IMG/VR virus record: IMGVR_UViG_3300028548_000932 | Location: 1 to 22,465 of that record | Origin: a virus | Length of the DNA stretch: 22,465 nt | Strand: one strand, 5' to 3' | Translations under genes and position numbers: made by a program | Shown: piece by piece, positions 1 through 22,465 of the stretch | Numbering within the stretch: the first letter of the stretch is position 1 | How the letters are laid out: each line of letters begins with the position of its first letter | Notes under the pieces: model-generated | Seen by the model: only the letters and a program-made list of their open reading frames with translations | What the model was told of the DNA's origin: nothing | Databases searched by the model: none

Positions 1-180
1 CTTACGTACAACACCACCACGAGCCATCTCTTGTGCTTTAGCTGAGTATGTAATCATCTCACGTTGTTTCTCAGGGTTCTGCTCTAGGTAGTTGTCAAAC
101 TCTTCCATCCTACCTGCATAGCCCATCTTACTAGCTATCTTCTGTAATCCTTGTGGCTTAAAGCCTTTGAACATTGCCAT
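1..180 (-). CDS. Putative virion protein, N-terminal 60 residues (cut by window edge)
   Basis: The reading frame is open from the ATG at 180 to the window edge, so only the N-terminus is present. It begins MAMFKGFKPQG and contains KIASKMGYAGRMEEF and the near-edge segment MARGGVVRK. A short SD-like AGGA lies upstream, and the start is 9 nt after the stop of the 64-aa gene. The GFKPQG...KMGY opening and the basic, Gly-rich MARGGVV segment resemble N-termini of structural or internal proteins in marine phage contigs, from memory and not tested. The segment also resembles the GGFIGM linkers of the 1150-aa protein in this window. The function is unknown, and nothing can be said about the missing C-terminal part. 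Confidence 0.7.
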   Translation of the reverse strand, partial: MAMFKGFKPQGLQKIASKMGYAGRMEEFDNYLEQNPEKQREMITYSAKAQEMARGGVVRK

Positions 181-189
181 GTATTATTC

Positions 190-384
190 CTACTTCATTA
201 CTATGGATACTACTAAAGCTAATACAGCACACGTACCTGCCATTGACATTGCTTCAATTCTCCACATTCTTTTATCTAATGCTGTTAGTTTATCGTTTAT
301 GTTACCATATCGTTCTTCACATAATTTCTCATGTGCATCTAGTTCTATTTGTACTTTGAGTTCAGGTTGCATTGCCATCTTCAT
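190..384 (-). CDS. Small coiled-coil protein with C-terminal membrane anchor (XhlA-like)
   Basis: This is a 64-residue protein. Residues 8-45 are charged and helical (HEKLCEERYG, then ALDKRMWRIE). Residues 47-63 form one hydrophobic segment (MSMAGTCAVLALVVSIV) ending in a lysine. A soluble N-terminal helix followed by a C-terminal membrane helix is the layout of haemolysin XhlA-type and other small phage accessory proteins near lysis or tail genes; this assignment rests on architecture only. Three ATGs lie close together at 384, 378 and 372. The first overlaps the -10 box of the promoter at 383-411, so transcripts from that promoter could only use the second or third. The product may act at the inner membrane in lysis or DNA entry, but this is inference. 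Confidence 0.6.
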   Translation of the reverse strand: MKMAMQPELKVQIELDAHEKLCEERYGNINDKLTALDKRMWRIEAMSMAGTCAVLALVVSIVMK

Positions 385-411
385 TATATCATAACTCTCT
401 TAATTTGTCAA
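383..411 (-). promoter_or_regulatory. Perfect-consensus sigma70 promoter with extended -10
   Basis: On the minus strand TTGACA (406-411) is followed by exactly 17 nt and then TATAAT (383-388). TG one base upstream of the -10 (390-391) gives an extended -10. All 12 consensus positions match. It sits just after the stop codon of the upstream fibre gene, and the -10 runs into the ATG at 384. It would drive the 64-aa gene and the virion gene that leaves the window. Confidence 0.75.
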
Positions 412-414
412 TCT

Positions 415-1227
415 TTACGCACCATACTTAGGCATAGCTTCATTAGGAAATGTCTGCCCTGCACTTGGCTTACCCCCTGAGGTAAATGTCTGTGCATCAC
501 CATCACTTGATACTCCTGTTAATGATACAACTGCTTCATCACCACAGTTACTATGACTTTCTGATAACTTAAAAGTGTTAGTTGCTGTTGCTATTACAAA
601 GTATGTTGTACCATCTACTAACCCACCAATTACTGCTGCATTTTCATCATCAGAGTTGACACCTACACTATAATAAACTTGCTCATCATTAACAAATCCA
701 TGACCATTACTTGTAATTGTGTTAGCCGATGTGCTTACTATACTAGATGATGTTGCATCTATTTCTTTAGCTGTACTTGATGCACCTGCTACTATTGCAT
801 AACATGCAATTAATCCTGCAATGTCAGAAGCGTTGTTAATAGCTGTCTTTAATGCTGTGTAGTTTGTTCTGATGGCTGTTCTGTATGCAGTTATACCAGA
901 TGGTATTGCTGTGTTTGCTTCTGCTTTACGAGTTACATACCAATCTGTATCTTTTAAATAATTTGCAGACTTTGATTTTGCTTCATTTACTTTTCTTGAT
1001 TTTAAATTAGCAAGAGGTTTTGGTAATAAAGCATCACCATCAGAGTTCCAACCATAATAATAGAATGAATCAAAAGAACCTAGTACAACATCATCTTCCC
1101 ATGACACACCCATAGCTGACTTTCTGTCAGCACTCCACCTTACCCACTGTCTAGGGTGTTGGGTGTTGTCATCATCTTTCCAAGCCTTGTTAACTTTTAA
1201 GACTACGTTACCATATTTCCAAGCCAT
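415..1227 (-). CDS. Tail fibre or tail-associated protein with tail-chaperone-like segment
   Basis: The protein has about 270 residues. Two ATGs are adjacent (1230 and 1227). The second is preferred because AGGAG then sits 6 nt upstream instead of 3. The N-terminus is rich in Trp and Tyr (WKYGNVVLKV, QWVRWSAD). Residues 85-121 contain DTDWYVTRKAE, then IP and YRTAIR, the pattern of phage tail-assembly-chaperone-like (Phage_tail_APC/DUF4376) segments found at fibre ends. Residues 155-260 are Ser/Thr/Asn-rich and look like a beta domain with SNGHGF and VDGTTYFVI motifs, common in phage appendages. It follows the lectin-like fibre by 9 nt and is probably part of the same appendage or a fibre-assembly factor. 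Family-level recognition only. Confidence 0.65.
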   Translation of the reverse strand: MAWKYGNVVLKVNKAWKDDDNTQHPRQWVRWSADRKSAMGVSWEDDVVLGSFDSFYYYGWNSDGDALLPKPLANLKSRKVNEAKSKSANYLKDTDWYVTRKAEANTAIPSGITAYRTAIRTNYTALKTAINNASDIAGLIACYAIVAGASSTAKEIDATSSSIVSTSANTITSNGHGFVNDEQVYYSVGVNSDDENAAVIGGLVDGTTYFVIATATNTFKLSESHSNCGDEAVVSLTGVSSDGDAQTFTSGGKPSAGQTFPNEAMPKYGA

Positions 1228-1236
1228 CATCTTCTC

Positions 1237-3807
1237 CTATTCTGCATTAGCGTACTTAAATGGTGCTTCGGCAAATGCCATATAAACGTAGGTATCTTCC
1301 TGATTTATTTCATTTGCATTATCTCTACACTTAAAACCATTACTTAAAAAATCTATTGCATTTGCATTACCACTTATATCAGTTGTACCATTTCCTCTTT
1401 CACCTTCAGCTGCACTTTTATTGGCATAAAGAGGATTTGAATTAACACCAACATCATCATTGAAAGTTTTTCTTTTATTGTCATACATTGTCCAAGAGGT
1501 AAAATTACCAGCAGAAGATGCACATTTAATCATAATGAAAGCAGGTTTGAAGCCTAAGAAAACAAACACACCATTATCAGCAGCATTTCCAAGATACTTA
1601 CCAAACTTTGAGTAGCCTTCTACTGAGTGAAAAAAATACGCAACTACTCCATGCCCACTATCCATAGATGTACCTGAAAAGTCAAATGTAGCAACAGTTG
1701 ATGTTGGGTTTGTGTTAGCAAAAATACTAGTTGAAGTTTCTGCTAATCCTAATCCTATAGAACCTGCTCCCCACCCTAAAAATTTATTAGCACCCAATAC
1801 TCTATAATATTGATAAAAGGCATTATCTTCTTCTCTATCTTTATATATAGCCAAATCTGGTGCAACACTTAATCCATGAGCTAATGTTTGTGAAGTATTA
1901 CCATTTGAATCAAACGTAGCAATGCTAAAACCTGCTGTTGTGTTTGCTTGAACTACAGTATCTATATCACCACCTGTGAGGGTTGAGGTTGTGCCACCAT
2001 TTGCTTTCCAGTTCCAAGCAACATAACTTGTTCCAGTATCATTAATAACATCACTATTCCCTAAAGTAAATCCAGTTGAAGTAAATGCTTTAAGAGTAGC
2101 TGCATCATCTGCAGCTTGAGCATTAGTATCAGGTTTAAAAAAATTAGTTGCACCTCTGTTTGTATCAAATTGAAAATGAGAATGTATTGAACCACCAGAT
2201 GTAAATCTGCTTTTTAACCATACCCAATCTGGTGCAAAATTCACAGCTACAGTTGTATCATCTGTGCTATTTCCAGTATAAAGTACTGTTTCAAAATAAT
2301 CAGTAGCTTGGCTATCAGAATTAGGACCTATGGTTGTTTCTGGTAGGTTAGCTGTGCATAATGCTAGAAAGCCAGTTGGGGGTGCATGATGAAATGCCCC
2401 TATGCCATTTGCATCTGCATTAGATGTTGCTGTTTCATCGCCACCAAACGTAGAATCCTGCCCAAAGTTAGCAACAAAAACATCGGTGCTTAAACCATTT
2501 CCTACATAGCATTGAAGATTTTGTGCTTCATCTGCTGTAAAAGTAAATGTTTGATTTGCTCCAGTTGAAGGATTGCCATCTGTACCATTATCTGCTGCAT
2601 AATAAGTATTATTAATACCAAGCCAACCTTTATTACTATCTATATCCCAAGCAAGTTGCAATACTGCACCTGCTGCTATTGTTAGATTTATATTAGAACC
2701 TAGCTGTGATGCTTCATCATAAACTTGAATATGTGCTGTAGAATAGGCATGATAATAAGCCCCCCATTTATTTGCTTGTCCAGCATGAGCAGTAGTTCCT
2801 GCATAAGTAGTAGCTTGAAACCAACCCCAATCTAGTTCACCTCTGGCATCTCCTAGAGTTTTTACTCTAAATTCACAGTACCACTTACCACTAACAGGTC
2901 TAAAAGTATTTCCCATATAAGAATTTGTAGGCACAGAAACTTCAAGATTTCCATTTAATAAAGTAGAAGTAGCAGCTATACTAGCAGATTGTTCTCCACC
3001 TCTAAATAAAGCGTTCCAAGTTGAAAAGTTATTCTCTGGACTATCAGGCATATTTGAATCATAAGCATCTAAATTAGTATCTTTATAATGATTACTGTTT
3101 GCAGTATCAGCACCTATTGTGGAACTTGATGCTGTTGAACTTCCATCACCACCTTCTTTAAACTCTAAATGAAAACCTTGTGTTCCATATGTGCCAGTAA
3201 ATTGTTTAGGTATCCATACACCATTTTTAGTTTCTCCAAAATGACTTGCATCATAAGCAGTACCATCTACAAAGTTAACTTCAGCAATATAAAAATCCCC
3301 AAAATTACCACCTGCTTGATTGCTACCAATGTTATGTTTAACACCAGAATTAATTCCATAGTCTGTATTTTGTGCATAAGTAGCTCTGTTATCTGTAGCA
3401 AATGAAGTTACTTCTGAACCATTTAAATATATTTTTAATCTATTTGATGCTGTTCCTTGTGTAGTGTCACTTTTAATAACTACATGATACCAAGCAGATA
3501 AATCCCTTAGTTGTTGAGTTGTCTGTAACAAAACAGCATTTACACCATATATTTGAATTTTATTGGTATCTACTATTTGTATTGCAAATAATTGAGCACC
3601 TGAACCTTCTGCAGTAAATAAATCTTGGTCTCTGCCAATATCATTTCTTTTTATCCAAGCACTCCAAGTCCATGTTTTTCTATTACCTGCTGATGGTGTT
3701 CTTGTCAAAAGAGAACTTGCACTATTATTTAACCTCAATGACTGTGTAGCAACACCATTGTAAAAACTCTTTGCACTTTCTCCTGCACCATTTGCTATAA
3801 GACTCAT
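1237..3807 (-). CDS. Large tail adhesin with LamG-like and SPRY-like domains
   Basis: This is an 856-residue fibre-type protein. Residues 20-215 look like a concanavalin-A/LamG jelly roll (TWSAWIKR, WYHVVIKSD, LKIYLNGSEV, YIAEVNFVDG). Residues about 285-480 look like a second beta-sandwich of SPRY/B30.2 type (KWYCEFRV, then KGWLGINNTYY). The remainder, from VNFAPDWVWLKS, resembles the DUF7483-type domain of phage tail fibres and ends in AFAEAPFKYANAE. Such proteins bind surface glycans. It starts at ATG 3807 behind AGGGA, 9 nt after the preceding fibre gene. It is the likely receptor-binding protein of this phage; domain names come from recognised motifs and not from a search. Confidence 0.75.
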   Translation of the reverse strand: MSLIANGAGESAKSFYNGVATQSLRLNNSASSLLTRTPSAGNRKTWTWSAWIKRNDIGRDQDLFTAEGSGAQLFAIQIVDTNKIQIYGVNAVLLQTTQQLRDLSAWYHVVIKSDTTQGTASNRLKIYLNGSEVTSFATDNRATYAQNTDYGINSGVKHNIGSNQAGGNFGDFYIAEVNFVDGTAYDASHFGETKNGVWIPKQFTGTYGTQGFHLEFKEGGDGSSTASSSTIGADTANSNHYKDTNLDAYDSNMPDSPENNFSTWNALFRGGEQSASIAATSTLLNGNLEVSVPTNSYMGNTFRPVSGKWYCEFRVKTLGDARGELDWGWFQATTYAGTTAHAGQANKWGAYYHAYSTAHIQVYDEASQLGSNINLTIAAGAVLQLAWDIDSNKGWLGINNTYYAADNGTDGNPSTGANQTFTFTADEAQNLQCYVGNGLSTDVFVANFGQDSTFGGDETATSNADANGIGAFHHAPPTGFLALCTANLPETTIGPNSDSQATDYFETVLYTGNSTDDTTVAVNFAPDWVWLKSRFTSGGSIHSHFQFDTNRGATNFFKPDTNAQAADDAATLKAFTSTGFTLGNSDVINDTGTSYVAWNWKANGGTTSTLTGGDIDTVVQANTTAGFSIATFDSNGNTSQTLAHGLSVAPDLAIYKDREEDNAFYQYYRVLGANKFLGWGAGSIGLGLAETSTSIFANTNPTSTVATFDFSGTSMDSGHGVVAYFFHSVEGYSKFGKYLGNAADNGVFVFLGFKPAFIMIKCASSAGNFTSWTMYDNKRKTFNDDVGVNSNPLYANKSAAEGERGNGTTDISGNANAIDFLSNGFKCRDNANEINQEDTYVYMAFAEAPFKYANAE

Positions 3808-3816
3808 ACTAATTCC

Positions 3817-6306
3817 CTATGTTAATATAGCTGAAGCTGACACTAGTATGGTATTGTTACCACTAGTCGCTGTTGCATAGTATGTTAAATGATAACTACC
3901 ACTTGCTGATATAGCTGACAGCACATCTGCATTAATTAGTAAAGATGCGTGTGCTGATATTGTTCGGTCGCTGTCATTGATAAATAAAATATTACCAGAT
4001 TGACCAATAGCAGGATTAGTAAGAGTTAATGTTAAGTCACCTGATGTAGTTACTTTAAAGTTATTACTTACAGCTAAATCAAGGTTGCCATCATTGTCTG
4101 TTGTTATAGTTCCTGTTGCTCTACCAACTACACTTACATCATTGTTAATAGTTAAAGAAATAGCATCCTCAACAGTCATAACTGCTGTACCATCTCTTTG
4201 TTGGAAAATAATATCTTTAGCATCCACAACAGGTTTTATGATTACATCACTTGAGGAGTTAGTAATTCTTAAAATCTCTGTGCCACCAACTCCAAATTTA
4301 AAATCACCACCACCTGCATCTAATATTAAATCACCTGCAACATCAACAGTCATGTCACCAGATGATAAGGCTATAGTTGTTCCATCAATATTAAAGTTAT
4401 CAATGTCAATACCTGCATCTGATGTAATCTTACCTGTGGATACAATAGTACCTGAGTTAGTAAAATTACCAACAACATCAACAGTAGTTGCAGTAAGTTC
4501 AATCTCTGTGTCGGCAGCTAGGTCTAATTGACCATCAGCAGAAGAGTTAATGAACAACGCAGCATCACGAAATACTACTTTTTTATTTGTAGCCATTGTT
4601 ATAGCATCTGCGGCAGCTACAGTTCCACTAATTTCTACATTACCATTAATATCAATCAATGTTGAAGTTAGGTCTATCTCATCATCAGCAGCAATAGATA
4701 AGTCACCATCGGCAGTAGAACTAATATGTATTGCAGCATCACGAAAGATTATCTTTTTATCTGTTCCCATAGTTGAATCATCATTACTAGCAAAACCACC
4801 ATTGAATACTGTTGCAGCAGTTGTAGTAAGTACTCCTGTTACAAGAGCAGTAGATGCCATATTTACAGCACCATCAATATCTACAACATCTAAGTTTGTA
4901 GTACCATCTACATCTATATCACCAGAAATATCAAGACTTGCTACTGTAGCAGTTCCTGTTAATGTTGGTGCAGTAAGTGTTTTGTTTGTTAGTGTATCTG
5001 CTGATACAAGAGATACAAGAGTTGAGTTAGCTCCAGCAGGTAACATAAGAGTATTGGTTACAGATGCTGAGTGAGGTTGCCCAAATACTTTTTGACCATG
5101 TGAGTTTGATTCACAGTTAAATACTATAGCACCTGAATTACTGTTACCTCTTACTACTACTGTACCTGTTCCGTTAGGTGCAAGGTCTAGTGTAGCGTTA
5201 GAAGTTGTTACAATGTCTGCACCATTCATGTCTAGGTTGCCACCTAGCTGTGGAGTACTGTCTTCTGATACGTTGGATATAGCACTGTCAGTAGCAAGAC
5301 CTGCAACAAGAGTACTTCTTTCAATTTTCTTTAGTCCACCACCTGAAGCATCTATAGCTAAAAATATATCACCACTTGCTGCAGTCGCTATCTCGGCTAA
5401 ATCTGTAATTACAGTAGGGTTAAAATTAGTACCATCTGCTATAAGTAAAGCACCTGCTGTGTTAGTACCCATAACTAAGTCATCACCTGATATAGTTAAG
5501 TCACCTGTTACAACAACGTCACCACTAAATGTAGCTTTACCTGCAAGAGCCATATCAATGTCTAATGCTGTAATTGCACTTGCACCATCTGTACCTTTAA
5601 TCTTAAAGTTTTTATCGGCTGTGCTTACAGTTAGTTCAACGTCTGTGGAGTTATTGGCTATATCTAATATAGATGTTCCACCATCTTTAATAATTACGTT
5701 AGCACCATCAGCGTCAAGAATAATATCTCCTGAAGAATCTAAGGTTATATCTGTTCCATCATTTGTAATTGTGTCGAGTGCAATGCTTCCTATATTAGTA
5801 ATGTTTGCATCACTCATGTCAAAAGTACCAGTAACATCTAAGTTACCACCAACACTTAAATTACCAGATACATCTACAGCACCATTTATGTCAATAGTTG
5901 TGGCTGCTATCTGTATCTCTGTGTCGGCTACTAGGTCTAGTTGTCCGTCTGCACTGGAATTGATGTATATTGCTGTGTCTCTAAATTGTAGCTTTTCTGT
6001 AGTAGCAATAAGTATGTCGTCACTAAATTCAAAATAATCCTCGTCTTCCATCCATTTCATTACACCATCGTTGGTTTCGCCATCGTAGGTGATTACTATA
6101 TCTGATCCTGCATTACCATTGCCTAGAGTAATAGCAGTACCTAACAACTTAGTTATAGGGCCACCTTCGTTAGCAGTACCATCGTGTGTATGACCCGAAC
6201 TAGCTTGAAATGACGCTAATAATTGATCAAACTCGTTATTGGTATGTGCGGCAGTAATTGTATCCCCATCTTCATACGTAGACTGCCTTGTATAAGTTGC
6301 TCCCAT
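3817..6306 (-). CDS. Repetitive beta-structured tail fibre / spike protein
   Basis: The protein has 829 residues, is acidic, and is very rich in Thr, Ser, Asn, Asp and Gly with almost no aromatic residues, as expected of a beta-helical or beta-solenoid fibre. The N-terminal 50 residues (TYEDGDTITAAHTNNEF then GHTHDGT) match the attachment region common in marine phage fibres. A block around KVFRDAA.I.SSADG.LDL recurs three times (residues 105-147, 517-561, 575-619). Residues 390-425 carry NCESNSHGQKVFG and LMLPAG, another recurring marine-phage fibre block. ATG follows the nozzle gene stop directly (TAGATG) with AAGG upstream, so the two are probably translationally coupled. I infer it bridges the nozzle and the lectin-like adhesin encoded downstream. 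Confidence 0.8.
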   Translation of the reverse strand: MGATYTRQSTYEDGDTITAAHTNNEFDQLLASFQASSGHTHDGTANEGGPITKLLGTAITLGNGNAGSDIVITYDGETNDGVMKWMEDEDYFEFSDDILIATTEKLQFRDTAIYINSSADGQLDLVADTEIQIAATTIDINGAVDVSGNLSVGGNLDVTGTFDMSDANITNIGSIALDTITNDGTDITLDSSGDIILDADGANVIIKDGGTSILDIANNSTDVELTVSTADKNFKIKGTDGASAITALDIDMALAGKATFSGDVVVTGDLTISGDDLVMGTNTAGALLIADGTNFNPTVITDLAEIATAASGDIFLAIDASGGGLKKIERSTLVAGLATDSAISNVSEDSTPQLGGNLDMNGADIVTTSNATLDLAPNGTGTVVVRGNSNSGAIVFNCESNSHGQKVFGQPHSASVTNTLMLPAGANSTLVSLVSADTLTNKTLTAPTLTGTATVASLDISGDIDVDGTTNLDVVDIDGAVNMASTALVTGVLTTTAATVFNGGFASNDDSTMGTDKKIIFRDAAIHISSTADGDLSIAADDEIDLTSTLIDINGNVEISGTVAAADAITMATNKKVVFRDAALFINSSADGQLDLAADTEIELTATTVDVVGNFTNSGTIVSTGKITSDAGIDIDNFNIDGTTIALSSGDMTVDVAGDLILDAGGGDFKFGVGGTEILRITNSSSDVIIKPVVDAKDIIFQQRDGTAVMTVEDAISLTINNDVSVVGRATGTITTDNDGNLDLAVSNNFKVTTSGDLTLTLTNPAIGQSGNILFINDSDRTISAHASLLINADVLSAISASGSYHLTYYATATSGNNTILVSASAILT
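4450..4758 (-). repeat. Tandem pair of fibre repeats (copies B and C)
   Basis: The segment encodes residues 517-561 and 575-619 of the fibre, starting 58 residues apart. Both share K-[IV]-[IV]-F-R-D-A-A, then S-[ST]-A-D-G-[DQ]-L and a D-x-E-I-[DE]-L stretch. The DNA is also alike (the gcagcatcacgaaa block occurs in both), suggesting intragenic duplication. Confidence 0.7.
5866..5994 (-). repeat. Fibre repeat (copy A)
   Basis: Residues 105-147 of the fibre carry KLQFRDTAIYINSSADGQ followed by DTEIQI and IDINGAVDVSG. It is the more distant, diverged relative of copies B and C, about 410 residues away from them. Confidence 0.65.
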
Positions 6307-8031
6307 CTACCTTCTAGCTCCTAATTGATATTCCATTTGAAATCCTTTTAATGAATAGGGTGCTGTGGCTGTGCCACCATCTTCTATCCTTAAGGCTACA
6401 GCAAACCCTGAACCCTCTACAGCTTTTCTAACGATAGGCTGAGAAGGTCCTCCATAAGAGGACACACCATAGACGACTGACCCGTATATACCTGCAACAT
6501 TCAAACTATCAAGAGGATAGGCTGCAGGTCTTGTTGATTCTTGTGCTTCGTAGTCATACCTAACAAACATGTCTGCATCTAATGTAGATTCAGGAGCGTA
6601 GTTTATGTTGACTCGTTGCATATGTTTTCTTATTCCGGGATCATTCATAGTAAGATCAGGGCTTCTGTACTTGCCCGATATAAGTTGACCGTTAAAAGTA
6701 TCACCTTGATCTTGTCTATATATAAACCCGTCAAACCCACCATGAATAGGTATCACATCTCCATCTTGAATACTGGTATCTGTACAAGAAGGTCTTATTC
6801 CTCGTAGCTTAGAAAACTCAAAAACTTGACCCTTCATAACGCAGATAACACCTATTGTTCCTTTTTCTCCACCGTCTTCTTTTGAAAAGAAAATACGATA
6901 CTGCGTCTTGTCGGGTATAACAAGAGATTCAAATGCTGCTGAGTTAGCTATGTTTTCTCGGAATAAAGATTGCACGTTAGAACTTATAGTTCCCAACTCA
7001 ACGTCACCAATTCTAGCAGTACCAGCAATGGTTCTTAAACCATCAGGACCTAAAAAGATTAAGTCACCTGCAAATTCTTGGATAGTATCACCATTGATAC
7101 ATCCTATTTTTCTTGTAACAGGCACAATAGCAAAATCACTTAGAGAGCTACCACCAAGTTTAAATATTCTGTTTTCACAAAAGATAAATAAACTATCACG
7201 GAAAACTTTAAGTCCTACGATAGTATCATCAACTTTAATACTTCCTGCACCATCCCCAGCGTTAAAACCATCTTCGTCAAAGGGTTCACTAAAGACTACT
7301 TCTTGAGGTGTAGATGACATCCCCGAATAAAACATGTGGTTTTTAAATACTACAACGTGTTTAGCTCCTGCTACAGAACTACTGCTTACATCTGTAGCTC
7401 CTAAAGAAGTGTTAAGCACAGTAGGTGCGTTAGCTTGATCAACTAGTATTAATTTATCGTTGCCATCAAAGTTAAACTTTTCAAAGTTGTACTTCTTAGC
7501 ACTTGTTCTGCCACTATCTATGCTTGTCCATGATTCTGAGACTACCACGTTAGTCTTATGAATTGCAGCAGTTGTACTGCTTGTAGCCCTAGTTACACCT
7601 GTAAAAGTGTTTGTGGATATGCCTGTGTAGGTAAATTGTTCTGCCCCAATTATTAATGTACCACTAGCTGAGAAAGAAGTAGTAGAGCTAACAATTATCA
7701 CGCCTGATCCAGACATAGTTTCGCCAGATGCTATTTTAGTTTTTAGTAAGTTAGAAGCAGAACGGTAGATGCTTGTTCCTCTTGCCCCAAGAACAAAGTT
7801 ATTGAACACAGTAGTCATAAGAACAGCTTCGGTACTGGCTGATGTTTGTGGAACAACAAAACCAACAAAAGGCTCAAAGCCATTTATTCTTCTGTACCCA
7901 CCTTCAATGTCAGGCTCAAAGTTAGTTAACTCTAAGGCTTGTCCCGGTTTCATTATAAACGTAGATTGGTTAAGAACTAACCCACCTTCACAAACAAATG
8001 GAAATGCAGCGGTTTCACTTAAGTCAGCCAA
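6307..8031 (-). CDS. Tail nozzle / tail tubular protein B-like (P22 gp10, T7 gp12 type)
   Basis: This is a 574-residue protein. The N-terminus describes a virion stabiliser (GGLVLNQSTFIMKPGQALEL, GYRRINGFEPF), followed by beta-propeller-like blocks (VVVFKNHMFYSG, LKVFRDSLFIFCENRIF, LIFLGPDGLRTIAG). It ends with a Tyr/Gly-rich beta region and YSLKGFQMEYQLGARR. This is the pattern of short-tail nozzle proteins. Residues 102-165 hold a Ser/Thr-rich insert with IGAEQFTYTGI and FTGVTRATSSTTAA, a widespread small beta module in phage virion proteins. The start is TTG at 8031, directly after the TAA of the adaptor gene, with GAGGG at a good distance, so coupling is likely. It would seat on the adaptor and bind the fibres. 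Confidence 0.8.
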   Translation of the reverse strand: MADLSETAAFPFVCEGGLVLNQSTFIMKPGQALELTNFEPDIEGGYRRINGFEPFVGFVVPQTSASTEAVLMTTVFNNFVLGARGTSIYRSASNLLKTKIASGETMSGSGVIIVSSTTSFSASGTLIIGAEQFTYTGISTNTFTGVTRATSSTTAAIHKTNVVVSESWTSIDSGRTSAKKYNFEKFNFDGNDKLILVDQANAPTVLNTSLGATDVSSSSVAGAKHVVVFKNHMFYSGMSSTPQEVVFSEPFDEDGFNAGDGAGSIKVDDTIVGLKVFRDSLFIFCENRIFKLGGSSLSDFAIVPVTRKIGCINGDTIQEFAGDLIFLGPDGLRTIAGTARIGDVELGTISSNVQSLFRENIANSAAFESLVIPDKTQYRIFFSKEDGGEKGTIGVICVMKGQVFEFSKLRGIRPSCTDTSIQDGDVIPIHGGFDGFIYRQDQGDTFNGQLISGKYRSPDLTMNDPGIRKHMQRVNINYAPESTLDADMFVRYDYEAQESTRPAAYPLDSLNVAGIYGSVVYGVSSYGGPSQPIVRKAVEGSGFAVALRIEDGGTATAPYSLKGFQMEYQLGARR

Positions 8032-9096
8032 TTATACTGCCCTCATGTAATTTTTCCTGTTTATTAATTCTACCCTCATCCGTTTAATACCGTCTTCGTA
8101 TTCCTTAAGGGCGTATTGTGCTGTCTGTACATCTGACCTAAACATGTAGGTGTAATACTTTGCACGAGCATTTATTATTGATTCAAATCTTGTAGGTATA
8201 ATTCCTGTGTCAGTTGCACCAGTCAAAGCTGTGTTAGTTACGTAGTAATCAAAACTTATTGTTCTGTTGCTTGAATCTGGTATAGGTGTCAAACCTATTT
8301 CATCGTTGTAAGTTGTGTATACAAACTCAGGATCGGCAAACTTATTTGTGTCGGGTCTAGAATCTCTTTCCCTGAACCTTTCGTTGTACTCCTCGTAGGA
8401 TATGTACTTAAGAGGTATGGATTCAACATTCTCCATTAACTCAACTAACTTAACAAAAGCCGCAGAACCTGCTGACTCTGTAAAAGTAACAAAGTGGGTT
8501 ATCGCTGTGGCTACAAAAGTAACTTCAGATATTAACACTTCGTTACCACTTGTTATAGTTAAAGCAGATGTTTTAGTTTGTGTGCCACCTGAGCTAGTGC
8601 CTATATCTAATGTAAGTGTTGAACCACTTGTTTGAATAAGTACAGTGTATGTTCTCCCAACAATTAAGTCATCTACCTGTTGGGTTGCTTTTGCACTAGT
8701 AAGTAACAATGTGTTACCAAACTTAGAACTTGCGGCAGGAGAACCTGATACTGCAGTCCAATTTGTTATACTAGCTACCCCTGCAATCTCAAAGTCACCG
8801 TTCCTTATATAATCTTTTGGCTCAAGAAATACGTTGTCGTAGTCTATGTACTTAAGAGTGGAAGCGATAGACGCAAAACTATATAACTGTTTACCTGCTA
8901 TTGCATCTTCTGCACCCTCTGCTCTAGTAAAGGGCCAGTTAAGCTCTGAGTTAAGAATGTCTGAGATAGATCGGTTGATGTAATCTTTTACAGTAGTTTG
9001 TACACCTCTAGAACTTGTAAAGTTAGAGCTAGTAAGCTCCACTTCGTTCATGTCCCTAAGTACGTTGTTTACTAGTGTAAGATACGAACTTGCCAT
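8032..9096 (-). CDS. Head-tail adaptor / tail tubular protein A-like with inserted lectin-like domain
   Basis: The protein has 354 residues. Residues 1-60 (YLTLVNNVLRDMNEVEL, TTVKDYINRSISDI, LNWPFTRAEG) and residues 226-354 (LKYISYEEYNERFRERD, GIIPTRFESIINARAKYYTY) match the helical adaptor fold of T7 gp11 or P22 gp4-like proteins that cap the portal. Between them, residues 98-223 form a separate beta-rich, Thr/Ser-rich block. Its gene lies directly upstream of the nozzle gene, the usual order for a podovirus tail. The ATG is 4 nt after the stop of the 70-aa gene and the SD is weak, suggesting reinitiation. Adaptor identity is fairly secure from sequence and position. Confidence 0.8.
   Translation of the reverse strand: MASSYLTLVNNVLRDMNEVELTSSNFTSSRGVQTTVKDYINRSISDILNSELNWPFTRAEGAEDAIAGKQLYSFASIASTLKYIDYDNVFLEPKDYIRNGDFEIAGVASITNWTAVSGSPAASSKFGNTLLLTSAKATQQVDDLIVGRTYTVLIQTSGSTLTLDIGTSSGGTQTKTSALTITSGNEVLISEVTFVATAITHFVTFTESAGSAAFVKLVELMENVESIPLKYISYEEYNERFRERDSRPDTNKFADPEFVYTTYNDEIGLTPIPDSSNRTISFDYYVTNTALTGATDTGIIPTRFESIINARAKYYTYMFRSDVQTAQYALKEYEDGIKRMRVELINRKNYMRAV
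8428..8805 (-). other. Beta-sandwich (CBM/lectin-like) domain inserted in the adaptor
   Basis: It encodes adaptor residues 98-223: RNGDFE, ITNWTAVSG, a hydrophobic LLLT, QQVDDLIVGRTYTVLI, LTLDIGTSSGG, then EVTFVATA and FVKLVELMENV. The NGDFE start, W at about +14, 'vddL.vG.tYt' and 'l.iGts.gg' spacing resemble carbohydrate-binding modules of the CBM4/9 jelly-roll type. The flanks join sensibly without it. Confidence 0.55.
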
Positions 9097-9099
9097 TTA

Positions 9100-9312
9100 T
9101 TATTTGCTTTCAGAATCTTCTGCAATCTCTTTGGGATTGTTCTCTTCTACAATCTTATTAAGGAGTTGCAATTTTTGATTAGCTAAAACCATGTCACCAA
9201 GTGCTTTGTCTATCTGGTCAAGTGGTCTATTGTTTGTGTTAATTAATGATGTTGCATTTTCTAAAATTAACTTGTATTGGAACGCTAACGCTTGTGCTGC
9301 TAAATTCTTCAT
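9100..9312 (-). CDS. Small helical protein of unknown function
   Basis: This is a 70-residue, mostly helical protein starting MKNLAAQALAFQ. A longer reading frame begins at a GTG at 9342, but that codon lies within the -10 region of a promoter. The ATG at 9312 has a GGGGG SD-like run 6-9 nt upstream and is preferred. The sequence is rich in Leu, Asn and Lys with an acidic tail (NPKEIAEDSESK) and no cysteine or membrane segment. It lies between the lysis cassette and the adaptor gene, so a tail-assembly or virion role is possible. I do not recognise a family. Confidence 0.6.
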   Translation of the reverse strand: MKNLAAQALAFQYKLILENATSLINTNNRPLDQIDKALGDMVLANQKLQLLNKIVEENNPKEIAEDSESK

Positions 9313-9333
9313 ATTAAACCCCCTGTTGTATAA

Positions 9334-9362
9334 ATTATACACATAAAATACACAAATAGCAA
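9334..9362 (-). promoter_or_regulatory. Sigma70-like promoter for the tail module
   Basis: On the minus strand TTGCTA (9357-9362, 4 of 6 consensus) is followed by 17 nt and a perfect TATAAT (9334-9339). The -10 sits inside an inverted repeat, GTATAA-T-TTATAC. It lies in the only sizeable gap of this area, after the DUF1289-like gene and before the small helical gene and the tail genes. Confidence 0.6.
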
Positions 9363-9367
9363 GAAGT

Positions 9368-9475
9368 TTATTTAGTTAACTTTTTAAAAGCTTCTTTTAT
9401 TTCTTCTATCGATCTGTTACACCCAACACAGATATTATTGTTATCTAACTTACAGACACCTACGCAGGGACTCAC
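9368..9475 (-). CDS. DUF1289-like cysteine mini-protein (35 aa)
   Basis: The frame starts at GTG 9475 and overlaps the TGA of the 246-aa gene as GTGA. It encodes 35 residues beginning MSPCVGVCKLDNNN and continuing ICVGCNRSIEEI. The four cysteines (4, 8, 16, 19) in a C-x3-C...C-x2-C layout, the SPCVGVC opening and the GC.RS.EEI stretch match the DUF1289 family of small bacterial Cys proteins, which probably bind a metal. Family members are usually longer, and here only the core remains. It is too short for common ORF cut-offs but has clear motif support and a coupled start. The role in the phage is unknown. Confidence 0.7.
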   Translation of the reverse strand: MSPCVGVCKLDNNNICVGCNRSIEEIKEAFKKLTK

Positions 9476-10212
9476 TTAGCAATACTTCTCAGGCTATCCA
9501 TAACATCATCTATTGATGGCTCTTTGGAGTTGGGCTTATGCACACATTTGTATTGCTTGGGGCAACCTATCCTAATGTCAGTAAATTCCATCTCATAAGT
9601 CTTATTTGCACCTTCATAGATACAAGCCATCTTATCTTTCCAGATTTTCTGTGATTTTAATCGGCAAGTAACATAAACTGGTTTAGTAACTAGCTTCTGC
9701 CATATCTTCTGTTGCTCAGTCCAGCCTTTACCATACACTTTACTAGAAAATGCACCAACTAGTAATACGATAAAACCAAATACTACAATAATTAAAACTA
9801 GCCACGCAACAACTTCACCAATTTGTTTTCTTAAGGCTTGTTGTTTATAAATTGTTCGTTGTCTCTCTTTTCTAATTTCACCCTCCATCTGAAGAAGTTC
9901 ATCGTAGGCATGAGGACCTATAGTTAAATTCAAGTACATCTTTAATTCGTAGCGTTGTTCTTCTAGTTTCTTTTTGGCAGAGTAGGCTTGCAGAGCCATT
10001 GTCTCAATGCTACCTGCTCCAAATACCTTGCCAAATATACTGGGGTTCTTAGCTTGCTTCTGTGCGTTGTCCACATCTGAAGCTGCTCCCATCCATCTAC
10101 TTACATCCCCTGACATCTGCTCTAAGTCTCTACCGACTGCAAATCCAGATTTAATTGCACTAAATGCTTTTGATGCAATACCGACAGCAACGCTAATAGT
10201 CAATGGGTCCAT
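9472..10212 (-). CDS. Single-pass membrane protein with extracytoplasmic Cys domain
   Basis: The protein has 246 residues. Residues 1-130 are helical and charged (AVGRDLEQMSGDVSRWMGA, ELLQMEGEIRKERQR). Residues 132-155 are one strong membrane segment (EVVAWLVLIIVVFGFIVLLVGAF). Residues 156-246 carry four cysteines (183, 197, 217, 223). The basic stretch KERQR...LRKQ before the membrane segment predicts N-inside, so the Cys region would face the periplasm and could form disulfides. The start overlaps the preceding stop (TAATG), and its own stop overlaps the GTG of the DUF1289-like gene. Homologues appear, from memory, in marine phages as hypothetical proteins next to lysis genes. A role in the envelope during lysis or infection is inference. 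Confidence 0.75.
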   Translation of the reverse strand: MDPLTISVAVGIASKAFSAIKSGFAVGRDLEQMSGDVSRWMGAASDVDNAQKQAKNPSIFGKVFGAGSIETMALQAYSAKKKLEEQRYELKMYLNLTIGPHAYDELLQMEGEIRKERQRTIYKQQALRKQIGEVVAWLVLIIVVFGFIVLLVGAFSSKVYGKGWTEQQKIWQKLVTKPVYVTCRLKSQKIWKDKMACIYEGANKTYEMEFTDIRIGCPKQYKCVHKPNSKEPSIDDVMDSLRSIAK

Positions 10213-10397
10213 TACTTTTTCCTTATGGGTTTGCAGTATGCTGTTATCTGTAAATTAGCTCCTTGCTTCTGTGGTATAGACGGTTGCCTATGTAGTCGTT
10301 CTGCAAAGTATAAGCATTTATTTATATCTTCAAAGGTTTGCGTTTGATCTATGATTCTTAACCCCATCATAAACACAAGTACAAATTCAATCATCAC
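10212..10397 (-). CDS. Small protein with hydrophobic N-terminus and two cysteines
   Basis: This is a 60-61-residue protein. The frame opens with GTG at 10397, immediately followed by ATG at 10394, which is the likelier start. The N-terminus is hydrophobic (MIEFVLVFMMGLRII), then DINKCLYFAERLHRQPS, and the C-terminus is ITAYCKPIRKK. The two cysteines are 28 and 55. It may be a membrane-anchored or exported peptide with one disulfide. The start lies inside the end of the Cys-rich 37-aa gene, so translation is probably coupled. It sits among lysis genes, but the sequence does not show a spanin lipobox or periplasmic coiled coil. Unknown function. Confidence 0.6.
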   Translation of the reverse strand: MMIEFVLVFMMGLRIIDQTQTFEDINKCLYFAERLHRQPSIPQKQGANLQITAYCKPIRKK

Positions 10398-10500
10398 CTT
10401 TTACTGCAGGCTTACATTCGCAGTGGCAATCACAATTACATTCGTCAGGATTACACTCGTAGCAAGTACAAGTGTCACAACATCTGGTTTCTATGGTCAA
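10387..10500 (-). CDS. Metallothionein-like Cys-rich peptide (37 aa, TTG start)
   Basis: A 37-residue frame begins at TTG 10500, overlaps the lysozyme stop, and ends inside the start of the next gene. GGAG lies 7 nt upstream of the TTG. A GTG six nt further upstream is an alternative start but has poor SD spacing. Ten residues are cysteine: CC at 7-8, CTC at 11-13, C16, and an unbroken CNCDCHCEC at 21-29, with one histidine in the run. Alternating CxC arrays with few aromatics are the hallmark of metallothionein-type metal-cluster peptides, though short Cys-rich phage peptides of unknown role also exist. So many cysteines in frame are unlikely by chance. Metal binding is inferred from composition alone. 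Confidence 0.6.
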   Translation of the reverse strand: MTIETRCCDTCTCYECNPDECNCDCHCECKPAVKGDD

Positions 10501-10982
10501 GTCCACTCTCCATTTTTCATTGCTAAGGATAGCTTCATAGCTCTGCCTTTTACTTGGTCTGCCCACCTAGAATCAATCATCTCTTCGCAAGCTGAGATGT
10601 AATTTACTTTTTCTATGGCTAACCACATATCCTTAAATTTCATTAATCTTGGAACACCCATATTAAATGCCATGTCTATAAGTACCATTTGTCTTACAGC
10701 ATTTACCTGATTTACTATTGGCTTGTTGGCAAGGAGTTCTTTTTCTACGATGGCTATGTCATTCATGCAAAGATAATACGCTTCTTCTTCTGTAAGACCC
10801 ACTTCGTATATTTCTTCGGTGGTCTTATTCATGTAGGATAGCTCACCGTCTGTGATACCCCTATCCTGCAAGTTTCTGCCAATTCCCACCGTATCTATAC
10901 CTAAGTGGTCTTGGTAGACGTTAAGTCGTAGACCTTCATGTAAGGCAATCATCTTGACTAGTTCATCAGCATCGTATTTCAT
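10497..10982 (-). CDS. Endolysin, T4-type lysozyme (GH24)
   Basis: This is a 161-residue muramidase that cleaves the MurNAc-GlcNAc bond of peptidoglycan during host lysis. The T4 lysozyme triad is complete with identical spacing: E16 in LHEGLRL, D25 in YQDHLG and T31 in DTVGIGRN (E11, D20 and T26 in T4). The C-terminal domain shows VLIDMAFNMGVPRL and SRWADQVKGRAMKL, typical of GH24. No signal peptide or signal-anchor is seen, so it should depend on the holin at 11337-11729 for release. ATG 10982 has AAGG upstream and lies 2 nt after the previous stop. The stop overlaps the TTG start of the Cys-rich peptide. Identification is secure. Confidence 0.95.
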   Translation of the reverse strand: MKYDADELVKMIALHEGLRLNVYQDHLGIDTVGIGRNLQDRGITDGELSYMNKTTEEIYEVGLTEEEAYYLCMNDIAIVEKELLANKPIVNQVNAVRQMVLIDMAFNMGVPRLMKFKDMWLAIEKVNYISACEEMIDSRWADQVKGRAMKLSLAMKNGEWT

Positions 10983-10984
10983 TG

Positions 10985-11161
10985 TTAAACCTTTTTCTTT
11001 TTCTTAGGAAAGCCTGCTTGCATATTAGCATATGCTTTAGGAGATATAGTTGACTTCTTCTTAGTAGCACTGTCACCAGCCTTCTTCTTCTGGTTAATGT
11101 TGTAATACAAACCCTTCTTAGCTGTTTTACCAGACTTAGTTTTGTGTGTTCCTACTGCCAT
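10985..11161 (-). CDS. Lysine-rich small protein (58 aa)
   Basis: A frame found by translating the gap upstream of the lysozyme encodes 58 residues: MAVGTHKTKSGKTAKKG, then LYYNINQKKKAG, a KKKSTISPKAYANMQAGFP stretch and a terminal KKKKKV. More than a quarter of residues are lysine and there is no cysteine. The ISPKAYANMQAGFP block resembles, from memory, a conserved small protein of marine phages. AGGG lies about 9 nt upstream of ATG 11161. It starts 5 nt after the stop of the 56-aa gene and ends 2 nt before the lysozyme start. A nucleic-acid-binding or virion DNA-condensing role is suggested only by charge. Confidence 0.7.
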   Translation of the reverse strand: MAVGTHKTKSGKTAKKGLYYNINQKKKAGDSATKKKSTISPKAYANMQAGFPKKKKKV

Positions 11162-11166
11162 TGTCT

Positions 11167-11337
11167 TTAACCCTTCTTTGCTTTAGCTTGTGCTGTTTTA
11201 GATAAGTCCTTCATGTGAGATAAAGGTTTGCTCGTCTTAGTGTGAGTTTTGCCAGTATGCAAAGTGCCATCCTTCATCTTGTGTGATGCACCTGTATACA
11301 ACGTTCCATTTTTTAGATAATGCTTTACGCCCTTCAT
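11167..11337 (-). CDS. His/Lys-rich small protein with internal repeat (56 aa)
   Basis: The frame starts at ATG 11337, overlapping the holin stop as TAATG, with GGGGAAG upstream. It encodes 56 residues beginning MKGVKHYLKNG. Two imperfect units follow one another, KNGTLYTGASHK and KDGTLHTGKTHT, then SKPLSHMKDLSKTAQ. The unit [KN]-[DN]-G-T-L-[YH]-T-G-x-[ST]-H recalls short conserved marine phage proteins. The repeats place five histidines and many lysines on a probable beta-turn scaffold. Neighbouring small genes on both sides are also basic. Function unknown; coding status rests on coupling, SD and repeat pattern. Confidence 0.65.
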   Translation of the reverse strand: MKGVKHYLKNGTLYTGASHKMKDGTLHTGKTHTKTSKPLSHMKDLSKTAQAKAKKG

Positions 11338-11729
11338 TATTTCTTCCCCATAATTTTCATTGCTGCTCCTGCCCCCTTAATTCCAAACGATGCACTAATT
11401 GCTATAAACAAAAGATACTGATACCATTCAGGAAGTGTATTAAGAACTTCAAAGCCTATCCTAACGTACTCAGTCATACTAGGAATGAAAACTAAAATCG
11501 CTGGAGCTAATAAGACAACTAAAGCAAATTCATCCTTCCAGCTTGAATCTGTAGCGTCTGCCATAGACTTCTCCCATTGGACTTCACCTGTTGCTACTTT
11601 CTCTGCAACAACTGCTTTAGCTCTAGCTTGGGCTACCTTAGCTTGCCCGTCAGCTTTAACTTTCTCAACTTTGCTGTTCATCCAGCTTGAAGCTAGATTA
11701 GCAATAGGACCTATTAATGCACCAAACAT
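11337..11729 (-). CDS. Putative holin (GTA_holin_3TM-like)
   Basis: This is a 130-residue protein. Residues 20-60 are an Ala/Lys/Glu-rich amphipathic helix (KVEKVKADGQAKVAQARAK). It is followed by SWKDEFALVVLLAPAILVFI (63-82), a first membrane segment, and EWYQYLLFIAISASFGI (101-117), a second, then a basic tail KIMGKK. The SWKDEF...LLAPA motif and layout match the 3TM holin family of gene transfer agents and many marine phages. Holins permeabilise the inner membrane and release the endolysin, whose gene lies two small genes downstream. The ATG overlaps the stop of the 35-aa gene (TAATG). GGGAGAG upstream serves as the SD. Confidence 0.75.
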   Translation of the reverse strand: MFGALIGPIANLASSWMNSKVEKVKADGQAKVAQARAKAVVAEKVATGEVQWEKSMADATDSSWKDEFALVVLLAPAILVFIPSMTEYVRIGFEVLNTLPEWYQYLLFIAISASFGIKGAGAAMKIMGKK

Positions 11730-11836
11730 TATACTCTCCCTTGACTCCTGTGCAACTGATTTACGTAACGTCTGTAAAAGCTGTTGCCTATTCTGTTAAA
11801 TAATTTAAATAACTTAAAATTAATTGCTCTTAACAT
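11729..11836 (-). CDS. Cationic amphipathic 35-aa peptide upstream of holin
   Basis: The frame fills the 100-nt gap before the holin exactly. Its ATG overlaps the stop of the basic 92-aa gene (AATGTTAA) and its TAA overlaps the holin ATG (TAATG). It encodes MLRAINFKLFKLFNRIG followed by NSFYRRYVNQLHRSQGRV. The pattern LFKLF, regularly spaced Lys and Arg, and no acidic residue predict a positively charged amphipathic helix. I recall similar small frames in marine phages, but could not verify this. Position suggests a membrane-active or holin-modulating peptide, which is inference. Confidence 0.55.
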   Translation of the reverse strand: MLRAINFKLFKLFNRIGNSFYRRYVNQLHRSQGRV

Positions 11837-12108
11837 TTCCATCTTTTTCTAGCCTGTCTTAATCGGCTGTTAGGGTCTTTTGCTGCTTTAGGAAACTTCT
11901 TCATTTGCCCTAAGCTTCTTGCACAATAAGACTTTCTACGTTTAGCAGCTTTGCTTCCAGCCTTTACTTTGCCAGTTACTGCTGTCTTTAGTTTACTTCC
12001 GGGATTGTCCTTCTTGTACTTAGCCACACCTTTGGCTGTCATACCTGCACCTTTTTTGGTTGGGCGTTTATGACCACCTCCAATTGTATGACCTTTCATA
12101 CCTCCCAT
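11830..12108 (-). CDS. Small basic protein (DUF6321-like)
   Basis: This is a 92-residue, strongly basic protein. The N-terminus is Gly/His/Lys-rich (GGGHKRPTKKGAGMTAKG). Then come VAKYKKDNPGSKLKTAV, RRKSYCARSLGQMKK and a tail with PNSRLRQARKRWKC. The 'GlsAKG..kY....pGS.Lk.av', 'R..SyCaR..G' and final RKRW.C blocks resemble the DUF6321-type small proteins common in cyanophages and other marine phages, with unknown function; the family name is from memory. The start ATG 12108 has AGGGG upstream. A second ATG three codons later has no well-spaced SD. Possible role: DNA- or RNA-binding virion protein. Confidence 0.75.
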   Translation of the reverse strand: MGGMKGHTIGGGHKRPTKKGAGMTAKGVAKYKKDNPGSKLKTAVTGKVKAGSKAAKRRKSYCARSLGQMKKFPKAAKDPNSRLRQARKRWKC

Positions 12109-12128
12109 TAGCTACCCCTATATTGTTA

Positions 12129-12152
12129 AGAGGGCAAGTTGCCCTGCCCTCT
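12129..12152 (-). terminator. Stem-loop after the capsid genes, terminator-like
   Basis: AGAGGGCA (12129-12136) and TGCCCTCT (12145-12152) form a perfect 8-bp stem with an 8-nt loop, 15 nt beyond the stop of the decoration gene. On the minus strand the 3' side is followed by TTAAC rather than a T-run, so termination would be weak. It may instead protect the 3' end of capsid mRNA from nucleases. Confidence 0.5.
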
Positions 12153-12167
12153 CAAGTTTAGTTATTA

Positions 12168-12629
12168 TTAGACACCAGTTCTAACTGAAGCAGTCTGAGC
12201 CACTGTAAGCTCTGGATCACCAAAATCAGCAATCAAAGCAATAACTCTGAATCTACCTGCACTACATGCTGCACCCAAAGCTTTAACTTGGATAGCATCG
12301 GCAGCAATAACAATATTGATACCTCCTGCTTTAGGAAGAAAGTTGTAGATGGCATCGGCATTTCCATCAACGCCATCACAGAAGACATCAATGTCAGCAG
12401 ATGTACCTACATCAAACACCAAACTAGAACCACCAGCTTCCAAGACATCCAAACAACCACCAAGAACGATGGAGTTGTCAGGCAGGTCAATCATCTTAAC
12501 GATGTCGTTTTGTGCTAGGTTTTCGTCTGCTGAGTCAAAGATTTTAGACTGCACAATGTACGGTCTAAGGGCATGAGCAGGATGCCCTACAGTCCCACCA
12601 CCAATGGTAGTAAAGTCGAAAGTAGTCAT
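12168..12629 (-). CDS. Probable capsid decoration / head protein
   Basis: The protein has 153 residues and is beta-rich and acidic (DFTTIGGGTVGHPAHALRPY, DIVKMIDLPDNSIVLGG, FDVGTSADIDVF, FRVIALIADFGDP). It lies immediately downstream of the major capsid gene with 12 nt between them. It has the strongest Shine-Dalgarno in the window (AAGGAGG), as expected for a protein made in capsid-like numbers. The shape and position fit a head decoration or cement protein, or a tail-associated trimer; no sequence motif proves it. The stem-loop at 12129-12152 follows the gene. Confidence 0.6.
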   Translation of the reverse strand: MTTFDFTTIGGGTVGHPAHALRPYIVQSKIFDSADENLAQNDIVKMIDLPDNSIVLGGCLDVLEAGGSSLVFDVGTSADIDVFCDGVDGNADAIYNFLPKAGGINIVIAADAIQVKALGAACSAGRFRVIALIADFGDPELTVAQTASVRTGV

Positions 12630-12636
12630 TAAGTAT

Positions 12637-12643
12637 CCTCCTT
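12637..12643 (-). promoter_or_regulatory. Near-perfect Shine-Dalgarno of the decoration gene
   Basis: AAGGAGG on the minus strand lies 7 nt upstream of ATG 12629 and overlaps the stop codon of the major capsid gene. It sets the start and predicts strong, possibly coupled translation. Confidence 0.75.
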
Positions 12644-13631
12644 ATGCGAAATCTATAACGCCACGAACAATTGCTTCTTGTCTTAGGACTTTTCTTCCAA
12701 AAACATGCAATCCTCGAATAACGTCAGAGAATGATTCAGTTGAACGTACCACTTCAGTCTTAGCGATGTGAGACGCTGTAGCCATAGCTGAGATGTGACC
12801 TGCAAGAACAACATTCTCAGAAGCGTCTACAGCTAGTGTAGCTGAGCCATCTGTTAATGTTACTTGGTCAGTTCCACCTGTACTATTTAAAGCTGTAGAC
12901 TTATAACATCTAAAGCCTGCTAAAGTACCGACTATTGCAAGACCATTTCTCAAAGGAGAAGTGCCATCGCCTGTGATATTTATTTCAGAAATTTTATTTC
13001 CAGCTTGGAAAGCTTTCTGATAGAATATCGGAGGAGCAACAAACCACCTGTTCTCTTCTGGAACAGATTGGTCATCGAGGAGTCTAGCCATCGCAAGCAT
13101 CATATTGATACCATTGTCGTCTGTCTCAACATTGATAGGAGCATTAGCTGTTCCTATATCACCAGCTGCAGCAGTAACTGTTAAAGTTGTCCCTGCCACT
13201 GCAGAAGCTCCAATACCAGCAGCATCAGACATATTCTGAAGAATGTTGGCATCAAATTTTCTTTTTAAAGAATAAGCACCTGAAGAAGTTGCTAACGCTT
13301 CAAAGTTAATGTGAGAGTGTCTCTCTTCGATGTCGTCTATTTTAAATGCAAAAGCATTTGCTTTATCAACAATCAAAGTTATTTGATCATCGGATAAGTC
13401 TTGAGGGTTAATGACAGAACCTCTCTGATACGGAGTAACAGTGAGTGTTGGTTCTTTCATTATTTTGACAGTGTCGCCAAAGTTCTCGATTTCGCCAGTA
13501 TAGTCGGTATTAGTAATATCTTCTGCCACCGAAGCTCTACGGAAGAACTTAAGAACTTTTTGGCTAAAAATTTCGGGTGCAAAGTTACCTGACGGTAAGT
13601 TTCCATACCCTGAACTTGTAGTAAAAGCCAT
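12642..13631 (-). CDS. Major capsid protein (HK97-fold)
   Basis: This is a 329-residue coat protein. Recognisable blocks are the N-terminal NFAPEIFSQKVLKFFRRASV, NTDYTGEIENFGDTVKI, QLTLIVD-like ITLIVDKANAFAFKIDDIEE, then RWFVAPPIFYQKAF, RNGLAIVGTLAGFRCYKS and the C-terminal DVIRGLHVFGRKVLR. This order (N-arm, E-loop region, spine helix, A-domain) is typical of HK97-fold coat proteins of marine podoviruses. It lies between the scaffold gene and the decoration gene, behind GAGGAAGGA. It forms the icosahedral shell. No N-terminal delta domain or protease gene is seen beside it, so assembly on a separate scaffold is likely, as in T7 or P22. Confidence 0.9.
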   Translation of the reverse strand: MAFTTSSGYGNLPSGNFAPEIFSQKVLKFFRRASVAEDITNTDYTGEIENFGDTVKIMKEPTLTVTPYQRGSVINPQDLSDDQITLIVDKANAFAFKIDDIEERHSHINFEALATSSGAYSLKRKFDANILQNMSDAAGIGASAVAGTTLTVTAAAGDIGTANAPINVETDDNGINMMLAMARLLDDQSVPEENRWFVAPPIFYQKAFQAGNKISEINITGDGTSPLRNGLAIVGTLAGFRCYKSTALNSTGGTDQVTLTDGSATLAVDASENVVLAGHISAMATASHIAKTEVVRSTESFSDVIRGLHVFGRKVLRQEAIVRGVIDFA

Positions 13632-13660
13632 TATAGTATCCTTCCTCTATTTGAGGTTAG

Positions 13661-14539
13661 TTATTGGGTTATTCGCCCTTCTGCTCGTGCTAAGTCGATA
13701 TCTTTTTCAAGTTTCTCAAACTCCCACGATTTCAGTCTGGCGATGTCGGACATCTTCCAAATCTTTTTGTTTGCATTTTTATCAGTTGGAACTTCTCTAG
13801 AACTTGGCGTTCTAACTGACTCTGCTGCAGACGCATTAGATTTATTAGATTTAGTTTTTAAGCCAGTGTCGGCTTTATAAAGGTCAAGAACCCTGATTGC
13901 CCATTTGCTATCAGTGTTATTTTTAGTGATACCCTCAGAAAGCGATTTAGGTTGGTCATCCAGCCACAAAAGAAACTTTTCATCATTCCTAATTTCATTA
14001 AAATCAGGGTGTGACGCAGTTAATATTTTGTAAGCACTTTGAACTTCCATGTCCTTTTCACGACCTTTTATAGTTTCAAGTTCCTTTTTTAAACCTTCAG
14101 ATTGTTCTTGAGCTTGCATTGCCGCTACAGTCTGCACTACTGCATATACGTCTGGATACTTGCCTTTAAACTCTTCTAGTTCATCTGGGCTTTTAGGAAG
14201 TTTAATTGAAGGGTCTAAATTCATCTGCTCGGCAGTTGTCTTTATAGCTTCTTTTTCACTTTTCCATTCTTGAAGTTTATTGTCATAATGCTTTTTTAAA
14301 TCATCATAACGTTTTTTGTAGTCGTGTTCAGGACTCTCTTCCTGTTTAGTTTCCACAAATCCTTCTGGCTGGGTAGCTTCTTGCGAAGTGCCATCCTGTT
14401 CTGCATTTGCTTCTACTTCATCCTCTTCATCTTTATAAACATCCTCTCGGTATTTGTTTCTATAGACATTAGGATCGTTCATTACTCCAAAGGAGTCATT
14501 GGGTTTGTTTGCTCTCGCACCTTTTACTTGTGTTGCCAT
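13661..14539 (-). CDS. Capsid scaffolding protein
   Basis: The protein has 292 residues, is highly charged and hydrophilic. The N-terminal third is acidic and disordered (KDEEDEVEANAEQDG). Residues 70-170 are coiled-coil-like (KKRYDDLKKHYDNKLQEWKS, EGLKKELETIKGREKDME). The C-terminus is a basic helical hairpin (KKIWKMSDIARLKSWEFEKL, DIDLARAEGRI), as in scaffolds that bind coat subunits through a C-terminal helix-turn-helix. It is directly upstream of the coat gene by 29 nt. GAGG sits 8 nt upstream of ATG 14539. It directs procapsid assembly and is then lost. The family shows little sequence conservation, so the call rests on composition and position. Confidence 0.8.
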   Translation of the reverse strand: MATQVKGARANKPNDSFGVMNDPNVYRNKYREDVYKDEEDEVEANAEQDGTSQEATQPEGFVETKQEESPEHDYKKRYDDLKKHYDNKLQEWKSEKEAIKTTAEQMNLDPSIKLPKSPDELEEFKGKYPDVYAVVQTVAAMQAQEQSEGLKKELETIKGREKDMEVQSAYKILTASHPDFNEIRNDEKFLLWLDDQPKSLSEGITKNNTDSKWAIRVLDLYKADTGLKTKSNKSNASAAESVRTPSSREVPTDKNANKKIWKMSDIARLKSWEFEKLEKDIDLARAEGRITQ

Positions 14540-14558
14540 TGTTATTACCTCATATATT

Positions 14559-14625
14559 GCAGTGCCACATGGCTGTGGGTAGCTGCTTCGGATGTCAGGG
14601 CCAGAGATAGTACTGGGTAGCTGAC
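14559..14625 (-). ncRNA. Tandem matched stem-loops in the leader of the scaffold gene
   Basis: The 92-nt spacer between the 1150-aa gene and the scaffold gene is GC-rich (34 of 60 bases at 14561-14620). On the minus strand it can form two hairpins of the same design. SL1 (14594-14625): outer GUCAG/CUGAC, a 5' bulge CUAC opposite CC, inner CCAG/CUGG. SL2 (14559-14586): outer GCAG/CUGC, CUAC opposite CA, inner CCACA/UGUGG, loop GCCA. Both contain CAGCTACCCA. SL1 begins 6 nt after the upstream stop, and SL2 ends 7 nt before the scaffold SD. This is a candidate cis-regulatory RNA, seen by eye only. Confidence 0.45.
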
Positions 14626-14631
14626 TAATTC

Positions 14632-17600
14632 TTATTGGTATACACTTTCTCTTACGGGGATAGGTTTTTTGTATGGGCTTTGTGTGTAGTATTCTTTGGG
14701 TTGTCCCATAGTTTCTGTACTTATAAACCCACCCTTTTCAGGAGTTCTGCTATAAAAATCGTGATCTCCTATAGTAGTAAAGTATTCGTTTCGCAAATTT
14801 GCGTTTAATTTATCTGATGCGTAACCTCTTTTCCCGTAGGTAAACACATCATCTCTAAGTTTAAATTTTTCTCTATCAGGGGACATGTCTAATGCCATAT
14901 CCGCTGCGTCAAGTGCTTTTTGCCAATCTTGGTTGTTAAGCATGTCTTTTAATCTAGGTTTTAAATTTGTAGGCTCAAGACCATCATATGCAAACATACC
15001 AGAACCTCTAGTTGTTCTACCTCTTAAAACATCTTTTATATTACTTAAATTTTTAAACGAATAAGTTTTATCATTAACTCTATTTAGGACTGTTTCTCCT
15101 ACTGCTCTTAACGCTTCTGGAGAATCCTTTTGGACAACTGACTCGGAAAATATAGTAACAGCAAGTGCTTCTCTATCGTCTAGACTGTCTAAAAACTCTG
15201 ACACTTGTGGTCTTGTTCTTGGATCACTGTTCATAAAGGATATAAGTTTTTTTTTAAACTTTGGATTCATCTCTTCAATTATATTCATACCACCTTGATC
15301 ATTTTCATTATTATTCTCAGCTACACCCCCACTATTCATACCTATAAAACCACCCTTTGCTAATTCTACACCTGCAAAAGCTGGGTTGCCTTTAAAAGTT
15401 CTACTTGATCTGTCGGCAGCTTTGTATTGTTGCTTTTTAAATAACATTGTTTCAAAATCTTGTGCCATAACGTCATTAGATATTTGAAACATCTTTTTAA
15501 TTTCAGAAGGGTCTAGTACTCCTGCAAGTGCAGGGTCTATTTGGTAATAAGCCTTGTCTTCTCCACTTACTACGCTAACAATACTTTCTAATCCCATTTC
15601 ATTTTTAATTTTTTCTTCAAAGTCTGACCTATTTTGTGGAGTCATATAATAATTAAAAACTCTTTCAATTTCTTTTGTTAAAACTGAGTTTCCATACTTT
15701 TGTATGTCTTGCTCATTGTCAGAATAGTCCTCGCCTTTACGAAGAGAACCATCTTTAACCATTTCATTTATAATAAGCTTTTTCAGATTGGTTGTATAAT
15801 TTACACCATCTGTAACCATGCTATTAAGAAAGGCTTGATTAACAACAGCTTGAATATACCTATGTTCTGCTTTACCTTCGGCAGTTTCAGGTTTGTCCTC
15901 TAAATTTTCAAGCCCTACAGACGAACTATTAGCACTTGGTAATTTAAAAGAATAATTTGGGTCTTTTGATAATGTATCTGCCCCTTTGTGCATAAGCTCG
16001 TGAGCCATTAGAGATTTACTTAGGTAGTCATCCCCCTTACCATCCAGAGCTATTTTGTTTCTACGAGGAGAATAATATCCTGATGCGTGTCCCATGTCCC
16101 CTTCAAAACCTTTGCCTTTTTTTAATTGGTTTACAAAGTCTGATAAACTTCTTTCATCTCTTAACCCTGCTTGTAACAACTTGTTCCAGCTAGTTTGATT
16201 AAGTAAATCCATGCCTTGTTCAATGTCTCCAAATTCAACTCCCGATTTATACCCTTGCAACTTAGTCGGATTTGGGTCTTCCTTGCTTGCATATTTAGAA
16301 AAGGGAGTTTGAGGATTTGAGTCTATGTTTTTATCTCGTAGGGTAGTTATTTCATTTATTTGCTCGTTAAGTTCATTAACCCGATTGTCTAACTCACTTA
16401 TTTCATCCTCTGGAGATTTTACAGTATCTCTTTCTACTATATCTCCTTCTGCCATCCCAATAAAACCACCTTCTGCTAATCCTTGCTGGGGTGCTATATT
16501 TTGAGGTTGTTCAGCTTCTTGTTGTCTGCGTGATACTTCTTTTTTACCTCGATTGTTTATCTTTTCTAGTTTGTCGTATCCTATCTCTTCGGCAATAGCT
16601 TTAGGAATGTAAACTTCATTTTTTGATACTAGCAATTGAACATTGTCTTTCACGTTCATTTCAGGATTTCCAAATTGTATTTCAACGCCTTTTTCTTGAA
16701 GGTTTGTAATTGCCACAGAAATCATTTCTTCTACATCTTGTTTGCCCATGAACTCTGCTGCAGGAGCATTGATTATAAAATCTCCTTCTTCAGCTTCGAG
16801 GGGCTTATCATCCTTTATTTCTTCTTGGGGAGTTGCTCCTCTATCTTGATCTATAAAACCTGCACCCTGAACAATTTCAGGATTTTGTGTTACAGCATCC
16901 CCCTCTGCCATTTTCTTAGGTACTTTACCCCCCTGTTTAAAATTAAAACTATCATTCATACTTGATGTATCAGGTTGGCTAGGACTATTATCTTCATTAC
17001 TATCAGTACTAAATGTACCTGTTCTACTGTATTGTGAGCCTGTTGGAGCTGCCCCACTTGGATTACCAGAAGCATCGTAAGATGAATATCCTATGCCTGC
17101 TCTGGCTGCTTCAGTAGAACTACCAAAAGCATCTGCAGTAATTCCACCTTTTTCCATTGCTGCTTGAGGGCTAGTAAAACCACGTACATCTAAACCATAT
17201 CCGGGAGTACGGTTGTTTTTGTACTGCCCTCCCCCTTCTTCAGTTAAATCATCTATTCTCGATCTTTCTCTACTCATAGCTTCTTTAAATGTGTTTCCTG
17301 ATAATCCAGAAGAACCTCCAGTAAGGCTAGGCCCAAAATTAATTCCCATAAATTCAAAGCCCGGTTGCATACTAACTAAATTACCATTAAAGTATCCTTG
17401 ATCATAACCTTTAAGTCCTTGTGCCATCTTGTCTGCAACATCGTAGTGAGTACTCATAACAGAAGAAGAAACTGAATTTAACATACCACTGCCCATAGCC
17501 GATCCATCTCCGTAGGGGGTATCCATGCTAGGACCCTTAAGTTGAAAAAGAATACTTGCTGGGCCACTTAAAAGACTACTTATATTTCCTACAGCTTGGG

Positions 17601-18084
17601 CAGCTACTATTTGACCTGAATAAGCAAGTGCTGCGGGAGCTAAATTTAGTATTGCTTGTTGAGTTGCACTAGCATAATACCCAGCTATAGCAGCTCCAAT
17701 GGGATCATTTTTTATAAATTCGTCTTCACCTTTTTGTTTCGCTTTATCAAAAGCTATTTGCCCTGCAGTAGGATTACCATAGCCTGCCCCAGCAATATCT
17801 GTAATTTCATTAGCATCGGATATTGATTGAGAAACTCCTACATTTTCAAATTCAGGGGTGTCCCTATACCTATCAGATGCAGAAACGCCACTTTCTGTTC
17901 TTAAATCACTAATATCACTTACAAGGTTAAAATTTTTAATTGGTTCATCGCCTTGAGCTTGGTTACTCTCATCTATAGTCTCAACGTCAATATTGTTTTG
18001 GGTTAAAGCATCAGCAGACCTTCGACTACTTCTAGCTCTACGCATAAGATTATCAAATTGAGAATTACCCGTACTAAATGCCAT
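14632..18084 (-). CDS. Large mosaic internal virion protein: HEXXH metallopeptidase plus SleB-like wall hydrolase
   Basis: The protein has 1150 residues in blocks separated by Gly-rich linkers. Residues 1-385 are low-complexity and Ala/Ser/Gly-rich with a hydrophobic helix at 128-175. Residues 400-525 contain VYIPKAIAEEIGYDKLEKIN, a block I associate with marine phage virion proteins. Residues 545-905 hold SLMAHELMHKG with HEXXH at 695-699, the zincin zinc-binding motif; the third ligand is unclear, with E740/H741 possible. Residues 966-1112 match cell-wall hydrolase SleB (Hydrolase_2): AVTIFSESV with catalytic-type E981, AVGETVLNRV, and IGDHDFY near the end. Such proteins are ejected with DNA and cut peptidoglycan on entry. 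ATG 18084 overlaps the end of the 76-aa gene, with AAGG upstream. Confidence 0.75.
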   Translation of the reverse strand: MAFSTGNSQFDNLMRRARSSRRSADALTQNNIDVETIDESNQAQGDEPIKNFNLVSDISDLRTESGVSASDRYRDTPEFENVGVSQSISDANEITDIAGAGYGNPTAGQIAFDKAKQKGEDEFIKNDPIGAAIAGYYASATQQAILNLAPAALAYSGQIVAAQAVGNISSLLSGPASILFQLKGPSMDTPYGDGSAMGSGMLNSVSSSVMSTHYDVADKMAQGLKGYDQGYFNGNLVSMQPGFEFMGINFGPSLTGGSSGLSGNTFKEAMSRERSRIDDLTEEGGGQYKNNRTPGYGLDVRGFTSPQAAMEKGGITADAFGSSTEAARAGIGYSSYDASGNPSGAAPTGSQYSRTGTFSTDSNEDNSPSQPDTSSMNDSFNFKQGGKVPKKMAEGDAVTQNPEIVQGAGFIDQDRGATPQEEIKDDKPLEAEEGDFIINAPAAEFMGKQDVEEMISVAITNLQEKGVEIQFGNPEMNVKDNVQLLVSKNEVYIPKAIAEEIGYDKLEKINNRGKKEVSRRQQEAEQPQNIAPQQGLAEGGFIGMAEGDIVERDTVKSPEDEISELDNRVNELNEQINEITTLRDKNIDSNPQTPFSKYASKEDPNPTKLQGYKSGVEFGDIEQGMDLLNQTSWNKLLQAGLRDERSLSDFVNQLKKGKGFEGDMGHASGYYSPRRNKIALDGKGDDYLSKSLMAHELMHKGADTLSKDPNYSFKLPSANSSSVGLENLEDKPETAEGKAEHRYIQAVVNQAFLNSMVTDGVNYTTNLKKLIINEMVKDGSLRKGEDYSDNEQDIQKYGNSVLTKEIERVFNYYMTPQNRSDFEEKIKNEMGLESIVSVVSGEDKAYYQIDPALAGVLDPSEIKKMFQISNDVMAQDFETMLFKKQQYKAADRSSRTFKGNPAFAGVELAKGGFIGMNSGGVAENNNENDQGGMNIIEEMNPKFKKKLISFMNSDPRTRPQVSEFLDSLDDREALAVTIFSESVVQKDSPEALRAVGETVLNRVNDKTYSFKNLSNIKDVLRGRTTRGSGMFAYDGLEPTNLKPRLKDMLNNQDWQKALDAADMALDMSPDREKFKLRDDVFTYGKRGYASDKLNANLRNEYFTTIGDHDFYSRTPEKGGFISTETMGQPKEYYTQSPYKKPIPVRESVYQ
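15325..15360 (-). repeat. Linker repeat, second full copy (AKGGFIGMNSGG)
   Basis: Encodes residues 909-920 of the 1150-aa protein, between the metallopeptidase block and the SleB-like domain. It shares GGFIGM with the copy at 16441-16476. Confidence 0.55.
16441..16476 (-). repeat. Linker repeat, first full copy (AEGGFIGMAEGD)
   Basis: Encodes residues 537-548 of the 1150-aa protein, just before the metallopeptidase block. A partial relative, GGKVPKKMAEGD, lies at residues 385-396. Confidence 0.55.
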
Positions 18085-18304
18085 TATTATTCTTAACCTT
18101 TTCTACGTTACTCTTGAGACTGAGTAGGGTTTCCAGTAAAACCAGCTTCCCCTGCAGCTGGCGTAGCTCCGACTCCGATTGGGCCATCGCCAGCCCCTTG
18201 ACCGTTAGGTCCTTGAGGTCGTTGAGGTACTCCTCCAGCCCCTGCCATATTTGGGGGTTGTTGACTAGGGGGGCCACCTTCGCCGCCTGCTCCTTGTTGA
18301 ACAT
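18074..18304 (-). CDS. Small helical protein overprinted on the portal gene
   Basis: A 76-residue frame lies out of frame over the last 197 nt of the portal gene and ends 11 nt inside the 1150-aa gene. It encodes MFNKEQAAKVAPLVNNP, then IWQGLEEYLNDLKDL, ESELRQLQGKLVLLETLL and SLKSNVEKVKNNNGI. The 'L...LE.YL..L.....G.A.A....ELR.LQGkl..LetLL.L...V' pattern is that of a helical protein often found just after phage portals. A balanced helical composition argues for real coding. An AAGGG-like SD lies about 12 nt upstream of ATG 18304. The segment is much richer in GC than its surroundings. Likely a head-assembly accessory protein of unknown detail. Confidence 0.75.
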   Translation of the reverse strand: MFNKEQAAKVAPLVNNPQIWQGLEEYLNDLKDLTVKGLAMAQSESELRQLQGKLVLLETLLSLKSNVEKVKNNNGI

Positions 18305-20240
18305 TCTGTTGCATCCCTTTCAATATTTCTGCATAGACCTGTGCTTCGTTAACGTCATTAACTAAACTGTCTGGATCAATGTCTTGCGATATGGCAAGCT
18401 CTCTCATTAAATTTGGTATCTTAACAAACGGTGCAAGAGTTGGATTCATAACCGTTTGCAACAACGCTGTTAATCTCTGACTTCTTACTTCTTTTTGCAT
18501 TACTGCTGCAACACCACGAGGTTTGATTTCTAAGTCCCCCTCTATGTCTTCAGCGTCTTCATTAAACTGCATGTTCCATTGGAAGTAAGCTTCTCCCATT
18601 GGTTTTAATAAGTAGTCGTCTATATTTTTTATTACTGTTTTCATTGCCAAGCCTGCAGAACCCATTAGCATCGATAAGCCTGACGCTGTTCTTCCTGTGC
18701 CTGAAACTCCAGTTTGTCCGTGTATAATAGAAGGTATACCTGTTTCTTCATCAGCAAGTTGGCGAGCTATTTGATACATCTGTATGTTTTCGCCTGCTGT
18801 GTTAGGAAACTTAAGTCCATTGATAGCAGTTCCTGTTACCCCAGACTGTCTTCGGAATATCTTACCGGGAAAGATGTCCATGTTTTGTCCGGGAACTAAA
18901 CTAGCTTCATCTACGTCAAAGACTAAGTTACCTGCAAGTGCTAAGTTATCAATAGCCATTCTTACGTGACCATTCATAAGCATCTGGGCATCTTCCATAT
19001 TTTCTGCTACACCAACTCCCCACATTTGATAAGGATTAATTTCAAACGGGAATACTTGATAAGGTATTCTAGATGGTGTAAATGGGTTAAGGACACATCT
19101 TAATATTATTGTACCACATACCCACACATTTACAGGTATCTGATCTAAGGTAGATATTCCTTGTGGTAATTGTAAGCCTGCTTCGTCAGCAAACTTAGCA
19201 TCAATAACTCCCCAATATTCAAGAACCTCAAACCTATTTTCTTGATAGTATGGTTCAGTCTCATCTTCACGGATAGTATCTTCATAGTATTTATCTTCGT
19301 AGTTAGGGCCTTTTGCTAAACAGTCTTCTATAGCCACAGAGTCAAAGTGTGGTCTTTGTGTTAGACCTCTAAGCTGTTGTCTGTTCATACGATGTCTTTG
19401 TATAACGTACTCACAGTCTTCAATACTAGTTGCTGATGGGTCTGGGTGAAAGTCCCAAACAGAAACTGACTCTATTCTAGGTACTGCTTTTTCGTAGGGA
19501 GTGTATTCTCTTTCTCCCTCTTCAGTTCTTTGCCACTTATGAACCTTTTTATTAAAGTTAAAAGGTCCTTTGACTATACCTGTTCCAAGCAACGATGCTT
19601 CAAATATAGCGTGACGAAACACATTGACTGCATTACTATCTAGTAACTGATCGTGTATCATGTGTTCCATGTTCAGTGCGGCTTGAGCTGCAGGACTTAT
19701 CTGAGGTTCTCCTAACCTAGCAGGACCTTCGGCAAGTGGTGCGTTTGGAAACTTACCAGCTATACCACCTAAAAAATCCATAGAAGGCGTTGCTTGAGTT
19801 GCTCCCGGAGGTAGCTCTCTTCCATCTCCTTCATAACCATATGAGTCTTGAGGTGGTATTGCGTCATCTAGAGGTGTCTTTAGATGAGCAAACTTTGCAA
19901 TACCTTCAGGCACAGGTGTTGATTCTACAACAATAGGAAACTTCTTGTTGGCAAACAATATGTCAACAATCTGCCCATATGCTGCAAGAACTTTAGTTTT
20001 GGTTATTCTAACAAATACTTTTGATCTCTCAGAGTCACGATACTGAGTTGTAGAGTCATATATACCACGAAAGTTTTTGTAGGCTTGTAGCCACCTTTGT
20101 TCGTGGGAACGTCTACCATTTTCGGAATCTTCAAATCTACTCTTTACGTATCCTGCTAGTCCGGGCATAATCTCTGCTGCGTTGGACATAGGGATACTTT
20201 CGGAGGACTCTTCGTCTGAGTTTAAAAAGTTATCAGCCAT
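18108..20240 (-). CDS. Portal protein
   Basis: This is a 710-residue portal, the dodecameric ring at the head vertex through which DNA is packaged. Supporting blocks are the N-terminal RRSHEQRWLQAYKNFRGIYD (43-62), KVFVRITKTKVLAAYGQIVD (74-93), VWDFHPDPSATSIEDCEYVI (261-280), NPYQMWGVGVAENMEDAQ (402-419) and GRTASGLSMLMGSAG (516-530). The size is close to P22-type portals. From N646 to the end the chain becomes a Gly/Pro/Gln tail with 18 Gly and 10 Pro in 65 residues. That tail coincides exactly with the overprinted 76-aa frame. ATG 20240 has AAGG upstream, 12 nt after the previous stop. Confidence 0.9.
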   Translation of the reverse strand: MADNFLNSDEESSESIPMSNAAEIMPGLAGYVKSRFEDSENGRRSHEQRWLQAYKNFRGIYDSTTQYRDSERSKVFVRITKTKVLAAYGQIVDILFANKKFPIVVESTPVPEGIAKFAHLKTPLDDAIPPQDSYGYEGDGRELPPGATQATPSMDFLGGIAGKFPNAPLAEGPARLGEPQISPAAQAALNMEHMIHDQLLDSNAVNVFRHAIFEASLLGTGIVKGPFNFNKKVHKWQRTEEGEREYTPYEKAVPRIESVSVWDFHPDPSATSIEDCEYVIQRHRMNRQQLRGLTQRPHFDSVAIEDCLAKGPNYEDKYYEDTIREDETEPYYQENRFEVLEYWGVIDAKFADEAGLQLPQGISTLDQIPVNVWVCGTIILRCVLNPFTPSRIPYQVFPFEINPYQMWGVGVAENMEDAQMLMNGHVRMAIDNLALAGNLVFDVDEASLVPGQNMDIFPGKIFRRQSGVTGTAINGLKFPNTAGENIQMYQIARQLADEETGIPSIIHGQTGVSGTGRTASGLSMLMGSAGLAMKTVIKNIDDYLLKPMGEAYFQWNMQFNEDAEDIEGDLEIKPRGVAAVMQKEVRSQRLTALLQTVMNPTLAPFVKIPNLMRELAISQDIDPDSLVNDVNEAQVYAEILKGMQQNVQQGAGGEGGPPSQQPPNMAGAGGVPQRPQGPNGQGAGDGPIGVGATPAAGEAGFTGNPTQSQE

Positions 20241-20252
20241 GTTTTACCTTAC

Positions 20253-20471
20253 TTAGAAGTAGTTTCTGTCGTCAGCCATTTTAAACAAAGAAGCTTCTAC
20301 TGTTGGCTTAGACTGTTTCTTTGGAGTCATAGCGTTTAGTTCAGTTATCTGACTGTTAGACGTATCAAAATCTTTACCTTCACGAGTTAATGGTGCGTCT
20401 GGTGCAGTGTAGGATGTTTTATCAGCGTTCATTATATATGAAGGACCGTAGTTATAGTTATTGTCTGGCAT
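20253..20471 (-). CDS. Small hypothetical protein (72 aa)
   Basis: The start is the ATG at 20471, with AGGAG 7 nt upstream. An upstream extension into the end of the 612-aa gene is open but has no SD of its own. The protein begins MPDNNYNYGPSYIMNAD and contains YTAPDAPLTREGKDFD, NSQITELNAMTPKKQS and a C-terminal ASLFKMADDRNYF. It is hydrophilic, probably mostly unstructured, with no cysteine or membrane segment. It lies between the recombinase-domain protein and the portal. I do not recognise a family; a virion or head-assembly accessory is suggested by position only. Confidence 0.65.
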   Translation of the reverse strand: MPDNNYNYGPSYIMNADKTSYTAPDAPLTREGKDFDTSNSQITELNAMTPKKQSKPTVEASLFKMADDRNYF

Positions 20472-20490
20472 TGTTATCTCCTGTATACCA

Positions 20491-22329
20491 TTACATAATT
20501 CCCTGTGCTTCAGGGACTTTCTTACGTAGAAGATCACCCATTTGTTGATCCATTGCGTAATTCATTGGTCGAGCTTCACTTTCCTTTTTTTCAGGGATGT
20601 TTAAAGGCTCAATATTTTCGTTTCCTAAATTAGTGTCATTTGCAATAACATCCATAGCCCCAGCTTCAGCCATCTGTCTTTCCATTTCTGGGTCACGATA
20701 TCCTGTTCTATCTGGGGTGTCGCCTGCTGGACTTGATTGCATAGCAAACCCCACTGCAGCTCCCGGACCTAATCCTAAGCTTCTTTCGAGAAGAAGTTCA
20801 GTCCCTATGTTTTGGGCTGCTTCAGCAGGGTTGGTTATAATCTGTCTGGCTGTTTCTATTCCTACTGCACCAACTAAAGCTTTTGTTCCTTTGTCTTTTA
20901 ATACATCCCAAGCTTTACTAAACGCTGACTTAGTCACTGCGTCTAACACAATAGCAGAACCCTTTGGTGGTATTTTCTTCTTAGGTTCTTTTGCAATTGG
21001 TTTCTTATCAGGCATCAACTCATTTACTTGGTTAGACAACGCTGTTAATCTAGCCACTGATTTATTTAAATTAGTTAACTTACCTTCAACTTTGTCTGTT
21101 AGGGCATCCACAGTTACACTAACGTCTGCCGCTGTGCCATCAAGTTGTAAATTTGTACTTCTTTGTGTGTTAGATACTACATCAGTAGGAGCATCAAAAA
21201 TGATTGCTGTTTTTTCTTTGAAGAAAGTTTCGTTAAAGCCATATGTCTTATACACCTCTTTTGGATTTGTTTGACCTATATCCTGAAGATACATGTTTCC
21301 AAATTCTTCTGCAGCTCTTTGCGTTAAGCTCATTTTCTTTCTTGATTCTCTGTCAACCTTGTAGTGAGTTAATCCTACGTCACCTCTTGTGGAGTGACCT
21401 AACACTAAGTTAGCTACACCAGAACCAGAACTCTCATTTATAGCATCAAAAACATTCTTTCTTAAATCAGATATAGTAAAAGGTATTTTTTTATTAGTTT
21501 TTTGATCAGTAATTGATAAGCCCATTTCTGACATGGACTCATTCATAGCATTGTTAACTATTGTTCTTAGTTTCTGCTCAGACTGAGTAAACAAACGTAT
21601 TGATTTTTTATCCCCCATTCTACCTTTAGCATCCGTTCCTAAATCAGCTAAGATATCTTGGGCTAAAGAAGGTAGTTGATAATTTGTTTTGTTACCTTTG
21701 TTACTTATGCCAAACAAAGTGTTTGATCCGGGATCAAGCGTTCCATACGCAGAGTTTTCAACTGCTTCACCCACCGTGATATTTATTAAGTCTTTATTTC
21801 TTATTCCAAGTAAATGTTTTAATTGAAAAAGAGATGCCGCTTCTTTATTGCCCTTAAGCTTTAAAGTAGTCATGTGTATGGCTTTATTTAAATCCTCGAT
21901 AGAAGGCAACGTAATTTTTTTAGCTGCTGCATCTCCTCTAGGTTGTGTGGCTTTATCAAATCTTAATTTTGTTGGGTCTTTACTATCCATAGCAACTCTT
22001 ATAGTTCCTATTTGAGCTTTAAACCTATTAGTGTAAGGGGCTTTAAAATCTTCTGCTGCAGCTCGTTTAAATAAACCTGACTCAACTTTACCTAAAGTTA
22101 CGTAGTCACCACTTTTCTCTGTTGTTAATTTATTAAAGACATCATGCTTATTTCTGTCGCCCATAGTCTCCCAGTTATCATCTAAGCTAAAACCAGAATC
22201 CTCAAGCCTTTTTAACAACGAAGATTTATTACCTTTGTTATCATATAGTTTTACGTCTGGTCTACCTAATTCAAAAGCTTCAGCTATTGTTAAGTTACCA
22301 TCTTGTAATTTTTGTATTAGTTCATCCAT
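20491..22329 (-). CDS. Tyrosine-recombinase-domain protein with virion-like C-terminal extension
   Basis: The protein has 612 residues. Residues 140-330 carry the signatures of a tyrosine recombinase: LKHLLGIRNKDLINITVGE (Arg I, R177), ISNKGNK (beta-hairpin Lys, K211 or K214), ISDLRKNVFDAI (Arg II, R290, with Ser in place of the usual His), LVLGHS (H312) and THYK (nucleophile Y323). The catalytic set is otherwise complete. Residues 85-140 may be a diverged core-binding domain. Residues 340-612 are unlike integrases: a helical block, a Pro/Lys linker (450-456), an Ala/Gly-rich hydrophobic block (485-530) and an acidic tail. ATG 22329 follows the terminase stop by 3 nt. Position among packaging genes and the extension suggest a virion-linked role instead of a free integrase. 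Confidence 0.7.
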   Translation of the reverse strand: MDELIQKLQDGNLTIAEAFELGRPDVKLYDNKGNKSSLLKRLEDSGFSLDDNWETMGDRNKHDVFNKLTTEKSGDYVTLGKVESGLFKRAAAEDFKAPYTNRFKAQIGTIRVAMDSKDPTKLRFDKATQPRGDAAAKKITLPSIEDLNKAIHMTTLKLKGNKEAASLFQLKHLLGIRNKDLINITVGEAVENSAYGTLDPGSNTLFGISNKGNKTNYQLPSLAQDILADLGTDAKGRMGDKKSIRLFTQSEQKLRTIVNNAMNESMSEMGLSITDQKTNKKIPFTISDLRKNVFDAINESSGSGVANLVLGHSTRGDVGLTHYKVDRESRKKMSLTQRAAEEFGNMYLQDIGQTNPKEVYKTYGFNETFFKEKTAIIFDAPTDVVSNTQRSTNLQLDGTAADVSVTVDALTDKVEGKLTNLNKSVARLTALSNQVNELMPDKKPIAKEPKKKIPPKGSAIVLDAVTKSAFSKAWDVLKDKGTKALVGAVGIETARQIITNPAEAAQNIGTELLLERSLGLGPGAAVGFAMQSSPAGDTPDRTGYRDPEMERQMAEAGAMDVIANDTNLGNENIEPLNIPEKKESEARPMNYAMDQQMGDLLRKKVPEAQGIM

Positions 22330-22332
22330 TTA

Positions 22333-22465
22333 TTAATATCCAAATGTTTCATTCTGTACTTGGTATACCTGAGCCTTGATGCCATTAAGCGTTTGATGAA
22401 TCGAAGCATAACCTGTCATTCTTGTCATTAACATATATCTTAACGCATCGTATGCGTGATCTTCA
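22333..22465 (-). CDS. terL: Terminase large subunit, C-terminal 44 residues (partial)
   Basis: The open frame enters from the right edge and ends in TAA at 22333-22335. It reads EDHAYDALRYMLMTRMTGYA and ends FGY. The EDHAYDALRY block is the well-known C-terminal end of the large terminase nuclease domain, with the Asp residues that help bind metal. Its place just upstream of the portal region fits the packaging motor, which cuts concatemeric DNA and pumps it through the portal. The ATPase and most of the nuclease lie outside the window. Confidence 0.85.
   Translation of the reverse strand, partial: EDHAYDALRYMLMTRMTGYASIHQTLNGIKAQVYQVQNETFGY

Follow-up and report, generated by a model that had tools for sequence, protein, structure and literature searches.

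Cysteine-bearing genes beside the lysis genes of HMO-2011-type phages: a conserved block with a candidate metallothionein-like peptide

Introduction

Four consecutive and overlapping genes, each of them encoding a cysteine-bearing protein, follow the lysozyme gene on the minus strand of an uncultured-virus DNA record (IMG/VR record IMGVR_UViG_3300028548_000932, positions 1 to 22,465; this whole stretch of 22,465 nucleotides is referred to as the window). In the order in which they are read, we call these genes cys37, p61, tm246 and the DUF1289 gene (Table 1). The initial annotation suggested that their products could be a single metal or thiol-disulfide system residing in the envelope of the host cell. 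The question that this locus raises is whether the four proteins indeed work together, and in which compartment of the cell they might do so.

Results

Four overlapping genes and their cysteine content

All four open reading frames are present at the positions given in Table 1, and direct reading of the minus strand confirmed that they form one uninterrupted, overlapping run. The stop codon of the lysozyme gene and the start codon of cys37 overlap in TTGA (ACTTGACC). At the following junction (GTGATGATTGA), p61 can start either at a GTG codon (61 aa) or at a conserved ATG codon one codon further in (60 aa), and both of these starts overlap the end of cys37. The p61 stop and the tm246 start share one nucleotide (TAATG), while the tm246 stop and the start of the DUF1289 gene share four (GTGA). 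The TTG start codon of cys37 is supported by a relative (locus L002) that carries ATG at the equivalent position.

Table 1. Features of the gene block and its surroundings in the window.
Feature	Position	Strand	Evidence or remark
Phage lysozyme, 161 aa, directly upstream of the block	10497..10982	-	Pfam Phage_lysozyme E=1e-9; PHROG endolysin E=1e-17
cys37, 37-aa metallothionein-like peptide, TTG start	10387..10500	-	Family with 115 distinct members in environmental phages
Conserved core of cys37, CDTCTCYECNPDECNCDCH	10423..10479	-	Family consensus C[DE]TCECY[DE]CDC[DE][DE]C[NTS]C[DE]CH
p61, 60 aa from ATG (61 aa from GTG at 10397)	10212..10394	-	Alignment, AlphaFold2 model, HMO-2011 gp62 homologue
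tm246, 246 aa, single TM	9472..10212	-	Family phrog_32327
Four-Cys C-terminal tail of tm246	9475..9720	-	Cys183, 197, 217, 223; optional extension in the family
DUF1289 protein, 35 aa, GTG start, four Cys	9368..9475	-	Pfam PF06945 E=1.8e-12
Promoter-like site TTGCTA-17-TATAAT, after the block	9334..9362	-	10/12 consensus match

Ten of the 37 residues of cys37 are cysteines, as are 2 of 61 in p61, 4 of 246 in tm246 and 4 of 35 in the DUF1289 protein. Taken together, the block contains 20 cysteines in 379 residues (5.3%), compared with 25 in 6698 residues (0.37%) for the 17 other tabulated proteins of the window. This excess stems mostly from cys37 and the DUF1289 protein; tm246, with 1.6% cysteine, does not rise above two other window proteins (153 aa, 2.0%; 92 aa, 2.2%). 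Judged from the sequences, the cysteine pattern of the block exceeds chance, given the conservation of these residues in homologues and the family match of the DUF1289 protein.

The promoter-like site in the gap past the DUF1289 gene is plausible as the start of a tail-gene transcript; it is weak by itself since four such sites were found in the region where 8.8 are expected by chance. Small basic proteins, one of them with a match to DUF6321, are encoded around the holin gene (window positions 10985-11337 and 11830-12108, minus strand), and other small basic genes recur next to the lysis genes of relatives.

The block is carried by relatives of HMO-2011-type phages

Part of the portal gene of the window shares 73% DNA identity with that of the pelagiphage HTVC033P, and block-bearing contigs match the roseophages CRP-1 and CRP-345 in the terminase/portal region. 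The isolate with a p61 homologue is Puniceispirillum phage HMO-2011. Judged by these matches, the phages that carry the block are related to the HMO-2011 type, the group to which these isolates belong (PMC9038755). A published study describes HMO-2011-type phages as dominant and widely distributed marine phages (PMC9038755).

Gene order and co-occurrence across loci

Loci were gathered via five handles: tm246, the pattern of the Cys peptide, p61, DUF1289 and the short form of tm. Related phages are not independent, and each scan covered the best 80 loci or the matches listed, so that the rates reported here are descriptive. Pooling the tm246, Cys-pattern and p61 handles yielded 153 distinct p61 loci among the matches listed, and 127 of them have the order Cys peptide, p61, tm. 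Within these 127 loci, again among the matches listed, the block precedes the holin and lysozyme genes in 65 cases and follows the lysozyme gene in 35; lysozymes from the former arrangement share only some 30% identity with the window lysozyme. Hence, the trio can sit on either side of the lysis genes without a change in its order.

The initial annotation had asked whether the genes co-occur as a block across marine phages, and they do: among the matches listed, loci anchored on p61 contain the Cys peptide in 49 of 53 cases, tm in 52 and DUF1289 in 44. Similarly, loci anchored on the short tm form contain the Cys peptide (38/46), p61 (42/46) and DUF1289 (35/46; among the matches listed). At loci anchored on the tm246 type, the Cys peptide is present in 12 of the 45 and missing from 33, and loci anchored on DUF1289 have tm in 43 of 48 cases and the Cys peptide in 26 (both among the matches listed). 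The dependence therefore forms a hierarchy in which the Cys peptide accompanies p61 and p61 accompanies tm, whereas tm and DUF1289 also occur without the others. Independent occurrence, which the initial annotation had regarded as evidence against a joint system, was consequently found for two of the four genes, since tm frequently lacks the Cys peptide and DUF1289 lies beside a ribonucleotide reductase gene in CRP isolates (see below); cys37 and p61 are rarely apart.

When the region directly upstream of tm is scored, p61 and the Cys peptide are found together at 49 loci, p61 only at 4, the Cys peptide only at 2 and neither at 32 (odds ratio 196; among the matches listed). Loci fetched with p61 carry a Cys-rich peptide gene directly upstream in 65 of 73 cases; it is missing from the other 8 (among the matches listed) and the Cys peptide is thus not essential. 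In some phages that lack it, p61 directly follows the lysozyme gene (GAGTTATGATTG) or a holin-like gene (TAATGATTG). These direct junctions mark the Cys gene as a clean, removable cassette of about 110 nt that is tightly tied to p61.

A search of isolate phages with p61 gave a match in HMO-2011 only (37% identity). The gene order there is p61 (gp62), msmA, tm (gp60), gp59, the holin-like gp58, gp57 and the lysozyme gene gp56. The msmA-like auxiliary gene, which encodes an oxygenase subunit (PF00848), sits exactly between the p61 homologue and tm and splits the block (L433 3486-5255, gp62-gp60), from which it follows that neighbours in this region can be unrelated. The 7.2-kb stretch surrounding gp62 yielded no Cys peptide. 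Divergent p61 relatives with four cysteines lie after tm or after DUF1289, not before tm, and no Cys peptide is present there (L053-L061, L020-L025, L065).

The Cys peptide family

The cys37 family comprises 115 distinct phage peptides with the core C-[DE]-T-C-[ETK]-C-Y-[DE]-C-D-(C)-[DE]-[DE]-C-[NTS]-C-[DE]-C-H. Cysteines 1, 4, 6, 9, 14, 16 and 18 of this core, together with Thr3, Tyr7 and His19, are invariant in all 115 members. Our first search pattern contained the seven core cysteines, Tyr7 and His19; Thr3 was part of no search pattern and is nonetheless invariant. As conservation among hits retrieved by the pattern alone would be circular, we rechecked it in the loci fetched with p61, and all 65 upstream peptides from these loci fit the strict motif. 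Position 11 of the core is a cysteine in 89 of the 115 peptides and a proline in the window member, which has one extra cysteine before the core and two after it, bringing the total to ten.

The cysteines of cys37 are spaced C-x2-C-x-C-x2-C-x4-C-x-C-x-C-H, and a CxxCx pentad repeat (CETCE-CYECD-CEECN-CDCH) runs through the family. Seven or eight cysteines and a histidine are kept within 19 residues despite synonymous changes of the cysteine codons (TGT/TGC). The spacers are acidic, with a mean core charge of -6.5. Being short, with cysteine making up about a quarter of its residues in CxC and CxxC motifs, cys37 has the make-up of a metallothionein. It found no match in Pfam (up to E=10), NCBIfam (up to E=1) or PHROG, the bacterial metallothionein profiles of Pfam and NCBIfam included, nor did it match solved metallothioneins or other PDB entries. 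No export signal was seen in its sequence.

A cellular origin of the Cys peptide was rejected: 84,980 genomes yielded five hits, all of them low-complexity Cys-rich or chance frames. A tblastn search of isolate phages with the Cys peptide found none; the low-complexity filter of BLAST may mask such a peptide, and we therefore used p61 as its proxy in isolates. The C-terminal tails of the family differ. Eleven of the 115 peptides end in QLELDF- or QLDLDF-like residues that resemble the bacterial sliding-clamp binding motif (L089, L115, L117, L135, L181, L195), and other tails are of the GVPV, KGND and HNDR types.

p61 is predicted to be a soluble protein

In the 60-aa numbering, the two cysteines of p61 are Cys27 and Cys54. 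An alignment of 32 diverse homologues, some as low as 21% identical, shows no exception to either of them, and gp62 of HMO-2011 retains the pair. The AlphaFold2 model (pLDDT 92, pTM 0.72) is a compact beta-beta-alpha-beta fold in which the two cysteines stand 27 residues apart in the chain. Dsb-like periplasmic relays use an exported thioredoxin-fold protein with a CxxC motif, or a partner with a relay Cys pair; by sequence, none of the four block proteins is an exported CxxC protein. The hydrophobic first residues are modelled as a beta-strand, not as a signal peptide. On the strength of this model p61 is predicted to be soluble, and we rejected it as an exported or membrane protein. No PDB entry was matched reliably in fold searches (best Z 5.5; Foldseek E above 1), which otherwise picked up unnamed small viral proteins only; no named family was found in the libraries searched.

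The cysteine tail of tm246 is an optional domain

tm246 has a single TM segment at about residues 134-156, with a helical domain on its N-terminal side and a beta domain on its C-terminal side. It matches phrog_32327 over residues 9-152 (E=3e-5), a family that is also matched by a 161-aa tm homologue (2e-11) and by HMO-2011 gp60 (E=3e-89). The model of tm246 is of low confidence (pLDDT 73, pTM 0.38), and its helical-bundle matches at Z of about 10 are uninformative. The many Lys and Arg residues N-terminal of the TM segment, and the helical domain before it, suggest an N-in/C-out topology.

The four tail cysteines are invariant in 75 of 75 tm246-type homologues while the TM segment and the linker vary, and this invariance, together with the modelled beta domain, indicates that the tail is a real domain. 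With the tail as the sole query, no homologue was found in isolate phages. Most block members carry tm forms of 141-177 aa that end just past the TM segment. The expectation that the cysteines of p61 and tm246 are conserved was therefore borne out for p61 and for tm246-type proteins, whereas the tail as such is missing from most members of the block. Of 87 distinct tm loci, 43 encode the tail and 44 do not; the Cys peptide is present at 15 of the former and at 36 of the latter (Fisher p=1e-5; loci not independent, among the matches listed). A joint thiol system predicts the opposite, and the lower frequency of the tail where the Cys peptide occurs argues against it. From its sequence, the tail is probably a separate, optional periplasmic domain with two disulfides.

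tm246 was rejected as a spanin or holin on account of its topology. Spanins have an N-terminal TM segment or a lipobox followed by a periplasmic domain that spans the distance from inner to outer membrane; tm246 has a long helical domain before its TM segment, and p61 is predicted to be soluble and has no lipobox. In CRP-1, gp54 (L280 4870-5211), annotated as hypothetical and encoded right after the endolysin, has a lipobox-like LSSC near its start and a hydrophobic segment near its end, and looks like a unimolecular spanin.

The DUF1289 protein

The 35-aa protein scores 47.3 bits against PF06945 (Pfam gathering cut-off 27) and hence belongs to this family. Its four cysteines are invariant in the alignment of homologues, and no export signal was seen in the sequence. 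Unannotated DUF1289 genes lie outside the block, right after the ribonucleotide reductase gene, in CRP-1, CRP-345 and CRP-207; in CRP-207 the gene is placed between ribonucleotide reductase and glutaredoxin, and in CRP-1 it is far from tm. These roseophage proteins (L281 2001-2156; L437 1201-1332; L440 1201-1332) are possible redox partners of ribonucleotide reductase. Screens of overexpressed Escherichia coli genes for resistance to H2O2 and to HOCl both picked up YdhL, a DUF1289 protein (PMC8228696). Both these screens and the ribonucleotide reductase and glutaredoxin neighbours favour a general thiol or oxidant role. We rejected an inherent link of DUF1289 to lysis: it has an amidase neighbour in Oceanospirillum phage GJ44 and no annotated lysis gene beside it in the other isolates examined.

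Discussion

Our data portray the block as a core pair of p61 and tm beside the lysis genes, in front of which cys37 can be inserted. The pair qualifies as the core since it is found next to lysis genes in the cultured phage HMO-2011 as well. We consider it about as likely as not that, within this arrangement, cys37 acts as a cytosolic metallothionein-like buffer. The peptide would be made late in infection alongside the lysis proteins, remain in the cytosol and be unfolded when made. With its seven to ten cysteines and one histidine, it may then wrap soft metal ions (Zn, Cu(I) or similar), thereby buffering metal and supplying a thiol sink late in infection. p61 is perhaps its partner. The DUF1289 protein, an addition found in many members, would be a small protein of the cytosol whose four cysteines plausibly serve in thiol or oxidant protection, and the tail of tm246 would have a function apart from that of the Cys peptide, as an optional periplasmic domain held by disulfides. 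The acidic spacers, the lack of a family match for the Cys peptide and the absence of the cassette from some phages speak against the buffer reading.

The strongest rival casts the Cys peptide as a small zinc-binding regulator that acts on a host or phage protein, either as an adaptor or as an inhibitor, with p61 as its target or co-factor, so that the pair would alter a host process before lysis. Its linkage to p61 is very tight, the invariant Thr3 and Tyr7 and the acidic spacers amount to more conservation than a pure buffer requires, and four alternative C-terminal tails could confer partners. However, the cysteines are packed too densely into 19 residues for separate Zn sites and fit a shared metal-thiolate cluster, and the peptide has no solved relative; we consider this alternative doubtful. 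It is unlikely that the block merely reflects unrelated small late genes packed by the lysis cassette, each of them Cys-rich for its own reason. Independent occurrence of tm and DUF1289 and the position of msmA in HMO-2011 would fit such packing, but cys37 and p61 are rarely apart, and the order of the trio is the same on either side of the holin and lysozyme genes.

Least probable is the proposal that the four proteins jointly make up a metal hand-over or thiol-disulfide relay in the host envelope that sets the timing of lysis: it can draw on the conserved adjacency, the conserved cysteines in all four proteins and the nearby holin and lysozyme genes, but the tm tail is absent from most block members and rarer with the Cys peptide, the DUF1289 gene of CRP isolates neighbours ribonucleotide reductase, HMO-2011 p61 keeps its cysteines with no Cys peptide found nearby, and three of the proteins have no export signal. 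As the N-terminus of p61 is a predicted beta-strand, these three (cys37, p61 and the DUF1289 protein) are left with no visible route to the envelope. Of the original proposal, the block itself, its conserved cysteines and a metal reading suited to cys37 are supported; a single shared system in the envelope is not, and the four genes probably do not constitute one such system.

We tentatively advance a broader idea, namely that a widespread metallothionein-like family, so far seen only in phages, absent from current family libraries and placed in the lysis neighbourhood of HMO-2011-type phages, governs the metal or thiol state of the cell as it dies and links metal release or the timing of lysis to p61 and tm. 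A conserved late-gene metal-thiolate peptide would mean that phages supply their own metal buffer. This would matter for what becomes of Zn, Cu and Cd when viruses lyse cells in the ocean, and for the way in which lysis is prepared in streamlined hosts, SAR116, SAR11 and roseobacters among them.

How does the block compare with known systems? tm246 shares with the isolate proteins of phrog_32327 (HMO-2011 gp60; CRP-1 gp58) the helical N-terminal domain, the TM segment and a place near the holin and endolysin genes; these proteins lack a four-Cys C-terminal domain, and tm246 has an extra one. The p61 homologue of HMO-2011 (gp62; AFV50593.1) retains both cysteines and lies upstream of tm and the lysis genes, but is longer (76 aa), is followed by msmA and has no detected Cys peptide around it. 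The 35-aa DUF1289 protein has in common with PF06945 and YdhL the four-Cys motif C-x3-C...C-x2-C; it comprises only the Cys part and a short helix, and its gene lies in the block in the window versus beside ribonucleotide reductase (and glutaredoxin) in CRP phages.

Metallothioneins, whether bacterial (SmtA/PmtA), fungal or animal, are very short, Cys-dominated proteins with CxC and CxxC motifs and a His adjoining the Cys cluster, and most of those known have spacers rich in Lys and Ser. cys37 resembles them in its length, in the dominance of cysteine, in its CxC and CxxC motifs and in the His next to its Cys cluster. It differs in having no sequence match to them, in its strong acidity, with acidic spacers throughout its family in place of Lys/Ser-rich ones, in its CxxCx pentad spacing and in being carried by phages beside lysis genes. 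We found no paper on a phage-encoded metallothionein in the open-access literature. Metallothionein-like peptides are known as a kind; this phage family and its setting at the side of the lysis genes are new.

Follow-up and report, generated by a model that had tools for sequence, protein, structure and literature searches.

A predicted tyrosine recombinase with a long C-terminal tail is encoded between terL and the portal gene, and replaced as a cassette, in uncultured HMO-2011-type phages

Tyrosine recombinases of the PF00589 superfamily, such as lambda Int, Brujita Int, XerA and Tn1549 Int, share a two-domain fold and catalytic Arg, Lys, Arg, His and Tyr residues that occur in this order. 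The box II His is common among these enzymes but not universal, and the protelomerases (telomere resolvases), which go with a cognate hairpin-telomere site and a linear plasmid prophage, fall in a size range similar to that of the protein described here. HMO-2011-type phages are reported to be among the dominant marine viral groups; the main survey of them describes no integrases other than those upstream of the replication module, and takes members that lack an early int to be probably strictly lytic (PMC9038755). A tyrosine recombinase is also encoded by phiCbK, a phage without known lysogeny, where gp143 (208 aa) consists of the catalytic core only and belongs to the replication module (PMC3556154). 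The MrpR (YopR) and SroF repressors of SPbeta-like phages have the same fold, MrpR having lost most of the catalytic residues (PMC10516654). Finally, the ejection proteins of podoviruses (T7 gp14-16 and P22 gp7/16/20 types), which like the gene described here are encoded among head genes, are highly diverged and mosaic, with functional domains that are swapped (PMC8954989). In the literature searched we found nothing on a tyrosine recombinase that is encoded next to terL or packaged in virions, nor on a tailed recombinase at the terL-portal junction that undergoes allele replacement; the enzyme class itself is known.

The terL-portal locus and the phage that carries it

The 22,465-base stretch of viral DNA analyzed here (the window) is filled by a phage late region, in which a gene for a 612-aa protein lies between terL and the portal gene (Table 1). 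The first-pass annotation had placed this gene 3 nt after terL and before the portal. The ORF, the terL end and the PF23899 portal match confirm this arrangement: the distance from the terL stop to the start codon of the gene is 3 nt, and the terL-type C-terminus upstream, which ends in EDHAYDALRYMLMTRMTGYASIHQTLNGIKAQVYQVQNETFGY and a stop, agrees with the full TerLs of relatives. The intergenic DNA between the gene and the portal is conserved across the types described below. Downstream of the portal the window encodes a large protein and then the major capsid protein, and the gene order in the window and in relatives places the 612-aa gene in a head/packaging operon. The post-portal protein (1150 aa, 14632-18084 on the minus strand) shows weak matches to a cell-wall hydrolase (PF07486) and a metallopeptidase (DUF6782) and carries three GGFI motifs; it is possibly a candidate internal virion protein.

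Table 1. Position of the recombinase gene, its parts and its neighbors in the window
Feature	Position	Strand	Basis or remark
Fusion gene, tyrosine recombinase plus C-terminal tail	20491..22329	-	612-aa ORF; IMG/VR relatives at same locus
terL 3' end, cut by window edge	22333..22465	-	window sequence; full TerL in L024 and others
Small conserved ORF (about 72 aa) in gap between recombinase gene and portal	20253..20471	-	start codon inferred
Portal gene, SU10-type	18108..20240	-	PF23899, E 2e-29
Helical N-terminal domain, residues 1-100	22030..22329	-	counterpart of core-binding domain of tyrosine recombinases; pLDDT ~70-92
Catalytic domain, residues 135-350	21280..21927	-	VIA-align; encloses the first-pass annotation's 21340-21912
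Tail, residues 371-612	20494..21219	-	low-confidence model; tails common to different recombinase types
R177, box I arginine	21799..21801	-	18/18 and 23/23 in two alignments
K211, predicted beta-hairpin lysine	21697..21699	-	invariant in 16-row alignment
S287-D-L-R290, box II, Ser for His	21460..21471	-	R290 kept
H312, box III histidine	21394..21396	-	18/18 in H-type members; other types Arg
Y323, predicted nucleophile	21361..21363	-	18/18

Identity between the TerL of a close relative and those of HMO-2011-type phages (Roseobacter CRP phages, Pelagibacter phages and HMO-2011) is 49-56%, and the DNA polymerases of two long relatives contain two CXXCXGXG motifs, a pair that is a hallmark of this type (PMC9038755). 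On these sequence marks the window phage is assigned to the HMO-2011 type; judging from relatives, its host might be one of the marine Alphaproteobacteria. In two independent contigs of the long relatives a pair of overlapping ORFs, each in its own frame, encodes the polymerase (L112:18382-19953(-) with the start of L113; L115:15969-17537(-) and 17467-18102(-)), giving an exonuclease part of about 211-217 aa and a polymerase part of about 522-525 aa, where CRP-3 has one gene of 705 aa; a frameshift or a split gene is possible. Both long relatives also encode a C5-cytosine DNA methyltransferase (PF00145) in a strand-switch region (L113:3570-4739(+) and L116:1402-2562(+)).

Fold, catalytic residues and tail of the 612-aa protein

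Profile searches with the window protein by itself yielded little. A Pfam search gave no PF00589 match, and its weak matches to ADH_zinc_N and Baculo_PEP_C, both below cut-off, were dismissed; the phrog_216 integrase profile reached only E 0.06, a PDB sequence search with the protein as query returned no match, and the family profile searched against PDB reached lambda Int at E 0.2 only. Among the 16 cluster representatives at the same locus, six match PF00589 (best 5e-9) and five the phrog_1 integrase profile (best 3e-15). We obtained two AlphaFold models, one of the full protein (mean pLDDT 53.5, with the tail mostly below 50) and one of residues 1-395 (69.6). In the latter the catalytic core mostly has pLDDT values of 75-91, the hairpin stretch is weaker (58-64), and the loop bearing the Tyr is modeled with low confidence (about 35-45). 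In Foldseek searches the top 19 matches of the full model and the top 33 of the domain model are all tyrosine recombinases or the integrase-fold repressor YopR/MrpR; for both models the best structural matches include lambda Int as well as Xer, integron and transposon integrases, and the Foldseek probability is 1.00 for lambda Int, XerA and IntI4. VIA-align superposed 158 residues on Brujita Int (Z 13.8, rmsd 2.9) and matched the archaeal Xer 4a8e with Z 12.5. Superpositions that take in both domains, from model residue 12 to 328, were obtained with lambda Int, Tn1549 Int and IntI4. A two-domain tyrosine recombinase occupies residues ~1-350, with a tail of about 240 residues behind it.

An MAFFT alignment of 18 homologs with a box III His (H-type), drawn from about 10 types, has just six invariant columns: M1, T14 (18/18, in the N-terminal domain), R177, F247, H312 and Y323. 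The residues R177, K211, R290, H312 and Y323, read from the sequence in the first-pass annotation, are all present as described, and R177, R290, H312 and Y323 are conserved in homologs. Three of the six invariant columns are residues named beforehand (hypergeometric p 3.7e-5, an approximate value that sets six named residues against six columns, alignment programs slightly favoring such overlaps). Of the two lysines proposed, K211 and K214, it is K211 that is invariant; it lies at the predicted hairpin turn of the model, between strands 204-210 and 213-218, and in the other types the corresponding Lys was placed by motif only. R290 is conserved to at least 90% in a related alignment, and the box II Arg position holds Arg in 15 of the 16 types and Gln in one. 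When all types were aligned globally, box II came out misplaced in the members with a box III Arg (R-type), and for this reason their box residues were assigned by motif and then checked within subgroups; the H-type result is independent of this misplacement. The box I Arg, box II Arg and Tyr occur in the order typical of the superfamily, the motif-assigned spacing of boxes II and III is 22-25 across types (22 from R290 to H312, against 23 in CRP-3 Int), and the Tyr lies 9-21 residues past box III in 16/16 types.

The Ser in place of the box II His had been taken as a sign that activity may be altered. This is a weak argument, because by motif assignment the box II His is absent from all 16 types and it is also missing from the canonical integrase (R305) of Roseobacter phage CRP-3, a phage reported to integrate (PMC9038755). 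The latter enzyme, gp02 (357 aa), thus shares phage group, superfamily and this feature with the window protein; it differs in being tail-less and encoded upstream of the replication module, and shows no detectable alignment to the types at this locus beyond the level of the fold. HHalign comparisons of each type with canonical CRP-3-like integrases gave no useful information, the profile being too narrow. Measured against the superfamily as a whole, the window protein has the two-domain fold and the ordered catalytic residues, and departs from it in its terL-portal site, 240-residue tail, box II Ser and lack of a PF00589 match of its own.

Comparisons among members of one type gave dN/dS values of 0.05-0.23 in the recombinase part and 0.09-0.41 in the tail, indicating strong purifying selection on the former. 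Models and alignments together support the earlier proposal of a tyrosine recombinase domain within a protein of the virion operon, structure prediction having returned this fold, and indicate that the gene between terL and portal encodes a tyrosine recombinase. The conservation of catalytic residues under purifying selection further argues for an active enzyme.

The extension with an Ala/Gly-rich hydrophobic block, also described previously, corresponds to a tail of about 240-280 residues. It comprises a predicted helix (400-437), a Lys-rich linker (447-456), the Ala/Gly block (~510-530) and a conserved MNYAMDQQM end. The block is mildly hydrophobic: the most hydrophobic 19-mer of the window protein is at 512-530, and that of 17/18 representatives falls in the same block. 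Of 34 members, 23 carry a GF[IVL] motif within their final 90 residues, where shuffled sequences would give 1.6; the window protein's own tail is among those lacking it. Among 174 ORFs GGF[IV] is restricted to these recombinase-tail genes and the gene after the portal, and in ctYwJ313 two GF[IVL] motifs stand at the end of the post-portal protein. The common GF motifs might be a faint hint of a shared destination, perhaps the virion. The tail is best explained as a module typical of the terL-portal locus rather than of recombinases.

Fixed position and cassette exchange

Our initial set consisted of 25 related loci from IMG/VR viral contigs. In three of them (L023-L025) homology is confined to the C-terminal part, a different N-terminal part occupying the same position; hence, we searched with the C-terminal end of terL. 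This recovered 64 contigs; in each of the 61 that extend far enough downstream an ORF begins 3-5 nt past terL, so the fusion proposed for this site recurs beside terL in related contigs. Complete ORFs at the locus encode 545-760 aa, the portal follows wherever the contig extends that far, and the 55 complete proteins fall into 16 clusters. When the recombinase parts of two other types were used as queries, without terL, 23/23 checked matches likewise lay directly after terL; the gene sits between terL and portal in every carrier examined. With four different members as query no homolog was found among 50,697 phage records, and no cultured carrier was found.

In HMO-2011, CRP-2 and CRP-3 the portal directly follows terL and the recombinase gene is absent; HTVC115P and HTVC033P have only small ORFs at the junction, and ctYwJ313 has one ORF of 660 bp. 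Among the HMO-type portal matches listed, terL directly abuts the portal in 62 of the 74 loci with a terL end, and five loci have a gene for 540-655 aa at the junction. Given that cultured phages lack the gene and that terL and portal are adjacent in these 62 loci, the recombinase-tail protein is not a required ejection protein. In another HMO-2011-type contig (L246) the junction holds a 165-aa HNH endonuclease-like protein, and hence it may be an insertion hot spot. A further contig (L244:2961-3977(+)) has a 338-aa ORF there with a hydrophobic C-terminal part and without recombinase boxes; by eye it resembled a recombinase-free tail, but homology to the tails found no support with phmmer, and the ORF carries no weight in the conclusions here.

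The locus is home to at least 16 recombinase types that have next to no relation to one another. Between types identity is 95-100% over the last 150 residues of TerL and 60-99% over the first 150 of the portal, whereas the median for the recombinase part is 24%. For 288 pairs of different type DNA similarity stops, in the median, 5 bp into the gene and returns 6.5 bp past its stop codon. Since dN/dS is low within types, the difference between them reflects replacement rather than decay. These comparisons depict a hypervariable terL-portal locus, at which the recombinase is swapped as a cassette. Nested within this is a second exchange, by which recombinase and tail types are reshuffled. L023 and L013 match at 96% through terL and the opening ~65 bp of the gene, cannot be aligned over the following ~1.5 kb, and return to 96% identity across its last ~320 bp and beyond; in L250 a recombinase of the CL1 type (E 2.5e-111) is fused to a tail like that of the window protein (E 3e-10), and the pairs L053/L096 and L051/L076 show the same modularity. 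Where tails are common to different recombinase types portal similarity is higher (0.88 vs 0.68), an association that may be mere genetic linkage.

Possible roles of the recombinase

The reading we tentatively prefer, though we give it somewhat less than an even chance, is that of a catalytically competent, target-diversified recombinase made with the packaging proteins, possibly carried in the virion and acting on the incoming genome. Judging from its position in the operon, the recombinase-tail protein would be translated late, together with the packaging and head genes; the tail would bring it to the portal/TerL region or into the particle as this is assembled, and the recombinase would enter the next cell along with the phage DNA. 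There it could act at once on the incoming genome, most likely by integration or circularization, at a target that depends on the allele. Replacement of whole recombinase or recombinase-plus-tail cassettes between otherwise near-identical phages would, we propose, be explained by the new DNA target that comes with each new allele. The target of a swapped recombinase must need no rebuilding elsewhere in the phage genome, and so would be part of the cassette itself, of host DNA or of other foreign DNA; host DNA is the preferred candidate, because no conserved site inside the recombinase part, no tRNA and, in one pattern scan, no provirus were found.

Where the gene lies, and the tail that it encodes, suggest that the protein is made with the particle and possibly delivered along with the genome. 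A more specific version, in which we place less confidence, is a virion-delivered cargo system of one marine lineage: a dedicated C-terminal tail would load the recombinase, unrelated recombinase modules would be swapped on that tail, and the injected enzyme and its target would change while the particle does not. Here the likeness to podovirus ejection proteins extends to the most hydrophobic segment of the protein being in its tail; unlike them, the recombinase-tail gene is absent from infective HMO-2011-type isolates.

The strongest competitor, which we nevertheless consider unlikely, is an ordinary integrase oddly placed, which serves lysogeny, is expressed in the cell and remains unpackaged, its int cassettes being swapped to change attB. 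Active-site conservation, the two-domain fold and the observed cassette replacement all fit such an enzyme, as does the lack of a second integrase in the 47-kb and 39-kb relatives (both incomplete contigs), and some HMO-2011-type phages are temperate (PMC9038755). However, known integrases of this group are tail-less proteins of ~357 aa encoded upstream of the replication module, whereas here a long tail is retained with every recombinase type and the gene lies at the terL-portal junction in every case examined, rather than in a lysogeny or early module with attP alongside. No recognizable phage repressor was found in the two incomplete contigs, no tRNA was found that could bear an att site, and one exact pattern scan of species-representative genomes returned no provirus, its match L109 being a chance one on a non-phage contig. 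The sole regulator-like match was that of one early ORF among L112/L113/L115/L116 to Penicillinase_R (PF03965, 3e-5). Because the swap stops at the gene's own boundaries, a flanking attP could not be exchanged with it and any co-swapped attP would have to be intragenic; synonymous-site suppression, found mainly at both gene ends where they border conserved neighbors, does not mark such a site inside the recombinase part.

A late resolvase, which would separate dimers and concatemers or process replication intermediates no later than packaging, would suit the packaging-operon position, and the same role was proposed for the recombinase of the lytic phage phiCbK (PMC3556154). We regard this as improbable: such an enzyme needs its own site in the phage genome, yet unrelated alleles occur in collinear genomes with TerL ends at least 95% identical, and most relatives do without the gene. 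Still less probable is a catalysis-free, recombinase-fold DNA-binding protein with a structural or regulatory part, akin to MrpR and SroF. Both of these are among the structural matches, the box II His is absent and the box II Arg is lost in one type; but MrpR is without most catalytic residues, and here R177, H312 and Y323 are invariant in diverged members. The domesticated DNA-binding fold raised in the first-pass annotation is thus disfavored, because Arg, Lys, His/Arg and Tyr are kept in near-unrelated alleles under purifying selection. The least probable reading, a counter-weapon aimed at rival phages, prophages or plasmids that share the infected cell, would explain as an arms race the extreme allele turnover between conserved flanks and is compatible with the lack of the gene in most of the wider phage group, but nothing specific to conflict systems was found in the neighborhood and no target is known.

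If the recombinase is active, as under the preferred reading of a competent enzyme made with the packaging proteins, the inference that members of this group without an early int are probably strictly lytic may not hold for this lineage. A recombinase brought in by the particle, if that is indeed what the locus encodes, would act as the DNA enters and need no new synthesis, an unusual arrangement. Finally, with its many naturally diversified modules on comparable scaffolds, the locus is a source of new site-specific recombinases.
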